DNA of 64,000 bases from Acidobacteriota bacterium. Lineage in GTDB: Bacteria; Acidobacteriota; Terriglobia; Bryobacterales; Bryobacteraceae. Under the pieces are notes generated by a model, which saw only the letters and a program-made list of their open reading frames with translations, was not told where the DNA came from and made no database searches. The stretch is from assembly GCA_025352795.1 (NCBI GenBank), contig JANXSF010000071.1, positions 1 through 64,000 of the forward strand. The letters are read 5' to 3'. Position numbers and translations under genes: made by a program. Below are positions 1 through 64,000 of the stretch, piece after piece. Within the stretch, counting starts at the first letter, position 1. Each line of letters begins with the position of its first letter.

Positions 1-666
1 TTAGTTGATTCCTGCCCCGTAGAACCTATTCGCGCGTTTAAAAAGCTTCATCCAGATCACATTATTGTAAGTTACATAAATACCAGCGTGGAAGTGAAAG
101 CGGAATCAGATATTCTCTGCACATCGCGCAATGCGGTGGACGTTGTGCGCTCCATTCCTGAAGATAAACCGGTGCTGTTTCTGCCCGATGTAAACCTGGG
201 CAACTGGGTAAAAAAGCAGACTGGCCGGCAGAACATGCGCATCTGGCAGGGTGCTTGCATTGTGCACGCCACTTTTCCTGCTCGGCGTCTGGCAGAGGCA
301 AAGTCCACGCATCCCCATGCTGTTGTAGTAGCGCATCCAGAATGTCCTCCGGCAGTTTTGGCCATGGCAGATTACATTGGATCCACTTCAGCATTGATCA
401 CTTACTGTGCTGAATCGCCAGCTAAAGAATTCATTGTGATGACGGAAAGTGGCGTGCAGTATTCCCTCCAAAAGAATTCGCCGGAAAAGAGTTTCTACTT
501 CGTCAACAATGAAAATTGTAACTGCAGTGAGTGCCCTTACATGAAAATGAACACGCTTGAGAAGGTAAGGGACGCTCTACTTAACTTGGCACCCCGCGTG
601 GAACTAAGTCAGGAAATTATGGAGCGCGCCAGATTACCCATTGAACGGATGTTAGCCATAAAGTAA
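1..666 (+). CDS. nadA: Quinolinate synthase NadA, 3' part
   Basis: NadA condenses iminoaspartate with dihydroxyacetone phosphate to quinolinate in NAD synthesis, using a 4Fe-4S cluster in the cytoplasm. The frame is open from base 1, so the 5' end lies outside the window. The visible 221 codons read as NadA: VSYINTSVEVKAESD near the start, GACIVH with a cysteine at base 256, HPECPP, and the CNCSECPYMKMNT signature with cysteines at bases 517, 523 and 532. These correspond to the family's later cluster-ligand regions. The TAA at 664-666 is one base before the TTG of moaA, so the two Fe-S enzyme genes are probably co-transcribed. No defect is visible in this part. Confidence 0.95.
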   Translation, partial: LVDSCPVEPIRAFKKLHPDHIIVSYINTSVEVKAESDILCTSRNAVDVVRSIPEDKPVLFLPDVNLGNWVKKQTGRQNMRIWQGACIVHATFPARRLAEAKSTHPHAVVVAHPECPPAVLAMADYIGSTSALITYCAESPAKEFIVMTESGVQYSLQKNSPEKSFYFVNNENCNCSECPYMKMNTLEKVRDALLNLAPRVELSQEIMERARLPIERMLAIK

Positions 667-667
667 G

Positions 668-1669
668 TTGCCAATGAATACTGCACCCCTATACGACACG
701 TTCGGCCGCTTACATGACAACCTGCGGATCAGCGTGACGGACCGGTGCAACATCCGCTGTTTTTATTGCATGCCGGAAATGGACGCGCAGTACATGCCGC
801 GTGAGGAAATCCTCAGTTGGGAAGAGATGGCCCGCGTAGTGCGAGTGGCGGCCAAGTTAGGCGTCCGCAAGATTCGCATCACCGGCGGTGAACCCCTTGT
901 CCGCAAAAATCTCTCGTTTCTGATCCGCGAAATCAATGCCATTGAAGAAATTGAAGACATCGCCCTGACCACCAACGGCGTCCTATTAGCGGCACAGGCG
1001 CAAGAGCTGTACGACGCCGGTCTGCGACGCCTCAACATTCACATTGATACGCTGGATCGTGCAAAGTTCCTGAAGATCACCCGACGCGATGAATTTGATC
1101 GTGTGATGGCTGGAATTGATGCCGCACTCAGCACCGGCTTCAAAGTGAAGATCAACGCCGTGGCCGTCAAGAATCTGGTTGAAGAGGACATCGTACCGCT
1201 AGCCCGCTTCGGACGCGAACGAGGCATTGAAATTCGCTACATCGAATTCATGCCGCTCGATTCGCAAGGCCTATGGGATAAGTCGAAAGTGCTGCTGCAG
1301 GACGACATGTTGAAGATGCTGGAACAAGGCATTGGCCCGTTGGAAGAGATTCCAGATCGCGACCCGCGCGCCCCTGCCAGCGAGTATCGTTTCAAAGACG
1401 GCATAGGACAAGTAGGCTTCATCGCATCCGTATCGAAGCCCTTCTGCATGAACTGCAATCGCATCCGGCTGACGTCAGACGGCAAGCTGCGCTATTGCTT
1501 ATTCGCCATCGAAGAGACAGACCTGAAAGGCTTGCTCCGCGATGGTTCGAGCGACGCCGCCATCGCCGATACAATTCGTGAGAACATTCGGCAGAAGTGG
1601 GTTGGGCATGAGATTAATACTGTTCAGTTTGTAGCTCCACCAAGACCAATGCATTCCATTGGCGGGTAG
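668..1669 (+). CDS. moaA: GTP 3',8-cyclase MoaA (molybdenum cofactor synthesis)
   Basis: This radical-SAM enzyme performs the first step of molybdopterin synthesis, converting GTP to 3',8-cyclo-GTP. The 333-residue length is normal. The SAM cluster motif CNIRCFYC uses C27, C31 and C34. The C-terminal cluster region reads PFCMNCNRIRLTSDGKLRYCLF (split here as PFCMNCNRIRL and TSDGKLRYCLF), giving the three ligands that bind the second 4Fe-4S cluster. The protein ends in GG, the conserved MoaA tail. The start may be TTG 668 or ATG 674; neither has a strong ribosome binding site, which fits coupling to nadA. No other molybdopterin gene is in the window. Confidence 0.96.
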   Translation: MPMNTAPLYDTFGRLHDNLRISVTDRCNIRCFYCMPEMDAQYMPREEILSWEEMARVVRVAAKLGVRKIRITGGEPLVRKNLSFLIREINAIEEIEDIALTTNGVLLAAQAQELYDAGLRRLNIHIDTLDRAKFLKITRRDEFDRVMAGIDAALSTGFKVKINAVAVKNLVEEDIVPLARFGRERGIEIRYIEFMPLDSQGLWDKSKVLLQDDMLKMLEQGIGPLEEIPDRDPRAPASEYRFKDGIGQVGFIASVSKPFCMNCNRIRLTSDGKLRYCLFAIEETDLKGLLRDGSSDAAIADTIRENIRQKWVGHEINTVQFVAPPRPMHSIGG

Positions 1670-1671
1670 GG

Positions 1672-1803
1672 GCTGAACCTGGAAACTTTCTTGAACGCGC
1701 TTGGGGTACAACTCAAACCATAAGTGCGCTGTCGCTACAGCGTATGGCTTTTCGGTTTATTGACGGCGATGCCCACGATGTTGAGTATGTCGATTATCAC
1801 TAG
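1672..1803 (+). pseudogene. HigB-type toxin remnant (C-terminal fragment)
   Basis: The frame ending at TAG 1801-1803 translates to EPGNFLERA, a poorly conserved middle, then FRFIDGDAHDVEYVDYH. The last part is the characteristic C-terminus of HigB/RelE-like toxins, and the first resembles the PPGNRLEAL segment. The expected YSIRINDQWR block between them is missing, although RYS-V can be read in another frame near 1729. There is no room for the N-terminal half, because moaA ends at 1669. I infer a truncated and eroded toxin gene upstream of an intact higA. The fragment may still matter as leader sequence, since the higA ribosome binding site begins at its stop codon. Confidence 0.7.
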
Positions 1804-1818
1804 GAAAGGAGGCCAGCC

Positions 1819-2100
1819 GTGCCCATGAAAAACCCACCGCATCCTGGCGGCTTTGTTTACCGCCAATGCATTGAGCCTTTGGGATTAACCATCACGACTG
1901 CCACTACCGCGCTTGGAGTCACACGAACCACCTTGTCCGAATTGGTGAATTGCAAGCGGGAAATTTCTCCTGAAACGGCGGTACGCCTATCCAAAGTTTT
2001 CGGTGGTAGCGCTCAAAGCTGGCTCACACAGCAAGCCCACTACGATCTTGCCCAAGTAGACGCCAATGGCATCAAGGTGCAACGTCTGCAACAGGTGTAG
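1819..2100 (+). CDS. higA: HigA-family antitoxin (XRE HTH)
   Basis: A 93-residue protein of the HigA/VapI type. It opens with HPGGFVYRQCIEPLGLTITTA, followed by an XRE helix-turn-helix at about residues 25-70 (ALGVTRTTLSELVNCKREIS) and the family motif RLSKVFGGSAQSWLTQQ. Such proteins bind the HigB toxin and repress their own operon. GTG 1819 is chosen because a strong Shine-Dalgarno (GGAAAGGAGG, 1803-1812) ends six bases upstream; ATG 1825 is too far from it. The cognate toxin upstream is only a fragment, so this is an orphan antitoxin. Its last 29 bases overlap the tail of the antisense Uma2 pseudogene. Confidence 0.9.
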   Translation: MPMKNPPHPGGFVYRQCIEPLGLTITTATTALGVTRTTLSELVNCKREISPETAVRLSKVFGGSAQSWLTQQAHYDLAQVDANGIKVQRLQQV

Positions 2101-2668
2101 TTCCCACAACCCCATCAAAAATGCCGCGATAGACATCCTTCAGCGCAATAGAGCATCCGATACTAGCCAGTTGCAGCACAGCGTCCATTCCCTTGCGATA
2201 CGAGACCAGCCCCCTCCGCCTGCGGAGTGAAGTGTTCGATTAGGACCTGGTCCGTATGCACCAACAGGTAATCTTTTAACGAAGAGATTTCGCGATACAG
2301 TGCAAATTTCTTTCCGTGATCGTAATCTTCGGTGGAAGGTGACAACACTTGGGCGACAACAATCGGACTTTCCAGAAGATCATCATCCAGAACTATCGAC
2401 CCGCCGCAAGCTACTGACAAATCCGGATACACATAGCTATGCCTTTTTCAACATGCACCCGCATATCGGAGTTATAGACCAGGCAGTTGCCACCTTCTAA
2501 CTGGTTTTCCAACACAACGATTAGACGGATTGCCAAACGCGAATGCCGACCAGTTCTGCCAGACATGGGGTACATCTCCCCACCACAAAATTCACTCTTG
2601 TATTCGGCAGCGCGGTCAAGGGCAAGGTAATCCTGCTCGGTTACCATTACTGATGGTTGCGTTGCCAT
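2072..2668 (-). pseudogene. Uma2-family (DUF820) endonuclease-like gene, frameshifted
   Basis: Pieces of one Uma2/DUF820 protein lie in successive frames. Bases 2668 to about 2430 give MATQPSVMVTEQDYLALD through SDMRVHVEKGIAM. A shift near 2430 leads to YPDLSVACGGSIVLDDDLL and on to DYLLVHTDQVLIEHFTPQAEG. A shift near 2215 gives GGWSRIARE. A further one near 2195 gives MDAVLQLASIGCSIALKDVY to a TGA at 2072-2074. The joined product would be about 199 residues, the usual Uma2 length. Uma2 proteins have a PD-(D/E)XK-like nuclease fold and mostly unknown roles. Several shifts make true decay more likely than one sequencing error. It overlaps the 3' end of higA head-on. Confidence 0.85.
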
Positions 2669-3099
2669 GTCCTCATTATGACCCGGAAATCACTCGCGAA
2701 TTCGAAACGAACCCAATTTCCCGACGGTACCCATTGAAAAATAAAAATAATCCCCACCAATTCAATGCCTTCCCCAATGCCCTGTTCGGAATCGGCCCTT
2801 GATACTGTACTGTAATCGCAGGAAGACAAATCGCTGGCCAGCGTGCTTCCTCTGGAAAAGTCCGCGCGGTATCCAAAATTCAAAGGAAATCCGGTCCTCA
2901 AATCTTCGATGGGTAAACCCGAAAAAGAGCAAAGGACCCGGTGCTCCGTTTAGAAGTTAAAAGCGACAGTATTGCATCCAAGGCCGAAGTGTCACTTTTA
3001 TATGCACGTACTTACACACGTACTTACCCATTTGACTCCAGCCCAACCTCTGATATAGCATTTGGAATCGATTATTGATTTTGGCGAGAGGCCCTCATT
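2669..3099. other. Intergenic stretch without a credible gene
   Basis: About 430 bp between the Uma2 pseudogene start and the TonB receptor. Short open frames exist on both strands but show no recognisable motif, no good ribosome binding site and no protein-like composition. A short direct repeat, CACGTACTTAC, occurs twice around 3005-3027, just before a candidate promoter. The rest may be remnant DNA of the same decay zone as higB and Uma2. Confidence 0.5.
3032..3059 (+). promoter_or_regulatory. Candidate sigma-70 promoter of TonB receptor 1
   Basis: TTGACT (3032-3037) and TATAGC (3054-3059) are separated by 16 bases, about 40 bases before the TTG start at 3100. The -35 matches consensus at 5 of 6 and the -10 at 4 of 6. 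This is sequence resemblance only. Confidence 0.4.
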
Positions 3100-6000
3100 T
3101 TGACGAAACTGTTTTTTTCCTTGGCGTTGGCTCAGATTACCTTCTGCAATGGCGCGCTTGCTCAAAGCATCACCGGGCAAATTTCCGGCAGTATTACCGA
3201 TCAAAGTGGTTCCGCCATTGCCGGAACCTCCGTCAAACTCACTTACGATCTTTCTCAACAATTACGTGAATTCATCACCGAAGCCAATGGCGACTTTTTG
3301 TTCACCAATCTTGTTCCCGGCGAATATACTCTTCGTGTTGAACATTCCGGATTCAAAACTTACTCTCAAAAAGCAATTAAAGTGAGTACCGAAGATCGAG
3401 TCACACTGGGCCAGATTAAACTTACTGTCGGCGACGTTACCAGCACAGTTCAAGTGGTCGCAGAGTCTTCCCGCGTTTCCACTGAAACATCCGACCGCTC
3501 AATTCTTATTGACCGGCAACAAATCGAAGATACTCCCATCAGTGGGCGTGATTATCTGGGCATTCTCCGATCCTTACCCGGCGTACAAATGGTCAGCACT
3601 GGGGATATGCCAGGCTGGTTCAACACTACCAATAGCGTAGTAAATGGTGGACAAAGCGGACAATTCGTGGTTACTCTTGACGGCATTGTCAGCCAGGATA
3701 GCGGTGCCCCACGGACTGGTGGCTACCTTGCGCCAAATGTGGATGCCATCGGAGAAGTGAAAGTGTTGGTCTCCAACTACACTGCAGAATCTGGCGCGCG
3801 TGCCGGCGGCCAAATGAACGTTTCCATTAAGAATGGAACGAATCAATATCACGGCTCCGCTTACTACTTCTGGCGCCACGAAATGCTTTCGGCCAATGAG
3901 TTCTTCAACAATAAGAACGTCAATATTGTAAATGGTGTAGGCGTTGCTCTGGCTAAGCCATACTATCGCTATCAGAATCCCGGCGGAACAATCGGTGGAC
4001 CCGTTGTAGTTCCTGGACTCAATTTCAACAAGAGCCGTACCCGCATGTTTTTCTTTTTCTCCGAAGACTACCTTCACACTCGCACTACTGGCGCAGTCAA
4101 TAGCTACAACATGCCCAGCGCGCTGGAACGCTCAGGAAACTTCTCTCAAACAGTCACTAGTACTGGTGTTGCGATCAAGATTAAAGATCCCCTCACCACC
4201 GGCGGATTTTTTCCAGATAATCAGATTCCCGGAAGTAGGATCAGTTCTATCGGCCGTGCAATGATAAACTTGTTCCCGCTGCCTTCCGCCGTGGATACAT
4301 CCGGCAAGCGAGGCTTCAATGGTCAATACCAATTCAACCAGGATCGTCCTCGCGAAGATCGCATTCTGCGCATCGATATTAATCTGGGTCCAAAGACCAC
4401 CTCTTATGTTCGACTGATTCAGGACTTTCAAGCTGATCGTGGTTACGGAGCGACTCTCAACGGCGGCAGCGGCTGGGGTCAATACGCCAGTAATTACGAC
4501 ATTCAATCGGCCGGAGCAGCTTACACGGTGGTCCACACGTTCCGCCATAATCTGATTAACGAAACAACTGCGGGAATCAATCGCGGCACTCAGAAAACCT
4601 ATGCCGCTGACCTGGAAACATTCAAGGCCACCAATGATGTTTCTGTGTTGAAAGGACCAGATGGCAAAACAATTGCCTTGCCTCATTTCTTTAATGCGAA
4701 TTCCTTAAACCTTCTTCCCAATATTAGTTTTGGTACCAATAGCCCCCAATCGGCCGGGCAAACAGTAACTGCGCCTCCAGGTTTCAGCGTGGATAGCCGA
4801 TGGCCCTTTCAAGGCACAGATCAATTAACAAACATTACTGACAATCTCACCTGGATCAAGAAAGCCCACACAGTAAAAGCTGGCTTCTACTTTGAACATG
4901 ATTCCAGAAATGTGAGCGTTTATTCCACTTACAATACCAATGGTACATATTGGTTCGGCTCCGACACTGCAAACCCCAACGATACAGGCTATGCCTACTC
5001 CAACATGATGTTGGGAACCGTTCAAGCCTATGGCGAAGATAACGGCAAGTTGACCAATCATGCCCGTTACAACCAAGTGGAATGGTTTATCCAGGACACC
5101 TGGAAGGCCAGTCGTCGCTTGACCTTTGACCTTGGTATTCGCTTTCAAATCCTGCAACCCACTTACTCGCAAGGAGCAACGTTAGGATTGTTCGACGGCG
5201 GCACTTACGATAGGAAGAAATCCGGGCAATTGCTGTTTCCTGCACTTGTGAATGGTCAGAAAGTAGCCATCAATCCTGTGACGCAAGCCAGTTATGTGTA
5301 CGCTCGCTCCACATCGTTCGATCCAGCTTCGTATCCAGTGGGCGGTTTGCCTTACTCGGGAATTAATCAGTTCAAAGACCGGTTCTTTCACACGCCGCCC
5401 GTTCAGTACGGACCTCGGCTTGGCTTTGCATGGGACGTTTTCGGGAAAGGTAAAACCGCGCTGCGTGGTGGATTTGGTATTTTCTACGGACGGGCGTATG
5501 GCGTGGATACAATCGGCGCTGTCAGTTCGGGTATTGGCCCGATGGCGGCCCCACCAGCCTTTCGCAGCCCCATTAACTACAGCACAACGTTTAATGATCT
5601 GTTTTCCACGCAAGGCTTTTATGGAACGCAAAACGTAACCGGCGGTTCGCAGGATTATAAGAATCCCACTACTTACAATTGGAGCTTCGGACTTCAGCAA
5701 GACCTGCGCAAAGGCGTGATCCTCGATATTTCCTATGTCGGCAATGTGTTCCACCATGGATTTGGGACATTGAATGATGCCAATGCGGTTGCACCTTACA
5801 CAACCTGGACACCAGACGGCGGTGCCAATAAAGCTTATTTGGACCCCACCAGTGCCAGTAATGGTACTGGTGCTTTCTACGCTACTAATCTGATTCGTGG
5901 CACGAATAAATATATGGGTTACGGCTCCATCAGTACGTATACCAGCCTCGGTGAGTCTTCTTACAACGCGCTGCAAACTCAGGTGAATAAGCGATTCAAC

Positions 6001-6705
6001 AAACGCTACCAGTTCAGTGCAAACTACACTTGGTCAAAGACCATTACTTACAGCCACCAACAATGGGTCCCAGATAACTTGACCAAGAACGTTGTGAACC
6101 GTCCTCATGCGGTGAATCTCAATTTCGGATATGACATTCCTCGTGGCAGTAGCCTATGGTCTAACTGGCTTACAAAAGGAGCGCTTGATGGTTGGCGATT
6201 TAATGGAGTAGGGGCATTTTTCAGCGGCACTCCATTCACTGTGGGTTGTGCCGCCACGGCCCCGCCAATCGGTTATTGGACAGGAACGCCCACGGGTGGC
6301 ATCCCGTTGCGTTGCCAGATGAACGGTGAATTATTCAATGAAGGGGCCAAGGCTCCGGGAGTCATTGACCAAAGGTTATACTATCCATTGAATGTTGCCA
6401 GCTTCAGCTTGCCCGGAATCCGTTCACTGGGCTTTGGCAACACCCCACCCACTCTGACTTACGGGCCTGGAATGGAAAATCTGGATTTATCACTGTCCAA
6501 GAGCTTCAAAGTTGCCGAACGCAAAACCGTGGAATTTCGCGCTGAAGTGTTCAATACTCTGAACCACTTTAATCCTGGCAATCCAAATTCCAGCTTGACC
6601 TTCAACTTTGCCAGCGGCGCCCAGACCAACGCCGCATTCGGACAAATCACCGCAGCTCAACATGTTGCACGACGCATGGCCATGTCCCTCAAATTACGAT
6701 TCTAA
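3100..6705 (+). CDS. TonB-dependent receptor with N-terminal carboxypeptidase-regulatory domain (1)
   Basis: An Oar-like outer-membrane protein of 1201 residues, the size typical of acidobacterial TonB receptors. It has a signal peptide (residues 1-22, ending GALAQ) and a Cna-B/carboxypeptidase-regulatory fold at about 25-110 (ISGSITDQSGSAIAGTSVKL). A plug domain follows at about 130-240 (IEDTPISGRDYLGILRSLPG). The remainder is a beta barrel rich in aromatic strands, ending in SLKLRF with the terminal phenylalanine of outer-membrane barrels. The start is TTG 3100, with AGAGG about eight bases upstream. It probably imports a large substrate with TonB energy, but the substrate cannot be told from sequence. 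The downstream genes are convergent, so it is monocistronic. Confidence 0.92.
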   Translation: MTKLFFSLALAQITFCNGALAQSITGQISGSITDQSGSAIAGTSVKLTYDLSQQLREFITEANGDFLFTNLVPGEYTLRVEHSGFKTYSQKAIKVSTEDRVTLGQIKLTVGDVTSTVQVVAESSRVSTETSDRSILIDRQQIEDTPISGRDYLGILRSLPGVQMVSTGDMPGWFNTTNSVVNGGQSGQFVVTLDGIVSQDSGAPRTGGYLAPNVDAIGEVKVLVSNYTAESGARAGGQMNVSIKNGTNQYHGSAYYFWRHEMLSANEFFNNKNVNIVNGVGVALAKPYYRYQNPGGTIGGPVVVPGLNFNKSRTRMFFFFSEDYLHTRTTGAVNSYNMPSALERSGNFSQTVTSTGVAIKIKDPLTTGGFFPDNQIPGSRISSIGRAMINLFPLPSAVDTSGKRGFNGQYQFNQDRPREDRILRIDINLGPKTTSYVRLIQDFQADRGYGATLNGGSGWGQYASNYDIQSAGAAYTVVHTFRHNLINETTAGINRGTQKTYAADLETFKATNDVSVLKGPDGKTIALPHFFNANSLNLLPNISFGTNSPQSAGQTVTAPPGFSVDSRWPFQGTDQLTNITDNLTWIKKAHTVKAGFYFEHDSRNVSVYSTYNTNGTYWFGSDTANPNDTGYAYSNMMLGTVQAYGEDNGKLTNHARYNQVEWFIQDTWKASRRLTFDLGIRFQILQPTYSQGATLGLFDGGTYDRKKSGQLLFPALVNGQKVAINPVTQASYVYARSTSFDPASYPVGGLPYSGINQFKDRFFHTPPVQYGPRLGFAWDVFGKGKTALRGGFGIFYGRAYGVDTIGAVSSGIGPMAAPPAFRSPINYSTTFNDLFSTQGFYGTQNVTGGSQDYKNPTTYNWSFGLQQDLRKGVILDISYVGNVFHHGFGTLNDANAVAPYTTWTPDGGANKAYLDPTSASNGTGAFYATNLIRGTNKYMGYGSISTYTSLGESSYNALQTQVNKRFNKRYQFSANYTWSKTITYSHQQWVPDNLTKNVVNRPHAVNLNFGYDIPRGSSLWSNWLTKGALDGWRFNGVGAFFSGTPFTVGCAATAPPIGYWTGTPTGGIPLRCQMNGELFNEGAKAPGVIDQRLYYPLNVASFSLPGIRSLGFGNTPPTLTYGPGMENLDLSLSKSFKVAERKTVEFRAEVFNTLNHFNPGNPNSSLTFNFASGAQTNAAFGQITAAQHVARRMAMSLKLRF

Positions 6706-6723
6706 GCATAGTCTGCAAAATAG

Positions 6724-7908
6724 TTACTTCTTGTCAACACTGACAACCACTCCATTCAAAACTACACCCACGCAGTGCGAAGTAAGTTCAAACGGATCTC
6801 CATCGTACAATGCCACGTCGCCATCTTTACCCACTTCAAGCGAACCAACCCGCTCTGCGACATTCAAAATCTTGGCCGCATCAATGCTGATGCTGGATAA
6901 TGCCTGCTCAAAGGTCAAGCCGTTTGCCGCCGCCATCCCCGCTTCAAAAAGCACCACTCGCGTCTTAGGCACATACCCTTCAAACCCGCTCTCAATGGCA
7001 AACGGAATTCCCGCAGCCCGCAGTTTCGACGCTGTTTCTCTGCTGATATTCGCTGTCTCCCCACCAGCACGCTCCATCGTAGGATGCAAAATCACCGGAT
7101 AGCCTGACGCCTTAATCTGATCTAAAACCAGATACGCTTCGGCACATCCTTCCAGCACCATCTTCAAATTGAACTCCTTGCCCAACCGGATGGCCGTCAA
7201 AATATCGTGAGCCTGATGTACCTGCACCAGAAACGGCAATTCACCTTTCACCACTCTCAGAAAAGCTTCCGTGCGCAAATCGCGCGTCTTGTCTTTCTTC
7301 TTCTCAAATTCCTGCGCCTTCAAAAACTCCGCCCGCAGCATGGCAATTGCCTTAGCTCTTGACCCTGGGGATTTACCCGCTTCATTGGTCAATCCATCAC
7401 TGCCCAGAGTTGCCGCAACCATTGCTTCTGGTTTCACCAATGCTTCTTCTACGCTGTTCCCAGCAGTTTTCACCACCATGGTCTGCCCTGACACCAAAAT
7501 GCCTGTGCTGTGCCCGGTATGGACCGTTGTAACTCCGTAGCTGCGCACATGCGCCAGTAACGCTTCGCGCGGATTGTAGGCATCCATCGCCCGCAACTCC
7601 GGCTGCATTGGACTGGAACGCTCCACTTGATCTTGATCATGCGGCTGGACGAGGTAGCCGGAAAGCCCCAGCGCAGAACGGACATCAATCAACCCCGGCG
7701 TCACCACTTTGGCCGAAAGGGTTTTATACCCCGCAGGAATTGCCACGCTCGCAGCCGGACCCACCCGTTCAATCTTGCCATTGCGTATCAACACCACACC
7801 ATTGGTTATGGGAGCTCCCGCCATGGTGTAAACCGTTTCCCCTCGAACGGCAACTTGGGCTTGCAGCGTTCCAGCGAATAAAACAAAACTAATCAGTAAT
7901 GATTTCAT
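6724..7908 (-). CDS. Amidohydrolase-like secreted protein lacking key metal ligands
   Basis: A 394-residue paralogue of the upstream gene, with a signal peptide (to about residue 17, ending LQAQ) and the amidohydrolase layout: N-terminal beta sandwich, barrel, and C-terminal GSLEVGKDGDVALYDGDPF. The metal-binding HxH after strand 1 is replaced: PGLIDVRSALG where relatives have PGLVDSHSHVG. The second histidine region reads VLEGCAEAY in place of VLQHASDAW, and the strand-8 aspartate region reads AIESGFEGY in place of GFHTDDGVTE. Only the strand-5 histidine (LVQVHQAHD) is kept. I infer that it is not a normal hydrolase and may be a pseudoenzyme partner. It starts two bases after the stop of the intact paralogue, so they are co-translated. 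Confidence 0.88.
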   Translation of the reverse strand: MKSLLISFVLFAGTLQAQVAVRGETVYTMAGAPITNGVVLIRNGKIERVGPAASVAIPAGYKTLSAKVVTPGLIDVRSALGLSGYLVQPHDQDQVERSSPMQPELRAMDAYNPREALLAHVRSYGVTTVHTGHSTGILVSGQTMVVKTAGNSVEEALVKPEAMVAATLGSDGLTNEAGKSPGSRAKAIAMLRAEFLKAQEFEKKKDKTRDLRTEAFLRVVKGELPFLVQVHQAHDILTAIRLGKEFNLKMVLEGCAEAYLVLDQIKASGYPVILHPTMERAGGETANISRETASKLRAAGIPFAIESGFEGYVPKTRVVLFEAGMAAANGLTFEQALSSISIDAAKILNVAERVGSLEVGKDGDVALYDGDPFELTSHCVGVVLNGVVVSVDKK

Positions 7909-7910
7909 GG

Positions 7911-9206
7911 TTACTGTTCCTCCGGGCCGTGAATAAGGGCGAAATCCAATTCATCGTGGCTTGCTCCATAGCCGCCCGTCTGGTACAGCTTGTCTTTTTC
8001 GTTCGACCGATCAAACACGTTTACCCCATCCACATAGGTTTGCAGAACTTTGGTATAAACGCTGAACGGATCTCCAGAAAGCACAATGAAATCGGCATCT
8101 TTACCCACTTCCAGCGACCCTATCCGCTCATCTAACTCCAACATCTTCGCCCCGGCCATGGTCAGCGCATAAATCGCTTTATCGCGCGGACACCCAGCCC
8201 TTACCGCCAGCGCTGCGGAGCGCAGAAAGAGTCGCGATTCCGTCACTCCGTCATCCGTATGAAAGCCGAAGGGAGCCCCTGCCTTGTCCAGTACCATCGC
8301 GTTTTCCGGGGTTACATCCTTGGCCTCAATCTTTCCACCAGGGCTGTCCAACACAATCAACGACGTCCAAACTTTAGCCTTGGCAATCTCATCGGCAACG
8401 GCCCAGGCATCGCTGGCATGTTGCAGTACAACTTTGAAATTGAACTCTTTGGCCAGCCGCAAAACGGTAAGAATGTCATCGTTACGATGCGTATGGAAAT
8501 GCACCGTTCGCTTCTGCTCCAGCACTTCCACCAGCGCTTCACTACGCAAATCACGGGGCGGTAACTTGGATGCATCGGTTCCCGCAGCTTTCACTTTGTC
8601 GCGATATTCCTGGGCTTTAATCAGTTGTTCCCTCATCATCGCCGCCGCCTTGCCCCGCGTCCCAGGGAATGGCGAAGCACGCCGCGGATTGCTGCCATTG
8701 GCCATCTTCATGCCACCAGCGTTTCTTCCATCGGGTAACTTGATCAGTAAATCGTCAATGATGCCGCCATCGCGCAGTTTCAAATAGAGCGTTTGCCCAC
8801 TATTCAAATGTCCCGACCCTGGCATTACATTGGCCACCGTAACCCCGCCTGACTGGGCTTTTTGAATGGAGGCAGCACGTACGTTGATGGAATCTAACAC
8901 GCGAACTTCCGGTTGAATCGGCCCACTGCCATCGGCACCAGCAGGGCCGCCCACGTGCGAATGCGAATCCACCAGGCCCGGCATAATCACTTTGCCCGAC
9001 GCATCCACACGTTTTGCATTGGCTGGAATTGTCACTGCAGCGCGTGCTCCAATGGCGCGGATTTTACCGCCGTCCACAATCAACACACCATCGGCAATTT
9101 CAGGCCCGGCAACGGGAATGATCCGTGCACCAATGTAAGCCACGGGCTGCGCAATCGCGCAAAGCGGCACAAGCAACGTCAATTGGCGCAGCATTTTGAA
9201 TCTCAT
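7911..9206 (-). CDS. Secreted amidohydrolase (imidazolonepropionase-like)
   Basis: A metal-dependent hydrolase of the COG1228-type amidohydrolase superfamily, with a signal peptide (LTLLVPLCAIAQ). Metal ligands are all visible: HxH in PGLVDSHSHVG, the strand-5 histidine in TVHFHTHRNDD, the strand-6 histidine in VVLQHASDAW, and the strand-8 aspartate in GFHTDDGVTE. The C-terminal GSLEVGKDADFIVLSGDPF closes the beta sandwich. Such periplasmic enzymes often cleave dipeptides or cyclic amides, but the substrate is unknown here. ATG 9206 is preferred over TTG 9212. It is first in a two-gene operon with a metal-ligand-deficient paralogue. Confidence 0.92.
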   Translation of the reverse strand: MRFKMLRQLTLLVPLCAIAQPVAYIGARIIPVAGPEIADGVLIVDGGKIRAIGARAAVTIPANAKRVDASGKVIMPGLVDSHSHVGGPAGADGSGPIQPEVRVLDSINVRAASIQKAQSGGVTVANVMPGSGHLNSGQTLYLKLRDGGIIDDLLIKLPDGRNAGGMKMANGSNPRRASPFPGTRGKAAAMMREQLIKAQEYRDKVKAAGTDASKLPPRDLRSEALVEVLEQKRTVHFHTHRNDDILTVLRLAKEFNFKVVLQHASDAWAVADEIAKAKVWTSLIVLDSPGGKIEAKDVTPENAMVLDKAGAPFGFHTDDGVTESRLFLRSAALAVRAGCPRDKAIYALTMAGAKMLELDERIGSLEVGKDADFIVLSGDPFSVYTKVLQTYVDGVNVFDRSNEKDKLYQTGGYGASHDELDFALIHGPEEQ

Positions 9207-9235
9207 AATCAATAAGAATAGCGCGTGCAGGAATG

Positions 9236-9260
9236 GGGGTGTGCAAAGGGGATGTGCAAA
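9236..9260. repeat. Short tandem direct repeat in a divergent promoter region
   Basis: GGGGTGTGCAAA (9236-9247) is followed directly by GGGGATGTGCAAA (9248-9260), two near-identical units. They sit between the divergent amidohydrolase and kinase genes, where a regulator could bind as a tandem dimer. The function is inferred from position only. Confidence 0.45.
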
Positions 9261-9346
9261 GTAGAGCTCCTAACGTAGATAATGTATTAACGAATAATCA
9301 ATTGTGACGAACGGCGAACATCCGTTCCTAAGAGACGACTTAAACA

Positions 9347-12300
9347 ATGGCTCGAATCTCTATCGGTAAAAAGCAAGGTCGTTACGAGATCCGCCAGATT
9401 CTCGCGGAAGGCGGTATGGGCAGAGTGTATATTGCCTTCGATACCGTCCTGAAGCGCGAGGTTACGCTAAAAACAGTACTCGATGTCCAGGACAAAACAG
9501 TGCTGGATTTGTTCCGTCGCGAATCTGCCGTGCTGGCTCAAATGGCTCATCCCAATATTGTCGAGATCTTCGATATAGGGGAGACTGACGAAAAGGAACC
9601 TTACTTTGTCATGCCCCTGCTGAAAGGCGTGACCCTTGATCAATTGATCCGCAGTTCCAGTCCGCGACTCACCGTGGAACGTAGCATTCAGATGATCAGC
9701 CAGGCATGCCGCGGATTGCAGGCAGCTCATGACCAGGGAATGATTCATCGCGATCTGAAGCCCGGCAATTTATTTGTGCTGGACGATGATTCGCTAAAAA
9801 TCATTGACTTCGGCGTGGCTCATTTAACCGATCAGCGCTCGGCAACGGGGTTGAAGGGGACGTTGTCCTACATGTCCCCGGAGCAGCTTCAGTTAAGAAA
9901 ACTGGAGCCCTGGTCAGATCAATTTTCGTTGGCGATAATTTCATACGAAACACTTACCCGGCGTCATCCATTTGCTTCGGCAGGCAGGGAGGATATTGCC
10001 CAGGCCATCATTCACTATTCGCCACCGCCTGCTTCAGAAATCAACAACCTGATTCCACCCGCAGTCAGTCAGGTGATTCATAAAGCGTTGGCCAAAGAGC
10101 CTTTCCATCGCTTTTCTAATGTCCGGGAATATTCCGATTGCCTGCAAAAAGCTTTCCGCGGAGAAATGATTGAGATCTTCAATCCCGCTAAAATTGAACC
10201 TCGTTTGCAGCGAGCGCGAAAAGCTTTCGATTCCGGAGATCTGGATTTTGCTGCCGAAATCACTCGTCAGTTGAAATCGGAAAGTTACCTGAGCCCGGAA
10301 ATCGACGTGCTCGATACGCAGATTCTGGATTCCATTCGTACCATAAACCTCAATCAGCTTTTGGAAACGGCACGCCGTCGTTTTCAGGAAAATGAATACG
10401 TTCTTGCCTTGCAAAAATTGCAGGAAATCCTCAACCTTGATCCGCAGAATACAGAAGCCAATACTCTGAAAGTTGCCATTGAAGGCAAACGTGGATCAGC
10501 TCAAATTGAAGAATGGTTTCATTTGGCGGAACAACATGTGGAAAACAACGCCTATTCCCATGCCCGGCAGGCGTTGGAAAAAGTGCTTGAGATTCGGCCG
10601 CAAGATAGTCGGGCGGGCATGCTTTTATCGGAAGTGAATCGTCGCGAACAGGAATTCAATCGGCTTCGTTCAGAAAAGCAGCAAGCCTATCAATCGGCGT
10701 TGGAAGCCTATAAACGTGGTGATGTTAAATCCGCTCTTTCCAAGTTGGAGCGGGTGTTGGAATTGGACCGTCGCGCACCGCACATCACGTCTCCAGAGCA
10801 GACTCCGGCCTATCAAAAGCTGTATCAGGAAGTTCGTTCTAAGCACGACGAATTGAAGTCAATGGCTGATGGGGCGCGCAAACAAATCTCCGATGGCAAC
10901 TTTCAAGCCGCTTTCGCTATTTGCGATGAAGCGCTTGCCAGTAATCCGAAAGATCTTATGTTCCGCGCTCTCCGCGATGACGCCGAACAAGGGCAGCGGC
11001 AAGAGATTTCCGCCTACGTCGCCAATGTGGAACGGGAGGTTGGCAAGGAACCTGATTTGAATCGACGCGTGACAATTCTGGAGTCAGCAAAAACCAAATA
11101 TCCTAATGAATCGCGCTTTGAACAATCGCTGCAACAGGTGCGTTCACGCAAGGGCTTAGTGGATTCCATCATCGCCAGGGCCCATTCGTTTGAAGATATC
11201 GGGCAGTTTACCGACGCGTTGGGACAGTGGGAAAGCTTGCGCGATATTCACCCGCAATACCCTGGTCTGGACGTGGAGCTGGAGCGCCTGCGCCGCCGTC
11301 GTGCAGATCAGATAAAATCTGACGCCAAAGGTGGCTGGATTGCCCAGATTGATCAAGCGATTGGCGTGCACAATCTTGTAAAAGCATCCGGTCTGATTGG
11401 CGAAGCCTTGCGGGAATTTCCTGGCGATCCTGAATTGTTGGCGCTGGAAAAATCGACTAAACACTTCCTGGAGCTGCAGAACGAAGCCGAACAAAAAGTA
11501 TTACAAAGCAAAGAGCTGGATGACGCCGGGCAAACCGAACAAGCGTTGCAAGTTCTGCGTGAAGCCTTCAAGATTGATCCGCATAGTTCCACTACTCGAA
11601 GTGCATTGCTGGAACTGTTATTGAAGCGTGCACGAGCCTTGCTGGATACGGATTGGGAACAAGCTGAGCCCTACTTGAAAGAAGCCTCAGACCTAGAACC
11701 GAAGAACGCATTGGCCAAGAGTCTGCGCACTTTGGTTGAGGACAAAAAGCAAGGTGCAGCAGTGGCCACTTCTCTTTTAAGAGCTCGTGAATTTCAAGGG
11801 GAAGGTCGGCTGAACGATGCCATCGCCGAGTTAGACAAAGGGCTGGCCGCGTTTCCCAAAGACAGCCGCCTGCTTCAACTTAGAACTTCTCTACTGCAAA
11901 GCCTTTCCACCGATGACCGTCATGCACTGCGTGGACGGGACCTTCAGGAACTGAAGCAGTTGGAAGTGGAAGCGAAAAAACATTCCGACATTCGGCAATT
12001 GGAAACTATTTTTGAACGCACTCGTATTTATGCCAAGTATCAGGATGATCCGGAATTCCGGTCTCCCTTGAGCGCCATTGAACAGCGCTTTCAGAGTCAT
12101 CAAACGCAAAAACAATCAGTTGATGCAAAGCCTGCCGCTGCTTTAAAAGTGCCAGCTGTAAAAATGTCCGCTGCGAAGAATGCATCGCCGACCAGAAACT
12201 GGAAGCTCTGGGGCATTGGTGCTGCAGCAGCATTGGTGACCTTGTTGCCCGTTGCTTATTTGATTCAGCGGACAGACCCGGCACCTGTCGCGTTGAAGAT

Positions 12301-13147
12301 GAATCCGGTTGTGGTGACTATCAGCCAGCCAGGAGATTCAATTCGAGTTGAGGATAGTAAAGGCTCGGACGTTTCCGCAATTCTGCAGACTCCTGGGCTC
12401 AACCCAGGCACTTACAAAATAAAGGCCACACGCAAAGGCTACCGGCCCGCTGAGCTTACTTTGAATGTGACTGCCGATGAACCAGCCAAGACAGTGACCA
12501 TTCCGTGGGACAGGCTGCCTACGAAATTGTTTATCCGTCACGCTATTGCGAATAGCCCCATTGAAGTGGGCAACGCCACTTATCAAACCAGTCCGACTGG
12601 TGACCTGGAACAGGATTTGCAAATCGGAGTGAACCTGGTTTCCTGGAAGTCGCCCACAAATCCCGCAGTGGTTTTCGCTGCAGAAGTCCTGGTGGAGAAT
12701 GGCAAAGTTGCAATCCAGAAGTGGAATTTGAAGCCAACTTTTTCGGTTTTGGCGACTAGGATCGATGCTGGGTCAGTGGCTTTTGAAAGTTTTGGATCCT
12801 ATAAAAATATTCTTTTTGACGGCAAGCCTTACGTGGATAAAGGCGTGCTTCCCGACGTTGCAGGTAAGCCGTTTGTGATTCAATACATGAACAAAACCAC
12901 ACTGGGCGAGTTTCCAGCATTGGGAACGGAGTTGTCTTCGGCGATCTACTTCGATCTGTTTCCACCGCAAGTGCAGGTGCGATCGAACGTCGTCATCAAA
13001 CCTCTACCAATTATTCGTGCAGAAGATCCGCCTGTACCTCAACAAAAACGTGCTTTGACGCCTGAAGAAATTGAGGCAGCAAGAGTTCAATCCATCATAG
13101 ATAAAGCTGCACAAAAACTTGAACAGAAAAAGGTCCCCCCCAAATAA
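9347..13147 (+). CDS. Serine/threonine protein kinase with TPR array, TM helix and PEGA domain
   Basis: A Hanks-type kinase of 1266 residues. The kinase domain covers about residues 13-270: glycine loop AEGGMGRV (20-27), lysine 42 in VTLKTVL, catalytic HRDLKPGN (D136), DFG 154-156 and GTLSYMSPEQ. About 650 residues of TPR-like helical repeats follow (e.g. ALQKLQEILNLDPQNTEAN). One transmembrane helix lies at about 954-975 (LWGIGAAAALVTLLPVAYLI). The outer part carries a PEGA-like domain at about 990-1060 (GLNPGTYKIKATRKGYRPAE). The kinase and TPRs are thus cytoplasmic and the PEGA part periplasmic. This suggests a signalling scaffold. The C-terminus contains a run of seven C bases (13135-13141), a possible slippage point. 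The next gene starts one base after the stop. Confidence 0.95.
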   Translation: MARISIGKKQGRYEIRQILAEGGMGRVYIAFDTVLKREVTLKTVLDVQDKTVLDLFRRESAVLAQMAHPNIVEIFDIGETDEKEPYFVMPLLKGVTLDQLIRSSSPRLTVERSIQMISQACRGLQAAHDQGMIHRDLKPGNLFVLDDDSLKIIDFGVAHLTDQRSATGLKGTLSYMSPEQLQLRKLEPWSDQFSLAIISYETLTRRHPFASAGREDIAQAIIHYSPPPASEINNLIPPAVSQVIHKALAKEPFHRFSNVREYSDCLQKAFRGEMIEIFNPAKIEPRLQRARKAFDSGDLDFAAEITRQLKSESYLSPEIDVLDTQILDSIRTINLNQLLETARRRFQENEYVLALQKLQEILNLDPQNTEANTLKVAIEGKRGSAQIEEWFHLAEQHVENNAYSHARQALEKVLEIRPQDSRAGMLLSEVNRREQEFNRLRSEKQQAYQSALEAYKRGDVKSALSKLERVLELDRRAPHITSPEQTPAYQKLYQEVRSKHDELKSMADGARKQISDGNFQAAFAICDEALASNPKDLMFRALRDDAEQGQRQEISAYVANVEREVGKEPDLNRRVTILESAKTKYPNESRFEQSLQQVRSRKGLVDSIIARAHSFEDIGQFTDALGQWESLRDIHPQYPGLDVELERLRRRRADQIKSDAKGGWIAQIDQAIGVHNLVKASGLIGEALREFPGDPELLALEKSTKHFLELQNEAEQKVLQSKELDDAGQTEQALQVLREAFKIDPHSSTTRSALLELLLKRARALLDTDWEQAEPYLKEASDLEPKNALAKSLRTLVEDKKQGAAVATSLLRAREFQGEGRLNDAIAELDKGLAAFPKDSRLLQLRTSLLQSLSTDDRHALRGRDLQELKQLEVEAKKHSDIRQLETIFERTRIYAKYQDDPEFRSPLSAIEQRFQSHQTQKQSVDAKPAAALKVPAVKMSAAKNASPTRNWKLWGIGAAAALVTLLPVAYLIQRTDPAPVALKMNPVVVTISQPGDSIRVEDSKGSDVSAILQTPGLNPGTYKIKATRKGYRPAELTLNVTADEPAKTVTIPWDRLPTKLFIRHAIANSPIEVGNATYQTSPTGDLEQDLQIGVNLVSWKSPTNPAVVFAAEVLVENGKVAIQKWNLKPTFSVLATRIDAGSVAFESFGSYKNILFDGKPYVDKGVLPDVAGKPFVIQYMNKTTLGEFPALGTELSSAIYFDLFPPQVQVRSNVVIKPLPIIRAEDPPVPQQKRALTPEEIEAARVQSIIDKAAQKLEQKKVPPK

Positions 13148-13148
13148 A

Positions 13149-14060
13149 ATGAAGAAGCTGCTTGTTGTCCTTTTCCTTCACCTGGCAATGTTTCCGATCT
13201 TTGCGCAAGTGACTCCGCCAGCGGACGATGCCCCACTGCTGCTGGACGATGTCATGGATTTTGTATCTGTCTCAAAAGTTGACCTTGAAAGTGTGATTGA
13301 GACAATACGAGTTCGTGGCTTAGGTTTTGAGTTGAATGAAACTGCACTTTCCCACGTGCTGGCGGCTTCTATAAAAGGGAGACGCGAACCGGCGCTCACT
13401 GCAAAATTAGTGTTGCAAATGCTGCAAGTGTGTCCTGATTGCCGTCAACGCTATTTTGGGCAATGGACCAAAGATGATTTGCTTGCGCTGCTTGTAAACA
13501 AGAAGTTGTCACCTGCAGTACTGCTTCAGGAAGTTCAAATTCGTGGAGTGAAAAACCTGCCCAAAACCGCTGAATCAGTCGCCAGGCTGAGGCAGGCTGG
13601 GGCGACACCGGAATTGATCAACCTGCTTGTGCCTGAAGATGAAATTCCAATGGATGCGCCCGTAGGTTATGAAGTTGTACCTATAGCTCGTTCCGCAACC
13701 TATGACCGAACCCTGACCGGTGGCACGATTTCATTGATAGTGAAAGTTACCGGCACTGTGGAATTTGTTTTCTTGCGCAATGCACTATTTACCAAAAATA
13801 CATCGGTTGCAAAAATGAACAGCCGGGCCGAAGTAACGATGATCAACTTCACGGCACCGATTCCCAAGACCGGCGGCGCCCCTTCTTTTACATTGTTCAG
13901 CACTTTGGATCGACCTCCTGCCAAGAGCAAAAAAGTGGCTGAACAACCAATCACTTTGGTTGATGGTGGATTTAAGTTTACGGTGAATGAAAGCGACAAG
14001 GACGGTCGCGTTTACGTGATCTTAATCAAATACGGAACTCCGGCGACTCCGAATAAGTGA
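13149..14060 (+). CDS. Secreted protein of unknown function, coupled to the kinase gene
   Basis: I do not recognise this 304-residue protein. ATG 13149 is chosen because it gives a clean signal peptide (MKKLLVVLFLHLAMFPIFAQ) and lies one base after the kinase stop; a longer frame from TTG 13119 would overlap the kinase gene. Residues about 25-165 are helical and contain VCPDCRQRYFG, a CxxC pair. The second half is beta-rich, with LTGGTISLIVKVTGTVEFVFLRN and no cysteines. Tight coupling suggests that it acts with the kinase, perhaps as a periplasmic partner of the PEGA part. That role is inference from position. Confidence 0.8.
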   Translation: MKKLLVVLFLHLAMFPIFAQVTPPADDAPLLLDDVMDFVSVSKVDLESVIETIRVRGLGFELNETALSHVLAASIKGRREPALTAKLVLQMLQVCPDCRQRYFGQWTKDDLLALLVNKKLSPAVLLQEVQIRGVKNLPKTAESVARLRQAGATPELINLLVPEDEIPMDAPVGYEVVPIARSATYDRTLTGGTISLIVKVTGTVEFVFLRNALFTKNTSVAKMNSRAEVTMINFTAPIPKTGGAPSFTLFSTLDRPPAKSKKVAEQPITLVDGGFKFTVNESDKDGRVYVILIKYGTPATPNK

Positions 14061-14112
14061 CGACCGCCACTACGAAGGTGTATAGTTTTCTGTGGGAGAA
14101 CTGGAGCTACAC

Positions 14113-14877
14113 ATGAAAAATTACCAACGCCTGGTCACTATCGGAGTTTGTCTTTCCGCAATGGTCTGGGCACAACCACCAGCGGGTTCTGAAAAAAAAG
14201 GCAAGCGCGGCCCAATGGACATTACTAAAATTGTCCTGCCACTGGAAGAGACAGGTTTTCACTCAATTTTCGACGGCACAACTCTGAAAGGTTGGGATGG
14301 CGATACCGATTTCTTCCGCGTGGAAAACGGCACGATTGTCGGTCAAACACAAACCGATAAACAGCCCAAGCAGAATACCTTTTTGATTTGGCGTGGTGGG
14401 CGTCCTGGTAATTTTGAACTCAAAATGGATTACAAGCTGACTGGGCTGAATAGTGGGATTCAAATCCGGTCTGAAGAAATGCCTGACTTGAAGTACGCTA
14501 TGAAGGGCTATCAGGCCGATATGGATGGAGCGCAAGTGTACACAGGCCAGTGGTATGAAGAACGTGGTCGGGGATTTCTTGCCTTGCGCGGTCAGATGAG
14601 TTACGTAGCACCGGGTAAAAAATCGGCATGGATTGGTTCCTTGGGCGACAATGCTGCACTCAAAGCATTGATCAAAGCCGATGACTGGAACAGCCTTCAC
14701 CTGATAGCGCGCGGCAATACTTTAATTCAGATCCTCAACGGTCAAGTGATGAGCGTAGTGATTGACGACGATGTGGTTGGTCGTAAGTTGGAAGGACTGA
14801 TTGGCATTCAGTGTCACGTAGGTCTACCGATGAAAATCGAAGTCAGAAATATTCGCATCAAAGATATTAAGGAATAA
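14113..14877 (+). CDS. DUF1080 (3-keto-disaccharide hydrolase-like) secreted protein
   Basis: A 254-residue secreted protein (signal peptide ending CLSAMVWAQ) with the DUF1080 concanavalin-like fold. It shows the opening FHSIFDGTTLKGWDGDTDFFRVENGTIVG (cited in parts: FHSIFDGTTLKGWDGD, FFRVENGTIVG), then NFELKMDYKL, GLNSGIQIRSE and the closing IGIQCHVGLPMKIEVRNIRI. Members of this family cleave 3-keto-glycosides or bind sugars. ATG 14113 is preferred over GTG 14092, because GGAG (14103-14106) precedes it at good spacing. It follows the kinase pair by 52 bases on the same strand and is closed by the terminator at 15114-15153. Confidence 0.9.
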   Translation: MKNYQRLVTIGVCLSAMVWAQPPAGSEKKGKRGPMDITKIVLPLEETGFHSIFDGTTLKGWDGDTDFFRVENGTIVGQTQTDKQPKQNTFLIWRGGRPGNFELKMDYKLTGLNSGIQIRSEEMPDLKYAMKGYQADMDGAQVYTGQWYEERGRGFLALRGQMSYVAPGKKSAWIGSLGDNAALKALIKADDWNSLHLIARGNTLIQILNGQVMSVVIDDDVVGRKLEGLIGIQCHVGLPMKIEVRNIRIKDIKE

Positions 14878-14942
14878 GTTCCGGGTATTGTTATTTTAAA
14901 GTTGAAGCTATGGGGCTTCGCCACGCTTCGTTCCAAATAAGT

Positions 14943-15029
14943 GGCATTGGGCTGAATGCCTGCCCCACAAACTCAACTCCAGGTCTAGTGAAAGTTTGTG
15001 AATTTAGTGTGGGGTAGGCGAGTCCGCCA
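14943..15029. repeat. Palindromic intergenic element (REP-like)
   Basis: The convergent gap contains nested inverted repeats. GGCATT-gggctg-AATGCC (14943-14960) forms a perfect six-base stem. GCCTGCCCCACA (14958-14969) pairs with TGTGGGGTAGGC (15008-15019) with one mismatch. GGCG/CGCC flanks a short loop at 15017-15028. G-rich/C-rich arms in a non-coding gap look like a dispersed REP-type element, but only one copy is in the window. Confidence 0.5.
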
Positions 15030-15113
15030 GCGATTCCGATTTCCGAAAAACTACAGGGCATCCCTCATGCACTAAGAGATGGCTTCCAACCCTATCCCTT
15101 CCTGATCCAAAAT

Positions 15114-15153
15114 AAAAAGCCGGTCACCCGTAACAAGGGCGACCGGCTTTTTT
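15114..15153. terminator. Strong bidirectional intrinsic terminator
   Basis: AAAAAGCCGGTCACCC (15114-15129), a seven-base loop, then GGGCGACCGGCTTTTTT (15137-15153). The GC-rich stem is flanked by A and T runs on either side, so it can stop transcripts from both convergent genes (DUF1080 on plus, SIS protein on minus). Confidence 0.92.
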
Positions 15154-15165
15154 ACCTAATCCCAG

Positions 15166-16227
15166 CTACATCGTCTTCGTGACTTTCGACAACGTTCGTG
15201 GCTGATCTGGGTTCAACCCTTTAATCACCGCCAAGTGCGCTGCAAACAACTGCGCCGGGACAATGTAAGGGATAGGCGTAAACAGTTCCGCCGGGGCAGC
15301 TCCTTTCCGTTGTAAGCTGGCTGGAATGACAATGGCGCGGGTGGCAAGTTTTTCCGCCTCAGCATTGCTCTGATCGGTAATCACAAGTGATTCTGCACCT
15401 AAGGAGCGCAGCTTTTCCATCATCTCTTTCATGGAGGGCCAAGTAACTCCCGCAGGGGCAAATAGGAAGGACGGAAACGATGGACCCACCATGGCAATGG
15501 GCCCGTGCATCAAGTCGGCTGATGAAAACCGTTCCGCCACCACATAGCAAGTCTCCATCAGTTTCAGGGCGAATTCAAAGGCGTTTGAATAATTCAATCC
15601 ACGCCCCACAACCACCGCATGATCCATAAATCGGTAACGCTCTGCCCGGATTTTTATATCATCGTCCAAGCTCAACGCCTTCGCCGTCCAATCAGGAACC
15701 TGACGAAGTTCATCCAACGCAATCGGAGCACCCAAAGCATAGGCAATCATGTAGATTGCCAGTAACTGCCCAGTGTAAGTCTTCGTCGCCGCCACTGACT
15801 TTTCCCGACCTGCTCTAACCAGAAAGACGTGTTCCGCCAACTTGGCTAGCGAACTATTTGCTTCATTGGTTATGCCAATAGTAAATGCGCCTTGCGCCCG
15901 GGCTTTTTCCAGAACCAGATTCGTATCTGTTGATTCGCCGGATTGCGATATGGCCACCACCAATGCGTCCTTGAAGTCCGGCGACGCTTCATACAACGTG
16001 TGGATTGAAGGAGCGGCTAACGATACAGGAATGCCCGTGGCAATCTCCAATAAATAGCGGCCAAACTGCGCGGCGTTATCGGAAGTGCCTCGCGCCGCCA
16101 GCACGATAAATTTTGGCCTCCGTGTTGCCAGAAATTTCTTCAGTCGTTCGGTTGCGCGCAATTCGGCGGCTAGGGTCTTGGCCAGCGCTGCAGGCTGCTG
16201 ACGGATCTCGGCAAGCATTTGGGACAT
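15166..16227 (-). CDS. SIS-domain protein, glucosamine-6-phosphate deaminase/isomerase-like
   Basis: A 353-residue protein with two SIS (sugar isomerase) domains resembling the isomerase half of GlmS but without the glutaminase domain. Visible motifs are AARGTSDNAAQFGRYLLE, the phosphate-binding SQSGESTDTN, and the C-terminal LNPDQPRTLSKVTKT, close to the GlmS tail. This architecture fits NagB-II-type glucosamine-6-phosphate deaminases or AgaS-like enzymes of amino-sugar use. ATG 16227 has AGAGGGTGA directly upstream. It is divergent from TonB receptor 2, which suggests shared control of an amino-sugar or cell-wall-related substrate (inference). Confidence 0.88.
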   Translation of the reverse strand: MSQMLAEIRQQPAALAKTLAAELRATERLKKFLATRRPKFIVLAARGTSDNAAQFGRYLLEIATGIPVSLAAPSIHTLYEASPDFKDALVVAISQSGESTDTNLVLEKARAQGAFTIGITNEANSSLAKLAEHVFLVRAGREKSVAATKTYTGQLLAIYMIAYALGAPIALDELRQVPDWTAKALSLDDDIKIRAERYRFMDHAVVVGRGLNYSNAFEFALKLMETCYVVAERFSSADLMHGPIAMVGPSFPSFLFAPAGVTWPSMKEMMEKLRSLGAESLVITDQSNAEAEKLATRAIVIPASLQRKGAAPAELFTPIPYIVPAQLFAAHLAVIKGLNPDQPRTLSKVTKTM

Positions 16228-16326
16228 TCACCCTCTAGGATAAGTTATCCCCGCGCCCCTACTGGACTCCCTTCGTCCAACCCGTTACGATGGGATAAAT
16301 AATTAACCTTCGCAAAAGGGGTCAAA

Positions 16327-19300
16327 ATGCAAATCACTTCCCAATTTAAGAAGCTCGCGGCAGCGTTTCTGCTACTCGCGTTTTCCTGCGCGGCGCAAAC
16401 CTCCACATCGCAAATTTCAGGCACTGTGCGCGACGCCTCCGGGGCTGTTGTGGCCGGCGCTTCCATAACGCTCACCAATGACGCTACCGGGGTTGTGCAG
16501 CGGCAGAACTCAACCGATGCCGGTGTGTACGTCTTCCCAGCCATCAATGTGGGTGCTTATTCAGTTCGCATCGAAGCCAAAGGCTTCAAATCCTTCACCA
16601 AGACGGGCAACACAGTGCAAGTGAATACCCCACTTGCCGTAGACGTGACCCTCGAAGTAGGCGCGGCATCTGAAAGCGTTTCCGTTGTCGCATCAGCGGA
16701 AACTTTGCAGACTTCCAATGCCTCTGTGGGCAACGTCATTGAACAGCGAGCCATTGTCAACTTGCCGCTGAATGGACGCAATCCTCTCAACCTTCTTATT
16801 TACGAACCGGGTGTGGTGCAACGTTCGGGGAACACTGTGAATGTCAATGGCTCACGCTCGTCAGCAGTAAACGTCACTATTGACGGCATTGAAGCCAACG
16901 AATCCACCAACCCGAATCCAACCAACAACATTTTTCGTCTCAACCCGGACAACGTCCAGGAGTTCAAAGTAACCACGTCGAACCCAACTCCGGAAGAGGG
17001 TCGCAATTCCGGGGCGAACGTTTCCATTGCCACACGCTCTGGCACAAATCAGTTTCATGGTTCCGTGTTTGAGTTCTTCCGCAACACGGCGTTGAACGCT
17101 CAGGAATTCTACGCCAATGCCCAAGGCGCAACCAAGCCACTCATTCAGTTGAATCAATATGGCTTTGAAATCGGTGGCCCTGTGCACAAAAACAAAACCT
17201 TCTTTTTCGGAAGTTGGCAGGGGCAGAAAGTGAACTTTGCTGACCCGGTTGATAAAATCTTCGGGGCCGTCAATCTATACACTCCGTCGACTCTGTCCGG
17301 GCTGTACCGTTACTTTGTCGCCAACCCGCAAAATCCGTTGGTTGTGAACGGGCAGAAGATTACCCAGAACTCTTCCTTGCTGATTGATCCTCGCACAGGC
17401 CAGTATGCCCAGGGTGTTCGTAACTGCGGTGCCGCCGGGGATACCAACTGCGTGGCCACTTACAATATTTTTGCTAACGACCCTGCCAAGGTTGGTCTGG
17501 ATTCAGCGGTGAAATCCGTATTGGGCGGTTATCCTGCACCCAACTCCTACAATTCTGGCGATGGGTTGAACTTGGGTAACTATCAGTGGAATACGCCAGT
17601 GCGTGTGCGCGGTCCGCAATATATGGTGCGGGTAGACCACACTATCAATGAGAAGCACAACGTCTTTTTCCGCTATCTGGGGGCGGAACAAAACAGCCTC
17701 AATGGAGACCTTGCGAACAGCCGTCCCGTTGTGATTCCCGGTTATCCGGCGCGCGGTGAAGTGTTCCGTCCAGCCATGAACGCGGCACTCGGTTTCCGAA
17801 GTGTGTTGTCTCCACGGCTGGTAAACGAACTGACGCTGGGCTTCTCCCGTTGGCAGTTCTTGTTTACGCAGGGCGAAGCCAATCCGCTGTTTCCCAATAC
17901 TCCGCGGTTCACATTCAATAACTCAACCGTTGATTACACTGCCAACCCTCGCACGTATCGTGCAGTGAATACGCCACAAATTGTCGAAAATCTGAGCTAC
18001 CTCAGCGGGAAGCATGTCATGCGATTCGGTTTGAACATCCGCATGTATCAGCACAACGATCAGCGCGGTGACGTTGGTGGAACCAGTCTTACGCCGGCGA
18101 TTTCGCTTTCCCGAACCACCCGTCCGCCAGCCGCTGCCTTTGGGCTTCCGAGCCTGGCCACTACTACAACAGCCGGTATCTCTGCCACCGACCTGAGTCG
18201 ATTGCAGGGCACCATCAACGATCTGCTGGGCATCCCCGCCGGACTTACGCAAGTGTTCTTGGGCGACCTGCGCAACGATACTTTTCTACCATTCCGTTCC
18301 GGCAACGGAGTTACATTATGGTCCCAAGGTCAGCGTTCCAAGCAGTACAATGTTTTTGCGCAGGATGAATTCAAGCTGCGTCCGAACCTCACGTTGAACT
18401 ACGGTTTCCGCTGGGAGTTGAACCCACCTCCCAGCGAAGCCGGCAACCGCGCTTATGTTCCCAACAAAGCAATTGACGGTAGCCAGGGTCCAGTCACATT
18501 TGTCAATTCTGCCCGCTGGTTTGAAAACTTTAACGCTGGAGCCATTGCCCCACGTTTTGGATTCACCTGGTCTCCCCGCAATTCCACCAGGACCGTCATC
18601 CGGTCAGGCTACGGCATTTCATTTGATCCTCTCAGCAGCTTCCAAGTTACTTCCGTTGCCGCATCTGTGCCCGGGCAAACGTATACCTGTAACTCATCGT
18701 TCCCCAGCGGAGTGCAAACCACAACCAACGGATGCCAGGCCGTGAAAGATGTGCGGATAGGTGCGGGATTTGCTAATGAAATGACCGCTCCCACGGTGAA
18801 GCCTTCCACGTTCCTTTCGCCGCCTGCACAACTTTTAGGAAATGCCCCCAACGTCCGTGTATTCGATCCGCAAATGAAGTTACCTACTGTCCATCAATGG
18901 AACCTCACCGTTCAGCGGGAGTTGGCTTATGGATACGTAGTTTCGGTAGGTTATGTGGGACGTCGTGGTGTTCGGCTATATCGTTCCTGGGATGCCAACC
19001 AGATTGATGCCAAGCCTATTCTGCCGTCGTTCCTGGCCATGCAGAAGAATACAGGGCTGGGTGGCGGCTGTCGTCCTGATGGCACACTGGTAAGTGGTGC
19101 AGCTTGCACCGGTGCCGTAGCGGTGCCTATTTTGCAGCAAGGCATTGTCAACCAGGCTTTCGTTAATTCGGCAACCACCACTACCGATCTTGGGCAGAAC
19201 GCCGCCGGTAACTTTGCAGGCCGCGTGGAACAGAACTTTCTTGCAGCAAAGCTGCGACCGAATCAGCAGTTCAACCAAATTCTAGTGCTGGATAACGGTG

Positions 19301-20133
19301 GCGATTCTAATTACCATGCCGCCCAGATGACTTTTCGCAAACGCTATGATGCAACCGGTCTGCTGCTTGCCGGGTCTTACTCGTTGAGTAAGTCCATTGA
19401 TAACCTTTCCATTGATCCCGTAGGTTCAACCGTGGGCGGTGGACTTACAGCAACAAACTCACGCACTCCTGTGGATGGGCGCAATTATCAGAATGAACGT
19501 GCCCGTTCCGATTTCGATCAGCGACACGTAGTGAACATGACAGGCATTTACGAACTGCCTTTCGGCAAAGGGAAAAAGTTGATCTCCACCGATAATAAGG
19601 CGGTCAATGCGCTGCTGGGCGGGTGGAGTCTCAATGGGATTTACACCTACCAATCTGGCGAATCGTTCAGTGTCCGTTCTGGTGTATTGACTGCGAACTT
19701 CACCGCGCAATCGCGGGCCGCGCTGAAACCTGGAGTTTCCTTGCCACAGGCTCAGTTACAGAATAAAGATGGTGTGGTTGGCCCCGTCTTTTTCGCGAAT
19801 GCCGATGCGTTCACATTCCCTAATCCTGGCGATCTGGGATTGGGTCGCAATATCTTTCAAGGCCCATCTTACTGGAACCTGGATGCGGGCATTACCAAAG
19901 GTTTCCAACTGACAGAACGCGTGAAAATGGTCTTCCGCACAGAGCTGTTCAATGCGCTGAACCATCCCAATTTCCGCAATCCACGCGATGCATCTGTGGG
20001 AAGTCCGGCGATTACTTCTGGCGTGTTTGGACAGGCCTGCTGCGTCACATTGTCAACGGCAAGTTCGGCAACCACCAATTCCAATGGAGAAAGCTGGCGG
20101 GTGATTCAACTGGCTTTGAAGGTCCACTTTTAA
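16327..20133 (+). CDS. TonB-dependent receptor with N-terminal carboxypeptidase-regulatory domain (2)
   Basis: A 1268-residue outer-membrane receptor. It has a signal peptide (LAAAFLLLAFSCAAQ) and a Cna-B-like domain (ISGTVRDASGAVVAGASITL, about 28-115). The plug begins around VNLPLNGRNPLNLLIYEPG, and the barrel ends in LALKVHF. AAAGGGG lies a few bases before ATG 16327. Its TAA overlaps the ATG of a class A beta-lactamase (TAATG), so the two are translationally coupled. Large extracellular loops with cysteine pairs (VRNCGAAGDTNCV, TYTCNSSFPSG) are visible. The substrate is unknown. Confidence 0.93.
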   Translation: MQITSQFKKLAAAFLLLAFSCAAQTSTSQISGTVRDASGAVVAGASITLTNDATGVVQRQNSTDAGVYVFPAINVGAYSVRIEAKGFKSFTKTGNTVQVNTPLAVDVTLEVGAASESVSVVASAETLQTSNASVGNVIEQRAIVNLPLNGRNPLNLLIYEPGVVQRSGNTVNVNGSRSSAVNVTIDGIEANESTNPNPTNNIFRLNPDNVQEFKVTTSNPTPEEGRNSGANVSIATRSGTNQFHGSVFEFFRNTALNAQEFYANAQGATKPLIQLNQYGFEIGGPVHKNKTFFFGSWQGQKVNFADPVDKIFGAVNLYTPSTLSGLYRYFVANPQNPLVVNGQKITQNSSLLIDPRTGQYAQGVRNCGAAGDTNCVATYNIFANDPAKVGLDSAVKSVLGGYPAPNSYNSGDGLNLGNYQWNTPVRVRGPQYMVRVDHTINEKHNVFFRYLGAEQNSLNGDLANSRPVVIPGYPARGEVFRPAMNAALGFRSVLSPRLVNELTLGFSRWQFLFTQGEANPLFPNTPRFTFNNSTVDYTANPRTYRAVNTPQIVENLSYLSGKHVMRFGLNIRMYQHNDQRGDVGGTSLTPAISLSRTTRPPAAAFGLPSLATTTTAGISATDLSRLQGTINDLLGIPAGLTQVFLGDLRNDTFLPFRSGNGVTLWSQGQRSKQYNVFAQDEFKLRPNLTLNYGFRWELNPPPSEAGNRAYVPNKAIDGSQGPVTFVNSARWFENFNAGAIAPRFGFTWSPRNSTRTVIRSGYGISFDPLSSFQVTSVAASVPGQTYTCNSSFPSGVQTTTNGCQAVKDVRIGAGFANEMTAPTVKPSTFLSPPAQLLGNAPNVRVFDPQMKLPTVHQWNLTVQRELAYGYVVSVGYVGRRGVRLYRSWDANQIDAKPILPSFLAMQKNTGLGGGCRPDGTLVSGAACTGAVAVPILQQGIVNQAFVNSATTTTDLGQNAAGNFAGRVEQNFLAAKLRPNQQFNQILVLDNGGDSNYHAAQMTFRKRYDATGLLLAGSYSLSKSIDNLSIDPVGSTVGGGLTATNSRTPVDGRNYQNERARSDFDQRHVVNMTGIYELPFGKGKKLISTDNKAVNALLGGWSLNGIYTYQSGESFSVRSGVLTANFTAQSRAALKPGVSLPQAQLQNKDGVVGPVFFANADAFTFPNPGDLGLGRNIFQGPSYWNLDAGITKGFQLTERVKMVFRTELFNALNHPNFRNPRDASVGSPAITSGVFGQACCVTLSTASSATTNSNGESWRVIQLALKVHF

Positions 20134-21026
20134 TGGGAACTAAAAGGTTCGTAATGCTGTTTGCCTGGTGTTGCATCGCCCCAATCTTTGGACAGGATGC
20201 ACTGCAGCGCCAGATCCGCACGATTGCGGCGGAGGCACAGGGCAAGGTGTCGGTTGCCTGTTCACTCCCCGGAACATCGGTCAATTGCGATCTGAATCCC
20301 CGCAATCACCCACCCATGCAATCGGTATTTAAACTCCCATTGGCCATCACTGCGTTTCACATGGTGGAAAGTGGCCAATTTTCACTGGATCAGCCAATTC
20401 GCTTCCTGGCTACGGATCGAATTTTACCCACAACTTATAGCCCCTTGCAGGACAAATACCCGCAGGCGGAAGTAGACATTCCATTGCGCGAATTGCTGCA
20501 GGCGGCGGTCACTTTAAGTGACAACGCTGCTACCGAAATTATTCTGCGAATCCTTGGTGGCCCTGCTGTGGTGGACAAATACATCCGGAAAATCGGCGTC
20601 AAGGGTTTTCATCTGCAAGACAATGAAGCTACCCTTGATCGCGATGTTGCGGCGCAGTATCGAAATTGGTTTGAACCTGCCGCAGCAGTGCAACTTCTTC
20701 TAAAACTCAACAGAACTTCTCCGTTGACTGCCCAACACAACAGGCTTCTGCTCGGCTGGCTGCGGGATTCGCCCGGTGGACCGAATCGCATTAAAGGACA
20801 GCTTCCGCCCGGTACGATTGTGATGCACAAGACCGGTACATCCGGTGTTAAAAATGGCCTCGCCCATGCAACGAATGATATTGGGCTTGTTACCCTTCCA
20901 TCGGGCAGCAACTTAGCCATTGCGATCTTCGTTACCGATTCCACCGCTGACCAGGCGACACGCGAATCAGTCATCTCGCGCATCGCCAGTGCCGCTTACC
21001 AGGCTGTGGTCAAAACCGGAAAGTGA
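20133..21026 (+). CDS. Class A beta-lactamase (subclass A2-like)
   Basis: A periplasmic serine beta-lactamase of 297 residues with a signal peptide (MLFAWCCIAPIFGQ). Catalytic motifs are complete: S64-V-F-K67 (SxxK), S129-D-N131, glutamate 165 in the omega region (LQDNEATL), and K233-T-G. The NEATL and QYRNW segments resemble the PER/VEB/CepA subclass A2 rather than TEM/SHV. Its ATG overlaps the stop of TonB receptor 2 by one base. It may give natural beta-lactam resistance, or act on a beta-lactam-like or peptidoglycan substrate linked to the receptor. The resistance spectrum cannot be read from sequence. Confidence 0.93.
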   Translation: MGTKRFVMLFAWCCIAPIFGQDALQRQIRTIAAEAQGKVSVACSLPGTSVNCDLNPRNHPPMQSVFKLPLAITAFHMVESGQFSLDQPIRFLATDRILPTTYSPLQDKYPQAEVDIPLRELLQAAVTLSDNAATEIILRILGGPAVVDKYIRKIGVKGFHLQDNEATLDRDVAAQYRNWFEPAAAVQLLLKLNRTSPLTAQHNRLLLGWLRDSPGGPNRIKGQLPPGTIVMHKTGTSGVKNGLAHATNDIGLVTLPSGSNLAIAIFVTDSTADQATRESVISRIASAAYQAVVKTGK

Positions 21027-21030
21027 GTGG

Positions 21031-21582
21031 TTAAGTACTTCTGTATCCAGGCATCAAACGGAGGATTTCCGTTGTTGCAATCTGTGGGTTCTTCAGCACC
21101 AACTCGGCATTGTAATTCTCTGTTTGGCCATTCACCCTTGCGGTAATCAGTCTGTTCACGTACGATCCTCCTGGATACCCCACCGTTTGCTCTGAATAGG
21201 TGAATCCAAGTGAGGCTGGGTCTATCCCACGTTTCAATAGATCAGCCGACAACAATGAAATGGCATCCGCTCCAACATTTCCTGTTAGGGCAATGGCAGG
21301 GGTTGGATCGCGGGCGGTGGATTGCTTTGTTGGCGTCAAAGAACTGTCTGTGCCAGAATTTTGCCGCGTTCCGGGACGGTTGGGAACTTCTGCAAACGGG
21401 CTGCTGGTATCGGCCACATGCTTTGAAAGCAGCGAGGAAACAGAAACAAGTTTTTTGCCAGTAAAAATCACGGGCTTGGATGTATCACTATTCAAAAGAT
21501 TAAACGCTACCGGTCCGCTTTGAGAACGGGCGTTTACAGCAAACTGCTGCCGGGAAATAACGGGCGAAGAAGGAATGCGCAA
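21031..21582 (-). CDS. Hypothetical protein, last gene of a minus-strand run
   Basis: A 183-residue frame starting at TTG 21582, with GAGGTG upstream. I do not recognise the family. The N-terminal 100 residues are Ser/Thr/Pro-rich and probably disordered. The C-terminal part (GADAISLLSADLLKRGIDPA, FTYSEQTVGYPGGSYVNRL, LKNPQIATTEILRLMPG) looks folded. No signal peptide is evident. It lies 51 bases after the stop of the preceding gene and converges with the beta-lactamase gene, leaving only four bases between them. Confidence 0.6.
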   Translation of the reverse strand: MRIPSSPVISRQQFAVNARSQSGPVAFNLLNSDTSKPVIFTGKKLVSVSSLLSKHVADTSSPFAEVPNRPGTRQNSGTDSSLTPTKQSTARDPTPAIALTGNVGADAISLLSADLLKRGIDPASLGFTYSEQTVGYPGGSYVNRLITARVNGQTENYNAELVLKNPQIATTEILRLMPGYRST

Positions 21583-21633
21583 AGGAAACTGTCACCTCAC
21601 CCAAAGCAGAAGCAATTCCTTCGCCAAACACAA

Positions 21634-22530
21634 TTACTTGGGAATGGTTTTCATCACTTCTTCAGGAACGGCGAAAGTGATATTGAAGGGCATGGAAGCA
21701 CCGGTTTCTTCTATGGTCAACAAACCACGGCGCATAGGCTTGGCAACTGCATCAGCGGGATGATAGGCCACTAACAACCGAGTCTTTTCGCCAGATTTCA
21801 GTACCTTCTTTTCAAGAGCTACGGTCATTCCGGGTAAAAGTTCGTAGTCCAGCAGCAGCGTTACAACACCGGGCATGAAGTTGGAAATCAAAATCTCAGC
21901 CTTCGAATCTTCAAAGCTGGATAGCTGCAAATCCTGTTTATCCATGCTGACTTGGGCAAGCAACTGTGGAACCGACTTCGGCCGCGTCACCAAATGATCT
22001 TCCGGGTTGCCCGGACCGGCGGTTAAGCCACCAAAAGGCGTCGTATGGGCCACACTTTTGTTCAAATACCACTTCCAAATGCCTTTTTCCAGCTTCCAGT
22101 TGGACGCGATCGGCGCCTCTAACGGCACAGCTTCTCCGTGAAAAACGTAGGTAATGCCGACCTTCAGCGTGACTACAGCCTTCTTAAAGTTTTCTTTGTA
22201 TTCCACTTTGACAATTTCAAAACCACGGTATTTGGACTTTTCAATATTGAAATAGTCATCCTGGCTTTCATCGGCCACCAGCGGGATGCATTGTCGAAAC
22301 TTGCCTTCTACTTGCAGTTGGTAAAACTTGCTGACATTGGCGATCAGCGCACTGTTCACCAGCGGAGGAGCCTGATTGAAAATCCCGCCAGCAACTGCCG
22401 GACTGGTTACGGCTGGCTTTACGGTAGAGGCAGACTTCTTTGGTGCCACCATACCCGGTTGGGCTAAGCCAATTGAAACCAGCAAGTTGCAAATGGCAAA
22501 GCCAAACAAATAGTTGTACATTCTGTTCAT
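21634..22530 (-). CDS. Secreted hypothetical protein with DUF1573-like C-terminus
   Basis: A 298-residue protein with a signal peptide (YLFGFAICNLLVSIGLAQ), a low-complexity linker (residues about 25-50), and a central domain (YQLQVEGKFRQCIPLVADES, GFEIVKVEYKENFKKAVVTL) that looks like a tandem of conserved strands. The C-terminal third (LQLSSFEDSKAEILISN to MPFNITFAVP) resembles the Ig-like DUF1573 fold. Function unknown. It follows the DUF1549/DUF1553 gene by 44 bases on the same strand, so it probably belongs to that envelope complex. Confidence 0.8.
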   Translation of the reverse strand: MNRMYNYLFGFAICNLLVSIGLAQPGMVAPKKSASTVKPAVTSPAVAGGIFNQAPPLVNSALIANVSKFYQLQVEGKFRQCIPLVADESQDDYFNIEKSKYRGFEIVKVEYKENFKKAVVTLKVGITYVFHGEAVPLEAPIASNWKLEKGIWKWYLNKSVAHTTPFGGLTAGPGNPEDHLVTRPKSVPQLLAQVSMDKQDLQLSSFEDSKAEILISNFMPGVVTLLLDYELLPGMTVALEKKVLKSGEKTRLLVAYHPADAVAKPMRRGLLTIEETGASMPFNITFAVPEEVMKTIPK

Positions 22531-22574
22531 CTTATATCTAGACGCAGATCAACGTCCAATAGTCGAAAAGGTCG

Positions 22575-24734
22575 CTATTGGTTGAAAAGGAACCCGTTTG
22601 AGTTGAGCAAAGCCCACATCAGATCCTGCGCACGTTCACCACGATCTCCTTTTGAAAGATACTCATCCGCCTTAACCAGTTCGCTTGCCTGAGGATAACG
22701 GCCCAATCCTGCCAAATAGAGCTCTTCCGCCAATTCCTTGTTGCTGACGTTCTTTACCAGAAGCTTGGCCAGACGCCCTTCCGGATCAGCAATCGAATCG
22801 GCAATCATGCTGCCATTCAACAAATTCAGAGCCTGCACCAGACTGACATCGGTGCGGCGTTCGCACTCGCAAGAAGTCTGGCGTTCTGGACGTCCAAACA
22901 GATCCAGAAACCCGCCTTTCGCCACATGCGGATCTACAAAATCCTGGGCCTTGGCCTCTTCTGGAACTTCTGGAAATTTTCGTTTGCTGCCAGTTGCCGA
23001 TTGCACTGCATCAAACAACTGTTCCGCACTCAGCCTTCTAGGCAAAGCGTGGCTATAGTTCAATTCATCCTCACCATTCCAACCATTCACTTTGTAACTC
23101 AGTTGATAGGCTCGGGAATTGACAATTGTTCGGATCAAATGGCGCACGTCGAAATTATGTTCCAGAAAATCTTTGGTCAATGCTTCGAGCAAAGGTGCGT
23201 TGGAGGGCGGGTTCGATGCGCGAATATCGTCCACTGGATCAATAATCCCTTTCCCCATAAAGTAGCTCCATAGACGATTGGCCATTGCTTTAGCGAAATA
23301 AGGATTTTCGCGGGCGGTCAACCAAGTGGCCAGACTCTCCCGCAACTCTTCATCCTTCACCCCAAACTTATCGTTGGCAAAAAGGAACTTAGGATTCATC
23401 ACGCGACCATCTTTGGGATGCTTAATGTCGAAATCTTCGCGCTTGTCGTAGATCACACCTTCTTCGGAATCCATGCCCGATTTCACCGCAGTCTTGCCGA
23501 AAAACGCCGTCAGTTGGTAATACTGATTCTGCGTCCACTGTTCAAACGGATGATCATGGCATTGCGCGCAAGTCATGCGGACGCCCATAAACAACTGCGT
23601 TGCCGTCTCCATGGCTACTTTCGGTTCCGCTGTAAAACGGAAAAAGTTAGCTGGTGGATTTTGATAAGTAGATCCGCGCGCTGTCAACAGTTCCTTCACC
23701 ATTTTGTCGTAAGGTTTGTTGGCAGCCAAGGAATCACGAATCCATTCATGGAACGCCCAAGCCCCTTTTTCACCTAACTTGGTTCGATTCACTTGCAATA
23801 AGTCGCTCCATTTCACCGACCAGTGATTGACGAACTCCGGACGGGCCATCAGCTTGTCGATCATCGCTGTGCGCTTCTTCGTAGTTTCAGTTTTATCAGC
23901 AGTAAAGGCCCGAATCTCATTCGGTGTTGGGGGCACACCCACCAGATCGAAACTCACACGACGCAGGAATTCTGCATCGCCGGAAAGATCGGATGGCAAC
24001 AGTTGCAGCCTGGCCAGCTTGGAGTTCACATGCTTATCAATGTAGTTGTTCTCACCGGCATTGGCCCAGTTGAACCCTGTTTTGCCAGCAAGTACGGTAA
24101 CTGGAACCACACTCAACTTTCCTTCGTAACGAACCATTACGGCGGCTTCGCCTTGGCGGATTGTTTTTACCTCACCGCTATCTTCCACTTCTGCGGTTTG
24201 CGGAACGCTGGAGTTGTATTGAGCCAACTTAGTAACATCGCGCTGACTGCCATCGGCAAAGTGGGCCACCACTTTCATCTTCTGGGCTGGACCCGCTTTG
24301 GGTACAAAAATCTCCGCTGGTTCTACATCTAACTTAGTAACTGTGGCCGATACGGGGTCGCCAAACACTGCCCCTTCCCGCATCCATTGCAGCAACTGCT
24401 TGTAATATTCAGAATCGGTATCAAAGCGCAGACCACCGCCATGCGGAACGCCCATGGTGGGCTTCAGAATCACTAAACTCTTTTCAGATTCCGTCCGATT
24501 AAAGCGACGGCCAGAAAGATCGTGCATGATGGCGCGGTAGTCAAACTCCGGGTCATAGCCACGCAGGCTTAGCTTAAAGCCCGCTTTACCTTTGGCGCCG
24601 CCATGACAAGGGCCAGACGTGCAGCCCTCTTTATTCAACACGGGCATAATGTCTTTAACGAATGAAAGCGGCGCCGCAGCTATGCTTGTTGCTGCAACCA
24701 CGGTTAGAAATAAAAGTGCTGATCGTTGAATCAT
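22575..24734 (-). CDS. DUF1549/DUF1553 protein with heme-binding-like motifs and Ig-like domain
   Basis: A 719-residue secreted protein (signal peptide to about residue 21). An N-terminal cytochrome-like segment has C38-TSGP-C43-H44, a CxxxxCH spacing. A Big2-type Ig domain lies at about 145-215. DUF1549 covers about 225-430 and contains a canonical CAQCH motif (MTCAQCHDHPFEQW). DUF1553 follows to the end (ENPYFAKAMANRLWSYFMGKG). This architecture is common in Planctomycetes and Acidobacteriota next to PPC and WD40 proteins. Its biochemical role is unproven, but polysaccharide-related envelope electron transfer has been suggested. It is third in the operon, four bases after the PPC gene. Confidence 0.93.
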   Translation of the reverse strand: MIQRSALLFLTVVAATSIAAAPLSFVKDIMPVLNKEGCTSGPCHGGAKGKAGFKLSLRGYDPEFDYRAIMHDLSGRRFNRTESEKSLVILKPTMGVPHGGGLRFDTDSEYYKQLLQWMREGAVFGDPVSATVTKLDVEPAEIFVPKAGPAQKMKVVAHFADGSQRDVTKLAQYNSSVPQTAEVEDSGEVKTIRQGEAAVMVRYEGKLSVVPVTVLAGKTGFNWANAGENNYIDKHVNSKLARLQLLPSDLSGDAEFLRRVSFDLVGVPPTPNEIRAFTADKTETTKKRTAMIDKLMARPEFVNHWSVKWSDLLQVNRTKLGEKGAWAFHEWIRDSLAANKPYDKMVKELLTARGSTYQNPPANFFRFTAEPKVAMETATQLFMGVRMTCAQCHDHPFEQWTQNQYYQLTAFFGKTAVKSGMDSEEGVIYDKREDFDIKHPKDGRVMNPKFLFANDKFGVKDEELRESLATWLTARENPYFAKAMANRLWSYFMGKGIIDPVDDIRASNPPSNAPLLEALTKDFLEHNFDVRHLIRTIVNSRAYQLSYKVNGWNGEDELNYSHALPRRLSAEQLFDAVQSATGSKRKFPEVPEEAKAQDFVDPHVAKGGFLDLFGRPERQTSCECERRTDVSLVQALNLLNGSMIADSIADPEGRLAKLLVKNVSNKELAEELYLAGLGRYPQASELVKADEYLSKGDRGERAQDLMWALLNSNGFLFNQ

Positions 24735-24738
24735 GAAG

Positions 24739-27042
24739 TTACCTTGCCGCCTGTGCCGAACCGACTATCACCAGTTTGGCGTCAATATCCTGAATCTTGT
24801 ATTCGGCCTTGGCCTTGCGGCCAGTATCGGGAGCTGTGCCCGTCAATCGAATGTCGTATTTGCCTGCCGTGGCCTGGGCGCTGGCTTCACACGTAAGTGT
24901 GAATGCTGTTTCCTTATCGGATAACTCCACCGTTGGGCAAGTTACATTTTCGGGTAAGTCAGCCGCAGCAATTTTCACGGTGGAACCTTCAAAGGTGAAG
25001 TCACGCCAAATGGAGCCTTTCAATTGTAGTTTGCCACCTGGAGTCAGCTTTAGGTTGGTTGTATCCACCTTCATCTGAAATCCCTGGGCAACTTCAATTT
25101 CAATCGCCGGGGAATAAATGGGCACCTGCCGACCGTCAATATCGGCCTGCGTTTCAAGCAACATGTCGAACGTGGTGATGGGTGTGGAAAAATTGGTATT
25201 CACCAAAATACTGCTGGCTTCCTGAGCACCTTTTAAGATGCGCAAATTACCTATCTTTGCCGCAGTGGTGTTGTTGATTTTGCCATTGGTCTTGGCCCCG
25301 GCTTTCAGATTGGCTTTGTAGGATAGCGTGTATTCCACACCCTGACTGATGCGCACCAGCGGGCTTCCTGCAGCCAAAGTCACTGGCAGCGCTTTTGAAA
25401 CGGCCATGGGCAAATTAAACTCCAGCCATGGAGCAACAAAAGCCCTTTGCCGATTCCCCTTTGGGAAGACAACCATGCCTGGACCCCGGGCAATGCGCTT
25501 CATGCCGTTGCCAGAAATGCCGGAAATTTGCAGGTCGACAAAGTCATACTTCAAACCCGCTTCCGCAGTGATGGTTAAGACCCCGGTGGACTGGCGATAC
25601 GCCGCACCTTCTTCCAGAAAGTTTTGCGCCGCAGCCTCAGGAAGAATATGCCCACCTGCGACGCTGAAGCCGGGCGGAAGATTATCCACGCTCAACTTCA
25701 CGCCGCCTTCATATCCACGTCGCTGCATTAATACTGAAATTTGGGATGTTCCGCCTGCGGGTACATTCACAAACGGCGTCAACTGGGTGAGTGTGTAATC
25801 GGCAGACTCTTTGCGCACTTCCAGACGATAGCCATAGGCTGCGCCGCCGTTGCCCTGCACATCTTCCACTGCCACTGTTACCTGAGTTACACCTTCGGGA
25901 ATAGTAAATGGCAGCGTTGGGTCGGAATTTTCAATGTCGTCCCGCGAGGCCAATTTCTTGCCCTTTTGGTCGAAAATCGTCAGCAGCGCGTCCAGCTTAG
26001 AAGTTCCCAGGGATGCCGCCTTCACTTCAAAAACCCACTCTTCGCCAGGCTTCACTGTCATTTGAAATTTATCCACTTCACCGGGTTTGCTAATGCGACC
26101 GTTCATCACGGAGCCTGGTTTCAGAGGTCCCGGCTCCATTGCCTCGTCAAGGTCACTCCACACAAAGGGAAGTGGCAAGCTGGATGAGTTCGTCAGACGC
26201 AACATGGAATAGTTACTGCCGCTATTTGCCACGGCCTTCACCTTCACAGGTGTCGCTAAATTGCCACCCACCAGTTCCACAGTCGCAGTTGAACCGCGCT
26301 TTGCCCCCAATGGGAATAGTGCTTCGGCATAGGCGTAACTGCCGATTTTCAGACGATAGAAATTCTGAATCTGATCGCTATAGCGAGTGTCATGCACACG
26401 GATTTTGTAAGTACCCGCTTTGGCGAATGTTGTTTCCATACGCGGGTCAACGCCTGCGCCATCGTCGTTTTTGGCAACGAACTTACCGGCTGCATCGTAA
26501 ATTTCAATTGCCGGATCTAATGCCGAACCGGCCCGCCGCGCTTCCACTTCAAACACCAGCTTCTGCCCTGCCTTCACATCAAATGCAAAGTAGTCTTCAT
26601 CGCCACTAGTCAGGGTTCCGTTCATTACTCCTGGAACGACCATCTTTTCCGCTGTCGCAAGGGAGTTATTCAACTCTTTCGGCTTTGTTGTTTCGTTCTC
26701 TTCACTCTCTGGAAGATCACTGATGGCGAACAGCATCACGTTGGACATGCCATCGTCGCTGATCAATCGCAGCGGATACAGGCCCACCGGCGCATCGGCT
26801 GGAATAGTCAACAAAAACGGTAGTTCCGAGCCGGGTCGCATTAAGTCCAGTGGTGGGTTCAATCGCGATGCGGAACCGGGAACTCCGCTCCTCAACCGCA
26901 TGCCCATCAGCAAGCCATCGCCACGCAGCTTCACTTCAACGGTGTGTCCGCGTTCGGCCCCATGCGGATATACTTCGCGGATCACCGGAGGCAGCGCAAA
27001 GGCAACGGAGGTTAGTAGAAACAAGGGAAGCAGGCAACGCAT
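24739..27042 (-). CDS. Secreted PPC-domain protein
   Basis: A 767-residue protein with a signal peptide (LLPLFLLTSVAFA) and an IPT/Ig-like start (PPVIREVYPHGAERGHTVEV). Two pre-peptidase C-terminal (PPC) domains follow: at about 145-215 (GDEDYFAFDVKAGQKLVFEV) and about 320-400 (GEVDKFQMTVKPGEEWVFEV). Several beta-sandwich modules come after. No protease domain is present, so the PPC modules here are binding or structural. The start codon overlaps the stop of the WD40 gene by one base (TAATG). Proteins of this type regularly accompany DUF1549/DUF1553 proteins. Confidence 0.9.
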   Translation of the reverse strand: MRCLLPLFLLTSVAFALPPVIREVYPHGAERGHTVEVKLRGDGLLMGMRLRSGVPGSASRLNPPLDLMRPGSELPFLLTIPADAPVGLYPLRLISDDGMSNVMLFAISDLPESEENETTKPKELNNSLATAEKMVVPGVMNGTLTSGDEDYFAFDVKAGQKLVFEVEARRAGSALDPAIEIYDAAGKFVAKNDDGAGVDPRMETTFAKAGTYKIRVHDTRYSDQIQNFYRLKIGSYAYAEALFPLGAKRGSTATVELVGGNLATPVKVKAVANSGSNYSMLRLTNSSSLPLPFVWSDLDEAMEPGPLKPGSVMNGRISKPGEVDKFQMTVKPGEEWVFEVKAASLGTSKLDALLTIFDQKGKKLASRDDIENSDPTLPFTIPEGVTQVTVAVEDVQGNGGAAYGYRLEVRKESADYTLTQLTPFVNVPAGGTSQISVLMQRRGYEGGVKLSVDNLPPGFSVAGGHILPEAAAQNFLEEGAAYRQSTGVLTITAEAGLKYDFVDLQISGISGNGMKRIARGPGMVVFPKGNRQRAFVAPWLEFNLPMAVSKALPVTLAAGSPLVRISQGVEYTLSYKANLKAGAKTNGKINNTTAAKIGNLRILKGAQEASSILVNTNFSTPITTFDMLLETQADIDGRQVPIYSPAIEIEVAQGFQMKVDTTNLKLTPGGKLQLKGSIWRDFTFEGSTVKIAAADLPENVTCPTVELSDKETAFTLTCEASAQATAGKYDIRLTGTAPDTGRKAKAEYKIQDIDAKLVIVGSAQAAR

Positions 27043-28379
27043 TAGTCATTCCTCGCAACAGCAGTTTTTTCCAAAGGCACTGGCGCAAAGGCTTTCAGCA
27101 GATTACCGGAAACATCGTAACTGCGCACCATGCCATCAAAGCCGGCGGTCAGTAATTCCTTGCTGGATGGATGAAACACCAAGGTATAAATACCACCGAC
27201 ATGACCAGTGCACTTACCCTTCAATTCGCCTGTTTCCAAATTGTAAATGCGCACGTCGCCCACTTCCGATCCCACGGCCAGCAATTGCCCATCGGGAGAA
27301 ATCGCCAATGCCAAAATGGGTCCATCCTGTTTTTCGAACTTGCGGATTAAGGTGGAATCATCGGCAATGCGCATGGCTCGAGGCCTGTCTAGTTTGTATA
27401 AGTATGGAATGCGCTCAGCACCGCCCACGGCGATCCAATCTTTCTTCGGATGCCTGGTAACCGCGGTCAACGGCTCGCGCAGCAAATTCACATTTTCAAT
27501 AAAACGACCGGTGTCCACTTCAGTAAGTTTGGCGGCACGGTCGCGACTCACACTCACCAGACGCTTCCCATCTATTCCGAACACCGTACCGAAAACCCAT
27601 TCTTCGTGATGATCCATTTTACGGATCTCTTTCCCTGTTTCCGCATCGTAAAGGCGCACTGACTTATCGGCACCAGCAAAGGCGATTTTGGTGCCATCGG
27701 GTGAGAAAGACACTCCGAAGAAAGTGTCGTTCGACGTCACTATGCTGGCAGTTTGCCTACGTGAAGCAACGTCCCAAATCTGCATTTCACCGCGCTCTGA
27801 GGGATCGCCACCAACTGCTGCTAAGCGTTTGCCATCGGGCGAAAATGCCAAACTATGAATGCGCATGGCAATGCCCGGCAATCGGGCAAGCAACTTGCCG
27901 CCGTATTCATGGAGCAAGATTTCGCGATACCCAGCCACGGCCAGCAGTTTTCCATCAGGTGAAAATGCAATGGCCATTACTAAGGGAGGAGCAGTGTAAA
28001 GGGCAGGCTGATGTAATTTACTGACCTCGGCGGTGCTTGAAGCGGAATCATCTTTAGACCCTTCGGCAACCCAGCGTCGGAAAGTAGCAATGGTTTCATC
28101 GGGAAGCGACTTGCCCCCAAAAGGCATGCGGGGTTGACGTTCGCCAGAAATGTATCCCACAACAGTGGTGAACCCTGGACCTTTAGCACCGCCCTTTTGA
28201 AAATCAGAATAGGAGCTAAGCAGCAGCCCACCCTGCTTGTTTTGGGCCATATGGCAGCCGAGGCACTGTTTTTTTAGCACCGGCTCAATCTCTTTCTGGT
28301 AGGAGACGGGTGATTGTGCGTAAAGCGCAAATGTCGCCCACCAGCCACTCAGCACAACTTGGGCTAGTCGTTTGGTCAT
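27042..28379 (-). CDS. Cytochrome c-like and WD40-repeat protein
   Basis: A 445-residue secreted protein. After a signal peptide (ending LYAQ) comes a short planctomycete-type cytochrome c domain with C39-LGC42-H43. A WD40 propeller from about residue 135 to the end has seven to eight blades, e.g. AIAFSPDGKLLAVAG, SLAFSPDGKRLAAVG and TLVFHPSSKELLTAG. The heme domain could pass electrons to the DUF1549/DUF1553 partner, while the propeller supports assembly (inference). It is the first gene of the coupled WD40/PPC/DUF1549-1553 set. A run of eight G bases (28413-28420) lies upstream. Confidence 0.92.
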   Translation of the reverse strand: MTKRLAQVVLSGWWATFALYAQSPVSYQKEIEPVLKKQCLGCHMAQNKQGGLLLSSYSDFQKGGAKGPGFTTVVGYISGERQPRMPFGGKSLPDETIATFRRWVAEGSKDDSASSTAEVSKLHQPALYTAPPLVMAIAFSPDGKLLAVAGYREILLHEYGGKLLARLPGIAMRIHSLAFSPDGKRLAAVGGDPSERGEMQIWDVASRRQTASIVTSNDTFFGVSFSPDGTKIAFAGADKSVRLYDAETGKEIRKMDHHEEWVFGTVFGIDGKRLVSVSRDRAAKLTEVDTGRFIENVNLLREPLTAVTRHPKKDWIAVGGAERIPYLYKLDRPRAMRIADDSTLIRKFEKQDGPILALAISPDGQLLAVGSEVGDVRIYNLETGELKGKCTGHVGGIYTLVFHPSSKELLTAGFDGMVRSYDVSGNLLKAFAPVPLEKTAVARND

Positions 28380-28425
28380 GAATTATTCCACTGACCGGAT
28401 TATATCAGCCGTGGGGGGGGTGAAG

Positions 28426-29838
28426 TTATTCCGCACGCTGCAGAAAACTTCCGCCGATGTACATTCGGACTACCTTGCCGTTCTCTTCTGCAAAGCGCAC
28501 TACTTCACCTACTGCTGATCCGCCGGTTGCACTTTCCATTCGGAATAATCCGCTGCCGAGTGGAATCAATTGCATCTGTTCTTCGGGATTGGGACCAAGC
28601 GGATTGATGATCACCAGTCGTTGGTTTAATTCCACCACTGCTTGTTCCCCGCCGACACTTCGATAGAGACCGGCGAATCGGCTCCAAGCAGGTTCCCAGG
28701 CTGCCTGTTTGGGCTTGATCTGCACTGCTTTCGCAACCGCATTGCCAACGGTTTGCATCAGGTGGAGAGCGATATCGTTCGGTGCAGAATCATCCCCATT
28801 GGAAAGTACAATCACCCCCACCTTGTCATCAAGTTGAATCCACGTTTGCGTCTTATAGCCGGGATAGCTTCCTCCGTGGCCAACATACACTTTATCTTTT
28901 TCACGACTTACTGCAAAGCCAATGGCATTGCCTCGGGTCCAGTTATTTTCCAGCATTCGGACACGATGCATTAATCGTAATGCGCCAGTGCTCAAAATCT
29001 GCGCTCCACCAACCTTGCCTGTCCGAAATTGTAAGAAAACAAATTTCGCCATATCCTCAGTGGTGGATGTTATGCCAGTTGCGGCACCCATGGCACGAGC
29101 ATCAATGAACCGCAATGTTGTCCGGGAGCCGTCAGGCATGCGCCTTCCGTAGCCGACAGCAAGGCCCGCCACGTTTTGGTCAACGCTTGAATCATTCATC
29201 CCCAAAGGTTCAAAAATGTGTTTTGTTACGTAGCCAGCGTAAGTCTCACCGGAAATTGCTTCCACTACCATACCGGCAATTGTTAGGGCCAAATTGGAAT
29301 ATTTGAAACGCACTTCAGGTGAATAGATTGAGGGGTTCTGTTCAATGTACTTGCGCACTTCAGCGGCAGTAGGGAATTCGTAATTGGACCAGTGTGGACC
29401 GGCTTCACGGGAAAGTCCGGAACTGTGCGTTAGTAACTCTTCAATGGTGATTGGCGGATCGTCCTGTTCGGTCCCTTTAATTTGAAACCAAGGAAGGTAC
29501 ATGGCCACCGGATCATCCAAACGCACCTTTCCGGCGTCGCGCAATTGCATGATGGCAGTGGCGGTGAACAGCTTGCTATGCGAAGCCATACGGAATTTTG
29601 TTGCTGGAGTTACAGCTACCTTGGCTTGCACATCGGCCATTCCGAAGCCGCGTGACCAGAGGAGTTCCTGATCATGCACCACAGCAATGGCGATACCCGG
29701 TAGGCCACGTTGCGCCATTTGCCCATTGAGCCAACTTTCAAACAGACGCTCGGCACCTTTCACTTCAGGATGATCGGCAACTCCTGCTGCTGCTAAAAGG
29801 GGCAATGTAACAAGCAAGACGAATTTCAGAGGAAGCAT
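28426..29838 (-). CDS. Serine hydrolase, class C beta-lactamase family
   Basis: A 470-residue secreted serine hydrolase. Counting from ATG 29838, it has S86-H-S-K89 (SxxK) in RMASHSKLF and Y180-S-N (YSN) in RFKYSNLAL. A GHGGSYPG motif at about residue 310-320 replaces the KTG box, as in esterase/D-peptidase-like members. A C-terminal domain of about 100 beta-rich residues follows. The signal peptide is LLVTLPLLAAAGVA. TTG 29847 is an alternative start. Possible substrates are D-amino-acid peptides or esters; true beta-lactamase activity is unlikely from motifs alone. It ends 46 bases upstream of the WD40 gene start on the same strand. Confidence 0.9.
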   Translation of the reverse strand: MLPLKFVLLVTLPLLAAAGVADHPEVKGAERLFESWLNGQMAQRGLPGIAIAVVHDQELLWSRGFGMADVQAKVAVTPATKFRMASHSKLFTATAIMQLRDAGKVRLDDPVAMYLPWFQIKGTEQDDPPITIEELLTHSSGLSREAGPHWSNYEFPTAAEVRKYIEQNPSIYSPEVRFKYSNLALTIAGMVVEAISGETYAGYVTKHIFEPLGMNDSSVDQNVAGLAVGYGRRMPDGSRTTLRFIDARAMGAATGITSTTEDMAKFVFLQFRTGKVGGAQILSTGALRLMHRVRMLENNWTRGNAIGFAVSREKDKVYVGHGGSYPGYKTQTWIQLDDKVGVIVLSNGDDSAPNDIALHLMQTVGNAVAKAVQIKPKQAAWEPAWSRFAGLYRSVGGEQAVVELNQRLVIINPLGPNPEEQMQLIPLGSGLFRMESATGGSAVGEVVRFAEENGKVVRMYIGGSFLQRAE

Positions 29839-29879
29839 ACCGGTCAATATAGCAGGCTCGGAAAAATGTGCAAGTGTGT

Positions 29880-30396
29880 TTAAGTGAGCCGTGCCCAGCC
29901 AAACAGGAAACTTCCCAGTAATCCTGGGATTGCCCTCATTTCCTCAGCAACTGTCAGGGATTGTTCACCCACTAACATTGCTCCTTGACGCATGGCATGC
30001 CATTGGAAAAGCCCGGCCAGAATAGTCATCAGTACCGATGCGGCCGTGGTGATCAAAAACCTTGGAGTTCCTAATGACCAATGCAGCCAAGCTTCGGCGA
30101 TTTGGACAATACCTGGAAGGAGTACTGCGCTCAAGAAAAATGCCCGCCACTGCGGCTGTGAGTTGCGGAACGCCTGCATGATGGATCCAAACAGACCGCT
30201 AACAAAAAATACGAAATAAGGATTCAGCAGACATAGCGACAATGGCTGTGCGCCAACCGCCTTGAATTAAAATCACACAGAATACGAGCGATCTAAGGAA
30301 GGCGCTCCAAAGGACGGTTTTCCAATTGAAGCCAGTTACAAGAAAACGGAACGGATCGTCCCAAATTTTTGCAATCACATTGTCCACAGTTTCCAC
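29880..30396 (-). pseudogene. Small membrane protein gene with a homopolymer frameshift
   Basis: Two overlapping frames read as one membrane protein of about 171 residues. The first (30396 to about 30210) gives DDPFRFLVTGFNWKTVLWSA and ends RIFC at a TAG. The second continues VSGLFGSIMQAFRNSQPQ with four hydrophobic segments to the TAA side at 29880. Removing one T from the T run near 30202-30207 joins them as RIFVSGLFG. It is either a recent pseudogene, a slippage site, or an assembly error in a homopolymer. The family is not recognised. The start is GTG 30396. It lies 54 bases after the preceding gene. Confidence 0.7.
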
Positions 30397-30450
30397 TAGA
30401 ACTTATGGACGCCTCTTGCTGGCGGCTGGTTTCAGCTAACAGCCAATGGG

Positions 30451-30813
30451 TCATTTTGCCCGCTTGGCCAATAATTCTTCCGTGGCGAATTCACCCACTT
30501 GGCGGTTGAACTTGATTTCATCACCAGCCAATGTTCCCTTATATTCAATGCGGATGCTTTGGCCCTGATAGCTGATCATTTCAACGAATGTAACGGCTTC
30601 TCCGCTGACTTTACCTTCTTGCACCTCTGCCGTACCCTGCGGTCCGGTGGCCGTACCTGTAAGCTTTCCGGCATCCACTTTGAACACATACGTGTACTTC
30701 TGCACGCCAATTTGTGTCTCAAATTCAGCCGTCCACTTGCCGCTGATATCAGCCGCCTGAGCCGAAAGAGCCAGCGTGAAAACTGTTATGATCAGAGCCT
30801 TTAAAAACTTCAT
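30451..30813 (-). CDS. Small secreted lipocalin-like hypothetical protein
   Basis: A 120-residue protein with a signal peptide (LIITVFTLALSAQA) followed by an all-beta domain: ISGKWTAEFETQIGVQKYTY, GKLTGTATGPQGTAEVQEG and EIKFNRQVGEF. The GKW opening and alternating strands resemble small acidobacterial/planctomycete proteins that are usually annotated as hypothetical. No catalytic residues can be assigned. It starts 13 bases after the TPR gene stop, so it is in the same operon. Confidence 0.8.
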   Translation of the reverse strand: MKFLKALIITVFTLALSAQAADISGKWTAEFETQIGVQKYTYVFKVDAGKLTGTATGPQGTAEVQEGKVSGEAVTFVEMISYQGQSIRIEYKGTLAGDEIKFNRQVGEFATEELLAKRAK

Positions 30814-30826
30814 AATTTCTCCCCTA

Positions 30827-32578
30827 TTAATTTGCGCGAGTCACCCTGCCGGCCAGAGCATTCACTGCTGCTGTACGATTTCTTACTGCGTTCGGATAAT
30901 TTGGATTCAAAGACAATGCCTTATTGAAATCGTCAATGGCACCTTGATAATCTCGCAAACGCATCCGGGCATAACCACGTACATTGTAAGTTGTGGCAGT
31001 CTTCGGATTTTTGGCAATTGACTTATTCAGTTCGTCGATTGCTTCAATAAAGCGAGCCTTGGCCACATACTCCCGACCAAGGGCAGCTAACTCCTCAGCC
31101 GCGCGATCGTCCACCGTCATGGACGCAGGTGGGGGAACTACCTTGGGCAGTTTCTTGGGAGCGGCAGGCACTGGGATTACGATTACGGGCTGGGGCTTGG
31201 ACACTGGCGGCTTGGGTGTCGGAAGTTGCGGATCAGGTTTGTCTACTAGCGCTTCTTGCGGTGTGAGCACCACAGGTGACGGGGGAACGGCAACCGGAGC
31301 GACAACCGGAGTAACAACAGCAGTAACAACTGGAGTGACAGCGGGCGGAGGGGCCACCACCGCGATTTCAACTGGCTTCGGCGGTAACTTTGATTCGGCC
31401 AACTTTAGCTGCGAGCGTTCCAGAATGACTGTTATTTCACGATTTCCTGGCGACAAACGCGTGGCTACGCTCAAGTCACTTACTGCCTTTTCGTAATTGC
31501 CGAGTAAGTAATATGCACCGCCACGAGCTAGCCATCCTTCGTCTAAGTCAGGAGCAAGTTCAATGGCTTTCGTTCTGTCAGCCAATCCTTCCTGATGCTT
31601 TCCCATCTGATGGTAAGAACCACCTCTTGCAATGTACGCCCGGGGATTTGTAGGGTTCAAACGGATAGCTTCTGAGCGATCTCGTAACGAATCTTCATAG
31701 CGCTGCAAGGGCACAAAGGAACCGGCGCGGGCCATGTATAAGTTGGCGTCCTTAGGATTCAATGCAATTGCTTTTTCTAAGTCATTGATAGAATCCTGCC
31801 AACGGTTCACGCGCTTATAAGCTTCTCCACGCAAAAACAGAGCACGTTCGTTTTTAGGTTCACGCTCAATGGCGTTGGTCAAATCGGCAATGGCACGATC
31901 AAAACTGCCTAACTGGCCATGGGCAAAGCCGCGCTCCACCAGCATGGCGGTCCAACTGGGCCGGAACTCCAGGGCACGAGTAAAATCGTCCACAGCGTCG
32001 CGATATTCACCCATGGATAAGCGCACCATACCCCGCTCTTTGTAGGGTTCTGGATTGTCCAAGCGCAGTCTGATTCCTTTGCCATAATCTTCCATGGATT
32101 CGGTAAAGTGTTCTAACTTTGCTTGGGCGGCGGCACGGGTATTATATAGCGTTGGGGTTTCAATTCTATTCTTTTCTGCGCGATCAAAATCTTCTATAGC
32201 CCAGGCATATTGATTCATGCCGTAATACAACGAGCCGCGTTCAAAGTAGGCGTCGCCATCCTTAGGATTGCGTTTGATTGCTTCGGCATAATCTGCCAAA
32301 GCCTTTTCCGGCTGCTTCAACTTGGCGTAAACTCGACCGCGTTGCATGTATGCTGCGGCGTTTTCAGCATCGTAAAGAATGGCTGTGGTGAAGGCCTCAA
32401 TTGCGTCGTTGGTCTTGTTGGCTTCCAACGCTTTTTGACCATCGGCAAAAGCTTTTTGCGCCCGTTTGGCATCGATACGGGCACCTGTTCCTTGCGCTTG
32501 CAGATTTAGGGCAAACATCATGAGGATGAGGATCGCCATGCCCACCCTACTTCTTTTATAAGTCAGAGCAACCGTCAT
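30827..32578 (-). CDS. Secreted TPR-repeat protein
   Basis: A 583-residue protein with an N-terminal signal or anchor (MAILILMMFALNLQAQ) and about nine consecutive TPR units in residues 40-375 (e.g. AIEAFTTAILYDAENAAAYM, ALADYAEAIKRNPKDGDAYF). A Pro/Val/Thr-rich linker follows at about 400-480, encoded partly by 12-base repeats. Two more TPRs close the protein (AIDELNKSIAKNPKTATTYN). It probably scaffolds protein contacts in the periplasm. It follows the 181-residue gene by 15 bases. Confidence 0.88.
   Translation of the reverse strand: MTVALTYKRSRVGMAILILMMFALNLQAQGTGARIDAKRAQKAFADGQKALEANKTNDAIEAFTTAILYDAENAAAYMQRGRVYAKLKQPEKALADYAEAIKRNPKDGDAYFERGSLYYGMNQYAWAIEDFDRAEKNRIETPTLYNTRAAAQAKLEHFTESMEDYGKGIRLRLDNPEPYKERGMVRLSMGEYRDAVDDFTRALEFRPSWTAMLVERGFAHGQLGSFDRAIADLTNAIEREPKNERALFLRGEAYKRVNRWQDSINDLEKAIALNPKDANLYMARAGSFVPLQRYEDSLRDRSEAIRLNPTNPRAYIARGGSYHQMGKHQEGLADRTKAIELAPDLDEGWLARGGAYYLLGNYEKAVSDLSVATRLSPGNREITVILERSQLKLAESKLPPKPVEIAVVAPPPAVTPVVTAVVTPVVAPVAVPPSPVVLTPQEALVDKPDPQLPTPKPPVSKPQPVIVIPVPAAPKKLPKVVPPPASMTVDDRAAEELAALGREYVAKARFIEAIDELNKSIAKNPKTATTYNVRGYARMRLRDYQGAIDDFNKALSLNPNYPNAVRNRTAAVNALAGRVTRAN
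31290..31349 (-). repeat. 12-bp tandem repeats in the TPR-protein linker
   Basis: Five successive 12-base units (for example ACAACCGGAGTA and ACAACAGCAGTA on the plus strand, 31302-31325) encode four-residue TPVV/TAVV repeats in the linker. Units differ at a few positions. Unit gain or loss keeps the reading frame. Confidence 0.75.
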
Positions 32579-32593
32579 TTAATGGACACCACT

Positions 32594-33139
32594 CTACTGT
32601 TTAACCGACATAGTCTTCATACCCAGATCGTTCTTCAAATGTGCAATCACCCGATTCGCAGTGCGATCCATTTCCCGCGCCGTGGAATTTTTCGGCTTGT
32701 TGTAGGCCGACCAAATCACGACGCGAGATTTGCGGTCAATTAGGTATATGTTGCCTCTACCGCGACCCCAGGTGGAAGCACCACGCACCGCACCAGAAGA
32801 CATCATGGCCGCTTCCTTCTTCTTGTCTGCGTCTTTATCTGTATCTTTTTCGGCATCGCTTTTCTCTTCTTCAACTGGCTTGGGCGGAGGATACACTTCG
32901 GCCCACTTTTGTTCCAGACTCTCCCCAATACGGTCAGAGAAAATGGCGTCGGCAAGCGCTGGATCAGTGACTACTTCGAGGGTGTTGCCCTTGATCAAAT
33001 GTTGAGCAAGATATTGATCCATGCCACTGGTCATTTGCAAGAAATAGACCTTCCGCACTTGTTTCAATTCAGGGGTTGCAGCAAAACAGGCCGCGACCAT
33101 CATGGTCAGCGAGCCGGCTAGGAAAAAATAGCGCCTCAT
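32594..33139 (-). CDS. Secreted hypothetical protein with charged linker
   Basis: A 181-residue protein with a signal peptide (FLAGSLTMMVAACFA) and two folded parts around a strongly charged low-complexity linker (residues about 92-112, EEEKSDAEKDTDKDADKKK). The first part (VRKVYFLQMTSGMDQYLAQH, VVTDPALADAIFSDRIG) and the last (IYLIDRKSRVVIWSAYNKPK) resemble periplasmic proteins with an LpoB/CsgG-like nucleotide-free fold, but this is weak. It is the first gene of a minus-strand set with the TPR protein and the small lipocalin-like protein. Confidence 0.78.
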   Translation of the reverse strand: MRRYFFLAGSLTMMVAACFAATPELKQVRKVYFLQMTSGMDQYLAQHLIKGNTLEVVTDPALADAIFSDRIGESLEQKWAEVYPPPKPVEEEKSDAEKDTDKDADKKKEAAMMSSGAVRGASTWGRGRGNIYLIDRKSRVVIWSAYNKPKNSTAREMDRTANRVIAHLKNDLGMKTMSVKQ

Positions 33140-33250
33140 CTTTCTACTTTACCGCGACAGCGCGTCACGGTAGTAGCCGTTTTGGGAATACTGGGCCTCC
33201 GCGTCCGATCTGCATTACACCCAGCATTACTACGATCCAGCGCACGAGGC

Positions 33251-33279
33251 TTGACTTACTTAAGCGGTTACTGTAGTGT
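33251..33279 (+). promoter_or_regulatory. Candidate sigma-70 promoter of TonB receptor 3
   Basis: TTGACT (33251-33256), 17 bases, TAGTGT (33274-33279), in the 267-base divergent gap. It would give a 5' leader of about 120 bases before ATG 33407, unusually long here. The -10 matches consensus weakly. Confidence 0.35.
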
Positions 33280-33406
33280 GTTTTGGAGTTTAGTCTGCGC
33301 CTGAAGTGCAGAATGTAGTTGCCTATTCAGGTTGAGTGACCTTTGCGCGAGTCCTGTATTCAAGCACAAGTTATCCTTCAACCAAGGCTATTTAATGAGA
33401 GGAACC

Positions 33407-36400
33407 ATGCGAATTTATTACTCAGTTTTGGCGGCGATCCTAACTGTTGTACCGGCCATTGCCCAAGTGGGTGCTAGCGGGACCATTCAGGGAACAATTA
33501 AAGATCCCTCCGACGCCATCTTGCCCGGTGCTTCCGTCACCGCAACCAGTGTTGGAACTGGAATTCCGATTACCCGTGAAACCAATACGACGGGATTCTT
33601 TGTAATTACGCCACTGCAGGCAGGCGAGTATTCCGTTACCATCAAAGCCGCTGGATTTCAAACCATCACCCAAAAACGAGTGATTGTGGATGCGTTGGGA
33701 ACAGTTGGATTGAATTTGAAGATGCAGTTGGAAACTTCAAATCAAGCGATCACAGTTGAGGTGCAGGCTACTCAATTACACACCGAAGATGCCACGCTGG
33801 GTGCGTCTGTGGGTAACGAAGTATATTCCGCCCTGCCGCTGGCGATGAATGGTGTTCCACGCGATCCTACTCAGTTCGTCAACCTTGTGCCAGGCGTAAA
33901 CTCCGCAGCCATTCAAGTGGCCGGTACAAATTTGGCGTCATTCAACGGGGGCCAGACTTTTCAAAACGAAACTTATCTGGAAGGCTTGCCCATGACCAGC
34001 GCTGGAACGCAAGGGGACACCCGCTACATTTCGTTTGGTGTGTCGGTTGAAGCGGTGGAGCAGTTTCAGGTGGAGACAAGCGGGGCCAAGGCCCAGTTTG
34101 AAGGCCAAGGCGTTTCTAATTACGTTCTGAAATCGGGAACAAATAAGTTTCACGGATCGGCCTATGAGTTCTTCCGCAATACAGCTTTAGATGCCCGTGG
34201 ATTTTTTCCAGCCACTACGCCCATTGAACATCAGAACCAATTTGGAGGTAGCCTGGGCGGCCCCATTAAAAGGAACAAGGCATTTTTCTTTGCCAGCGCT
34301 GACGGTTACAAATTTAACTCCGGGTCTATCCCAGCGCTGCAATCCATTCCGACGCTGGCCGCGCGCACCGGCGATTTTGGTGCATTTCCCGCTGTGATTT
34401 ACGATCCAGCCACAACCACCACCAGTGCAACAGGCATCAGTTCCAGAGTTCCATTCAGCGGCAATGTCATCCCTTTCAATAGACTGTCACCAGTTTCCAA
34501 GTCGTTCCAATCCTATCTTCCGGCACCGATTAACGCGAACCTTCAGAACAACTATCTGACAGGTCTTCCGGTGCAAGTGAACACGCACAACACAACCGAC
34601 AAGGCCGATATCAATTTGTCTGATAAGCATCGTGCCTATGGCATGTTTAGCAATGGTCACTACGCCACCAATTTCACGGGCAGTTTGGCTGCCGGTACCA
34701 GTGCCTTACCATTGCCTTACACCCAAGCTCGCATTGTTGCTGAACATGTTACGACGGTGCAGTTGCACGATACCTACACGCTCACTCCAAATATCGTGAA
34801 CCAGTTCAGCTATGGATTCAATCGGCTTCAGGTTCCATTGCAAAACGTAACTGCGGAAGGGTTGTATCCACAGAAAGCCGGGTTGAAGGGACTGCCCGCA
34901 GGCATCGCCAGTCAGGCCATGCCAGACATGAATTTCAATGGAGCCAATTCGCCAATCGGATGGGCTGGCACCAACTCGCGGGCCAACCAGGAGGCGGTGA
35001 ACACGTTCACTCTGCAGAACAATTTGTCCTGGCTCAAAGGTCGGCACGCGCTAACTGTTGGTTTCCAGTTTCAAGCTTTGCAGAACAATTTCAACAACCC
35101 ACTCACTGGCACCTTTGCCAGCTTCACGTTTGCGAACAATGAAACTGCCGGGTTCGGTCCGACGGGAACTTTGTTGAGCACAACGGGCAACTCCTACGCG
35201 AGTTTTTTGCTTGGCGGGGTAACCGGCGGCAGCGTTACTGACAACGCCGTGGCTGAGACAGGGGGGCGTTACAAGACTTACGCCACTTACGTGCAGGATG
35301 ACTTCAAAGTGAATTCCAACCTGACCATCAACCTGGGCCTTCGTTGGGACGTATGGATTCCCTTCAAAGAAGTAGTTAACCGCATGTCGTTCTTCGATCC
35401 CAATCTTGCCAACCCCGCAGTGGGCGGTCGTCTAGGTGCATTGCAGTTTGCGGGTACCGGTGCAGGCACGTGCAATTGCAGCACTCCGGTAAAGACACAC
35501 CATTTGAACTTAGGACCTCGCGTTGGCGCTGCTTATCGGTTGGGTGATAAGACTGTGATTCGAGCTGGCTTTGCGATTATGTTTGTGCATGCTGGTGGTG
35601 TTGGTGGGCGAGTCAACGGTCGGCAGGGACTGAGTCAATTGGGCTTCAATAGCAACCCTACTTTCAACAGCCCCAGTGCTGGGGTTCCAGCATTTTATTG
35701 GGATAACGGCTTTCCCGCTTATCAGCCTCCGCCATTCTTGAACGCTGGATATGGAACTGGGTTCATCACGTCGAATCCAACGGGCGCCCAGACGGTTACT
35801 TATGGCAATCCGGAACTGGGTGGCAAGCCACCTTACTACGAAAATTGGAACATCGGCTTTCAGCGTTCGCTACCTGGCCAGTTGGTGTTGAACGCTACAT
35901 ACAGTGGCAGCGCCGGTAAGTTTCTTCCAGGTGCCGGCCAAGGTGGCGAGTCGGTAAACATTGCCCCGCTGAAGTACCTTGCCCTTGGTCCGCTGCTCAC
36001 CACAACCGCCACGCCTGCGACAATTGCACAGGCGCAAGTTTTGTTTCCAGAAATTAAATTGCCGTTCTCTAATTTTGTTGGAACGGTAGGACAGATGCTT
36101 CGTCCCTTCCCGCAATACGGGACCATCAGCAACCCCTGGACGAACCTGGGCATGTCCACTTACCATGCCATGCAATCATCGGTCAGTCGCCAATATTCCA
36201 ATGGGTTCACGTTCTCGCTTGGTTACACATTCAGCAAAGAGCTGGACAACCTATTGGGCACTCCGCGCGACCCTTTTAAGGCATCGCTTGAAAAGTCGCA
36301 AGGGACCATTAATAGGACGCACGTATTCACTGGCACTTACGTTTATGCGCTGCCGTTTGGTGTAGGACGCGCAATGAATCCTGGGAATGCAGTGGTGCGT

Positions 36401-36895
36401 ACTGTGGTGAGTGGCTGGTCGGTTTCCGGAATCTATACCTATTCATCGGGTGCGCCGTTGTCCATTACTGGAACTGCTTGCACCAGTGGAAATATTCTGG
36501 GCACCTGCTTCCCCAATTACAACCCGGCGTATTCCGGGGATGTTCGAATCAACGGCAACTACGGATCAGGCAGCGTTCTTGGCTCCACACCCACAGCGTA
36601 TCTGGCCAAGGCCGCATTCATCGCTCCAGCGCCTTACACTACTGGGAACGTGCCCAGGACCGCTCCTTACGGGCTGTTTGCGCCAAGAATCATGGGTCTG
36701 GATGTGAGCCTGCGCCGCGAGTTCAAGATTGTAGAAAAAGTTAAGTTTGCCTTGCAGGCCGATGCCTTCAACGTGACGAATTCGGTTTTCTTTGGAGCGC
36801 CAACGCTGAATGTGGATTCGGCTAATTTCGGTACCTTAACCACGCAAGCCAATCAACCACGCAAACTGCAAATCAGTGCGCGTATTAGCTTTTAA
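33407..36895 (+). CDS. TonB-dependent receptor with N-terminal carboxypeptidase-regulatory domain (3)
   Basis: A 1162-residue outer-membrane receptor, first gene of the carbohydrate cluster. ATG 33407 is chosen because AGAGGA sits just upstream and a clean signal peptide follows (MRIYYSVLAAILTVVPAIAQ); longer frames from 33332 or 33395 lack this. It has a Cna-B-like domain (IQGTIKDPSDAILPGASVTA), a plug, and a long barrel ending ISARISF. The next gene starts 17 bases after its stop with GGAG before its ATG. By context it probably imports a fucosylated or plant-type oligosaccharide. No SusD homologue is present. Confidence 0.93.
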   Translation: MRIYYSVLAAILTVVPAIAQVGASGTIQGTIKDPSDAILPGASVTATSVGTGIPITRETNTTGFFVITPLQAGEYSVTIKAAGFQTITQKRVIVDALGTVGLNLKMQLETSNQAITVEVQATQLHTEDATLGASVGNEVYSALPLAMNGVPRDPTQFVNLVPGVNSAAIQVAGTNLASFNGGQTFQNETYLEGLPMTSAGTQGDTRYISFGVSVEAVEQFQVETSGAKAQFEGQGVSNYVLKSGTNKFHGSAYEFFRNTALDARGFFPATTPIEHQNQFGGSLGGPIKRNKAFFFASADGYKFNSGSIPALQSIPTLAARTGDFGAFPAVIYDPATTTTSATGISSRVPFSGNVIPFNRLSPVSKSFQSYLPAPINANLQNNYLTGLPVQVNTHNTTDKADINLSDKHRAYGMFSNGHYATNFTGSLAAGTSALPLPYTQARIVAEHVTTVQLHDTYTLTPNIVNQFSYGFNRLQVPLQNVTAEGLYPQKAGLKGLPAGIASQAMPDMNFNGANSPIGWAGTNSRANQEAVNTFTLQNNLSWLKGRHALTVGFQFQALQNNFNNPLTGTFASFTFANNETAGFGPTGTLLSTTGNSYASFLLGGVTGGSVTDNAVAETGGRYKTYATYVQDDFKVNSNLTINLGLRWDVWIPFKEVVNRMSFFDPNLANPAVGGRLGALQFAGTGAGTCNCSTPVKTHHLNLGPRVGAAYRLGDKTVIRAGFAIMFVHAGGVGGRVNGRQGLSQLGFNSNPTFNSPSAGVPAFYWDNGFPAYQPPPFLNAGYGTGFITSNPTGAQTVTYGNPELGGKPPYYENWNIGFQRSLPGQLVLNATYSGSAGKFLPGAGQGGESVNIAPLKYLALGPLLTTTATPATIAQAQVLFPEIKLPFSNFVGTVGQMLRPFPQYGTISNPWTNLGMSTYHAMQSSVSRQYSNGFTFSLGYTFSKELDNLLGTPRDPFKASLEKSQGTINRTHVFTGTYVYALPFGVGRAMNPGNAVVRTVVSGWSVSGIYTYSSGAPLSITGTACTSGNILGTCFPNYNPAYSGDVRINGNYGSGSVLGSTPTAYLAKAAFIAPAPYTTGNVPRTAPYGLFAPRIMGLDVSLRREFKIVEKVKFALQADAFNVTNSVFFGAPTLNVDSANFGTLTTQANQPRKLQISARISF

Positions 36896-36912
36896 GCCTG
36901 GAGAATTTATTC

Positions 36913-38079
36913 ATGTATCATTTACGATCCGCACTTTGCGGGCTGCTACTGGCCATTGTTCCGGCTATTGGTCAGCCGCCTCCTGCTGCCTCCTATGACG
37001 ATCCTCGGAATCTTCCTCTTTCTCCGGAGGTTCATGCAGATCGGTCAATCACTTTCCGAATGTACGCGCCGAATGCCAAGGAAATCCTGATTGTGGGGCC
37101 AACGATTGTTGCGGCTCTCAAGGGCACTATGGCCATGACTAAGGGCGACAAAGGTGTGTGGAGCTTTACCACGCCACCAATTGATGCAGCAATTTACAGT
37201 TACGGGTTCGCCATTGATGGAGCCATGCGCGTTCCAGACCCGGCAAATCCGAATGTGGAAGGACGTCGCTGGGGGCATACGAGCTATGTCGAAGTTTCAG
37301 GCGACCCGCATACGCCTCGCGACTATCGAGCCGTAGCTCATGGCACGCTGCACATACATTTTTACGATTCCAAAGTGTTGAATGAAGCCCGTGGCTTTGT
37401 AGTTTATACGCCGCCTGGTTACGAATCGTCGAAGAGTCACTACCCTGTGCTGTACCTTTTGCATGGGTCTACGCAGACGGAAGAATCGTGGTCGAAGGTA
37501 GGTGGTGCGCAAATTATTTTGGACAATCTGCTGGCTGATGGCAAGGCCAAGCCAATGGTGATTGTGATGCCATACGGCCACATTGGTCGGCAGATGCTTC
37601 CATCGTCAGGTGGTCAGGGTCGGCCCGGTCCAGGTCCGATGGCTGTTGCTATGAGTGCATTCGAGAAGGACTTTATGGGCGAAGTAATCCCGCTGGCCGA
37701 ACAGAAATATCGAATTCTGAAAGGTACTGCGAATCACGCAATTCTGGGACTTTCCATGGGCGGTGGGCAATCGATGAGTGCAGGGTTACACCATCCTGAA
37801 ATCTTCGGTTACATCGGTTCATTTAGCGGTGTCAGTAACTATCGCACTGAGATGGAAAAGATGGGGGCCGCCACTCTCAACAAGTACCGCATGATCTGGA
37901 TTGGCTGCGGCACTGAAGATTCAATTTATCCCGCGAACAAAGCTGTTTCGGAATGGATGACTACCAACAAAGTGATACATACATTTCGGAGCATTCCAGG
38001 GGCGCATGTTTGGCCTGTTTGGCATAAGTTCCTTGCCGAAACGGTTCCCATGCTGTTTGCTTCCGGAGTTAAAAAATAA
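36913..38079 (+). CDS. Secreted esterase (enterochelin-esterase/feruloyl-esterase-like) with CBM48-like domain
   Basis: A 388-residue alpha/beta hydrolase with a signal peptide (to about residue 20). The N-terminal part, 30-125, resembles the E-set/CBM48 domain (ITFRMYAPNAKEILIVG). The esterase-D type catalytic domain covers 145-385 and has the nucleophile S281 in GLSMGGG, an aspartate in GCGTEDSIYP and a histidine in PGAHVWPVWHKF. This two-domain layout is shared by xylan acetyl/feruloyl esterases of gut and soil bacteria. It would deacylate hemicellulose before import. Located in the TonB receptor 3 operon. Confidence 0.9.
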   Translation: MYHLRSALCGLLLAIVPAIGQPPPAASYDDPRNLPLSPEVHADRSITFRMYAPNAKEILIVGPTIVAALKGTMAMTKGDKGVWSFTTPPIDAAIYSYGFAIDGAMRVPDPANPNVEGRRWGHTSYVEVSGDPHTPRDYRAVAHGTLHIHFYDSKVLNEARGFVVYTPPGYESSKSHYPVLYLLHGSTQTEESWSKVGGAQIILDNLLADGKAKPMVIVMPYGHIGRQMLPSSGGQGRPGPGPMAVAMSAFEKDFMGEVIPLAEQKYRILKGTANHAILGLSMGGGQSMSAGLHHPEIFGYIGSFSGVSNYRTEMEKMGAATLNKYRMIWIGCGTEDSIYPANKAVSEWMTTNKVIHTFRSIPGAHVWPVWHKFLAETVPMLFASGVKK

Positions 38080-38104
38080 CATGAATAACAATAGGAAAAG
38101 TTTC

Positions 38105-39649
38105 ATGACAAGAAGGAATAAAATCGCAGTGGGCCTGCTTCTTGTTGGCCTCTTGCAATCCGCCATTGCTGGCGAATGGACCACGTTTGGGCACGATCCG
38201 CAACGCACGGGCTGGGCCTTTGAGGAGACCACACTCAATCCGACAAATGTTCCCCAAATGGGGCTGTTGTGGAAAGCCAAAGTGGACAACCAGTTCTACA
38301 GCCTTTCCGCCATAACTGCACCTGTTGCGGCAAACAAAATCTCAACCGTAAAGGGGATTCGCAATGTGGTTTATGTTGCGGGAATCAGCGGAACAGTATT
38401 TGCTTTGGATGCGCAAACTGGCGAAGAACTTTGGAAGTATGCATTTAAGACGGTAGCGCTTCCCGGTAAGGGTCGCTACCAGGGAACGTTCCTTTGTCCC
38501 AACGGAATTACTGCCACGCCGGTGATTGATAAGAGCACTGGAATTCTGTATGTGATCGCATCCGATGGCGCATTGTATGGACTGGATCTGGGCGGTGGCA
38601 AAGTTCGCTATGGTCCAGTGCAATTCGTCGCGCCCTTTGCTAAAAGCGCTAGTCTGAATCTGGTTGACGGAGTGATTTATACGACGCTGGCACAAGGCTG
38701 TGGCACTGGCGTTTCGGGAGTCTACTCGATTGATGTGCGCGATCCGCATCGCCCAATCATTCGGCAGATGCTGTTATCCAATACGGACACGGCGGGCATC
38801 TGGGGTAGGGGTGGTCCAGTCATCGGAAAGGACGGCAAGATTTATGGCGGTACTGCCGATGGTCGAACGGATCCGATTGCTGGGGACTTTTCCAATATGG
38901 TGGTTTCGATCGCAACGAAAGACCTTTCGTTGACTGACTATTTTTTACCTGCCAATTGGGAAGTGATTCGGCGCAAAGATTTCGATCTGGGTGCTTCCAG
39001 CCCGGTGTGGTTTGGTTGGAAGAATCGCGAGTTGGTAGCGGGTGGATTCAAGGAAGGTGTGATCTATCTGATGGATGCTCAAAGTCTGGGCGGGAAAGAT
39101 CACCAGACTCCAATTTATGTATCGCCGCGTCTTGGAAATGACAAGGCCTCGTGTTGCGAAGGTCACGGAATTTGGGGCGGTCTATCCACATATCGCGATA
39201 CCGATGGGCAGACTTGGTTGTTCAGCCCAATGGGTGGACCGCCATCGTCTACAGGGCCGCGCTTCCCCATCACTAATGGCGAAAATCCTCACGGCAGCGT
39301 GATGGCATTCAAAGTAGTTGCCGATCCGAAGACGCAGAATCCCATACTGGAACCGGCTTGGATTTCTGGTGATTTCAACGTTCCCGACCCCGTAATCATT
39401 GCCAACGGAGTTGTTTTCGGACTCTCCACCGGGTCGAATGAAGTACAGCGTGGCGGCGATGCCAAGCGATTACTAAACACCCGTCCTGCCGTTCTCAAAG
39501 CGCTGGATGCAAAGACCGGCAAAGAGCTGTATAACAGTGGGGATGCAATGACTAGTTGGGTGCACTTTAGTGGTCTGGCGATTGCCGATGGCCGCGTGTA
39601 TGCCGTGGATCATGATTCCACGGTGTATTGCTTTGGGCTGAAAAAGTAA
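38105..39649 (+). CDS. PQQ-binding-like beta-propeller protein
   Basis: A 514-residue secreted propeller. Repeats include GTVFALDAQTGEELWKYAF, GALYGLDLGGGKVRYG and RPAVLKALDAKTGKELYNSG, the PQQ/BamB-like blade signature with aromatic-acidic spacing. ATG 38105 is chosen because AGGAAAA lies just upstream and a signal peptide follows (IAVGLLLVGLLQSAIA); earlier starts overlap the esterase. No methanol-dehydrogenase Cys-Cys or heme motif is evident, so it may bind a substrate or a partner instead of acting as a classic quinoprotein. In operon between the esterase and ThuA genes. Confidence 0.9.
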   Translation: MTRRNKIAVGLLLVGLLQSAIAGEWTTFGHDPQRTGWAFEETTLNPTNVPQMGLLWKAKVDNQFYSLSAITAPVAANKISTVKGIRNVVYVAGISGTVFALDAQTGEELWKYAFKTVALPGKGRYQGTFLCPNGITATPVIDKSTGILYVIASDGALYGLDLGGGKVRYGPVQFVAPFAKSASLNLVDGVIYTTLAQGCGTGVSGVYSIDVRDPHRPIIRQMLLSNTDTAGIWGRGGPVIGKDGKIYGGTADGRTDPIAGDFSNMVVSIATKDLSLTDYFLPANWEVIRRKDFDLGASSPVWFGWKNRELVAGGFKEGVIYLMDAQSLGGKDHQTPIYVSPRLGNDKASCCEGHGIWGGLSTYRDTDGQTWLFSPMGGPPSSTGPRFPITNGENPHGSVMAFKVVADPKTQNPILEPAWISGDFNVPDPVIIANGVVFGLSTGSNEVQRGGDAKRLLNTRPAVLKALDAKTGKELYNSGDAMTSWVHFSGLAIADGRVYAVDHDSTVYCFGLKK

Positions 39650-39663
39650 CAGGGGAAAACGGA

Positions 39664-40569
39664 ATGAAAAGAATTTTATGTGTAGCGTCTGGATTGCTGA
39701 TGCTGGCATCAGCCGGGTTTACTGCCGATAAACAAATCCTGATGATCGCTGGCAAACCGAGCCATCCACCGGGCCAGCACGAACACAATGCAGGCGTGCT
39801 GCTGTTGTCAAAGTGGTTGAATACCGTTCCAGGAATCCACACCACAACATCGTTGAGTGGAGCTTGGCCCGATGCTGCAGAGTTCGATAAAGCCGATGCG
39901 ATTTTCTTCTTTTGTGACGGAGGGGAAAATCATTTAGCTTTCCAAGCCGATCATCCTGCAATCATCGCCAAAGCTGCTGCGCGCGGCGTAGGGTTGATGT
40001 TCATGCACTTTGCTACGGAGCCTCCGGCGAAAAGCGGACATCAGGAAATGCTGGATTGGATCGCTGGTTTCTTTGACTTGAACTACACTATCAATCCCTT
40101 TTATGAAGCCGAGTTCAATGCACTTCCCGCACACCCCATTACGCGAGGCGTAAAGCCATTCAAGATCAAGGATGAATGGTACTACAACATTCGCTTTCGC
40201 GAGAGTTTGCGCAATTTCACAGGAATCCTGATTACAACGCCTCCGGCAGATACGATCAAGGCCGATGGAATCCGCAGCGGCAATGCCGACGTCCGCACCA
40301 AGATCGGGCAACCGCATTTCGTGTCCTGGGCTGGAGAAAGGCAGGATGGTGGAAGATCAGTAGGATTCAATGGCGGCCATTATCATTCCAATCTGGGAGA
40401 TGAAAACTTCCGAAAAATTGTGCTGAATTCACTGGTTTGGATCACCAAGGCGGAGGTGCCAGCCAAGGGTGTGGAAGTTACGGTAACACCGGCCGAGCTG
40501 GCAGAAAATCTGGATCCGAAACCGATGCGCCCGCGTCCACCGGCAGCGGCACCTCCGGCTGAAAAGTAA
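39664..40569 (+). CDS. ThuA-domain protein
   Basis: A 301-residue secreted protein (signal peptide LCVASGLLMLASAGFTA) with the ThuA glutamine-amidotransferase-like fold: LMIAGKPSHPPGQHEHNAG, a histidine-rich middle (VGLMFMHFATEPP) and FNGGHYHSNLGDENFRKIVLNSLVW (split: FNGGHYHSN, LNSLVW). ThuA members occur in trehalose and other sugar utilisation loci, usually without known activity. ATG 39664 follows AGGGGAAAA (39652-39660). It ends in a proline/alanine-rich tail. Fourth gene of the cluster. Confidence 0.9.
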   Translation: MKRILCVASGLLMLASAGFTADKQILMIAGKPSHPPGQHEHNAGVLLLSKWLNTVPGIHTTTSLSGAWPDAAEFDKADAIFFFCDGGENHLAFQADHPAIIAKAAARGVGLMFMHFATEPPAKSGHQEMLDWIAGFFDLNYTINPFYEAEFNALPAHPITRGVKPFKIKDEWYYNIRFRESLRNFTGILITTPPADTIKADGIRSGNADVRTKIGQPHFVSWAGERQDGGRSVGFNGGHYHSNLGDENFRKIVLNSLVWITKAEVPAKGVEVTVTPAELAENLDPKPMRPRPPAAAPPAEK

Positions 40570-40617
40570 GCAGATAAAACTTAGCCATGCTGCAACAGAT
40601 CAGTGAGGTTTGACATT

Positions 40618-43119
40618 TTGAAGAACACGACGCGACGAAAGTTTCTACAGTTGGTCCAAGCCGGGGCAGCCATATCCACCCTGCCCACGACTCACGCTGC
40701 TCTTGCTGATCCAGGCCCTCTAACGCTTTGGTACAAACAACCTGCTGTTAAATGGGAAGAAGCGTTGGCAATCGGAAACGGTCGCCTGGGCGCGATGATT
40801 TTTGGCGGTGTGGAAAAAGAACGGCTCCAGTTGAATGAGATCACTGTTTGGTCAGGCAAGCTGGAAAAATCAGCAGACCGTAAGAAATCGTACAAGCAGG
40901 TTTCTGAAATCAGAAAGATGATTGAAGAGGGCAAGTACGTGGATGCTGGAAAAGCTATGTCCACCCACATGACCTGTGAAAAAGGCGGCAGGTTCGGCCG
41001 CGATAGCTACGGTTCTTATCAAACGCTAGGTGATCTCAATCTGGAATTCGCATCGATAGCAGGTGAAGTTACTAACTACCGTCGCTGGCTGGATATCAAC
41101 CAGGCGACGGCAGGCGTCACGTTTGAAGCGGGTGGCAAGGTTTGGACGCGCGAACTCATCTCTTCGGCTGTTGATCAGGTAATCGCCGTTCGCATCGCTT
41201 GCAGCGCCAAAGGATCAGTGACGTTCAACGCCAACTTATCTCGTATCAAATGGGCAGAGACCAAGCAGACTGGTCCGAACCAGTTGACCATGACCGGGAC
41301 AAGCCTTGGCCAAACCGATGACTTGCAGTTCGAAGCGCAATTACGAGTGGTTACGCAGGGTGGAACCCTTTCCATTGTGGATGGGCGCATCAATGTTAAA
41401 GATGCTGACGAAGCCACACTTTTCATCGCCGCAGGCACTGACTACATTTTGGACTTTGCCAAGGAATACAAGGGCGCCGATCCTCACGCAGCAGTTTCCG
41501 CAACCATGGAAAAAGCAGTGAAGCGATCCTTTGCCAAAATCATGTCTGACCACGTCAAAGATCATCAACGCTACTTTCAGCGCGTTGCAATCGATTTAGG
41601 ACAATCGTCCAACGCATTGTTGCCAACGGATGAACGCCTACGGAAATTCAGCGCTGGTGAAGACGACCCAATGCTGATCTCGCTCTTCTGCCAGTTCGGT
41701 CGCTACCTGCTGATTTCTTCCAGCCGTCCAGAGAATTTACTGCCATCCAATTCACAAGGAATCTGGGGAGATGGACTCTCTTTGCCGTGGGGTGCCGATT
41801 ACAAATCGAACATCAATTTCCAGATGAATTACTGGCCGGTGGAGACTGCAAATTTAAGTGAATGCCACACGCCAATGTTGCGCCTGATTCAAGCCAATGT
41901 TGAACCAGGCAAACTTACGGCGAAGGCCTATTTTGATGCGCCTGGTTGGATGCAAGCCTATACAACCAATCCTTGGGGTTGGACTGCGCCAGGCCCTGGT
42001 GTGCCTTGGGGGCCATTCTTTTTAGGCGGGGCTTGGACGGCCCAGCACCTATGGGAACACTATTCGTTCAATCGTGATCGCAACTACCTGCGAGCTGTTT
42101 ACCCGGTCATGAAGGGTGCCGCAGAAGCTTGTTTGCACGTACTGATTCCCGATGAAAATGGCCAACTGATTACTTCGCCATCCACTTCACCAGAAAATCG
42201 TTTCAAGACTGATGACGGCCAAAACTCCTTTGTGTGTGCCGGCACAGCTACTGAGCGCCAGATCGCCTGGGAGTTGTTCAACAACACCATCATGGCCAGT
42301 TGGACGCTGAAAATGGATGACGACTTCCGCAAGAAGATAGAGGAAGCAAAAGCGAAAATCCGTCCGCCGGAAATTGGTCGGGGTGGGCAGTTGATGGAGT
42401 GGGGAAAGGATTGGGACCTAAACTCTGCTGAACCAAAGCATCGTCATATCTCGCACTTATTTGCATTGCACCCCGGACGCCAGATTTCACCACATCGAAC
42501 CCCTCAACTTGCTGAAGCCGTGAAGGTCACACTCAACACACGTGGCGATCAAAGTACCGGATGGAGCCAGGCTTGGAAAATCAATTGTTGGGCTCGGCTA
42601 CATGACGGGGATCATGCGCTGAAGCTAATCCGCGAACAATTAAAGGCTGTGGAAACGACTACTACGAATTACGCACGCGGCGGCGGAACGTATTTCAACC
42701 TGTTCGACGCGCACCCGCCGTTCCAGATTGATGGCAACTTTGGAGCCGTATCTGGCATTAATGAAATGCTTCTGCAAAGCCATCTGATTGCTGAAGACCC
42801 TTCCAGTCAATTGGAGGAATCGTACATCCTCCACTTTCTTCCTGCGCTTCCATCCTCTTGGTTGAAAGGTGGAATCAAAGGATTGCGCGCGCGAGGGGGA
42901 GTGGAAGTGGACTTGGCATGGAATGAAGGCAAGGCCACGTCTGTAAACTTGCGTCCCAGTGCTGATGGGCGCTGGTCACTGTTTGCGCCCAAGGGTCAAA
43001 AGGTAAATGGCGTCCAAGCGGGCAGCAAAATCATTCCCATGAAACAGAAGTCTGATGGGACGCTAGACGTGGAACTTAAAAAAGGTACGGCGTATAAACT
43101 GATGTTCGCATTGGTCTAA
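40618..43119 (+). CDS. GH95 alpha-L-fucosidase
   Basis: A glycoside hydrolase family 95 protein of about 833 residues with an N-terminal twin-arginine signal ([15 protein letters not shown]). Conserved GH95 segments are [39 protein letters not shown], the general-acid region STSPEN (E526) and QIDGNFG (D705). It would release terminal alpha-1,2-fucose (or alpha-L-galactose) by inversion. Start choice: TTG 40618, with GAGG at 40605-40608; GTG 40603 has no ribosome binding site. Fifth gene of the TonB receptor 3 cluster, upstream of a LacI regulator. Confidence 0.93.
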
Positions 43120-43137
43120 ATCGCGGATAATTTAATC

Positions 43138-44163
43138 ATGGCTGTGACGATGAAGGACATTGCGAACGATCTTGGCGTATCTGTTGTTACGGTATCGAAG
43201 GCAATGCGGAATCATAATGACATCAGCCTTAAAACACGCACACGAGTCCTGCAGCGCATCAAAGAACTGGATTACCGACCCAATTTAGCAGCTCGTTCGT
43301 TGGCAACAGGCAAAAGTTATCTGATGGGATTAGTTGTCCCTGATCTGGTATATCCGTTTTTCTCCTTGGTTGCCAAAGGGGCATCCAGAGTGTTGCGCAA
43401 AAAGGGGTACAGCCTGATCATCGCTTCATCGGAAGAAGACCCTGATCTGGAAATCCAGGAACTCAGCCAGATGATGGCCAGAAATCTTGACGTCTATATT
43501 GTTGCCTCCGCGCAGACTGGCCCGGAAAGTCTTCGCCGTTTCGTGGAACAAAAGAAATCGCTCATTCTGGTTGACCGAAGATTTTCATCCTTCCCAGCGC
43601 ACTACGTAGGAACCGATGACAAGGAAATTGGCAGGATGGCAACTGACCATCTGATTGAACGCGGTTGCCGACAGATCGCATGCATTGGCGGTCGTGATGT
43701 GAGCCCGGCAATGGATCGCTTGGAGGGTTACAAACATGCCCTCATTAGTCATGGGCTCCCGGTACTGGAACAGTTCATTGTGACTCGGGTCAATGGAGAC
43801 AATCACGGCGACGTTACCGGGTTCGAGGCTATGAATTCGCTGTTGCGGTTAAGCCCGCGTCCCGATGGCGTATTCTGCCTTAACGATCCAACAGCCATGG
43901 GCGCAATGAAAGCGATTGCCGAAAGTGGCCTGCGCATCCCACAAGATATTGCTGTGATTGGATGCGGCAATGTTCCTTATGCTTCGGAGCTGAGGGTTCC
44001 GCTGAGCAGTGTCGATCAGGATTGCGAAATGATCGGCGAGAATGCCGCAAAGCTTGCATTTAGTCTGGTTGAAGGAAAGCAGTCTATGGCATTTCCCAAA
44101 ACCATTCTAATGAAACCGAAGCTGATCCCCAGAAATTCAACGAACCGCATTTCGCAAGAGTAA
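43138..44163 (+). CDS. LacI-family transcriptional regulator
   Basis: A 341-residue regulator with an N-terminal HTH (MKDIANDLGVSVVTVSKAM, residues 4-22), the hinge LDYRPNLAARSLATGKSYL, and a periplasmic-binding-like effector domain (GLVVPDLVYPFFSLVAKGA; GVFCLNDPTAMGAMKAI). It probably binds a sugar and controls the preceding carbohydrate operon, whose genes lie directly upstream with an 18-base gap. I could not identify a convincing LacI operator at the TonB receptor 3 promoter. It converges with the SLT-like gene. Confidence 0.95.
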   Translation: MAVTMKDIANDLGVSVVTVSKAMRNHNDISLKTRTRVLQRIKELDYRPNLAARSLATGKSYLMGLVVPDLVYPFFSLVAKGASRVLRKKGYSLIIASSEEDPDLEIQELSQMMARNLDVYIVASAQTGPESLRRFVEQKKSLILVDRRFSSFPAHYVGTDDKEIGRMATDHLIERGCRQIACIGGRDVSPAMDRLEGYKHALISHGLPVLEQFIVTRVNGDNHGDVTGFEAMNSLLRLSPRPDGVFCLNDPTAMGAMKAIAESGLRIPQDIAVIGCGNVPYASELRVPLSSVDQDCEMIGENAAKLAFSLVEGKQSMAFPKTILMKPKLIPRNSTNRISQE

Positions 44164-44172
44164 ATTTAACCA

Positions 44173-44769
44173 TCACTTAGCCAAGCCGCAAAATGGAAGT
44201 TGGCGGGTGAATTTCGTAATGGCAGGAAGGCGGTCACTGCGTTGCCACAGCACTGGCCAAACGCGCGCTCCACCTTTGGATGGCTGTGCTCCAACGTTTG
44301 TGATCACGCCGTCATGCTTCACCCAGGTGGAAAGAATCCTTGCACCGCAGGCAAGATTTGCCTCCGCCTTTTCCAGATCCTCAGCCTTGTTGATGAAGGT
44401 GCAGCCATAGCGGGCTGCCTTTGCCGAACCGAATGAAATCTGCAGAAGCCCCCTGCTAATGATTGGATTTTCAAATTTGTCTCCCATCCGTTCAACATGT
44501 CGAATCGCCGGATTGAAGCCGCTTTCAGGACGGGCGATGGCTGACAACATACCCACCCAGAACTTACTCCGGTCACTGTGCCCAAGGGCTTGGTAATTCG
44601 GACAAAATCTGGCGATGTCCGTAGGGTTGGTTGACGGTAACCGAGCTTCAACAACAGCAGCCTCAGCCGCTTTGGTCCACACCCCTGCTGGGTTCTTCGT
44701 TGCCCAAGCGGCGTAGTCAGCACCTACGCAAGGTGCGGCCAATGCCAGCAATATGTTGATGAACCTCAA
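44173..44769 (-). CDS. Secreted SLT-like protein
   Basis: A 198-residue protein with a signal peptide (INILLALAAPCVGA) and the core of a lytic transglycosylase/lysozyme-like fold: the ESGFNP segment (RPESGFNPAIRHVE), ISRGLLQISFGSA and ACGARILSTWVKH. These match the SLT E-S and GLLQI motifs. The E in PESGFNP is the likely catalytic acid. It probably cleaves peptidoglycan, or is a related inactive protein. Start TTG 44769 has no strong ribosome binding site. Confidence 0.75.
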   Translation of the reverse strand: MRFINILLALAAPCVGADYAAWATKNPAGVWTKAAEAAVVEARLPSTNPTDIARFCPNYQALGHSDRSKFWVGMLSAIARPESGFNPAIRHVERMGDKFENPIISRGLLQISFGSAKAARYGCTFINKAEDLEKAEANLACGARILSTWVKHDGVITNVGAQPSKGGARVWPVLWQRSDRLPAITKFTRQLPFCGLAK

Positions 44770-44796
44770 ACCGTGATTCTACTTCAATTGTTTGAT

Positions 44797-45336
44797 TTAA
44801 AGTTTGGCATTGCTGCGCTTCAACACATAAAAAGGGTGCCCTTCAAATTTGCCTTTCCGCTGGAATCCGTTTTTCAGCAGCACACGTTGCGACGCGATAT
44901 TCTCTTCCGGAGTGTTCGCCGTTACCGCATACACCTTCGAGTCCTCAAAAACCCAATGGCACAAACCGGACAGGGCCTCCGTCATAAACCCGACGCGTTG
45001 GTAATTGTCATCTATCCAGTAGCCTGTAAACACATTTCCCAATTCATCGGCTGGCCCGTTCAGCCCCATGCCGCCAATCACACGGTTCTCCGCGCGCAGT
45101 ACAATTAACCAATTTGTGTACCAACGGTATTCGTCAGGATGCTCGTGACACATGGCATTGCAATGGCGTAGACCTTGCGGAAACTCTTCGCGAAATACTT
45201 CAGGAATTTGAAGTCCAGCAGTTTCTATTCCAAGCAAGATTGGCAATTGATCCCAGCCGTCCAATACAATCGTCATCAATTCTGGCGGCAATGGAATCAG
45301 CCTTAGCCTTGTTGTGTTGCGCTCAAACAAAGTCAC
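44797..45336 (-). CDS. GNAT family N-acetyltransferase
   Basis: A 179-residue RimJ/RimL-type acetyltransferase. It shows TRLRLIPLPPELM, VIGGMGLNGP, the acetyl-CoA motif region YWIDDNYQRVGFMTEALSGL (split: YWIDDNYQRVG, FMTEALSGL) and TPEENIASQRVLLKNGFQRK. The start is GTG 45336, overlapping the TGA of the upstream truncated cytochrome gene by three bases (GTGA), so they are translationally coupled. The substrate may be a protein alpha-amine or a small amine; unknown. Confidence 0.88.
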   Translation of the reverse strand: MTLFERNTTRLRLIPLPPELMTIVLDGWDQLPILLGIETAGLQIPEVFREEFPQGLRHCNAMCHEHPDEYRWYTNWLIVLRAENRVIGGMGLNGPADELGNVFTGYWIDDNYQRVGFMTEALSGLCHWVFEDSKVYAVTANTPEENIASQRVLLKNGFQRKGKFEGHPFYVLKRSNAKL

Positions 45337-46034
45337 TGAGTCACCCCAACTTTTTCGGGAACTTCTAAGGTGCGGGATAAGAAGTTGGGATGAACAAGAA
45401 TCGCCTCTAGCGCAATCCGAATGCCCACCTCGAAAGATTCTCCACGCAGCTTTGCCATGTCGACTAAATGCACCAGCCCCATCACTTCAGGCCCACTAGC
45501 TGGACGTCCAAAAGCACGACTGGCTAGTGGCGTCAGTATCTGCCTTGCACACGCACTGGTGTGTTGATTGAACGCATGGCCGCACAGAAAAATCTGTTTG
45601 TGCGACTTAGCGACTTGGTTCGCGGTCTTCCGGTGATCGTCTTTGATATCGAATTCATCGGCGGTCAATTGGATGGCAATACCCAGAAGATCGCGGACCG
45701 CATCAATATATTCAAGCCTGTTCAATGGGCGCGTCGCTACTCGTGCAAGTTCCGTTTCAATCCACTGCAAGACTGGTGCAATCTGCTCCCCTGACGGCAG
45801 TAAAGCTCCTTTGGGAGGCATCTGGCCAGAGTTAAGCTTACCCAAAACTTTCTCCCAAGTAGGTTTGGATTGCAGCTTTCCAGTAAGATCAAGAGCTCCC
45901 GCTTTGGCCTGCGGATTATGACAAACCGCACAGTAGGTTTCAATAAATTCAGAGACAACTGCATCCCCCGGCGCGCCCCCGCAGGGCAACAGGAAAAGCA
46001 CCGGGACGACGAGTTTTGGAAGACGAGCTGCCAT
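45333..46034 (-). pseudogene. Truncated planctomycete-type cytochrome/DUF1587-DUF1592 protein with internal deletion
   Basis: Starting at ATG 46034, a signal peptide leads into a cytochrome c domain (YCAVCHNPQAKAGALDL, with CAVCH, and SGQMPPKG). Then comes the DUF1587 head (RPLNRLEYIDAVRDLLGI). Relatives then run several hundred residues through DUF1595/DUF1592/DUF1588/DUF1585. Here TADEFDIKDDHRKTANQ jumps directly to a segment like DUF1595/DUF1592 (CARQILTPLASRAFGRPAS, GIRIALEAILVHPNFL), and the frame ends within a few residues. I infer an internal deletion plus 3' truncation. At 234 residues it may still make a small periplasmic heme protein. It overlaps the GNAT gene. Confidence 0.75.
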
Positions 46035-46072
46035 TGTTTCTATGCTACAACTCGTTAGCTTGCATTTGCGAC

Positions 46073-46101
46073 TTGACTTTCCAAACGATCGTTCGTAATA
46101 T
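46073..46101 (+). promoter_or_regulatory. Strong sigma-70-like promoter of the PadR gene
   Basis: TTGACT (46073-46078), 17 bases, TAATAT (46096-46101). The spacer contains the perfect palindrome AACGATCGTT (46084-46093), and CGACATGTCG (46111-46120) follows at the start of the gene. Transcription would begin near 46107-46109, at or next to the GTG start of padR. Confidence 0.65.
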
Positions 46102-46107
46102 GGCGTT

Positions 46108-46440
46108 GTGCGACATGTCGTGGAACCTAATATATCCGAATCGGCATTACTCATTCTTCTAAGCTTGGCACCTGAGCCTCGCCACGGCTATGCAATCTTA
46201 AAAGATGTTGAGAATCTAAGCCAAGGCAGAGTGAAGTTGAGCACGGGTACGCTGTATGGTGCCCTGCGACGGATGCTTGAAGATAAGTGGATTGAACGCT
46301 TTCACGAGCCCGATGCCACGCGCGGTCGGCAAGCGTATCGGCTATCCTCAAACGGCCATTGCGTGCTTGCTGCGGAAGTTTCACGCATGAAGCAGTTGAC
46401 GCGGGTGGCCGCCAAGCGCCTTATAGGTAAGGAAGCATAA
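46108..46440 (+). CDS. PadR-family transcriptional regulator
   Basis: A 110-residue PadR winged-helix regulator: LLILLSLAPEPRHGYAILKD, VKLSTGTLYGALRRMLEDKW and the wing DATRGRQAYRLSSNG. This is the acidobacterial PadR type usually followed by a membrane protein. The GTG at 46108 lies only seven bases after the -10 box, so the transcript may be leaderless; GTG 46120 is an in-frame alternative, also without a ribosome binding site. The stop overlaps the ATG of the next gene (TAATG). Likely autoregulates through the palindromes around its promoter. Confidence 0.9.
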   Translation: MRHVVEPNISESALLILLSLAPEPRHGYAILKDVENLSQGRVKLSTGTLYGALRRMLEDKWIERFHEPDATRGRQAYRLSSNGHCVLAAEVSRMKQLTRVAAKRLIGKEA

Positions 46441-47462
46441 TGCGCACTCTCTACTCAGTGTTATTGCGGCTATATCCAAAATCGCTGCAAGAGCAATATG
46501 CCATGGAAATGTTTGAGGTCCACTGCGACGCAGCCCTGCAAGCACGTTCCGCCGGAACTTGGCATTACGCGTTATTCTGCTTTCGAGAAGTGTTTGGATT
46601 GCTCTTCGATGTTACTAAGACTGCGCCTTTAGGGAGAACTTCAATGACTCGCTTTCGATGGATTGCTTTAGGTGGATCGGTAGGCCTAGCGATTGCTGCG
46701 TTCACCGTAAATTACACAGAAGCCTACCGCTCCACTGCAGTTCTACGAATAGGCCAACCTAGAATTTCCAACAGGTATGTTGCTGGCAACCCAATTGACC
46801 CTCAGGCGTTAGTACGACGAATGAAAGAAACGCTTTTCTCACGCGCATCTCTAGTTAACATTATTCAAACCTATGCCCTTTATCCGCGCGAAATTAAGCG
46901 AGTGCCAATAGAGGATGTCATTGAGACAATGCGGCAGGATCTTGAAATCAAAGTGGCCGGCGAAGATACGTTTCGAATTGGTTTCACCTATCGAGACAAT
47001 ATATTGGCTCAGAAAGTAGTTCGTGAACTTGTGGAGCGGATATTTTCTGAGTATGAGCAATCCCGGAAAAGTGAAGTCACAATGGCACGTGAGTTTCTGA
47101 GCTCCCGCGTCGAAGACACAGCCAGGGAATGGGCCGATGCTGAAGCAGCTATGAAAAAAGCACAAGCCTTGGGAGGCGGTGGCGGCAGGTTACAACTTGA
47201 CTTGGACCTGGCTAGAGATCATTATAAATTGGCCAGTGATAAGCTTTCCGAAGCGCGAACCGCTGCCGTGATGGAAGCGAGAAAGTTGGGACCAAACCTT
47301 GAAATGTTGGACTCTGCTTCGCTCCCTCTTTCGCCAACTTACAACTCTGGTATCGTTCTGCTGACTGGCTTTGGTGGTGGTGGTGTTCTGGGCTTTTTGG
47401 TGAGCCTGCTGCTCTCATTCCTACCCAATAAAACTGCCCATTCTTCAGAGCTGAATGCCTAG
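46440..47462 (+). CDS. Fusion of a PadR-partner N-terminus with a Wzz-like chain-length domain
   Basis: Residues 1-60 (LYSVLLRLYPKSLQEQYAMEM) match the short conserved N-terminus of membrane proteins that follow PadR genes in Acidobacteriota. Next come a transmembrane helix (73-90), a Wzz/chain-length-determinant-like periplasmic domain (YRSTAVLRIGQP), a coiled coil at about 190-285 (AREFLSSRVEDTAREWADAE), a Gly-rich patch, and a second transmembrane helix at about 304-328. The order TM-coiled coil-TM with both ends inside is the Wzz topology. It is 340 residues, with no kinase domain. It may set length of a surface polysaccharide under PadR control. The fusion is unusual. Confidence 0.75.
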   Translation: MRTLYSVLLRLYPKSLQEQYAMEMFEVHCDAALQARSAGTWHYALFCFREVFGLLFDVTKTAPLGRTSMTRFRWIALGGSVGLAIAAFTVNYTEAYRSTAVLRIGQPRISNRYVAGNPIDPQALVRRMKETLFSRASLVNIIQTYALYPREIKRVPIEDVIETMRQDLEIKVAGEDTFRIGFTYRDNILAQKVVRELVERIFSEYEQSRKSEVTMAREFLSSRVEDTAREWADAEAAMKKAQALGGGGGRLQLDLDLARDHYKLASDKLSEARTAAVMEARKLGPNLEMLDSASLPLSPTYNSGIVLLTGFGGGGVLGFLVSLLLSFLPNKTAHSSELNA

Positions 47463-47469
47463 TGACTAA

Positions 47470-48273
47470 CTACTTACCCAACCAAGCTTCGAATGCTTCC
47501 AGCATTGTCTTGCCGTTATAAACTCGATCCAGCGACTTTTCCTTGTCTTTGAACTCGAACTTCAATACCACTGGCCCTTGCACCATCCAAGGCTTGAATT
47601 CTTTTACGCGAATAGCAGCGCTGCGAGCGGCAATTTGAATAAGAATGCGCGCTTCCTCATGGGAGATGCTGAGCGCCGACGCCTTGCCCATGCCCCGCTT
47701 CACTGCCACCGTTTCCGCTTTGGGCTGTAGATCCAGAAGTTCATCGCAAGCCGCTTGGTCGCCTGAAAGCATGATCACTGGAATGTGGAAGTATCCCGCA
47801 ATAGCTGCTACTTGGCCTATTTCGCCGACAGCTTTCCCGTTCAATGAAATCCGCTCCACGTTGAAACTTTGGGAATGTGCCAACACTCCATTCTTGGCTC
47901 CAGCCATGGCGTGTTGACCAATAAAAAGAATGCCATCATACAAGCGATCCTGCATGTAATAGTTAGCAGGCGTAGGCTTACCCTGAAGCAGTTGCCCAAA
48001 GGGATGAAGGGTGTCAACCGAAAGACTGCGGCTGCCGTCATGACCATCCCACACCACAATTTGACCCGCACCTGCTTCAACCAATCCCTTAATAGCAGCG
48101 TTAGTTTCCGCAGTTAGTAACTGACGACTTTCATCGTAGCGTCGCTGACCTGGCAGCAGTTGTTCATCGGCATTGTTGACCCCACCCACGCCTTCCATAT
48201 CGGTGACAATCAGGAATTTAGGCTTCTGAGCAAAAGCCATTGTGCACACAAACACAAACAAAAGCGCCTTCAT
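47470..48273 (-). CDS. M55-family D-aminopeptidase (DppA-like)
   Basis: A 267-residue zinc peptidase of family M55 with a signal peptide (LLFVFVCTMAFA). Conserved segments are FLIVTDMEGVGGV, the histidine-rich WDGHDGSRS and VIMLSGDQAACDELLDL. M55 enzymes are self-compartmentalising D-aminopeptidases. ATG 48273 is used; its ATG overlaps the TAA of the fucosidase gene by one base, so the two are co-translated. A longer start at 48297 would run inside the fucosidase gene. Confidence 0.9.
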   Translation of the reverse strand: MKALLFVFVCTMAFAQKPKFLIVTDMEGVGGVNNADEQLLPGQRRYDESRQLLTAETNAAIKGLVEAGAGQIVVWDGHDGSRSLSVDTLHPFGQLLQGKPTPANYYMQDRLYDGILFIGQHAMAGAKNGVLAHSQSFNVERISLNGKAVGEIGQVAAIAGYFHIPVIMLSGDQAACDELLDLQPKAETVAVKRGMGKASALSISHEEARILIQIAARSAAIRVKEFKPWMVQGPVVLKFEFKDKEKSLDRVYNGKTMLEAFEAWLGK

Positions 48274-49730
48274 TATTGAATCACCTTCAGAACCCACAGC
48301 GGCTGTGTCCGCAACTCCTCGGGCAACTCTGGTAGTTCAATGTTCAAAGCCTTACCCACTGTCTTCCACTTCAAAGGTGACGATGCACCTAGCAAGGTTA
48401 CCGACTTGGCCTCAAAGCCTACATCCTTGATCTGAAACTGACGCCCCGGCCAGCGAGGCAGAATCGCATAAACATTTTTCCCCTTAGCCGTGAAAAATGC
48501 TTCAATTGCTGCCTTTTCCGCAGAAGGCTTTTGCCCCAGCTTAGTAACATCGTATGCTGTTTCATACGACTTGTTATATTCCACTTTTTGCACTTCCCCT
48601 GAACTCCACTGACGAGAGGTTTTCCAGGGTTTAGTGCCGTAAATTGCCTCGCCATTCACTTTCAGCCAGGACCCAATCTCCAGCAGACGTTCCTCCATCA
48701 CCACCGGAATTGTACCGTCGCCATTAGGCCCAATGTCCAACAGTAAGTTACCACCACGACTCACCAAATCCACCAACATAGTTACCAGTTGAGGGCCTGT
48801 ATGATAGTCCTCCACTCGTTCCGCGCGATTGTAGCCGTAGGAAAATCCCATGCCACGGCTTTCCTCCCACACATGATCCATGCCACTCATGCCGGGTGTG
48901 TACTCGGTGGTCCAGTAACCGCCATGCTTGTGTCGGCTATCCTTTCCCCAACGGTCGTTAATCACCACCTCGTTCTTCACGGCAGTTTCGTTGAACAGCC
49001 ACGCCAAAAGTTCCGGACTTTTCCATTCATCAGATGGAAGGTCCCATTCCCCGTCACTAAAAATAATGGACGGATTGTAGCGAGTTACCAGGTCTTTAAA
49101 CTGAGGCGTCATATGCTCGCGGATGTAGCGCTGCTTGTCTGCTAAATACATGGGGTTGTACCACTCATAGAGCGAATAGTAAAAACCCATCTTCAAATTC
49201 TTTTTGCGGACGGCTTCAGTAAGATCGCCCAAAATATCGCGGTTGGGGCCTGTGTCCATTGCGTTCCAAGGGCGACCCCATGTGGCTGAAGCTTCCTTGC
49301 TGGGCCACAACGCAAAGCCTTCATGATGTTTGGAAGTAAGCGCCACGTACTTTGCCCCGGACCTTGCAAATATGTCAGACCAGTGATCCGGGTCAAACAG
49401 TTGAGCACGGAATTGTGAAGCAAAGTTTTTGTATTCGTAATCGGCACCATACTGCTTTTTGTGATATTCCCAAGTGCCGCTCTGAATGGGATTCGCATTC
49501 GGCTGCTGCCCTGCAGTCATCGCGTTCCAATACCATTCCGCGTAAGCCAGCTTGCCAGGAATTACCGGAGCATAAGCGGGTACCGAATAAACTCCCCAAT
49601 GAATGAAGATTCCAAACTTAGCATCAGTAAACCATGTTGGCGTTGGACGGCTATCAATGGATTCCCAAGTAGGCTGATAAGTCTGTGCCTGCAATAAGCC
49701 GATGGTAACTAGCAATAAAAGTGTTTTCAT
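48273..49730 (-). CDS. GH29 alpha-L-fucosidase
   Basis: A 485-residue secreted fucosidase (signal peptide to about residue 15, ending LLQAQ). It shows the GH29 opening FGIFIHWGVYSVPAYAP, SKHHEGFALWPSK, and the nucleophile region NPSIIFSDGEWDLP, where the D of SDGEW is the likely nucleophile. GH29 enzymes retain configuration and remove alpha-1,3/1,4/1,6-fucose, complementing the GH95 enzyme at 40618-43119. A C-terminal beta-sandwich follows. It is coupled to the M55 peptidase gene. Confidence 0.95.
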   Translation of the reverse strand: MKTLLLLVTIGLLQAQTYQPTWESIDSRPTPTWFTDAKFGIFIHWGVYSVPAYAPVIPGKLAYAEWYWNAMTAGQQPNANPIQSGTWEYHKKQYGADYEYKNFASQFRAQLFDPDHWSDIFARSGAKYVALTSKHHEGFALWPSKEASATWGRPWNAMDTGPNRDILGDLTEAVRKKNLKMGFYYSLYEWYNPMYLADKQRYIREHMTPQFKDLVTRYNPSIIFSDGEWDLPSDEWKSPELLAWLFNETAVKNEVVINDRWGKDSRHKHGGYWTTEYTPGMSGMDHVWEESRGMGFSYGYNRAERVEDYHTGPQLVTMLVDLVSRGGNLLLDIGPNGDGTIPVVMEERLLEIGSWLKVNGEAIYGTKPWKTSRQWSSGEVQKVEYNKSYETAYDVTKLGQKPSAEKAAIEAFFTAKGKNVYAILPRWPGRQFQIKDVGFEAKSVTLLGASSPLKWKTVGKALNIELPELPEELRTQPLWVLKVIQ

Positions 49731-49748
49731 AAATCTGGCATCCTTATC

Positions 49749-52325
49749 TTACAGCAGTGCATGCTTGCGGTAGAACCATCCTTTCACCATTTGTACAACC
49801 AATAAATAAGTGACCGCAAGCAAGCCAATCGCCGCAACCAGCATGAACGGCAATGGGACAAACCCAAGCAGCTTGCCCAACGGTGTGTACGGAATGACCA
49901 TCGCCAAAGTTACGATGGTAAGCACAGCGATTAACAATGACTTACTCGGTCGGCTACTGAACGGATTGCCTGCTGTTCTGATCACAAAAACAACAAGAGT
50001 TTGCGTGGCCAACGATTCAACAAACCATGCCGTGTGGAACAGTGGCGCATTGGTTGCCGCTTGGAATCCGTATAGTACGACGGCGAACGTCAGAAAATCA
50101 TAGATGGAACTAATCGGTCCAATGATCATCATGAACTGACGGATAAAACTGATTTGCCAGCGCTTCGGTTTATGCAGCAGTGCGTCATCCACATTGTCTG
50201 TAGGAATGCTAATTTGCGAAATGTCGTACAGAAAATTATTCAACAGAATTTGCGTGGGCAGCATCGGTAAGAAGGGTAGGAACAACGATGCAGCGGCCAT
50301 GCTGAACATGTTGCCGAAGTTGGAACTTGTGCCCATAATAATGTACTTCATGATGTTGGCAAAGCTGCGGCGACCCTCAACGATTCCATCGTTCAGCACA
50401 CTCAGATCTTTTTCCAACAAAATAATTTTGGCTGCATCTTTGGCAACATCCACGCCGTTCATCACAGAAATGCCCACATCGGCTGTGTGCAATGCAGGAG
50501 CGTCGTTAATGCCATCGCCAATAAATCCCACCACATGCCCGTGAGCTTTCAGCGCGATGATCACACGGTTCTTCTGTTCCGGTGAAACACGTGCGAAAAT
50601 TGCCCCATGCTCAGCCTGGTAAGCCAAGGCCGCATCATCCATCGTGTCGATCTGACTGCCAATCACTAGAAGATCCGCAGGTAAGCCCACATCGCGAGCA
50701 ACTTTTTGCGTCACATATTGGTTGTCGCCAGTCATGATCACAATGGAAACGCCGTTTTGCTTCAGCGATTCCAGCACGGCTTGCACACCTTCTTTAGGCG
50801 GGTCCAGAAAAGCAGCGAATCCGGCCAAGGTCATTCCCTTTTCCGCTTCAACTTTATAGACCCCCTGTTTAGATACCTTCAACACAGCAACGCCAAGCGC
50901 CCGATATCCTTCTGCACTTAGTTTTTGAAACGTCGCTGCGGCCTCAGCACGCCGCTGGTCATTGAACGGCTGACTAACTCCGTCAATAGTTACTGAATCG
51001 CAAATGGCAAAGACGCTTTCCGCTTCACCCTTGGTAACCAACAGACACTCTTCCGCGTGACTCACCACCACAGAAAGACGTTTGCGATGGAAGTCAAATG
51101 GGATTTCATCCAGCTTTGCGTACTCAGTAATCTTCGGACGTTCGTGCTTTAAAATGGCGTCATCCAATGGACTGCGGATTCCCGCTTGAAAGAAACTGTT
51201 CAGGTAGATCAGTCGCAGAACATTTTCATCATCTTTACCGGCTACGTCCACATGGCGGTCCAGAACAATTTCCCCTTCCGTCAGCGTACCTGTCTTATCG
51301 CTGCACAGAATTGTCATGCTGCCGAAGTCTTCAATTGCTGCCAGTTGCTTCACCAACACTTGCTTCGCAGCCATACGGCGCGCCCCTTTGGCTAACGTGA
51401 TGGTGATAATCATCGGCATCATTTCTGGCGTCATGCCGACGGCAAGTGCGACAGAAAACAGAAAAGATTCCAGAATTGGCCGATGCAGAATAATATTGAC
51501 CAGCAGAACAAACAGCACCAATAAAAGAATGACCTTGGTAATCATCAAGCCAAAGTTACGAATGCCACGGGCGAACTCAGTCTCTGGCGGTCGCTCGGTC
51601 AGGCGTCCGGCAATGGCTCCCAGCGCTGTGCGCCTTCCTGTTGCCACAATCACTGCGGTTGCAATGCCCGTCTGAACTGCTGTCCCCAGAAAAACACTGT
51701 TGCTGGCATCGCCCACTCCACGCGCGCCTGCTGCAAGATCCTGAACCAATTTCTCAACTGGTAACGATTCACCGGTAAGTGCCGATTCGCGAACTTGTAA
51801 GTCCTTAACCTCCAAAAGTCTCGCATCTGCCGGTACAAGATCCCCGGCATTTAGGTGGATCACATCTCCTTTCACCAATTGCTCAACTGGTAATTCCAGT
51901 TCGCGCCCATCGCGCAGAACTGCTGCTTTAGTTGCCACCTGTTTACGAATGGCCTCAACTGCATGGCGAGCCTGAAATTCCATGAAGAAATTCAGAACCA
52001 CACTCAGCAACACCATGGCGATGATAATGATTCCACCAACGTGGTCCCCCAGACTAATGGAAATTGCGCTGGCCACCACTAAGATAATCACCAGCGGGTT
52101 TGCAAAAAAGCGCAGAAAATCAATCACCGCCGCAAAGCGCGATTCCTTATCCATGCTGTTTGGGCCGTAAATACCTAATCTTTTGGCGGCTTCAGTGGAT
52201 GTTAGCCCAGCCGGTGTCCCTTCAATGGTGCGCAGCAGTTCCACCAGCGGGACTTCCCAAAACTTGTCCCCTGACTTCAAATCCTGCGACTTCAAATCTT
52301 CGGGCTTTAGTATGGCCATTTCCAA
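49749..52325 (-). CDS. mgtA: Magnesium-translocating P-type ATPase
   Basis: An 858-residue inner-membrane P3B-type ATPase for Mg2+ uptake. It shows the phosphorylation motif DKTGT at about residue 343 ([13 protein letters not shown]), the actuator TGES ([10 protein letters not shown]), the nucleotide-binding KGEAESVF region, hinge [10 protein letters not shown], and about ten transmembrane segments. TTG 52325 has GAGG seven bases upstream; ATG 52319 is an alternative. Both overlap the 3' end of the phosphoketolase gene, which reads out of frame here. Length and motifs are normal. No Mg2+ riboswitch is visible because the gene has no leader of its own. Confidence 0.93.
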
Positions 52326-54682
52326 TCACGGACCTCTGGCATATCATCCCCATGCACTACGATGTAACGTTTGTGTTCCGCCAACTTGTCTCGCAACAAT
52401 TGCTTCACATGGCCTGCCTTATTCTGTAGACGCGGAACGCGGTCAATCATATCTCCTGCCAAATGGAAACGGTCCAGATCGTTCATCACTGTCATGTCGA
52501 ACGGGGTTGTGGTCGTACCCTCTTCCTTGTAACCGCGAACATGCATGTTGTCATGATTTGTTCGCTTGTAAGTCAATCGATGGATCAACCACGGGTAGCC
52601 ATGAAACGCAAATACAATCGGCTTGTTTGTAGTAAAGATAGAATCAAACTCACCATCGGGTAAACCGTGCGGATGCTCTGTGTGGGGCTGCAAGGTCATT
52701 AGATCCACTACATTCACAAAGCGGATTTTCATATCGGGCAGGTGCTGCCGCAGCAGGTCCACAGCGGCCAGTGCTTCCAGCGTAGGAACATCGCCTGCAC
52801 AGGCCAGCACCACATCGGGTTCACACTCCTGATCATTACTTGCCCAACCCCAAATGCCAATGCCCACTTCGCAAAGACGCACAGCCGCATCAATATCCAA
52901 CCATTGCGGCGACGGTTGCTTGCCTGCCACAATCACGTTCACATAGTGGCGGCTGCGCAGACAATGGTCCGTTACGGAAAGCAACGTGTTGGCATCGGGT
53001 GGAAGATACACCCGCACAATATCAGCCTTCTTGTTCATCACATGATCAATAAAACCGGGGTCTTGATGGCTGAATCCATTGTGATCCTGCCGCCACACGT
53101 GCGACGTCAGTAAGTAGTTAAGTGAGGCAATGGGCTGTCGCCAGGGCACCTCACGGGATACCTTCAACCACTTAGCATGCTGGTTGAACATGGAATCAAT
53201 GATGTGGATGAAAGCTTCATAGCAGGAAAGCAGGCCGTGGCGACCCGTAAGCAGATAGCCTTCCAGCCAACCTTGACAAAGATGTTCACTCAGCACTTCC
53301 ATCACCCGACCATCCTGGGCAAGATGATCATCACCAGGTGTTATGCCATCTTCCCAAACTCGATTAGTAACTTCAAACAGCGCCCCCAGACGGTTGGAAT
53401 TGGTTTCATCTGGCCCAAAAACGCGAAAGTTTTTCGCCTTCTCGTTCAGTTTCATCACATCGCGCAACAGGTAGCCCATCACACGGGTTGCTTCGGAATC
53501 AACAGAGCCGGGCTTAGGGACGGCCACCGCATATTGCCGAAAATCTGGCATGATCAGGTCTTGCAGAAGTTGGCCACCGTTGGAATGCGGGTTGGCACCC
53601 ATGCGACGATTACCGGTCGGAGCCAGTTCCGCCAACTCAGGACGTAACTTGCCATCGACGTCGAATAACTTGGCCGGTTGATAGCTGAGTAACCACTCTT
53701 CTAACAGTTTCAGATGCCCTGGGTTAGTGGCCACGTTTGTAAGTGGAACCTGATGCGAACGGAACGTGCCTTCCATTTGCAGACCATCCACAACCTTGGG
53801 TCCAGTCCAACCTTTGGGTGTGCGAAGGATGATCATCGGCCAACGTGGACGATCCTTGATTCCATCCACCCGAGCTCTCTTCTGTATTTCCTTGATCTCA
53901 GCAACTATCGTGTCCAACGTGGCCGCCATCATTGGATGCATGACGTCGGGATTGGAACCTTCCACAAAGTAGGGCTTATAACCATAACCAGTAAATAGAT
54001 GGTCTAACTCCGCGTCCGTCATGCGTGCCAGAAGGGTGGGTGCGGCGATCTTGTATCCGTTCAGATGCAGGATAGGAAGCACCACGCCATCGCGGGCGGC
54101 ATTCAGAAATTTATTGGAATGCCAACTGGCCGCCAGCGGACCTGTTTCCGCCTCACCATCGCCCACCACACAACACGCCATTAAATCAGGATTGTCAAAC
54201 ACAGCACCATATGCGTGTAACAGCGAATAACCAAGCTCACCACCTTCGTGAATGGAACCCGGCGTTTCCGGTGCCACATGGCTGGGAATGCCTCCAGGGA
54301 AACTGAACTGTTTAAACAGGCGCTGCATGCCAGCCGTGGTCTGCGGAATGTTCGGGTATAACTCGCTGTAAGTGCCTTCTAAATACGTGTTGGCTACCAA
54401 GCCGGGTCCACCATGGCCCGGGCCAGTTACATACAGCACATTCAAGTCATGTTCTTTTATAATTCTGTTGAAGTGGACATAGATAAAATTCAGCCCCGGA
54501 GTGGTTCCCCAGTGACCCAGCAATCTTGGTTTAACATGTTCCACTTTCAAGGGCTCACGCAGCAGGGGGTTATCAAGCAGATAGATCTGGCCTACCGACA
54601 AGTAATTCGCGGCATGCCAATAAGCATTCATTTTGCATAGAAGTTCTGCGGAAAGGGGTTCAGACATTTTCAATATTCTCAT
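52307..54682 (-). CDS. xfp: Phosphoketolase (xylulose-5-P/fructose-6-P)
   Basis: A thiamine-diphosphate enzyme of 791 residues, the usual length, which cleaves xylulose-5-phosphate or fructose-6-phosphate to acetyl phosphate. Motifs include [18 protein letters not shown], the TPP-binding [20 protein letters not shown] and a long C-terminal domain ending [15 protein letters not shown] 54667 ([10 protein letters not shown]) is a good alternative to 54682. It overlaps the mgtA-type gene by 19 bases, so the pair is translated together. This gives an acetyl-phosphate branch from pentoses and hexoses without an acetate kinase gene nearby. Confidence 0.95.
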
Positions 54683-54781
54683 AGAAGATCTGGATTACAC
54701 CTTGAGTATAGAGTTCTTTGCCTTTGGATAACTTAGCCTGGAATCCTGTCAATTCAGTTTCCACAGCGATACACTACAGGC

Positions 54782-55093
54782 ATGCGGTTGCGAGCTTCTC
54801 AAGACAGGCTGAAAGTGGAACATAGCATCATCGACGGGCTGCGTCGTGTGCTGGAAAAGCTGCTCGATCAGAACATTGAAATTCGATCCATCGTACCCGG
54901 CCGCATCAGCATGGTGCGCGATGCCAAAGGTCCAATGGTGAAAGTTCGTGTCACAGTGCCAGTTACCAATGGCTGGAAAGCAATTGCTCTGGCTGCTGGC
55001 GCGCGGCAGGAACTCTTCATCAGTACAGAATTCAAAAAAGCTGAATTGGAACAGGCCTTCGCCAATGCCGGTGCTCTTCCTGCGGGGAGTTGA
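54782..55093 (+). CDS. DUF2103-like protein
   Basis: A 103-residue protein: VEHSIIDGLRRVLEKLLDQ, IRSIVPGRISMVRDAKG and VPVTNGWKAIALAAGARQELFI. The HSxIxGL, PGRI and GxKAIA..QE.F pattern fits DUF2103, annotated as a predicted metal-binding family without known function. Assignment is by motif pattern only. It is divergent from the phosphoketolase gene (99-base gap) and 69 bases upstream of the TtcA-like gene. Confidence 0.7.
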   Translation: MRLRASQDRLKVEHSIIDGLRRVLEKLLDQNIEIRSIVPGRISMVRDAKGPMVKVRVTVPVTNGWKAIALAAGARQELFISTEFKKAELEQAFANAGALPAGS

Positions 55094-55162
55094 ACACTGC
55101 TTTGTCAAATGAGAAAGAACCAGTCACTACCTATAAATCACATAATCGAGCCATAATCAAAA

Positions 55163-55948
55163 GTGGACCTTGAAAAGACCCTTTTGCGTAAAGTCGGCGA
55201 AGCAATTAGCAAGTACGATATGATTCGCCCCGGTGATCGAGTGGCTGTTGGCCTTTCCGGCGGTAAAGATTCCGTCACGTTGCTGGAAGCCCTGGTGCTG
55301 TTGCAAAAGCGCGCCCCCATTGATTTCACTGTCTGCGCCTTCACCATTGAGCAGGGCAAGTTTCTCCGCCCCATCGCCCCTTTCAAGGAATACTTGGAAA
55401 AGAAGGGCGTTGAATGGGTCTACTATCATGACAATCCCAGTTTTCAGTTACTGGAAGATCAACCCGATCATGGCTGTGATATGTGCTCCCGCTACCGCCG
55501 TCGTGCTGTCTACGAAGTTGCCAGGGGCATGCGTGCCAACGTAATCGCCTTCGGTCACACTGCCGATGACTTTTGCGAATCGTTCCTGCGCAACGCGCTG
55601 TTCAATGGACGGATCAGTTCGCTGCCACCCATCACTTACTCTTCCCACAAAGATTTCCGAATTATCCGCCCACTTGTATTTGTAACTGAAGACATCACCA
55701 CGGCTTATGCCAGCCACTTGACAGCCCCAGTAATCCCTTGCGGTTGCTCACAAAAAACCGGCACCGTCAGGAGATCTCTACGGGATTACTTCACAGAAAT
55801 GGAAAAGGATCACCCGCGCATTAAAGAAAGCATGCTTTCCGCCATGGGGAATATTGAACTGCATCGCCTTCTCGATACCCGCTATCAAGATCCAGAGAAA
55901 ACCATCGCTAAACCAGTTACTGAAGAACTGTTCCCAATGCTTACCTAA
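55163..55948 (+). CDS. ttcA: TtcA-like tRNA 2-thiolation ATPase
   Basis: A 261-residue PP-loop ATPase. The P-loop SGGKDS is at 32-37. The CxxC pair C105-DM-C108 (GCDMCSRYRRRA) and C193-G-C195 (PCGCSQ) match the Fe-S cluster ligands of TtcA/TtuA-type enzymes that thiolate tRNA. The segment FGHTADDFCESFLRN is the conserved ATP-pyrophosphatase helix. Start is GTG 55163. TtcA makes 2-thiocytidine at position 32; a TtuA-like target cannot be excluded. Confidence 0.85.
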   Translation: MDLEKTLLRKVGEAISKYDMIRPGDRVAVGLSGGKDSVTLLEALVLLQKRAPIDFTVCAFTIEQGKFLRPIAPFKEYLEKKGVEWVYYHDNPSFQLLEDQPDHGCDMCSRYRRRAVYEVARGMRANVIAFGHTADDFCESFLRNALFNGRISSLPPITYSSHKDFRIIRPLVFVTEDITTAYASHLTAPVIPCGCSQKTGTVRRSLRDYFTEMEKDHPRIKESMLSAMGNIELHRLLDTRYQDPEKTIAKPVTEELFPMLT

Positions 55949-55964
55949 ACAATAGACAAAGTTC

Positions 55965-56780
55965 TCAAAGGGAAACAGTCACTCGCAAGAAGGTCGCAGG
56001 GATTGAAGTGCCTCCGTCAATGCCTTTGTTCTGTGAATTCGCCAGTTCCAAAAGTTGGGCGTGAAGATCCTCAACTTTTCCGCTATTTTGAGCGGCTTCG
56101 AAAGCGTTCATGGTTGGGCCATAGAATCGTCGAAATGATTCCACCACGTCTGCGGGGCTCTTGTTTGGCGACCTGAAATGGAACGTGTCCTTCTCCATGG
56201 AGATGTTCTCTTTGGGCACGCCTGCTTGACCAAAACGTTCAATGATGTTGGCATCCACGCCCCAAGTCATTGGGCTGACGAAGCCTTCTGGAGGTGGTGG
56301 CGTAAAGGACGAACTGATCTTCAGCAACTGCGATACGAATGAAGTTGGATCGTTCGGAATCCAGTTGCCCATCACAATTCTGCCACCCGGTTTGGTAACC
56401 CGCACCATCTCCTTGGCCACATCGAAAGGCTTGGGCGCAAACATCGCACCAAAAACAGAGAGGCTCAAATCAAACGTATGGTCGCTGACTCCCTGCAAGT
56501 TGCAAGCATCGCCCTCTTGGAACTTTAGTCGATTGAGACCAGCTTGGGCGGCGCGCTTGTTCCCCGCATCAACCAGATTTCTGGCGATGTCGATCCCTAC
56601 AACTTCAGCCCCCAATAGCGCTAGCGGAACTGCCGTAGTGCCATCTCCGCAGCCCAGATCCATCACCAGCAGCGGTGTAGTTATCCCCAGCGAAATAACG
56701 AATGCTTCTCCAGATTCCCGCATGAAGCTGGCAATCTCAGTAAAGTCACCCTTCTCCCACAAAGCTTTGTTCGGATTCAT
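55965..56780 (-). CDS. Class I SAM-dependent methyltransferase
   Basis: A 271-residue Rossmann-fold methyltransferase. Motif I is VMDLGCGDGTTAVPLALLGA, followed by EVVGIDIARNLV, the GDACNL region, and a motif after strand 4 (VSDHTFDLSLSVFGAMFAP). RVTKPGGRIVMGNW resembles UbiE/MenG-type and small-molecule methyltransferases. The substrate is not evident. It converges with the TtcA-like gene and lies upstream of the octaheme cytochrome gene by 31 bases on the minus strand, though reading order puts the cytochrome gene first. Confidence 0.88.
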   Translation of the reverse strand: MNPNKALWEKGDFTEIASFMRESGEAFVISLGITTPLLVMDLGCGDGTTAVPLALLGAEVVGIDIARNLVDAGNKRAAQAGLNRLKFQEGDACNLQGVSDHTFDLSLSVFGAMFAPKPFDVAKEMVRVTKPGGRIVMGNWIPNDPTSFVSQLLKISSSFTPPPPEGFVSPMTWGVDANIIERFGQAGVPKENISMEKDTFHFRSPNKSPADVVESFRRFYGPTMNAFEAAQNSGKVEDLHAQLLELANSQNKGIDGGTSIPATFLRVTVSL

Positions 56781-56811
56781 AAAAGGTCTCCTATTTTAAC
56801 GTGCGAGTCAC

Positions 56812-58017
56812 TCAGTGAGTATTCGCTGCAACGCGCCAAGGCGATACCCCTGGCCACTTCTTCAATTCCTTGCCCGCCCACTCGTTTGACTTATCCTTGT
56901 GGCAAATCACACAGGCGTTGGGGATCTTATACTTCTCTGAATCAGACGGCGCAATAAACTTGAACGTATGGCTGCGGACATTGTTGCCCTCAATGGTCTG
57001 CGCAATTTGAGGCATATGGCACGCCGCGCATTCACTACCAGTGCTTCCTTCTTTATGTTGCGTGTGTGCCGTCAAAGTGCCGCGCGGGCCGTTCGGCGAA
57101 TCCACACCATGACATTGCAGGCACATGGAATTGCCTGGCTTAATCAAATCAGCGGAATTCGGCGTACCATGCACGTCGTGACAGCTAAAACATTTCACGC
57201 CTCTTGTGTGCATTGTTGCCTGAACATAATCGTTGCCTTGCATTCGATTCTTATGGGCTGAACCTTCAGGAAAATGGGTGAAAGTAGTTTCGCCCAACTT
57301 GTGCTCTTCCAACTCCCAATAGTCCGCCAACTTCGCCCCAGGTTGGTAGCCCACAGGCCAATCGTAATACCGGCCATTCACCGGATTCACTAGCGGACGC
57401 CCTTGCGAATGGCATTGAATGCAGACATCGTTGGCCCTCACAAAGTCCAACCGACCAGGATGCACAATCGTCGCCTTCGAAGGTGCTGCGGCATGTGCGC
57501 TGCCTGCTCCATGACATTTTTCGCAGCCTACATTCCATTCGCTTACAGAATTATCGGCAGTGTTGAAATTCGTCGAATGGCAACCATCACAAGTGGGTCC
57601 GGTGGGACGTTGCATCTGATCCGCTGGATAATGCTTCGTCCACCAATCCGTGCCGTCACGCACATAATAGCGACGCCACAAGCCAGCTTTGATGTCCCAC
57701 TGTGCCGGGAAGACAAAATAATCGTTGCCCACTTTCGTGAAGTAACGTTGTTTCCATTTGCTGCCATAAGTGAAGGAAATGTCTTCCTTCTTGAAGGTCA
57801 CCAGCGCGTTAGGTTTTGAAAAATCGCCCAGAATTGCTGCGGGCCTGACTTTTGGATCCTGTACCACATTGGCCATCAAGGTCTTCTTCCAACGGGAATA
57901 GATTTCCATATGGCAGGTGCCGCACTTGGCCGATCCAGCAAATGCCGCTTTTGGAATTGCCTGGCCCAAGCTGAGCATCTGCGAAAGCACAAATAGCACG
58001 ATCATGTATTTTTTCAT
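56812..58017 (-). CDS. Octaheme c-type cytochrome
   Basis: A 401-residue secreted multiheme cytochrome. ATG 58017 gives a signal peptide (MKKYMIVLFVLSQMLSLGQA); the longer frame from 58107 has no ribosome binding site. Eight CxxCH motifs are visible: CGTCH, CDGCH, CEKCH, CIQCH, CFSCH, CLQCH, CAACH and CVICH. Spacing and extra histidines fit the cytochrome c-554/NrfA-like and multiheme-cytochrome families. No CxxCK site is seen, so it is probably not a classic NrfA nitrite reductase. It likely transfers electrons in the periplasm. The partner is not evident. Confidence 0.92.
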   Translation of the reverse strand: MKKYMIVLFVLSQMLSLGQAIPKAAFAGSAKCGTCHMEIYSRWKKTLMANVVQDPKVRPAAILGDFSKPNALVTFKKEDISFTYGSKWKQRYFTKVGNDYFVFPAQWDIKAGLWRRYYVRDGTDWWTKHYPADQMQRPTGPTCDGCHSTNFNTADNSVSEWNVGCEKCHGAGSAHAAAPSKATIVHPGRLDFVRANDVCIQCHSQGRPLVNPVNGRYYDWPVGYQPGAKLADYWELEEHKLGETTFTHFPEGSAHKNRMQGNDYVQATMHTRGVKCFSCHDVHGTPNSADLIKPGNSMCLQCHGVDSPNGPRGTLTAHTQHKEGSTGSECAACHMPQIAQTIEGNNVRSHTFKFIAPSDSEKYKIPNACVICHKDKSNEWAGKELKKWPGVSPWRVAANTH

Positions 58018-58086
58018 GGGATTTTCAGATTTCCAACCTGTGTTCAATGATACCCTGCATAGGATAGACTTCAGCGTTCCACTTGC

Positions 58087-59352
58087 ATGAGAAAACTTGT
58101 TCGGCATTCGTTCACCCTGGCCACGTTGCTGCTGCCGCTTGCCCTGGGGCAGACACCTGCAACCAAACTTACTTTGGCTGAATGCATTCGCTTGGCCGAA
58201 TCCGTCCCTTCCGCTGTTTCCATTGCACGGCAGGAAGCCCGCATTGCAGCGTTAGGAGTCAATATTGCCCGCACCGCATTTCTTCCTCAGAGCAGTTTCA
58301 CTGGCGGCACAATCTACAATAGCCCCACCGCGAATGGCAGCCGATTCGTCGCACTAAACGGCCAGCATGAATATATTTCCACGGCGAATGTCGGTCTGGA
58401 AATTGATACTTCCGGCCGCTTACGAGCCGCCTACGCCCGCGCGAAAATTGATCGCGATATTGCTGAAGCTGGTTCGCGAATCAGCACTCGTGACCTGCGC
58501 CGTGCCGTCACAATTTCTTACTATTCTTTGCTGGCTGCCCGCAAATTATCGGAAGCCGCTGAAACAAGTTTTAACGAAGCACGCAGTTTTGAGACAAAGA
58601 CACGCAGCTTGTTCGGCGGTGGCGAAGTAGCTCAGGCCGATGTTGTGAAAGCTTCTGCCCAAGCCGTTTCCTTTGATCAATTGCGAAAAGCCGCCCTGCT
58701 CGATTCGCGCCTTGCCAACCAGGAACTAGCCAGTTTTTGGACAGAAGATGTAGACAAAGTTTTAGACGTTGAAGATACTCTGACCGAAGCTCCGCCTAGC
58801 GATGAAGCCACTGCTCGGGCCTATTTACGACGACCCGAGTTTCTCATTTTAGACCTGCAAAAGCAGGGGTTTCAGTTAGATGCCAAACGCGAACATGCGG
58901 CGTTGCTTCCCCAGGTCAACTTCAATTATCAGTACGGAATCGACGCCAATGTGTACTCCTACAAGGAACGTGGTTCGGCAGTATTCGCAACCGTGAACAT
59001 TCCCATTTTCGATTGGTTCAAAGCACGCTCGCACACGCAACAGTTCACCCTGAAAGCGGACCAGGTCAGCAATGTTCGCAGCCTTACGGAGCGGGCGTTT
59101 TCCCGTGAGTATGAAAATGCAAAGGCCCGTGCTACATCCTTATTTGAACAGAGCAAGCTGGCTGAAACACAAATCAAATTGTATGAGGACAACCTGCGTT
59201 TATCGCAGCTTCGCTATCAGGGAGGCGAAGGTCCGGCGCTCGATGTTGTAGTGGCCCAAACACAGTTGCAGCAAGCCCGCGCCAATTACTACACAACGCT
59301 TTTCCAATATGCAAACGCCCGCGCCGCCTTGGAGGTCGCCCGAGGACAATGA
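58087..59352 (+). CDS. TolC-family outer-membrane efflux protein
   Basis: A 421-residue OEP-type channel with signal peptide (LATLLLPLALGQ) and two tandem outer-membrane efflux repeats (about residues 25-215 and 225-420). The repeats have long coiled helices such as LAESVPSAVSIARQEARIAA and LFEQSKLAETQIKLYEDNLR, plus LSQLRYQGGEGPALDVVVAQ. It forms the trimeric outer-membrane tunnel for the RND pump encoded downstream. Its stop overlaps the next start by four bases. Divergent from the octaheme gene with a 69-base gap. Confidence 0.93.
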   Translation: MRKLVRHSFTLATLLLPLALGQTPATKLTLAECIRLAESVPSAVSIARQEARIAALGVNIARTAFLPQSSFTGGTIYNSPTANGSRFVALNGQHEYISTANVGLEIDTSGRLRAAYARAKIDRDIAEAGSRISTRDLRRAVTISYYSLLAARKLSEAAETSFNEARSFETKTRSLFGGGEVAQADVVKASAQAVSFDQLRKAALLDSRLANQELASFWTEDVDKVLDVEDTLTEAPPSDEATARAYLRRPEFLILDLQKQGFQLDAKREHAALLPQVNFNYQYGIDANVYSYKERGSAVFATVNIPIFDWFKARSHTQQFTLKADQVSNVRSLTERAFSREYENAKARATSLFEQSKLAETQIKLYEDNLRLSQLRYQGGEGPALDVVVAQTQLQQARANYYTTLFQYANARAALEVARGQ

Positions 59353-60632
59353 AACCTCTTTTTGTAATTTGTTGTATGGCAGTAGTCGGCTGTGGTGGCC
59401 ACAAGGAAGAAGAACCGGTGAAACCCAAAGCCATTGTTGCCGTGAAAACAGCCATCGCTGAAACTGGTGCCGTGCAGGCTACATTGAAAGCCCCGGCCAC
59501 CATCTTTCCCCGTGAACAAGCCAACATTACACCCCGTATGACTGGCGTAATTCGCGAACTGAAAGTTCGTAAAGGCGATAACGTCGCCAGTGGTGCATTG
59601 CTCGCTGTGCTGGAAAATCGCGATCTGGTTTCGCAGCGCGAAGAAGCGCAGGCAATGCTGGCCGATGCCCAGGCGACGCTTGAAAAGACCAGTCGTGGAA
59701 CTATCCCTGCCGATGTGGAACGTGCTCGTGGGGCACTGGCGATTGCCACCGCTTCTATGAATCAGGCCAAGAAAATTTATGATCGCCGTAAAGCGTTGTT
59801 TGATCAAGGCGCAATTCCTGAACGCGAATTGCTGATTAGTGAAACGGAACTTTCCACCGCTCGCACCAATTCTGAAGTCGCTAAAAAGTCTTTGGATTTA
59901 CTAGAGCAACAATCGCGTGGACAGGACATCAAAATCGCTGAAGCCCGCGTAGAGCAAGCCAGGAGCCGTTTGGCCACCATGGGCGCTCAGTTGCAATACG
60001 CCGAACTGCATGCCCCTTTCAACGGAACAATTACCGAACAGTTGCAGTACGCTGGGGATTTGGGGCAATCATCCAGTCCTATTTTTACAATTGCCGATCT
60101 TGCTGTAGTAACGGCTAGGGCACAAGTTCCTGAAGGGGAAGCAGCCCGCGTTGGTAAGGGTCAGGCCTGCGCTTTCCGCACCGGAGAAGGCGAAGGCACG
60201 GAAGTAAGTGGTCGAATTAGTGTAGTGAATCGCGCGGTTGATGTGCAGCGGCGCACGGTGGAAGTATGGTGTGAAATCGTCAACCCGCCACAATCGTTAC
60301 GTGCCGGATCCTTTGGATCAGTAACGATTAATACTGCACGAGCTCAGAACGCTTTAATGGTTCCTGTTGCTGCTCTCATGTTGGAAGAAGGCACTAATAA
60401 AGGGCACGTCATGGTGATCGATGAAAAGTCCATCGCCCATAAGCGCGATGTCCAAGTGGGCGAAACCGTGGGGAGCAATCGCATTGTTACTTCAGGTTTG
60501 AAAGCTGGGGAAACGGTCATCACAGAAGGTGGTTACGAACTGCCCGACAACACCGAAGTGACCACAGGGGCTAAGAAGGACCCCACTAAAGAGTCTAGTA
60601 AAGAGGCTGTTAAAGGGTCTACTAAAGAATGA
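59349..60632 (+). CDS. RND efflux periplasmic adaptor lipoprotein (HlyD-type)
   Basis: A 427-residue membrane-fusion protein. Lipobox VVGC at residue 15 marks it as a lipoprotein. A lipoyl/barrel-sandwich domain (GVIRELKVRKGDNVASGALL, mirrored by AELHAPFNGTITEQLQYAGD) frames a coiled-coil hairpin at about 95-205. Beta-barrel and membrane-proximal domains follow. The C-terminal tail is a Lys/Ser/Thr/Glu repeat (PTKESSKEAVKGSTKE) built from four 12-base units. Start ATG 59349 overlaps the tolC-like stop (ATGA). It bridges the TolC and RND proteins. Confidence 0.94.
   Translation: MKPLFVICCMAVVGCGGHKEEEPVKPKAIVAVKTAIAETGAVQATLKAPATIFPREQANITPRMTGVIRELKVRKGDNVASGALLAVLENRDLVSQREEAQAMLADAQATLEKTSRGTIPADVERARGALAIATASMNQAKKIYDRRKALFDQGAIPERELLISETELSTARTNSEVAKKSLDLLEQQSRGQDIKIAEARVEQARSRLATMGAQLQYAELHAPFNGTITEQLQYAGDLGQSSSPIFTIADLAVVTARAQVPEGEAARVGKGQACAFRTGEGEGTEVSGRISVVNRAVDVQRRTVEVWCEIVNPPQSLRAGSFGSVTINTARAQNALMVPVAALMLEEGTNKGHVMVIDEKSIAHKRDVQVGETVGSNRIVTSGLKAGETVITEGGYELPDNTEVTTGAKKDPTKESSKEAVKGSTKE
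60585..60632 (+). repeat. 12-bp tandem repeats at the end of the adaptor gene
   Basis: Four units, ACTAAAGAGTCT, AGTAAAGAGGCT, GTTAAAGGGTCT and ACTAAAGAATGA. The last unit contains both the adaptor stop codon and the ATG of the RND gene (60629), so repeat-number change would lengthen the tail in frame while keeping the coupling. Confidence 0.8.
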
Positions 60633-63600
60633 CTAGTTCCCTTGCGACGTTCGTCAATTCACACGGTCGGGCATTGGTCCTGGTGGTGTTGTGCTTTGCC
60701 TTGGCGGGCATTGTCCTTACCCCTCAAATTCCAATTTCGATTTTCCCGCAAACCGATTTTCCGCGTATCGTGATCCTGGTAGATAACGGGATTGCCCCGC
60801 CAAACATTCAGATGACTACCGTCACCCGCCCCATTGAAGAGGCCATTCGTCTGGTGCCAGGGGTGACCACGGTTCGTTCCACCACGGCCCGAGGCTCAAC
60901 GGAAATCAGCGCCTTCTTCCGCTGGGATATCGACATTTTGAATGCGCTCCACTTAGTGCAAGGGCGTATCTCGCAAATCACTCCGATGTTGCCGCCGGAA
61001 TGCCGTTTCTATATCAACCGGCTGACTTTTTCCGTGTTCCCAATGGTGGGCTTCAGCATTACATCGCCCAGCCGCAAACCGTCAGAGCTGTACGATTTGG
61101 CTTACTACGAAATCTCTCCCCGCTTGTATCGCTTGCCCAGCGTAGCGGAAACGCGCATAGTCGGCGGTCGCGCCCCGGAATACCACGTCATTGTCGACCC
61201 CAAACGTCTGAATGCTTACAACATGCCACTCACTAAAGTAGTGGATGCCATTCGCAACACAAACACCATTGTCCCTGCGGGCATGTTACAGGAAAATTAT
61301 CACTTGTATCTGACCACCGTGACGGGCTTAATGGACAAGCCCGAACAGATTGAAAATACCGTAGTGGATGTGGTGCGCGGCACGCCCGTACTGGTGAAAG
61401 ATATTGGCCAAGTCCTGCCCGGCGAAAAGCCAATGTATAACATTGTCACCGCCAATGGCCGTCCTGCTGTGCTGGTCAATGTGCTGCAACAGCCCGATGG
61501 CAACGCCATTGAAGTGGCCGATTCAGTGAATGCGGAACTGGCCGAGATCCGCAAGACATTACCCAAAGACATTGAGATTTCCACTTACTATGATCAATCC
61601 ATCTTAGTGCGCGATTCCATTACTGGCGTGGTGGAAAGCATCCTCATTGGGCTGATACTTTCTGTAGGAGTGTTGATTGTTTTCCTGAAGAATTGGCGCA
61701 CCACTATCATCGCCGCAGTTGTCATCCCAGTGGCTGTGCTCATGGCTGTGGTCTGCATGAGAATGTTCCACATGAGCTTCAACTTGATGACGCTGGGAGG
61801 CATTGCTGCCTGCATCGGTGTTGTCATCGACGATGCCATTGTGATGGTGGAAAACATTGCCGTTCACTTGAACTTGGGGCAGAGCCCAACCGATGCGGCT
61901 CGCAGTGCCATCATCGAACTTACTCCGGCCTTGATTGGTTCAACGCTCACACCCATTGTGGTGTTCGTGCCACTGATATTCCTGGGTGGAATCACCGCAG
62001 TGTTTTTCAGGGCGTTGGCATTGACGTTAGTCGCCGCACTGCTGGCCTCCTTGATCTTGGCGTTGGTCTTCACTCCAGTGCTTGCCGGCTGGTTGCTTAA
62101 GCCTACTACTCGCACTGCCATGAATTTGGAAGAAGCGGAACTGGAAGGCCAAGGCCGCATTTTGCGCAAGCTGACGTCGGTTTACGGATCAACGTTGCGC
62201 TGGTCTATCAGCCATCCCATGGTGATCCTTGCGCTCAGCCTGTTGATTCTGGCTGGTGCTGGCGGCCTGTTTTATAATTTGGGCAGCGGCTTTCTGCCGG
62301 AGATGGATGAAGGTGCTTTTGTGCTGGATTACCGCACCCCAGCAGGCACTTCGCTGGTGGAAACGGACCGTCTGCTAAAGCATATTGAAAAGTTCCTGGA
62401 AGAAACTCCTGAGGTTGAAAGTTACTCTCGCCGCACTGGTGCGCGCTTGGCCCTGGCCATTGCCGAACCCAATACAGGCGACTTCCTCATCAAGTTACGC
62501 AAAGAACGGAAGCGGTCCCTGGACGATGTGACCAGCGAATTAAGACAGAAAATTGTAACTTCAGAAACTGCTGTTGAAGTGGAGTTCCCGCATATTCTGG
62601 AAGACCTTGTCGGCGATTTAGCCTGGTCCCCTCAGCCCATTGAAATCAAGATCACCCACAATAATGAAGAGACCTACAAAGCTGTAGCGAAGGCTGTTGA
62701 AGAATGGTTGCCCAAGGTAAAAGGTGTGGTCGATATTGTCAACCAAACCATTGTCATTGGCCCCGCTGTCAACTTTCGCGTGGATGGGGATAAGGCTCTT
62801 CGTGCAGGATTCAATGTGGCTGACGTGGCCAATTTGCAGTCCACCATCGTCGATGGACAACTGGCCTCGCAAATGATTATTGGTGGACGGCGTGTGGGAA
62901 TTCGAGTTCGTTATCCGCTTGAATCGCGCAACAGCGTGGAAAAGTTGCAGAACCTATTGCTCAGTTCTTCCACCGGAATTACGGTGCCGTTAAGCAGCAT
63001 TGCGCACGTAGAAATGCTGGAAGGCGAAACAGAAGTGAAGCGTGAGAATTTGCGAAATCTTTCCGGTGTCACCGCACGTCTTGAAAAACGTGACTTAGGG
63101 TCGGCAATGAATGAGATCAAAGATCGTCTTCCGAAAGAAGTAAAGTTGCCACCGGGAACGGACATTGAATATGGCGGACTATACCAGATTCAACAGGAAT
63201 CCTTTCGCGGCCTGGCCCAAGTCATGCTCATGTCCATCCTGCTGATCTTCGTCATTCTTGTATTTGAATTTCAGTCCTTTGCGCATCCCATAGCAATCGT
63301 TTTGGCCACCGTGCTTTGCACCTTCGGTTCATTGCTGGCGTTGACGCTTACCGGTTCCACGTTGAACATTTCATCATTCATGGGCATCATCATGGTAGTC
63401 GGTATTGTTCATAAAAACGGCATCCTGATGCTGGATTCTGAACAGCATTTCACTGCCCAGGGTCTGCCCCTGGATCAAGCGATTTTTGAAGCGGGCAGAC
63501 GCCGTATGCGACCCATTTTGATGACTGCCTTGGCCACCATTTTCGGCATGTTGCCGTTGGCGTTAGGAGTTGGTAGCGGCGCCCAGTTATTGCAGCCCTT

Positions 63601-63700
63601 GGCGATTGCTATCATCGGCGGCGTGACCGTATCTATGGTGCTCTCCCTGGTTATCACCCCGGTGATCTTTTACATGCTGCGGCGGCCACGTCATGCCTGA
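60629..63700 (+). CDS. RND efflux permease, HAE1-like
   Basis: A 1023-residue inner-membrane pump with two repeats of six transmembrane segments and two large periplasmic loops. Transmembrane segment 4 carries the proton-relay pair DD in GVVIDDAIVMVENI, the HAE1 form rather than the metal-transporting HME form. C-terminal segments (RPILMTALATIFGMLPLALG) are typical. The N-terminus shows FPQTDFPRIVI. Likely exports hydrophobic or amphiphilic compounds using the proton gradient, with the TolC and HlyD genes upstream. The start overlaps the adaptor stop (ATGA). Confidence 0.95.
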   Translation: MTSSLATFVNSHGRALVLVVLCFALAGIVLTPQIPISIFPQTDFPRIVILVDNGIAPPNIQMTTVTRPIEEAIRLVPGVTTVRSTTARGSTEISAFFRWDIDILNALHLVQGRISQITPMLPPECRFYINRLTFSVFPMVGFSITSPSRKPSELYDLAYYEISPRLYRLPSVAETRIVGGRAPEYHVIVDPKRLNAYNMPLTKVVDAIRNTNTIVPAGMLQENYHLYLTTVTGLMDKPEQIENTVVDVVRGTPVLVKDIGQVLPGEKPMYNIVTANGRPAVLVNVLQQPDGNAIEVADSVNAELAEIRKTLPKDIEISTYYDQSILVRDSITGVVESILIGLILSVGVLIVFLKNWRTTIIAAVVIPVAVLMAVVCMRMFHMSFNLMTLGGIAACIGVVIDDAIVMVENIAVHLNLGQSPTDAARSAIIELTPALIGSTLTPIVVFVPLIFLGGITAVFFRALALTLVAALLASLILALVFTPVLAGWLLKPTTRTAMNLEEAELEGQGRILRKLTSVYGSTLRWSISHPMVILALSLLILAGAGGLFYNLGSGFLPEMDEGAFVLDYRTPAGTSLVETDRLLKHIEKFLEETPEVESYSRRTGARLALAIAEPNTGDFLIKLRKERKRSLDDVTSELRQKIVTSETAVEVEFPHILEDLVGDLAWSPQPIEIKITHNNEETYKAVAKAVEEWLPKVKGVVDIVNQTIVIGPAVNFRVDGDKALRAGFNVADVANLQSTIVDGQLASQMIIGGRRVGIRVRYPLESRNSVEKLQNLLLSSSTGITVPLSSIAHVEMLEGETEVKRENLRNLSGVTARLEKRDLGSAMNEIKDRLPKEVKLPPGTDIEYGGLYQIQQESFRGLAQVMLMSILLIFVILVFEFQSFAHPIAIVLATVLCTFGSLLALTLTGSTLNISSFMGIIMVVGIVHKNGILMLDSEQHFTAQGLPLDQAIFEAGRRRMRPILMTALATIFGMLPLALGVGSGAQLLQPLAIAIIGGVTVSMVLSLVITPVIFYMLRRPRHA

Positions 63701-64000
63701 ATATATCGCTTCCGTATTGGAATGGAGACAGTTGCGCGAAGAGGCACTAAAGGCCTCCGATGGCTGGCTGACAGTAGCAGGATTATTCTGGTTGGAACAA
63801 GGCCCAAACAACGTGGAAGGGCTGCTGTTCCTACTCTCTGACACCATAGTCACTCACAACGGAAACGTGCTGCGACCTGATGTGGATACTGTGACACTTG
63901 GTCAAAAGACTTTCTTCGTTATTGTTCGCGGCCCAAAAATTGGGCTCCGCATGCGCGATCAGCAAAGCGTTTTTCTGCGCGATTTCAAAGGACTAAAATG
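63693..64000 (+). CDS. DUF1684 protein, 5' part
   Basis: ATG 63693 overlaps the end of the RND gene by eight bases, and the frame stays open to the window end (102 codons). It reads WRQLREEALKASDGWLTVAG, LFWLEQGPNNVEG, then RMRDQQSVFLRDFKGL. The W-R-x-x-R/E opening, DGWLxxxGLxWLexGxN, and D-x-x...R-D-F-x-G-L pattern match DUF1684, a family of unknown function. It is probably co-translated with the efflux pump. The C-terminus lies outside the window. Confidence 0.85.
   Translation, partial: MPEYIASVLEWRQLREEALKASDGWLTVAGLFWLEQGPNNVEGLLFLLSDTIVTHNGNVLRPDVDTVTLGQKTFFVIVRGPKIGLRMRDQQSVFLRDFKGLK

What the first reader, a model, noticed from the sequence alone, without database searches (positions are those of the whole stretch)
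46440..47462. PadR-linked protein that fuses a PadR-partner N-terminus to a Wzz-like chain-length domain
The N-terminal 60 residues match proteins that usually follow acidobacterial PadR genes and continue into large permease domains. Here they lead directly into TM helix 1, a coiled coil and TM helix 2, the topology of Wzz polysaccharide chain-length regulators. PadR control of a surface-polysaccharide length factor would be a new arrangement. The fusion is read from the frame; the function is inference.
Basis: partly seen in the sequence, partly recalled or inferred. Interest (0 to 1): 0.6.

Follow-up and report, generated by a model that had tools for sequence, protein, structure and literature searches.

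The report
PadR-linked membrane protein with Wzz domain
A soil-bacterium gene pair joins a small DNA-binding repressor to a membrane protein built like a polysaccharide chain-length regulator, and the pair recurs with its own conserved DNA switch, so sugar-coat assembly may be wired straight to gene control.

Summary
ORF 46440-47462 (340 aa) overlaps an upstream PadR gene by one base. Its first ~62 residues match the prefix of PadR-linked acidobacterial ADOP permeases (hhalign 97.9%, E 5e-13). Residues 68-327 model as a polysaccharide co-polymerase (Wzz/PCP): the 50 Foldseek rows listed are all PCP chains; TIGR03007 matches at 8e-18, below its cut-off. Against full-size PCPs it lacks ~200 residues of coiled coil.
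The architecture is not unique. In 56 loci plus the window, PadR lies directly upstream in 22 of 22 proteins with the prefix but no Wzz, 19 of 24 prefix+Wzz, and 0 of 16 Wzz-only proteins. The query's PadR start lies inside a conserved promoter/operator: 24 sites in 23 of 200 family genomes, 22 of them such PadR starts. A related PadR group has another operator (38 places, 33 of 200 genomes, 35 at PadR starts); twice it sits directly before a PadR-less prefix+Wzz gene.
Best reading: a HAAS-PadR-like membrane switch whose outer part is a PCP domain. That this protein sets chain length is untested; none of ten neighbouring genes scanned is an export, PCP or tyrosine-kinase gene. New variant of a known kind.

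The parts
46073..46078 (+). -35-like hexamer TTGACT of the padR promoter
   Evidence: read directly; TTGAC at about this distance at 18 of 22 query-type PadR starts
46096..46101 (+). -10-like hexamer TAATAT, 17 bp after the -35; PadR start codon only 6 nt further, so the mRNA is probably leaderless
   Evidence: leaderless start is inference
46100..46120 (+). putative PadR operator ATGGCGTTGTGCGACATGTCG; 46111-46120 CGACATGTCG is a perfect palindrome and codes residues 2-4 of PadR
   Evidence: 25-bp pattern 46096-46120: once in own genome at <=3 mismatches; 24 sites in 200 family genomes, 22 at PadR starts, control 1
46108..46440 (+). PadR-type repressor, 110 aa, GTG start
   Evidence: PF03551 E 3e-15; TIGR03433 64.5 bits, below its cut-off 101.8
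46440..47462 (+). 340-aa PadR-partner/Wzz fusion protein; start overlaps padR stop (TAATG)
46440..46625 (+). PadR-partner prefix, residues 1-62, three helices, predicted cytoplasmic
   Evidence: hhalign to ADOP/other prefixes 97.9% over 40 columns; AF2 helices 2-9 (2-10 alone), 14-38, 40-61, modest confidence
46641..46715 (+). TM helix 1, residues 68-92
   Evidence: AF2; best hydropathy 1.56 at residue 72, weak
46716..47345 (+). extracytoplasmic Wzz/PCP domain, residues 93-302: alpha/beta base plus short helical hairpin
   Evidence: TIGR03007 69-240 E 7.7e-18; Foldseek PCP hits
47322..47336 (+). Pro-rich LPLSP before TM2 (residues 295-299)
   Evidence: L295, P296, P299 invariant in the 9 aligned rows
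47346..47420 (+). TM helix 2, residues 303-327, Gly-rich
   Evidence: AF2; hydropathy 1.99 at 305

Best explanation
The pair is a small self-regulated membrane-to-DNA switch. PadR represses its own leaderless promoter through the palindrome over its start codon. The translationally coupled partner sits in the inner membrane: its cytoplasmic prefix docks PadR, and its Wzz/PCP domain outside reports on polysaccharide or lipid-linked sugar assembly (ligand binding, or joining a PCP ring). A change outside alters the prefix, which releases or re-loads PadR. Shown here: gene order and overlap, conserved operator-like element, the prefix's tie to PadR, PCP fold (by model). Inferred: repression, coupling, prefix-PadR contact, what is sensed, direction of the signal.
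For: The prefix predicts PadR: 41 of 46 prefix proteins against 0 of 16 Wzz-only proteins have PadR directly upstream (Fisher 7e-11, rows not independent). The prefix carries unrelated domains (ADOP, EF-hand, multi-TM, Wzz), as expected of a docking module. Two PadR groups that fall together (100/99*; 91/96 and 97/94* on their own) each have their own operator at the PadR start. Sites away from padR exist: before prefix+Wzz genes without padR (L040, L085), before TIGR03435 genes in two genomes and before an ADOP gene. A HAAS-PadR dyad with this logic, including an FtsX/MacB fusion, is proposed in PMC11237479 (passages read).
Against: No contact between prefix and PadR was tested. The prefix hits no HAAS model and shows no GxP motif. 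In the query's genome the 25-bp site occurs once, and the five weaker 3-mismatch hits of a 21-bp core (one in the control) all lie in longer opposite-strand frames, so no remote target is known for this PadR. Some prefix proteins have no TM by hydropathy (L053, L064), so the signal need not be extracytoplasmic. The ADOP-type prefix profile matches short-form prefixes only weakly (0.01 to 3e-7, none for L088).
Confidence: 0.5

Rival explanations
1. The Wzz part is the output: a PadR-controlled short co-polymerase that changes exopolysaccharide length, alone or by mixing into the housekeeping PCP ring; the prefix only gives feedback on PadR.
For: PCP fold, P..P/G-rich TM2 signature kept; closest full-size kin lie in export-PCP-kinase clusters (confirmed by model for L074 and for C44 of the own genome); opvAB of Salmonella, with a 221-aa two-TM Wzz-like protein, is involved in O-antigen length (PMC3350482, abstract and passages); two of three Listeria PadRs mainly regulate their own operon (PMC6624303, passages).
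Against: No export, PCP or tyrosine-kinase gene among ten neighbours scanned; the prefix-Wzz order is one of a series of prefix fusions to non-polysaccharide domains; in most of the ten short-form relatives aligned the hairpin is nearly gone.
Confidence: 0.3
2. Plain homeostasis: the prefix titrates PadR so the amount of the membrane protein sets its own transcription; no external signal is read.
For: Own-genome 25-bp site unique at <=3 mismatches; weaker core hits lie in coding frames; the site overlaps the padR promoter.
Against: Remote sites before TIGR03435 and ADOP genes in relatives suggest outputs beyond the operon, at least there.
Confidence: 0.15
3. A decayed fusion: remnant of a PCP gene captured by a PadR prefix, without function.
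For: Coiled coil lost; variable lengths and tandem copies among relatives.
Against: No stop; 40% identity over residues 4-331 to G001; operator kept in 17 of 76 genera searched.
Confidence: 0.04

Closest known systems
HAAS-PadR dyad (Ravi et al. 2024, PMC11237479)
   Same: stand-alone PadR next to a protein with an N-terminal helical domain fused to membrane domains, including FtsX/MacB permeases
   Different: no HAAS model match, no GxP motif; Wzz/PCP is not among the fusions named in the passages read
TIGR03007 XrtA-type PCP with TIGR03027 export and TIGR03018 kinase genes
   Same: same alpha/beta base, TMs, Pro/Gly signature; closest full-size kin
   Different: query has a PadR prefix, lacks about 200 residues of coiled coil, and no kinase/export neighbour was seen
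ADOP (TIGR03434) with padR_acidobact (TIGR03433)
   Same: same prefix, same gene order
   Different: permease instead of Wzz; query PadR below the TIGR03433 cut-off
OpvB / STM2208 (Salmonella)
   Same: short two-TM Wzz-like inner-membrane protein in a small regulated operon
   Different: phase variation rather than PadR; no such prefix reported in the passages read

Membership tests
Wzz / polysaccharide co-polymerase | two TMs flanking an alpha/beta base with helical hairpin | tested here: met
   AF2 and Foldseek
Wzz / polysaccharide co-polymerase | curated model above cut-off (PF02706, TIGR03007) | tested here: not met
   query: no PF02706 hit, TIGR03007 64 bits of 278.85; relatives L039 and L037 pass PF02706
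Wzz / polysaccharide co-polymerase | Pro-rich motif before Gly-rich TM2 (motif recalled) | tested here: met
   P296, P299, G310, G318 invariant in A5
Wzz / polysaccharide co-polymerase | sets polymer length | not testable with these tools
   needs bench work
HAAS-PadR dyad | adjacent stand-alone PadR | tested here: met
HAAS-PadR dyad | three-helix N-terminal domain | tested here: met
   AF2 helices 2-9, 14-38, 40-61; prefix alone pLDDT 69 from 3 sequences
HAAS-PadR dyad | HAAS sequence model | tested here: not met
   Pfam scans of 10 and 14 prefix sequences: no HAAS family
HAAS-PadR dyad | GxP kink in helix 3 | tested here: not met
   no G-x-P in residues 1-66 (sequence)
HAAS-PadR dyad | same fold as solved HAAS (2O3L) | tested here: inconclusive
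   low-confidence model, no useful PDB hit
padR_acidobact TIGR03433 | score above curated cut-off | tested here: not met
   64.5 of 101.8 bits
PadR PF03551 | score above gathering cut-off | tested here: met
   56.4 bits, cut-off 27

The most novel reading that the evidence does not exclude
A truncated co-polymerase subunit acts as a spy in the exopolysaccharide machine: it joins the ring of the housekeeping PCP, reads its occupancy or chain state, and passes this through its prefix to a docked PadR, a one-protein link from polysaccharide assembly to transcription that arose more than once.
Probability: 0.2. Interest if true: 0.8.

Novelty: new variant of a known kind. Interest (0 to 1): 0.55.

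Why it matters
How cells sense the state of their polysaccharide export machines is largely open (general knowledge). Here a co-polymerase domain is covalently tied to a module that goes with a repressor, with a visible operator-like element, so the link can be tested by reporter. The operators also give a handle on possible outputs (TIGR03435, ADOP genes) of an acidobacterial regulator group on which I found no experimental paper.

Tried and rejected
Unique-fusion reading: rejected, many relatives. HAAS membership by sequence: rejected. Single versus repeated fusion: unresolved. In the PadR tree the query type (3 rows, 90/96) sits among prefix proteins without Wzz, which favours a separate Wzz gain. 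The Wzz tree does not settle it: with L036 set aside, 18 prefix+Wzz rows lie on one side of a branch at support 90; with L036 included one clade is weakly rejected (AU p 0.037) (38 of 65 rows kept). The 65-row tree was a quick tree, its careful search unfinished. Remote targets in the own genome: a 21-bp core at <=3 mismatches gave five other hits and one in the control; all five lie within longer opposite-strand frames, so I dropped them. Fold of the prefix alone: no useful match. Papers: 'PadR' with 'Wzz' gave 3 papers; of one (PMC12419801) I read passages, where the two stand in different sections, the other two I saw only as listings; 'PadR' with 'chain length determinant' gave none. Of I saw titles and starts of abstracts; none describes this pair there. 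ACO32024.1, the acidobacterial HAAS example of PMC11237479, could not be fetched, so whether its HAAS is this prefix stays open.

Full report
What is there. PadR (46108-46440) and a 340-aa protein (46440-47462) share the bases TAATG.

C-terminal part. NCBIfam TIGR03007 matches residues 69-240 at 7.7e-18, far below its cut-off. Pfam gives nothing for the query; of ten relatives, L039 and L037 pass PF02706 and most others match PF02706 or PF13807 below cut-off, while the two L043 proteins match neither. The AlphaFold2 model is a PCP and the 50 Foldseek rows listed are all PCP chains. Aligned with full-size PCPs the query lacks the central coiled coil and the extra C-terminal part, but keeps the base and the LP..P/Gly-rich TM2 stretch. 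L074 lies between export (TIGR03027-like) and tyrosine kinase (TIGR03018-like) genes; the own genome has such a trio on C44. Pfam scans of ten neighbouring genes (39.6-54.7 kb) show ThuA, GH95, LacI, SLT, GNAT, a DUF1595 protein, peptidase M55, alpha-L-fucosidase, a P-type ATPase and phosphoketolase; the rest of the window was only listed as ORFs.

N-terminal part. A three-row profile of the prefix found 28 matches in 19 of 61 genomes, 12 of them in frames of 841-1005 aa. I fetched 20 of these places: 7 are ADOP-like by length and TM pattern; one, L054, was confirmed by TIGR03434, whose model begins at residue 54. EF-hands were confirmed for L065 and L063 and are visible in L070. Profile-profile comparison of the query-type prefix with ten such prefixes: 97.9%, E 5.3e-13 over 40 columns. 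The ADOP-type profile matches short-form prefixes more weakly.

Tie to PadR. I gave a 15-kb piece of the window and 56 of the 100 loci then in hand (L035-L071, L081-L098, L100). PadR on the same strand within -60 to 400 nt: prefix only 22 of 22; prefix+Wzz 19 of 24; Wzz only 0 of 16, one of which (L050) is cut upstream. The five misses are two downstream members of a tandem of three (L035), the second frame of a tandem (L037), and L040 and L085.

Operators. Upstream regions of 26 genes showed two conserved layouts. Short-form PadRs: a 34-bp semi-palindrome, 39 rows at 38 places in 33 of 200 family genomes at <=3 mismatches, control 0. 35 of 38 are PadR starts (one, G319:C220, judged from the first codons at a contig end); two (G200:C4, G059:C360) precede a prefix+Wzz gene with no padR; one (G327:C78) precedes a TIGR03435 gene. 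In G081, of another family, one site is at padR and one before a TIGR03435 gene. Both TIGR03435 genes were confirmed by model, E 1e-45 and 2.6e-58. These genomes hold 54 and 37 TIGR03435 matches, so hitting that family twice by chance is about 4e-5 at one gene per kb (a sum made after the fact). Query-type PadRs: the 25-bp pattern has 5 sites in 61 genomes at <=2 mismatches, control 0, and 24 sites in 23 of 200 genomes at <=3, control 1. 22 are PadR starts followed by a prefix protein, three of these with Wzz (G000, G001, G328); one (L171) precedes an ADOP gene, cut by the end of the locus (TIGR03434 E 3e-130, below its cut-off); one (L162) lies inside another frame. G058 has the same pair with a more divergent site. 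In the own genome five weaker hits of a shorter core lie in coding frames.

History. See Tried and rejected; repeated acquisition of Wzz by PadR-prefix systems is likely but not proven. Relatives also carry two Wzz units in one protein or three prefix+Wzz genes in a row.

Mechanism. The layout agrees with autoregulation and with the HAAS-PadR proposal (PMC11237479, passages), in which an N-terminal domain of a membrane protein passes a signal to PadR. That the Wzz domain senses rather than sets polymer length is my inference; the rival is kept at 0.3, and the opvAB work (PMC3350482, abstract and passages) shows that an operon with a short Wzz-like protein can affect chain length.

Noticed in passing
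L106 (G081:C27:67570), L125/L149 (G327:C78:189393): Short-form PadR operator directly before TIGR03435 genes with no padR in the stretches fetched: candidate remote targets.
   Followed up: partly
L171 (G245:C16): Query-type operator (3 mismatches) before an ADOP permease gene that lacks the PadR prefix.
   Followed up: partly
window 45333-46154 (-): 273-aa protein with cytochrome, a stub of PSD3 and PSD5/DUF1595 matches: looks like an internally shortened planctomycete-type cytochrome protein.
   Followed up: no
L109, L110, L113, L157, L158, L163, L166-L170: Query-type PadR partners that are short, 7 of 11 without TM by hydropathy, with a tail like M..AI..HDF..AR.YS.E (UVR-like look, recalled; no Pfam hit for L052).
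   Followed up: no
L063, L065, L070: PadR partners with the prefix, one TM and EF-hands: possible calcium-reading version.
   Followed up: partly
window 40603-49730: GH95 and alpha-L-fucosidase genes with a LacI regulator flank the pair: perhaps a fucose-related locus.
   Followed up: no
L079, L080: MAG records titled Acidimicrobiia and Klebsiella pneumoniae carry PCP homologues; L079 has the contig length of G031:C42, a family-f1 genome, so its title looks wrong.
   Followed up: no
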